A stretch of DNA of 9,214 bases. Source: an uncultured Bacilli bacterium. GTDB taxonomy: Bacteria > Bacillota_I > Bacilli_A > RF39 > UBA660. Position numbers and translations under genes: made by a program. Location: contig CALVIQ010000080.1 in assembly GCA_944331815.1 (NCBI GenBank), positions 1 to 9,214 on the forward strand, in the 5' to 3' direction. Shown here one piece after another: positions 1-9,214 of this stretch. The notes beneath the pieces were generated by a model, which was given only the letters and a program-made list of their open reading frames with translations, did no database searches and was not told the DNA's origin. Position 1 is the stretch's first letter. Each line of letters starts with the position of its first letter.

Positions 1-30
1 TCTAAATTTATAGGCTTTATATATTTTCAT
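1..30 (-). CDS. tnpB: Probable TnpB (IS200/IS605-type OrfB), N-terminal ten codons only
   Basis: An ATG at 30-28 opens a frame reading MKIYKAYKFR before the window ends. 'KAYKFR' right at the N-terminus is the usual opening of TnpB/OrfB proteins of IS200/IS605 and related elements, the RNA-guided nucleases ancestral to Cas12. A strong Shine-Dalgarno AAGGTGGTGAT (44-34) and a separate promoter precede it, and the previous gene rsmD ends in its own terminator, so this is an independent transcription unit. No tnpA lies upstream within the window, so it would be a tnpB-only element or have a different layout. Ten residues are thin evidence: the start is well supported, the family is a recognition from one short motif. 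Confidence 0.55.
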   Translation of the reverse strand, partial: MKIYKAYKFR

Positions 31-43
31 TTTATCACCACCT

Positions 44-59
44 TGATAAAATTTTATCA
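44..59. repeat. 16-bp perfect palindrome over the tnpB -10 and start point
   Basis: TGATAAAATTTTATCA is a perfect palindrome that covers the proposed -10 box (56-51) and ends at the Shine-Dalgarno of the tnpB-like gene. A looser inverted repeat lies just upstream (arms 61-70 and 79-88, 8 of 10 paired, 8-base loop) and contains the -35. They could be an operator or the hairpin-rich left end of the element; the sequence does not decide. Confidence 0.4.
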
Positions 60-79
60 CACATACATATGTTTGTCAA
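51..79 (-). promoter_or_regulatory. SigA-type promoter of the tnpB-like gene
   Basis: On the minus strand TTGACA (79-74), a 17-base spacer and TAAAAT (56-51). The predicted start near 44 coincides with the beginning of the Shine-Dalgarno, leaving a leader of about 14 nt. Confidence 0.6.
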
Positions 80-120
80 TGTATATGTTTTAAAAATTAC
101 AAAGCACTTTCCTAGTATAT

Positions 121-147
121 AAAAAAAATTGTAAATCCTTACAATTT
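121..147 (-). terminator. Rho-independent terminator of rsmD
   Basis: Minus-strand stem AAATTGTAA / TTACAATTT (9 bp) with loop GGAT runs into a series of eight Ts (128-121). The rsmD stop codon lies in the 5' arm. Confidence 0.8.
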
Positions 148-658
148 ATTTCAAAATAATAACTTTTTTACTACCATATTTTTTTTCTTTAATTATTTGA
201 TAATTTGTTTTAAATTCTTCTTCTATTTCACATACTATAATACCATTTTCATTTAACAAATCATATATTTTTATTTTATCTAATACTTTATTCATTAAAT
301 TATCATGATATGGAGGATCTAATAAAATAACATCAAATTTTATATTAAAATCTTTTAAAGCTTCAAAACAATCTTTTTTAATAATAACTTTATTATCAAT
401 ACCAATAGTATTTTTTTTAATTGTCTCGATAGCTATTTTATTGTTATCAACAAAATAACATATTTTTGCACCATTACTTAAAGCTTCAATGCCTAAACTA
501 CCACTACCAGCAAATAAATCTAGTACTACTTTGTCTTTTAAATTATTTTGAATCATTGCAAACATTGATTCTTTTACTCTATCCATAGTTGGCCTAGTAC
601 CGTTTATGTTAAAACCTTCTAATATTCTTCCTTTATATTTACCACTTATTACTCGCAT
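146..658 (-). CDS. rsmD: 16S rRNA (guanine966-N2)-methyltransferase RsmD
   Basis: RsmD methylates N2 of G966 in helix 31 of 16S rRNA, using S-adenosylmethionine, during 30S assembly. The 170-residue protein has the usual family length. Visible landmarks are the N-terminal MRVISGKYKG and TRPT (21-24) followed by VKESMF (28-33), the SAM-binding motif I DLFAGSGSLG (47-56), and the catalytic DPPY (114-117) typical of N2-guanine and N6-adenine methyltransferases. AGAGGATT (668-661) lies just upstream of the ATG. The gene begins only 14 bases after the tig terminator T-run, too close for a promoter of its own, so it must be transcribed by read-through of that terminator or from a promoter inside tig. 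In many Firmicutes rsmD is next to coaD; here a tnpB-like gene follows instead. Identification is firm. Confidence 0.95.
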   Translation of the reverse strand: MRVISGKYKGRILEGFNINGTRPTMDRVKESMFAMIQNNLKDKVVLDLFAGSGSLGIEALSNGAKICYFVDNNKIAIETIKKNTIGIDNKVIIKKDCFEALKDFNIKFDVILLDPPYHDNLMNKVLDKIKIYDLLNENGIIVCEIEEEFKTNYQIIKEKKYGSKKVIILK

Positions 659-671
659 ATAATCCTCTACT

Positions 672-697
672 AAAAAAGTTCTATTTTTTTAGAACTT
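672..697 (-). terminator. Terminator of tig, immediately before the rsmD ribosome site
   Basis: Minus-strand stem AAGTTCTA / TAGAACTT (8 bp), six-base A loop, then a T-run 677-672. The tig stop codon TAG (683-681) is inside the stem. Being A/T-rich and short it may be leaky, which rsmD expression would require. Confidence 0.7.
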
Positions 698-1916
698 CTA
701 TAGCTTGACGCATTTTTAAATCGTATTTAACCATTTCTAAACCACCAAATAATTTTAAGAATTCATCTTTATCCATTTGATATTTAGTAGCTAAAGTAGT
801 TGCTTCAGTTTCAGCTTGTTCATCTGTTACTTCAATATTTTCTTTATTAGCAATTTCTTCTAACATTAAACGATATGTAACACGATTAGTTGCTTCTTCT
901 TTCATTTGATCTCTTAATGCTTGTTCATCACTATTTGTAAATTGATAGAACATTTCTAAAGTAATTCCTTGCATTTTTAAATTTTCTTCATATTGTTTAA
1001 TAATGCGATCAATTTCTTCATTAATCATTACTTCAGGAATATCGATTTTTGTATTTTTAGCAGCTTTTTCTAGTAATTCATCAATATATTTATTATCGGC
1101 TTCTGCTTCTTTTCTTGCTTTAATATTTTCTTCTAATTGTTTTTCTAAAGCTTCTTTAGAATCAATTCCTTCCATACCTAAATCTTCAAAGAAATCTTTA
1201 TCTAATTCTGGTAATTTTTGTTCTTTAATTTCTTTTACTTTTACTTTAAATACAACTGGTTGTCCTTTTAATTCTTCAGCATGATAATCTTCTGGGAAAG
1301 TTACATTAATATCTTTTTCTTCACCTTTTTCCATACCGATTACTTGATCTTCAAAACCTGGAATAAATGTGTTACTTCCAATTTTTAATGAATAATCTTC
1401 ACCTTTTCCACCATCAAATGCTACACCATCTTTAAATCCTTCAAAATCGATAACAGCAATATCGCCATGTTCTACTTTACCTTCTTTATCGATGTTTTCA
1501 ATATATCTTTCTTGCATTTGTTTTAAAGCTTCACTTACTTCTTTTTTAGTAACTTTTACTTCTTCTTTTTTAACACCTAAACCAGTATATTTACCTAATT
1601 TTACAATTGGCTTCAATGTTAAATTGAATTTAAATTCTACATATTCATCAGTAACTGCTGAAACATTTACTTCTGGTTGAGCAACGATAACGTCATCACC
1701 ATTTTTTTCTAACATTAATTCATATGCTTTATTTAAACTATTTTCTGCAGCTTCCATATAAATACTAGTCATACCATATTTTTTAACATACATTTCTTTT
1801 GGTGCTTTACCTGGTCTAAATCCATCAATCTTAGCATCTTTATTTAATTTTTTAAATGCTTTATCCATTGCTTTTTGCCATTCTTCACCATCAATTTTAA
1901 TAATAACTTCTTTCAT
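681..1916 (-). CDS. tig: Trigger factor, ribosome-associated chaperone and FKBP-type prolyl isomerase
   Basis: Trigger factor binds the ribosomal exit tunnel at L23 and shields nascent chains. The ribosome-binding signature GFRPGKAP (residues 32-39) is intact. A central FKBP-like peptidyl-prolyl isomerase domain spans about 146-240 (from GDIAVIDFEGF through the GQPVVFKVKVKEIKE strand), and the rest is the long helical, charge-rich substrate-holding domain. At 411 residues it is slightly shorter than usual; alignment by eye suggests the first strand of the N-terminal domain is shortened by roughly 10-15 residues. The start is nevertheless well fixed by a perfect AAGGAGGAT (1929-1921) and a promoter 22 nt further upstream. 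It is a single-gene unit, with a terminator at its end, that may partly read into rsmD. Confidence 0.96.
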   Translation of the reverse strand: MKEVIIKIDGEEWQKAMDKAFKKLNKDAKIDGFRPGKAPKEMYVKKYGMTSIYMEAAENSLNKAYELMLEKNGDDVIVAQPEVNVSAVTDEYVEFKFNLTLKPIVKLGKYTGLGVKKEEVKVTKKEVSEALKQMQERYIENIDKEGKVEHGDIAVIDFEGFKDGVAFDGGKGEDYSLKIGSNTFIPGFEDQVIGMEKGEEKDINVTFPEDYHAEELKGQPVVFKVKVKEIKEQKLPELDKDFFEDLGMEGIDSKEALEKQLEENIKARKEAEADNKYIDELLEKAAKNTKIDIPEVMINEEIDRIIKQYEENLKMQGITLEMFYQFTNSDEQALRDQMKEEATNRVTYRLMLEEIANKENIEVTDEQAETEATTLATKYQMDKDEFLKLFGGLEMVKYDLKMRQAIEVLKK

Positions 1917-1944
1917 TATAATCCTCCTTCAAATTACATTTAAT

Positions 1945-1973
1945 AGTATATAATATTTATGTTTTATTTTCAA
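1945..1973 (-). promoter_or_regulatory. SigA-type promoter of tig
   Basis: TTGAAA (1973-1968), 17-base spacer, TATACT (1950-1945) on the minus strand; predicted start near 1938, about 22 nt before the ATG. The 14 bases ending in the -10 (AAATATTATATACT) are identical in the spoVG promoter. Confidence 0.75.
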
Positions 1974-1983
1974 GTAAAATTTT

Positions 1984-2005
1984 AAAAAAACATCTATTAA
2001 GATGT
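1984..2005 (-). terminator. Terminator of greA
   Basis: Stem ACATCT / AGATGT with loop TAAT followed by seven Ts (1990-1984, the first one paired), starting five bases after the greA stop codon. It separates greA from the tig promoter. Confidence 0.75.
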
Positions 2006-2009
2006 AATT

Positions 2010-2474
2010 TTAAAATATTTCAACAATTTTAACATTATAAGTTCCATTAGGACTTTCAACTGCAACAACATCGTTAACTTTAGCTCCTAATATAGCTTTA
2101 GCTATAGGAGATTCATTAGAAATTTTATTTTCAAATGGATCAGCTTCTGTACTTCCAACAATTGAATAAGTTTCAACATCACCATCTTCAACATATTCTA
2201 ATTTAACACTATTTCCGATAGTTACTTTATCAGTTGCTACTTCATCAATAATTTTAGCCTTTTCAATTAAAACTTCTAATTCTTTAATTCTATTTTCAGT
2301 AATTGCTTGGTCATTTCTAGCAGCATCATATTCAGCATTTTCTGATAAATCACCTAAAGCTCTTGCTTCTTTTAAAGCATTGATAACTTCCGGTCTTTTT
2401 TCATTAATTAGAAAATCTAATTCATTTTTCATATCTTCTAAACCTTTAGCAGTTACATAAACTTCATTTGTCAT
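2010..2474 (-). CDS. greA: Transcription elongation factor GreA
   Basis: GreA inserts its coiled coil into the secondary channel of RNA polymerase and stimulates cleavage of backtracked transcripts. The N-terminal coiled coil covers about residues 8-75 and carries the tip motif GDLSENAEY, whose Asp and Glu are the catalytic acidic residues; the C-terminal FKBP-like domain carries NESPIAKAILG. A GTG at 2483 would give 157 residues, but it lies inside the Shine-Dalgarno; ATG at 2474, eight bases after GAGG (2486-2483), is the better start and gives 154 residues, close to the family norm. The gene has its own promoter overlapping the end of trhP2, and with no terminator between them it can also be transcribed from trhP1-trhP2. 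In Bacillus subtilis greA lies near the trhP1/trhP2 (yrrN-yrrO) pair too, with udk in between; udk is absent here. Confidence 0.96.
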   Translation of the reverse strand: MTNEVYVTAKGLEDMKNELDFLINEKRPEVINALKEARALGDLSENAEYDAARNDQAITENRIKELEVLIEKAKIIDEVATDKVTIGNSVKLEYVEDGDVETYSIVGSTEADPFENKISNESPIAKAILGAKVNDVVAVESPNGTYNVKIVEIF

Positions 2475-2482
2475 TTTATTCA

Positions 2483-2486
2483 CCTC
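2483..2486 (-). promoter_or_regulatory. Ribosome binding site that fixes the greA start
   Basis: GAGG within AGAGGTGA, eight bases before the ATG at 2474. The in-frame GTG at 2483-2481 overlaps this site and cannot be its start. Confidence 0.75.
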
Positions 2487-2502
2487 TTTTTAAGCCTACA
2501 AA

Positions 2503-2531
2503 ATAATACTATATTTTTTTTCATTTGTCAA
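2503..2531 (-). promoter_or_regulatory. SigA-type promoter of greA, overlapping the 3' end of trhP2
   Basis: TTGACA (2531-2526), 17-base spacer, TATTAT (2508-2503). The perfect -35 box is made from the last codons of trhP2. Predicted start near 2496, leader about 22 nt. Confidence 0.75.
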
Positions 2532-3708
2532 CCTTAATTCGCATTAAATCATTTTTATTTAATTCAAAATCAGTTTCTAAGTAAACAATTTGTTTTGGAT
2601 GTCTTACAATTTCAATCAAATTGTTGTTTTCATCATAAATTTCATTTACCTGATAAGTATTTATTTTATCTGGACCAAAAAATTCAACTATATCACCTTT
2701 CTTAAAATAGTTTCTTTGTTCTATAGTAGCAATTTTAGTATCTTTATTATAGTCTAATACCACACCTAAAAAATCTTGATTAGATATTTCAATTCTATCA
2801 TTATAATAACTACAATTTGCACCATAATTACCATCAAAAAATTGGACGATACTATCTCTATTTGCCACTCTAGATAGTATATTCTCATAATCAAAATTGT
2901 ATACATATTTTTTATTATAATAATCATCTATTGCTTTTCGATAAATATTTACAACTGTTGCAATATAATAAATTGATCTCATTCTACCTTCTATTTTTAA
3001 AGATGTAACACCCATATCACATATTTCATTTATATGTTTTAACATTGATAAATCCTTTGAACAAAAAGTAAAATTTTTATCTCCCTTAATTATATTTTTA
3101 TTTTCATCTAACAAATTAAAATCCCAACGACATATTTGACTACATCCACCACGATTAGCATCTCTATTAGTTAAATAATTAGATAATACACATCTACCAC
3201 TATAACTTGCACACATAGCTCCATGAATAAATATTTCAACTTCTAATCCTACTTTTTTTATAATTTCAATATCTTCTTTATTAGTTTCTCTACCTAATAC
3301 TACTCTAGTTACACCTAAATCTTTTAAATATTCTACTGCTTCATAATTTAAAGTTGACTGTTGTGTTGAGATATGTACATCTAAATTAGTATATTTTTTA
3401 GCTAAATCTAATACTGTTAAATCACTAACTATAATAGCATCTACTTTTATTTTCTCTAATTGTTTTAAATAATCGATTAAAAATTTAATTTCTTTATTAT
3501 GTAATATTATATTAACAGTAACATAAACTTTTTTATTTAGATTATGAGCAAATTCTACGCCTTCTTTTAATTCTTCCATAGTAAAATTAATTGCATTAGC
3601 TCTTAATCCAAATAATTGACCACCTAAATATACTGCGTCTGCCCCATATAATAAAGCAAATTTTAATCTTTCTAAATCACCAGCTGGTGCTAAAATTTCT
3701 GGTTTCAT
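2521..3708 (-). CDS. trhP2: U32 family protein TrhP2/YrrO-like, tRNA U34 5-hydroxylation
   Basis: U32 'peptidase' proteins of this branch (TrhP/YegQ in E. coli, TrhP1-TrhP2 in B. subtilis) are needed for prephenate-dependent formation of 5-hydroxyuridine at wobble position 34 of tRNAs; proteolysis is not their main established role here. The N-terminal PEILAPAGDLERLKFAL and GADAVYLGG begin the TIM-barrel-like domain. The U32 signature follows: EIFIHGAMCASYSGRCVLS with Cys166 and Cys173, then GGCSQICRW with Cys189 and Cys193, the four cysteines expected to hold an iron-sulfur cluster. LKIEGRMRS (237-245) is also typical, and residues from about 312 form the beta-rich C-terminal domain. At 395 residues it is near full length. 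Its ATG directly follows the trhP1 stop (TAAATG), with AAGGTGA (3720-3714) inside the end of trhP1, so the pair is translationally coupled. Confidence 0.88.
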   Translation of the reverse strand: MKPEILAPAGDLERLKFALLYGADAVYLGGQLFGLRANAINFTMEELKEGVEFAHNLNKKVYVTVNIILHNKEIKFLIDYLKQLEKIKVDAIIVSDLTVLDLAKKYTNLDVHISTQQSTLNYEAVEYLKDLGVTRVVLGRETNKEDIEIIKKVGLEVEIFIHGAMCASYSGRCVLSNYLTNRDANRGGCSQICRWDFNLLDENKNIIKGDKNFTFCSKDLSMLKHINEICDMGVTSLKIEGRMRSIYYIATVVNIYRKAIDDYYNKKYVYNFDYENILSRVANRDSIVQFFDGNYGANCSYYNDRIEISNQDFLGVVLDYNKDTKIATIEQRNYFKKGDIVEFFGPDKINTYQVNEIYDENNNLIEIVRHPKQIVYLETDFELNKNDLMRIKVDK

Positions 3709-4530
3709 TTATTTCACCTTATAAACTGTTTCATTATAGAAAAAGCCCTTTCCCAAATTACTAAATAAATTATTTAACTTAATATCTAATTGTTCAACAT
3801 TATCATTATTTACTTCATTAAATATATCTAATACCTTACTAAATTTATCATCATCAATTAAAAAACTATTTAAAACAATATAATCATAATCTAATAATAA
3901 TTTTTCTTTTAAACCGTTTAAAATAAAATCAGTATAAACAATGGTTTCAGTATCATCTATTAAAGGATAAATATGATTTTCTTTTTCCATATAATTTATT
4001 TTAGAATCATCTTTCAAATTAAATGTTTTCAAATAATTTTTAACTAAATGTCTTCTTGATACAAACATAGGTAAATAACCAAATAAAGTAACCATTAATT
4101 TTGCATTAGTATTCTCTTTAATTTCTTTCATTTCTCTTAAAGTTATATCATTAGATACCCAAGTATATTTAATATTTTTATCATACCAAAAATTAATCGT
4201 GTTATAATTTGTTGTCATATGTTCTTGACTCCATACCAAATCATAATTTAAATTTAATTTTTTAGCCAAATTAGGTATACTTAAATCATAAAATATAACA
4301 CCTTTAATATTGTAATCATTTAATTTAATTAATGTTTCTTTTAAATAATTTATATCACTATTATGCATATTTTTATTTAAGCAAACAAATATTTCTTTAT
4401 CAATATTTTTTAAATCATTTAATTCAAAATAAGCAGGCATATTAACGCTTAATCCTTTAATACCTATAATAATCCCATCACATTTTAAATTAATTTGATT
4501 TAAATTAGAAATCATAATTAAAGTTTTCAT
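3709..4530 (-). CDS. trhP1: Divergent U32 family protein TrhP1/YrrN-like, partner of TrhP2
   Basis: A 273-residue protein recognised as the shorter YrrN-type U32 member by GYLPMFVSRRHLVKNY (151-166), the SQEHMTTNYNTINF segment (101-114) and its position immediately before trhP2. It has only two cysteines (17 and 50) and none of the four cluster cysteines of TrhP2, so it probably works as a non-cluster subunit or tRNA-binding partner in the same U34 hydroxylation pathway; that role is inference. A GTG at 4539 is in frame, but it lies in the Shine-Dalgarno GGTGAT (4540-4535), and ATG at 4530 four bases later is the better start. It leads the operon trhP1-trhP2-(greA). Divergence from the B. subtilis protein looks large, so the family call rests on motif plus synteny. 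Confidence 0.75.
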   Translation of the reverse strand: MKTLIMISNLNQINLKCDGIIIGIKGLSVNMPAYFELNDLKNIDKEIFVCLNKNMHNSDINYLKETLIKLNDYNIKGVIFYDLSIPNLAKKLNLNYDLVWSQEHMTTNYNTINFWYDKNIKYTWVSNDITLREMKEIKENTNAKLMVTLFGYLPMFVSRRHLVKNYLKTFNLKDDSKINYMEKENHIYPLIDDTETIVYTDFILNGLKEKLLLDYDYIVLNSFLIDDDKFSKVLDIFNEVNNDNVEQLDIKLNNLFSNLGKGFFYNETVYKVK

Positions 4531-4546
4531 AAAAATCACCGCTAAT

Positions 4547-4555
4547 ATTATATCA
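4547..4555 (-). promoter_or_regulatory. Extended -10 promoter of trhP1-trhP2
   Basis: TGATATAAT (4555-4547) is a perfect TGnTATAAT extended -10. No good -35 is seen; that position is occupied by the preceding terminator. The predicted start near 4540 falls on the Shine-Dalgarno, leaving about 10 nt of leader. Confidence 0.65.
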
Positions 4556-4563
4556 CAATTTAG

Positions 4564-4590
4564 AAAAAAAGCATTTATTTATTAAACGCT
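4564..4590 (-). terminator. Terminator of the MTERF-like operon
   Basis: Stem AGCGTTTA / TAAATGCT (8 bp including one G-U), loop ATAAA, then seven Ts (4570-4564). The stop codon at 4577-4575 is in the 3' arm. Confidence 0.8.
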
Positions 4591-5837
4591 TCTTGTCCCA
4601 TTATTTTGTTTTTTAATTCATTATATTTTTTTCTAGTCATTCCAAATATTGAATTAAATTTTCCTCTTTCATCTACCATATTAATCCCTTGCATGTCTAA
4701 TATACTTTTTCTTTCTTGTATTTCTTCTAATTTAAGAGTTAAAATAGAAGCACTATTTATTACAATTGGTAAAACATTTAATTGTTGTAAATAAGGAAAA
4801 ACTTGCATTAAATATTTAACACTTTTATTAATTATCAATGGTTTCAAATATTCTTGACCATAATTGTTTTTTATATATTCAATACTATTAGTTAAATCTT
4901 TTGATTTTTTTAAAAATATGCCACCTGTTATTTCTATATTATTTCTTTTACATACTTCGATTATCTTTTCTATTTCTTCTGCATTTTGTATAAATAAACT
5001 GCCGGTTATTTCTATGTTATTTCTTTTACATGCTTCAATTATCTTTTCTATTTCTTCTGCTGATTGTCTAAATAAACTGCCGGTTATTTCTATATTATTG
5101 CTACGACATACTTCAATTATCTTTTCGATTTCTTCTGCTGATTGTCTAAATATACTACCAATTATTTCTATATTATTTCTTTTACATGCTTCAATTACCT
5201 TTTCTATTTCTTCTGCTGATTTCATAAATAAACTGCCAGTTATTTCTATGTTATTTCTTTTACATACCTCAATTATTTTTTCGATTTCTTCGGCTGATTG
5301 TTTAAATACACTGCCACTTATTTCTATGTTATTTCTTTTACATACTTCAATTATCTTTTCGATTTCTTCAGTTGATTGTCTACTAACGGCTGCTGATAAA
5401 TTTATCATTTTATTATTTTGATCAATATTTAGTAATTCTATTTCTTTAATTCTTGATTTTTGAACTCTCAAGATTGATGTTATTTTATTCAATGAATCAA
5501 CACCATAATTTTCTATTACATATTCATAAGTTTGTTTTAGATCATATGGATTTGTACTTAAAACATGTAAACATGTTTCTACACTAGAAAATTTTATTTC
5601 TCTTGCTTGTAAAAATGTTACATTTTCTTTTATAGCATCTACATTTAAATACATTATACTTGGACATTTTTCTATATTATAAGATCCTACTTCTAATTCG
5701 TTTATTAAATAATTTAATGTTTTGTCAATTGCTACATATTCTCCATATTCCAATATATTACTATTTTTTTTAATAACTTTACTTGCATCTATTTTATATT
5801 TTTTTAATAAATCAGTTAACAAATATTGTCCTATCAC
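4575..5837 (-). CDS. Uncharacterised MTERF-like helical-repeat protein with six near-identical 26-residue repeats
   Basis: No assigned function. The 420-residue protein appears to be one long run of helical repeats. Residues 153-308 are six tandem 26-residue units of the type GSLFRQSAEEIEKIIEVC plus KRNNIEIT. The diverged N-terminal part contains PSIMYLNVDAIKENVTFL (59-76) and the C-terminal part ASILTLKLEEIQERKSIL (from 363); all three align without gaps and resemble the MTERF motif (Pro-x-Leu/Ile-Leu, then an amphipathic helix ending in Phe/Leu-Leu). MTERF proteins are nucleic-acid-binding solenoids of organelles, so a nucleic-acid or protein-binding role is possible but inferred. No signal peptide or membrane segment is seen. 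The start is GTG at 5837, seven bases after GGGAGG (5850-5845) and overlapping the previous stop as GTGA; an in-frame ATG at 5852 lacks a ribosome site. Confidence in the gene is high, in the fold moderate. Confidence 0.6.
   Translation of the reverse strand: MIGQYLLTDLLKKYKIDASKVIKKNSNILEYGEYVAIDKTLNYLINELEVGSYNIEKCPSIMYLNVDAIKENVTFLQAREIKFSSVETCLHVLSTNPYDLKQTYEYVIENYGVDSLNKITSILRVQKSRIKEIELLNIDQNNKMINLSAAVSRQSTEEIEKIIEVCKRNNIEISGSVFKQSAEEIEKIIEVCKRNNIEITGSLFMKSAEEIEKVIEACKRNNIEIIGSIFRQSAEEIEKIIEVCRSNNIEITGSLFRQSAEEIEKIIEACKRNNIEITGSLFIQNAEEIEKIIEVCKRNNIEITGGIFLKKSKDLTNSIEYIKNNYGQEYLKPLIINKSVKYLMQVFPYLQQLNVLPIVINSASILTLKLEEIQERKSILDMQGINMVDERGKFNSIFGMTRKKYNELKNKIMGQEAFNK
4914..5381 (-). repeat. 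Six in-frame tandem copies of a 78-bp repeat
   Basis: Units at 5381-5304, 5303-5226, 5225-5148, 5147-5070, 5069-4992 and 4991-4914, each encoding 26 residues. Units 4 and 5 differ at only 7 of 78 bases by direct comparison, pointing to recent duplication or gene conversion. The clearest protein differences are RS for KR in unit 4, MKS at the start of unit 3 and IQN at the start of unit 6. The copies abut with no spacers. Confidence 0.95.
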
Positions 5838-6106
5838 ATTAATTCCTCCCATAATTCCATATCATTATCTAACATATCAATATAATTAACTCCTATTTTT
5901 GATATTAATTTATCTACTTTATTTTTAAATTCTATTTTATCACATATAAAAATTAATGGATATCTTTCAAATACATCTTCTATATCATTTATTTTTAGAT
6001 ATTTCAAATATTTAATATTTTCTAATATATCATTTATATTATTTTTTATTTCATCTATTACCGAACTTCCATATATTTCTTCTATTTTTTCAAAATCTAT
6101 TTTCAT
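5834..6106 (-). CDS. Small uncharacterised MTERF-like protein, first gene of a two-gene operon
   Basis: A 90-residue, largely helical, charged protein of unknown function. Residues 50-67, PLIFICDKIEFKNKVDKL, align without gaps to PSIMYLNVDAIKENVTFL in the following gene and to the MTERF-type motif; the preceding LKYLKINDIEDVFERY looks like the helix pair that normally leads into such a Pro. It may be a single MTERF-like module or a subunit partnering the larger protein. It starts with ATG at 6106 after GGTGAT (6115-6110) and ends in TGA that overlaps the GTG of the next gene (GTGA), so the two are translationally coupled. The sequence AATTATGGGAGGAATTAATG near its end encodes its own C-terminus and supplies the next gene's ribosome site. 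An extended -10 promoter precedes it, directly after the spoVG terminator. Confidence 0.6.
   Translation of the reverse strand: MKIDFEKIEEIYGSSVIDEIKNNINDILENIKYLKYLKINDIEDVFERYPLIFICDKIEFKNKVDKLISKIGVNYIDMLDNDMELWEELM
5845..5850 (-). promoter_or_regulatory. Ribosome binding site that fixes the GTG start of the repeat gene
   Basis: GGGAGG lies seven bases before GTG at 5837 and downstream of the in-frame ATG at 5852, so translation should begin at the GTG. Confidence 0.75.
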
Positions 6107-6121
6107 AATATCACCACATTA

Positions 6122-6130
6122 ATTATATCA
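6122..6130 (-). promoter_or_regulatory. Extended -10 promoter of the MTERF-like operon
   Basis: TGATATAAT (6130-6122), identical to the trhP1 element. The -35 position holds only CTGAAT (6150-6145), within the spoVG terminator. The predicted start near 6115 falls on the Shine-Dalgarno, leader about 9 nt. Confidence 0.65.
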
Positions 6131-6131
6131 T

Positions 6132-6157
6132 AAAAAAAATGCTTATTCAGCATTTTT
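6132..6157 (-). terminator. Terminator of spoVG
   Basis: Stem AAAAATGCT / AGCATTTTT (9 bp) with loop GAATA, then a T-run to 6132. The TAA stop (6145-6143) lies at the loop and 3' arm. The T-run ends one base before the next promoter. Confidence 0.8.
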
Positions 6158-6400
6158 GTAAGCTTCTAATATTTTATCTTGGAACATCTTACGAGTTTCT
6201 TGGTTAATTGGATGAGCTATGTCACGATATTCCCCATTTGCTTTTTGACGGCTAGGCATAGCAATGAATAAACCATCATTACCTTCGATAATTCTAATAT
6301 CATGAATTGCAAAACAATCATCAATTAGAACAGATGCTTTCCCTCTCATTCTTGAATTTTCTTTTTCTTCTTTACGAACTGTAACTGATGTAATTTCCAT
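6143..6400 (-). CDS. spoVG: SpoVG, nucleic-acid-binding regulator of sporulation and division
   Basis: SpoVG is a small conserved protein, first found through a stage V sporulation defect in Bacillus and shown in several bacteria to bind DNA and RNA and to affect septation and cell-surface genes. The whole family core is visible in 85 residues: MEITSVTVRK, then KASVLIDDCFAIHDIRIIEG (21-40), the loop GLFIAMPSR (43-51) and RDIAHPIN (59-66). It is about ten residues shorter than the Bacillus protein, lacking the variable C-terminal tail. The ribosome site is AGAGG (6412-6408) within AGGGAGAGG. It has its own promoter and terminator, so it is a single-gene unit downstream of yabG-veg, although read-through from veg is possible. 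Confidence 0.96.
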   Translation of the reverse strand: MEITSVTVRKEEKENSRMRGKASVLIDDCFAIHDIRIIEGNDGLFIAMPSRQKANGEYRDIAHPINQETRKMFQDKILEAYKNAE

Positions 6401-6432
6401 TTAAAAACCTCTCCCTTCAGTATTACATTTTA

Positions 6433-6461
6433 AGTATATAATATTTTTAATAAAATTGCAA
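6433..6461 (-). promoter_or_regulatory. SigA-type promoter of spoVG
   Basis: TTGCAA (6461-6456), 17-base spacer, TATACT (6438-6433); predicted start near 6426, leader about 26 nt. In Bacillus spoVG uses SigH; the SigH pattern was not evident here. Confidence 0.7.
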
Positions 6462-6480
6462 GTGTTAATAATCAATTTTA
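6451..6480. repeat. Inverted repeat across the end of veg and the spoVG -35
   Basis: TAAAATTG (6451-6458) and CAATTTTA (6473-6480) are perfect 8-bp arms separated by 14 bases. The left arm includes half of the spoVG -35 and the right arm is in the last codons of veg. It may be a weak veg terminator or an operator, or be chance in A/T-rich DNA. Confidence 0.3.
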
Positions 6481-6674
6481 ATAGTTTTAGTTATTACATC
6501 TGTATAAGTAAATGATTTTTTGGAGTTATTATTTAATTCAACTAAAAAAACATTTTCATATAATTCTTTAATGGTCACTTTATATTTTTCATATTTATTC
6601 CTACCCAAATTATATTTAATAGTTACTTCTTCACCAATATAATCATTTAATTTACCTCTAACTTGACCTATCAT
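6465..6674 (-). CDS. veg: Veg family protein
   Basis: Veg is a small, strongly expressed protein of Firmicutes; in B. subtilis it is linked to biofilm formation through the SinR pathway, but its biochemical role is not established. The 69 residues align along the family's length: IGQVRGKLNDYIGEEVTIK, NLGRNKYEKY, then ENVFLVEL and the C-terminal SFTYTDVITKTIKI, matching the Bacillus pattern of VFVIQL and SYSYADILTETVEL. The variable C-terminal tail is missing. Its ATG overlaps the yabG stop as ATGA and no strong ribosome site is seen, so it is translated by coupling to yabG. In Bacillus veg also follows yabG but is known for a strong promoter of its own; none is obvious here. Confidence 0.92.
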   Translation of the reverse strand: MIGQVRGKLNDYIGEEVTIKYNLGRNKYEKYKVTIKELYENVFLVELNNNSKKSFTYTDVITKTIKIDY

Positions 6675-7450
6675 CTTGGATACCCCGTATACATTGTTCC
6701 TTTTGTAATAACCCCACCTATTCCATTTTTACCATACTTAGTATTTTCTATTATATCTTTTAAATCAATATCTTTTCTAACATCAGATAAACTCATTTTG
6801 GTAGCTATTATAGCTGGATCTAGAGCATGAATATTAACTCTTTTAGGAGAAGAAGCAAAATTAGCACCAGCTTTTATTAATTCTTCATAATCAGATTGAC
6901 AAGCACCAGCAATTATGATTAATTTATCATGACTTTTTTCAAATTTTCTAGCTTCTTTAATAGCTTTAACAAAATTATTACTATTTTTATAAGCACTTAT
7001 ATTATTTTGACTACCTTTTTTCTTATAATAAGCATCATGCCCAGTTATTACAATTATATTAGGATTATATTCTTCTAACCATTCTTTAATATATAATGGA
7101 ACATTTTCTTCTGTTTCATTTATTCCTTTTGCCCAAATATTGGCTTCTTTATAATAATCTAAACATCTATTTAAATAATCTAAGTCACTATCAATATGTA
7201 ATATTTTACCAGGAATATAAAAATAATCATCTCTATTTAAATCTATATTAGGTTTAATTCTTTCTTCAAATTGTTTATTTTCTTCATCAACACTTTCAAA
7301 TTTAACTAAATCATCCTTAAAACTATCAGCTACTAATCTAAGATTAACACCTTTTAAATAATATACATTATCAACTATATCAGTTATTTTAAACACTGTA
7401 TCGTGGTTGTAAGATTTTCTAGTAACTAAATCACCTATGTCAAAATTCAT
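6671..7450 (-). CDS. yabG: YabG, sporulation-specific cysteine protease
   Basis: YabG processes spore coat and cortex-associated proteins, acting in the mother cell. The 259-residue protein shows the family landmarks in order: GDLVTRKSYNHDTVFKI near the N-terminus, LKGVNLRLVADS, ILHIDSDLDYL, the block with VITGHDAYYKK (His138), IIIAGACQSDYEELIKAGAN with Cys184, SSPKRVNIHALDP, and GIGGVITKGTMYTGYPR at the C-terminus. His138 and Cys184 are the natural catalytic candidates. It is a little shorter than the roughly 290-residue Bacillus protein. A TTG at 7462 is in frame, but ATG at 7450 directly after GGGTGAT (7459-7453) is the better start. A promoter with SigE/SigK-like features precedes it, and veg overlaps its end. 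Its presence suggests the organism makes, or recently made, spores. Confidence 0.95.
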   Translation of the reverse strand: MNFDIGDLVTRKSYNHDTVFKITDIVDNVYYLKGVNLRLVADSFKDDLVKFESVDEENKQFEERIKPNIDLNRDDYFYIPGKILHIDSDLDYLNRCLDYYKEANIWAKGINETEENVPLYIKEWLEEYNPNIIVITGHDAYYKKKGSQNNISAYKNSNNFVKAIKEARKFEKSHDKLIIIAGACQSDYEELIKAGANFASSPKRVNIHALDPAIIATKMSLSDVRKDIDLKDIIENTKYGKNGIGGVITKGTMYTGYPR

Positions 7451-7465
7451 ATAATCACCCAACTA

Positions 7466-7494
7466 ATTATATGAAATATTGTTAATAAATATGA
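7466..7494 (-). promoter_or_regulatory. Mother-cell (SigE/SigK-like) promoter of yabG
   Basis: TCATATT (7494-7488), 14-base spacer, CATATAAT (7473-7466). This fits the SigE pattern KMATATT-N14-CATACAMT with one mismatch. A SigA reading is also possible (TATAAT at 7471-7466 with a poor -35). The predicted start near 7459 leaves a leader of about 9 nt. Confidence 0.55.
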
Positions 7495-7523
7495 AAGAAA
7501 TAAGGACTTAATCCTTATTTCTT
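7495..7523 (-). terminator. Hairpin at the end of the Hint-domain gene
   Basis: Perfect 12-bp stem (7495-7506 with 7512-7523) and five-base loop holding most of the TAA stop codon (7510-7508). The U-rich part lies in the 3' arm and the following bases are TCAT, so the usual T-run is weak. The base of the stem touches the yabG -35. Confidence 0.6.
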
Positions 7524-9214
7524 ATATCATCTTGTTCTAATCTTTTTATATATCCAAATATGTCTTTATCTAATGCAATATTATTCTTAGTAATATCTAA
7601 ATCTTGTTCTTTTAATCGTAATCCGTCAATCCATTTTTTTGAAATTCCAATTAATTCTTTATCTTCATTTAAATTCTTCTTAACTTTTTTAAATTTCATA
7701 TTTTCAATTTCATAAATATTATTAAATCTACAAGAAGTTAAAATATTATTTGTAAATAAATTAATGTGATAATTGGCGATAACATTACAATAATCAATAT
7801 TTTCATAAACTACTTTCTTTTCAACTAATGTTATTTCTTCACCTTTAGAATTAAATGTTGTTGTTCCAATCGGTGTATCATCAGTCATTGGATAAGTAAA
7901 CTTTCCTTTTTCTTTATTAAATATTCTGTGTTGATTAATTGTCTTCAAAACAGATCCATCACTAAATTTTAATAAATTATATTGATCAATCGTTTTTTGT
8001 TTCATAATCCATAATGGTTTAGCATAAGTAAATTTTCCAGCATCAAAATTCCAAACTAATACTAGATCATCATAAGTTAAATATTTTATTTTTTTTCTCT
8101 TTCTTTTTTTCTTCTTTTTATCATAAACAATAACTTCACTATCTGAACTTACACATGATACCCACATTAATCCTTTATACCAAGGAGTTGGATTGTAATC
8201 TTCATTTGTAAATTGAATATAAACAGTTCTATAACCTATTGCACCAGAACTTTCTTTTTGAATTAAATATTTTAATTTATTATTTTCATAAAATATATTA
8301 TATATTGTTGAAACTGAATTCAATGTTAAATTATAGTTTAAATCTTTTAATTTATAATAAACAATCTCGCTACATAAATTACTTAAATTACAATTATAAA
8401 CATTAACACCCTCGTATTCATCAAATAATTTCAAATCAATTTCGCCAACTATTTCTTCTCTTATTAAATCAACACTGGAAAATATTTCATACAATTTATT
8501 TGAATCAAAAGAATAAGGCAATGGTTGTTTTATTTGAATTAATCTTCTTTTAGTAATACAATTATTATGGCCATCACATGCTTTATATTCAATTATTTTA
8601 TCGGTCGGTAATCTATCAAATCCTCTTGTTTCAACATTTATTGTTTCTCCACTATTATCAATTACTGATACGCCTTCTAATAAATTAAATGACTCTAATT
8701 CACTACTAGATAATTTAGTATTGTCTGGAACAATTAAATCTGGTGGTGTTGTATCTCTTACAACTACTGTTCTTGTAATTTTTGATGTATATCCATTACT
8801 AGTAGCACTATAAATTACAGTATATGTACTATATTTAGTTACATCGATACTTCCTATTTCACTACCGTTTTCTTGATATGTTATATTTAACTCTACTTCA
8901 CTACCATCTTTTGATATTGCTTTTGTTCCTTTTTCTTCATATGAACTATTTATTTCTACATATTCAATATAATTGCCTTTCAATATAATAGTTGGTGCAT
9001 TTTCATTATATTCATTACTTAAATCAGTACCACTATTACCATCTACGTATATTTCATAATTATTATTTTTATAAGTTATGGTTATTACCATATCATTAGG
9101 TAATAATTCTCCTGTTTTTGGATTTCTACTATCTATTGCAACATATCCTGATTTTTTTAGTTCTAATAACGTAACAGTTATAGATTCATTTTCATTAACA
9201 GGTAACATATTCAA
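7508..9214 (-). CDS. C-terminal part of a surface protein: pilin-like segment, Ig-like domains and a Hint domain
   Basis: The N-terminus lies beyond the window; 568 residues are visible. Residues about 11-58 (TVTLLELKKSGYVAIDSRNPKTGELLPND) resemble the C-terminal half of prepilin-type surface proteins. Residues 74-153 look like a DUF5011-type Ig-like domain, followed by TTPPDL and a second one to about 228. Residues 229-350 are unassigned, with cysteine pairs at 213/219 and 275/281. From Cys354 to about Cys495 there is a Hint domain: the nucleophile-type Cys after WVS, SDSEV, an LTYDDLVLVWNFDAGKFTYA strand region, the block-B-like FSDGSVLKTINQHRIF (417-432), and YCNVIANYHINLFTNNILTSC at the end, where canonical inteins have HN before the junction. 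A ten-residue basic run (366-375) interrupts the start of the domain. A 70-residue tail follows. Secretion and self-cleavage are inferred. TTG at 9214 is only the first codon visible. Confidence 0.6.
   Translation of the reverse strand: MNMLPVNENESITVTLLELKKSGYVAIDSRNPKTGELLPNDMVITITYKNNNYEIYVDGNSGTDLSNEYNENAPTIILKGNYIEYVEINSSYEEKGTKAISKDGSEVELNITYQENGSEIGSIDVTKYSTYTVIYSATSNGYTSKITRTVVVRDTTPPDLIVPDNTKLSSSELESFNLLEGVSVIDNSGETINVETRGFDRLPTDKIIEYKACDGHNNCITKRRLIQIKQPLPYSFDSNKLYEIFSSVDLIREEIVGEIDLKLFDEYEGVNVYNCNLSNLCSEIVYYKLKDLNYNLTLNSVSTIYNIFYENNKLKYLIQKESSGAIGYRTVYIQFTNEDYNPTPWYKGLMWVSCVSSDSEVIVYDKKKKKRKRKKIKYLTYDDLVLVWNFDAGKFTYAKPLWIMKQKTIDQYNLLKFSDGSVLKTINQHRIFNKEKGKFTYPMTDDTPIGTTTFNSKGEEITLVEKKVVYENIDYCNVIANYHINLFTNNILTSCRFNNIYEIENMKFKKVKKNLNEDKELIGISKKWIDGLRLKEQDLDITKNNIALDKDIFGYIKRLEQDDIRNKD

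Follow-up and report, generated by a model that had tools for sequence, protein, structure and literature searches.

A pair of overlapping genes in a 9,214-nucleotide contig from an uncultured RF39 bacterium (hereafter, the window) appears to encode an accessory DNA-binding system with sequence specificity, of the pTERF kind, in which the residue at position 5 of each repeat module would read bases and which could be quickly retargeted. We assign this reading a probability of roughly 0.57. The gene pair is conserved among relatives, its larger protein is built of short modules with one hypervariable position, and arrays at sibling loci differ from each other.

Both genes lie on the minus strand. 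The first encodes a 90-residue MTERF-like partner protein (P90, positions 5834 to 6106), and the second encodes a 420-residue tandem-repeat protein (REP, positions 4575 to 5837) whose GTG start lies inside the P90 stop. The earlier note had placed two minus-strand genes here, coupled by a GTGA overlap, and we find this overlap at positions 5834 to 5837. REP would comprise 425 residues from the upstream ATG chosen by the ORF finder, and the GTG start residue agrees, by eye, with the starts of the listed homologues. The pair had also been credited with its own promoter and terminator. A putative extended -10 element (TATGATATAAT, positions 6122 to 6132, minus strand), recognized from the sequence as a TGA-TATAAT box, lies 15 nt upstream of the P90 ATG, but a consensus scan of the window found 79 promoter-like sites where 86.1 were expected from shuffles, and thus no excess. 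Likewise, a terminator-like element, consisting of a weak 6-pair hairpin and a T-run (positions 4564 to 4589, minus strand), can be picked out by eye 3' of REP, but this hairpin is not among the output of the scan.

The surrounding genes correspond to the clusters described previously, with YabG, Veg, and SpoVG upstream of the pair and two U32 proteins, GreA, one more ORF (positions 681 to 1916, which we read as a candidate trigger factor), and RsmD downstream. The P90-REP pair itself is located between spoVG and a U32-family gene. Elsewhere in the window, a surface protein (positions 7508 to 9214) has a C-terminal part that resembles a Hint/intein-type domain by eye, and the best match to its counterpart at locus L023 spans residues 1 to 229 only.

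REP can be divided into an N-terminal MTERF-like flank (positions 5397 to 5837), six 26-residue modules (positions 4926 to 5393), and a predicted C-terminal helical cap (positions 4575 to 4925), all on the minus strand. The flank is supported by Pfam mTERF matches in relatives and by helix order in the predicted model, and the cap by AF2 helices from residue 310 (425-residue numbering) and by conservation in the A1 family. TRF reports the array as 5.8 copies of a 78-bp unit in tandem (positions 4927 to 5379, score 668). The first module is divergent, with S replacing a conserved F. From module 1 to module 6, the variable codons (minus strand) occupy positions 5379 to 5381 (R, in the residue pair RQ), 5301 to 5303 (K, pair KQ), 5223 to 5225 (M, pair MK), 5145 to 5147 (R, pair RQ), 5067 to 5069 (R, pair RQ), and 4989 to 4991 (I, pair IQ).

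To quantify the variability of position 5, we split the proteins into halves and counted modules in each with a profile trained on the other; this recovered 661 modules from 118 of 120 listed homologues. Position 5 carries 3.17 bits and has a within-protein mismatch of 0.82, compared to 0.55 for the runner-up, position 2. In 71 of the 104 proteins that have four or more modules, no other position varies as much as this one, and in 19 more it shares first place. The remaining scaffold is near-invariant (F4 in 659 and C18 in 660 of the 661 modules). In a first count, modules were picked with a typed pattern that fixed or narrowed positions 4, 9, 10, 11, 14, 15, 17, 18, and 23, so the near-invariance of these positions in that count is partly built in. 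Of the 120 homologues, 94 contributed a total of 505 module copies, 296 of them distinct, and the other 26 gave no unit. Position 5 had 3.2 bits and a mismatch of 0.83 in this count and ranked alone at the top in 59 of 75 proteins and jointly in 6. Because the typed pattern fixed some positions, the count was repeated with the cross-trained profile, itself built from pattern-picked units, and position 5 again stood out. Pattern-based picking, with the same built-in bias, was also used for the codon-pair count and for the other repeat classes described below.

The residues found at position 5 are L, K, Y, R, M, N, H, Q, S, F, I, and C, with T or V rare, and the repertoire is rich in the first five of these. 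K, R, or Q follows at position 6 in 646 of the 661 modules. D and E are absent from positions 5 and 6 in all 661 modules; by contrast, acidic residues account for 66% of position 16 and 44% of position 20, both of them variable too. Acidic residues are likewise missing at other conserved positions and at variable position 2.

The same bias is evident at the nucleotide level. Among 851 within-gene module pairs, a count that includes both of two identical arrays (L024 and L025), codon 5 differs nonsynonymously in 80%, with 1.62 changed bases, followed by codon 2 (64%) and codon 20 (54%). Six comparisons between related arrays were also made after matching modules on their similarity with codons 5 and 6 disregarded, a procedure that favors the codon-5 contrast. 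Codon 5 exceeds the mean of the other codons (nonsynonymous changes, with codon 6 left out) in all six. The strongest pair is L021/L022, whose N-terminal flanks are 95% identical and whose arrays differ at codon 5 in 11 of 13 modules, versus 13% of other codons (Fisher, 4e-8). The corresponding values are 8 of 12 modules versus 27% for L034/L035, 9 of 12 versus 25% and 7 of 14 versus 29% for the two L029 arrays against L033, 3 of 6 versus 20% for the window against L022, and 3 of 7 versus 6% for L181/L182.

An AF2 model of REP (pLDDT of 89.4) suggests a helical solenoid. When this model was searched with Foldseek, the first 38 ranks comprised 35 entries of TAL effectors or the TALE-like BurrH and 3 entries of human MTERF1. 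One REP module consists, in the model, of a helix (residues 206 to 210), a loop, and a second helix (residues 213 to 225), so position 5 would close the first helix and position 6 would fall in the loop. The hypervariable residue of every module is thus predicted to sit, as in TALEs, where the two helices are joined by the loop, and a published study places the RVDs of STAR proteins at this same inter-helix site (PMC11417379). REP shares with TAL effectors and TALE-like proteins (dHax3, AvrBs3, BurrH), in addition to their top rank in the model search, predicted two-helix modules, a near-invariant scaffold, and a varying module number. However, its modules have 26 residues rather than the 33 to 35 of TALE repeats, and the REP pair has MTERF-like ends and a separate partner gene. 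No TALE was among the matches of PDB sequence searches with REP.

Other database matches to the repeats were set aside. Unrelated Pfam matches, namely FAD_binding_4 in 45 of 46 members (best value, 3.6e-17), GHMP_kinases_C, Ribosomal_S10, and others, were rejected as artefacts of repeat composition because they cover pieces of repeats and disagree with each other. PDB matches to designed helical repeats (best value, 4.9e-5) are probably of the same origin, as are PADLOC matches (0.0011 at best for REP of the window; Cas2 at 1.5e-6 and SduA at 5.1e-6 for L030).

A kinship of P90 and the REP N-terminus with MTERF proteins is likely, albeit on grounds other than those proposed in the earlier note, which derived it from an 18-residue pattern said to align without gaps across both proteins. 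Three of its four strings do occur, but the repeat string GSLFRQSAEEIEKIIEVC is absent from the REP protein and is a blend of two repeats. Against the P90 string, ungapped BLOSUM62 gives the other three strings scores of 11, 0, and -1, with -1 for the nonoccurring one. The top ungapped 18-mer between P90 and the REP N-terminal flank lies in a different register and is matched by 25 of 300 shuffles, and the top score against the C-terminal flank is matched by 203 of 300. The motif alone is therefore not clearly above chance expectation. Profile and structure evidence nonetheless backs part of the conclusion.

On the profile side, Pfam mTERF (PF02536) weakly matches 14 of 19 members of the P90 family (A2), and 2 of 10 tested REP N-termini exceed its cutoff (L034 with 28.6 bits and L029 with 24.7 bits). 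Both proteins of the window fall short of it: P90 scores 14.6 bits against a gathering cutoff of 23.1, and the window's own REP N-terminus gave no match to this profile. The top PDB profile match of the REP N-terminus is MTERF3 (E of 0.17, which is not significant by itself). On the structural side, the P90 model (pLDDT of 94.2) matches MTERF4, and the MTERF-type long-short-short order of helices is predicted both for P90 and for the REP N-terminal flank. This three-helix pattern is present in P90 and the REP flanks, but the central part consists of tandem modules with two helices each in the model. A variable residue in each repeat is not known from MTERFs. When the P90 and REP profiles were compared directly, the probability was 10.6% (P of 0.0029), and the relation between the two proteins thus rests on both resembling MTERF.

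A P90-like gene on the strand of REP and no more than 120 bp away, either 5' or 3' of it, accompanies 24 of 30 REP genes. These 30 are the genes flanked on each side by 350 bp or more of sequence, excluding contig-end genes and the duplicate L180, and the 24 include close siblings, two L173 genes with one common P90, and loci used to build the P90 model. Thirteen of the 24 neighbors overlap according to the start sites chosen by the script. The six REP genes that have no adjacent P90 are those of L032, L033, L071, L075, and L174 and the first L173 copy, which is part of a tandem cluster; in L075, the array ORF is interrupted and P90 lies further along. Tandem REP genes flank or precede a single P90 at L029 (positions 3380 to 7440) and L173 (positions 1235 to 8105), where one P90 may serve two arrays.

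Two further observations concern the vicinity of these genes. At L028 (positions 55 to 567), a release-factor-like stretch is in frame ahead of the P90 ORF, perhaps as an insertion or an assembly chimera, and we take the one A2 member that matches Pfam PCRF (7e-8) to be L028. In addition, hypothetical proteins of 145 to 157 residues that are alike in their first residues, by eye, are encoded near REP at the Clostridia loci L171 (positions 4098 to 4556), L172 (6881 to 7354), L033 (8306 to 8764), and L032 (7464 to 7901).

Some relatives that have the REP N-terminal flank or a P90 neighbor carry other repeats, of 29, 30, or 32 residues. These proteins, usually with a P90-like neighbor, are encoded at L072 (positions 8230 to 10452), L074 (8308 to 9951), L075 (9381 to 10520), L173 (1235 to 8105), and L174 to L177. 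Seven of them were counted (L176 was left out): in five (L072, L075, L173, L175, and L177), the corresponding position outranks all others in variability, and in L074 and L174 it comes close behind the leading position. This comparison is descriptive, since we picked the position by eye and since L072, L174, and L177 have instances of E at it. Three of these proteins also share a C-terminal domain of approximately 300 residues (L175, positions 3540 to 4439; L176, 5953 to 6852; L177, 6681 to 7580), for which a protein search found 2 homologues. A sigma-factor-like reading of these C-termini, made by eye, was dropped when Pfam and PDB searches gave no support.

At an E value of 0.001 or below, 701 of 8,000 scored candidates are REP homologues. 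In the nearest genus, 6 of 18 genomes (several of the 18 being incomplete) carry REP, as do 17 of 385 genomes of the order, 15 of 390 genomes of a family reached via a Clostridia MAG, and 1 of 392 genomes of a phylum sample, which has a fragment that is counted in the order set as well. Fourteen of 15 related contigs are designated Bacilli, Clostridia, or Clostridiaceae, and one is designated Actinomycetes. Searches of phages and plasmids confirmed no relative, and among viral contigs, two peptide patterns gave 39 matches, none of which was confirmed as a relative.

The interval between spoVG and the U32 gene, whose edges in the window are at positions 4540 to 4574 and 6107 to 6142, holds different contents in different genomes. 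It is an empty gap of 32 to 51 bp in G001, G005, G010, and G018; it holds a 284-residue ORF in G006, a 242-residue ORF in G008 and G013, and both ORFs in G014; and it holds the P90-REP pair in the window, G003, and G004. The script left G011 and G012 unresolved, and the assignment of G004 comes from separate evidence. G005, with its empty site, has a REP fragment elsewhere in its genome. These differing contents indicate a site of variable cargo of which the pair is an accessory component. At other loci REP adjoins differing genes, and together with its presence in only 6 of 18 genomes, this suggests that it is probably not a housekeeping factor.

REP probably belongs to the pTERF family, which comprises tandem MTERF-like repeat proteins with 3 to 11 units from MAGs, mostly of Bacillota (Hu et al. 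2024, PMC11417379). The six modules of REP fall within this range, and some relatives have arrays of more than 11 units. According to the available text of that study, pTERF1, from a ruminant-gut Clostridia MAG, binds ACTNNNAGTC with a Kd of 1.87 nM, and pTERF2 binds a different DNA motif (PMC11417379). DNA binding with differing motifs is thus published for probable relatives of REP. The likeness includes the MAG origin, the number of tandem units, an MTERF-like annotation, and a predicted fold that may be MTERF-like; the DNA binding itself is that of pTERF. As a difference, pTERF units are called three-helix in the available text, whereas REP modules are two-helix by prediction, a comparison made by description. 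The same text names no hypervariable residue, partner gene, array turnover, or other repeat classes for pTERF, and the terms "operon" and "adjacent gene" have zero occurrences in it (PMC11417379). A literature search of titles and abstract openings revealed no other publication on the family among the matches listed. Three REP loci (L027, L029, and L033) are from RGIG-numbered MAGs of roe deer, water buffalo, and goat, a numbering that we take to be that of the ruminant resource cited for pTERF1.

Several other readings were weighed against DNA recognition. PPR proteins act on RNA and MTERF proteins are able to, so the array might instead read RNA as a binder of one transcript or of rRNA. MTERF-type flanks and partner are compatible with this, and a nonacidic loop is equally suited to RNA, but the nearest folds are DNA readers, and we regard an RNA target as unlikely. 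Peptide binding is common among helical repeat proteins, and shape-based fold searches are blind to the ligand; the solenoid could therefore be a recognition scaffold for a protein or peptide, with the variable residue switching its partner. The lack of acidic residues at positions 5 and 6 in all 661 modules and the nearest folds, TALE and MTERF1, make this quite improbable. Both of these readings are also disfavored by the published DNA binding of pTERF1 and pTERF2, if these are of the same family (PMC11417379, available text).

The earlier note had suggested a canonical MTERF-like factor in termination or ribosome biogenesis, with repeat variation incidental to its function. The MTERF-like flanks and P90 agree with such a role, as do GreA and a U32 protein of the tRNA-modification type among the neighbors; nevertheless, the restriction to a third of nearest-genus genomes, the differing neighbors elsewhere, and the differences between sibling arrays leave it with a low probability. 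Finally, position 5 might simply be the most tolerant surface position of a low-complexity tandem repeat that drifts neutrally. Tandem repeats do expand and contract readily, other codons change too between related arrays (6 to 29% nonsynonymous), and E sometimes occupies this position in other repeat classes. Against drift, position 5 is devoid of D and E, unlike the often acidic helix positions 16 and 20, codon 5 surpasses the mean of other codons in every array comparison, and the corresponding position is most variable in five of seven proteins of other repeat classes. We consider this explanation very unlikely.

If the P90-REP pair is a DNA-binding system as we favor, REP would coil around DNA as a solenoid of helices with a cap at each end. 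At its inter-helix loop, each 26-residue module would offer one hypervariable residue, that of position 5, which adjoins a K, R, or Q (position 6), and would most likely read about one base. P90, made from the same coupled mRNA, would most likely bind REP and extend or cap the solenoid. Gain, loss, and change of modules, together with codon changes at position 5, could then retarget the protein quickly. The system might act as a repressor, a roadblock, or some other regulator that works locally at one site, in the chromosome or in invading DNA. We infer the correspondence of one residue to one base, the P90-REP complex, and the regulatory or anti-mobile-DNA role from these features combined.

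An attempt to derive self-targets and a code by expectation-maximization, using 17 arrays and the 900 bp upstream of them, alone or together with 400 bp downstream, in both orientations, yielded no target or code, with scores within the range of shuffles (9, 14, 13, and 7 of 30 shuffles reach them). The test is weak, with few arrays, local targets only, and shorter flanks at contig ends.

A module of a TALE has 34 residues. We tentatively suggest, with the odds somewhat against it, that P90-REP represents a second natural one-module-one-base DNA code in bacteria. This code would use a 26-residue module with its position-5 residue, operate through REP plus P90, and derive from MTERF-type repeats, with several repeat classes sharing the variable position. 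The locus would be an accessory one that is continually retargeted, perhaps against mobile DNA. The conserved P90 neighbor would also mean that assays on the repeat protein alone may have covered only part of the system. If position 5 does read bases, these genes would provide gut bacteria with a compact natural DNA-recognition code, for whose decoding hundreds of natural homologues are usable, and they would be a possible bridge between the MTERF and TALE architectures.
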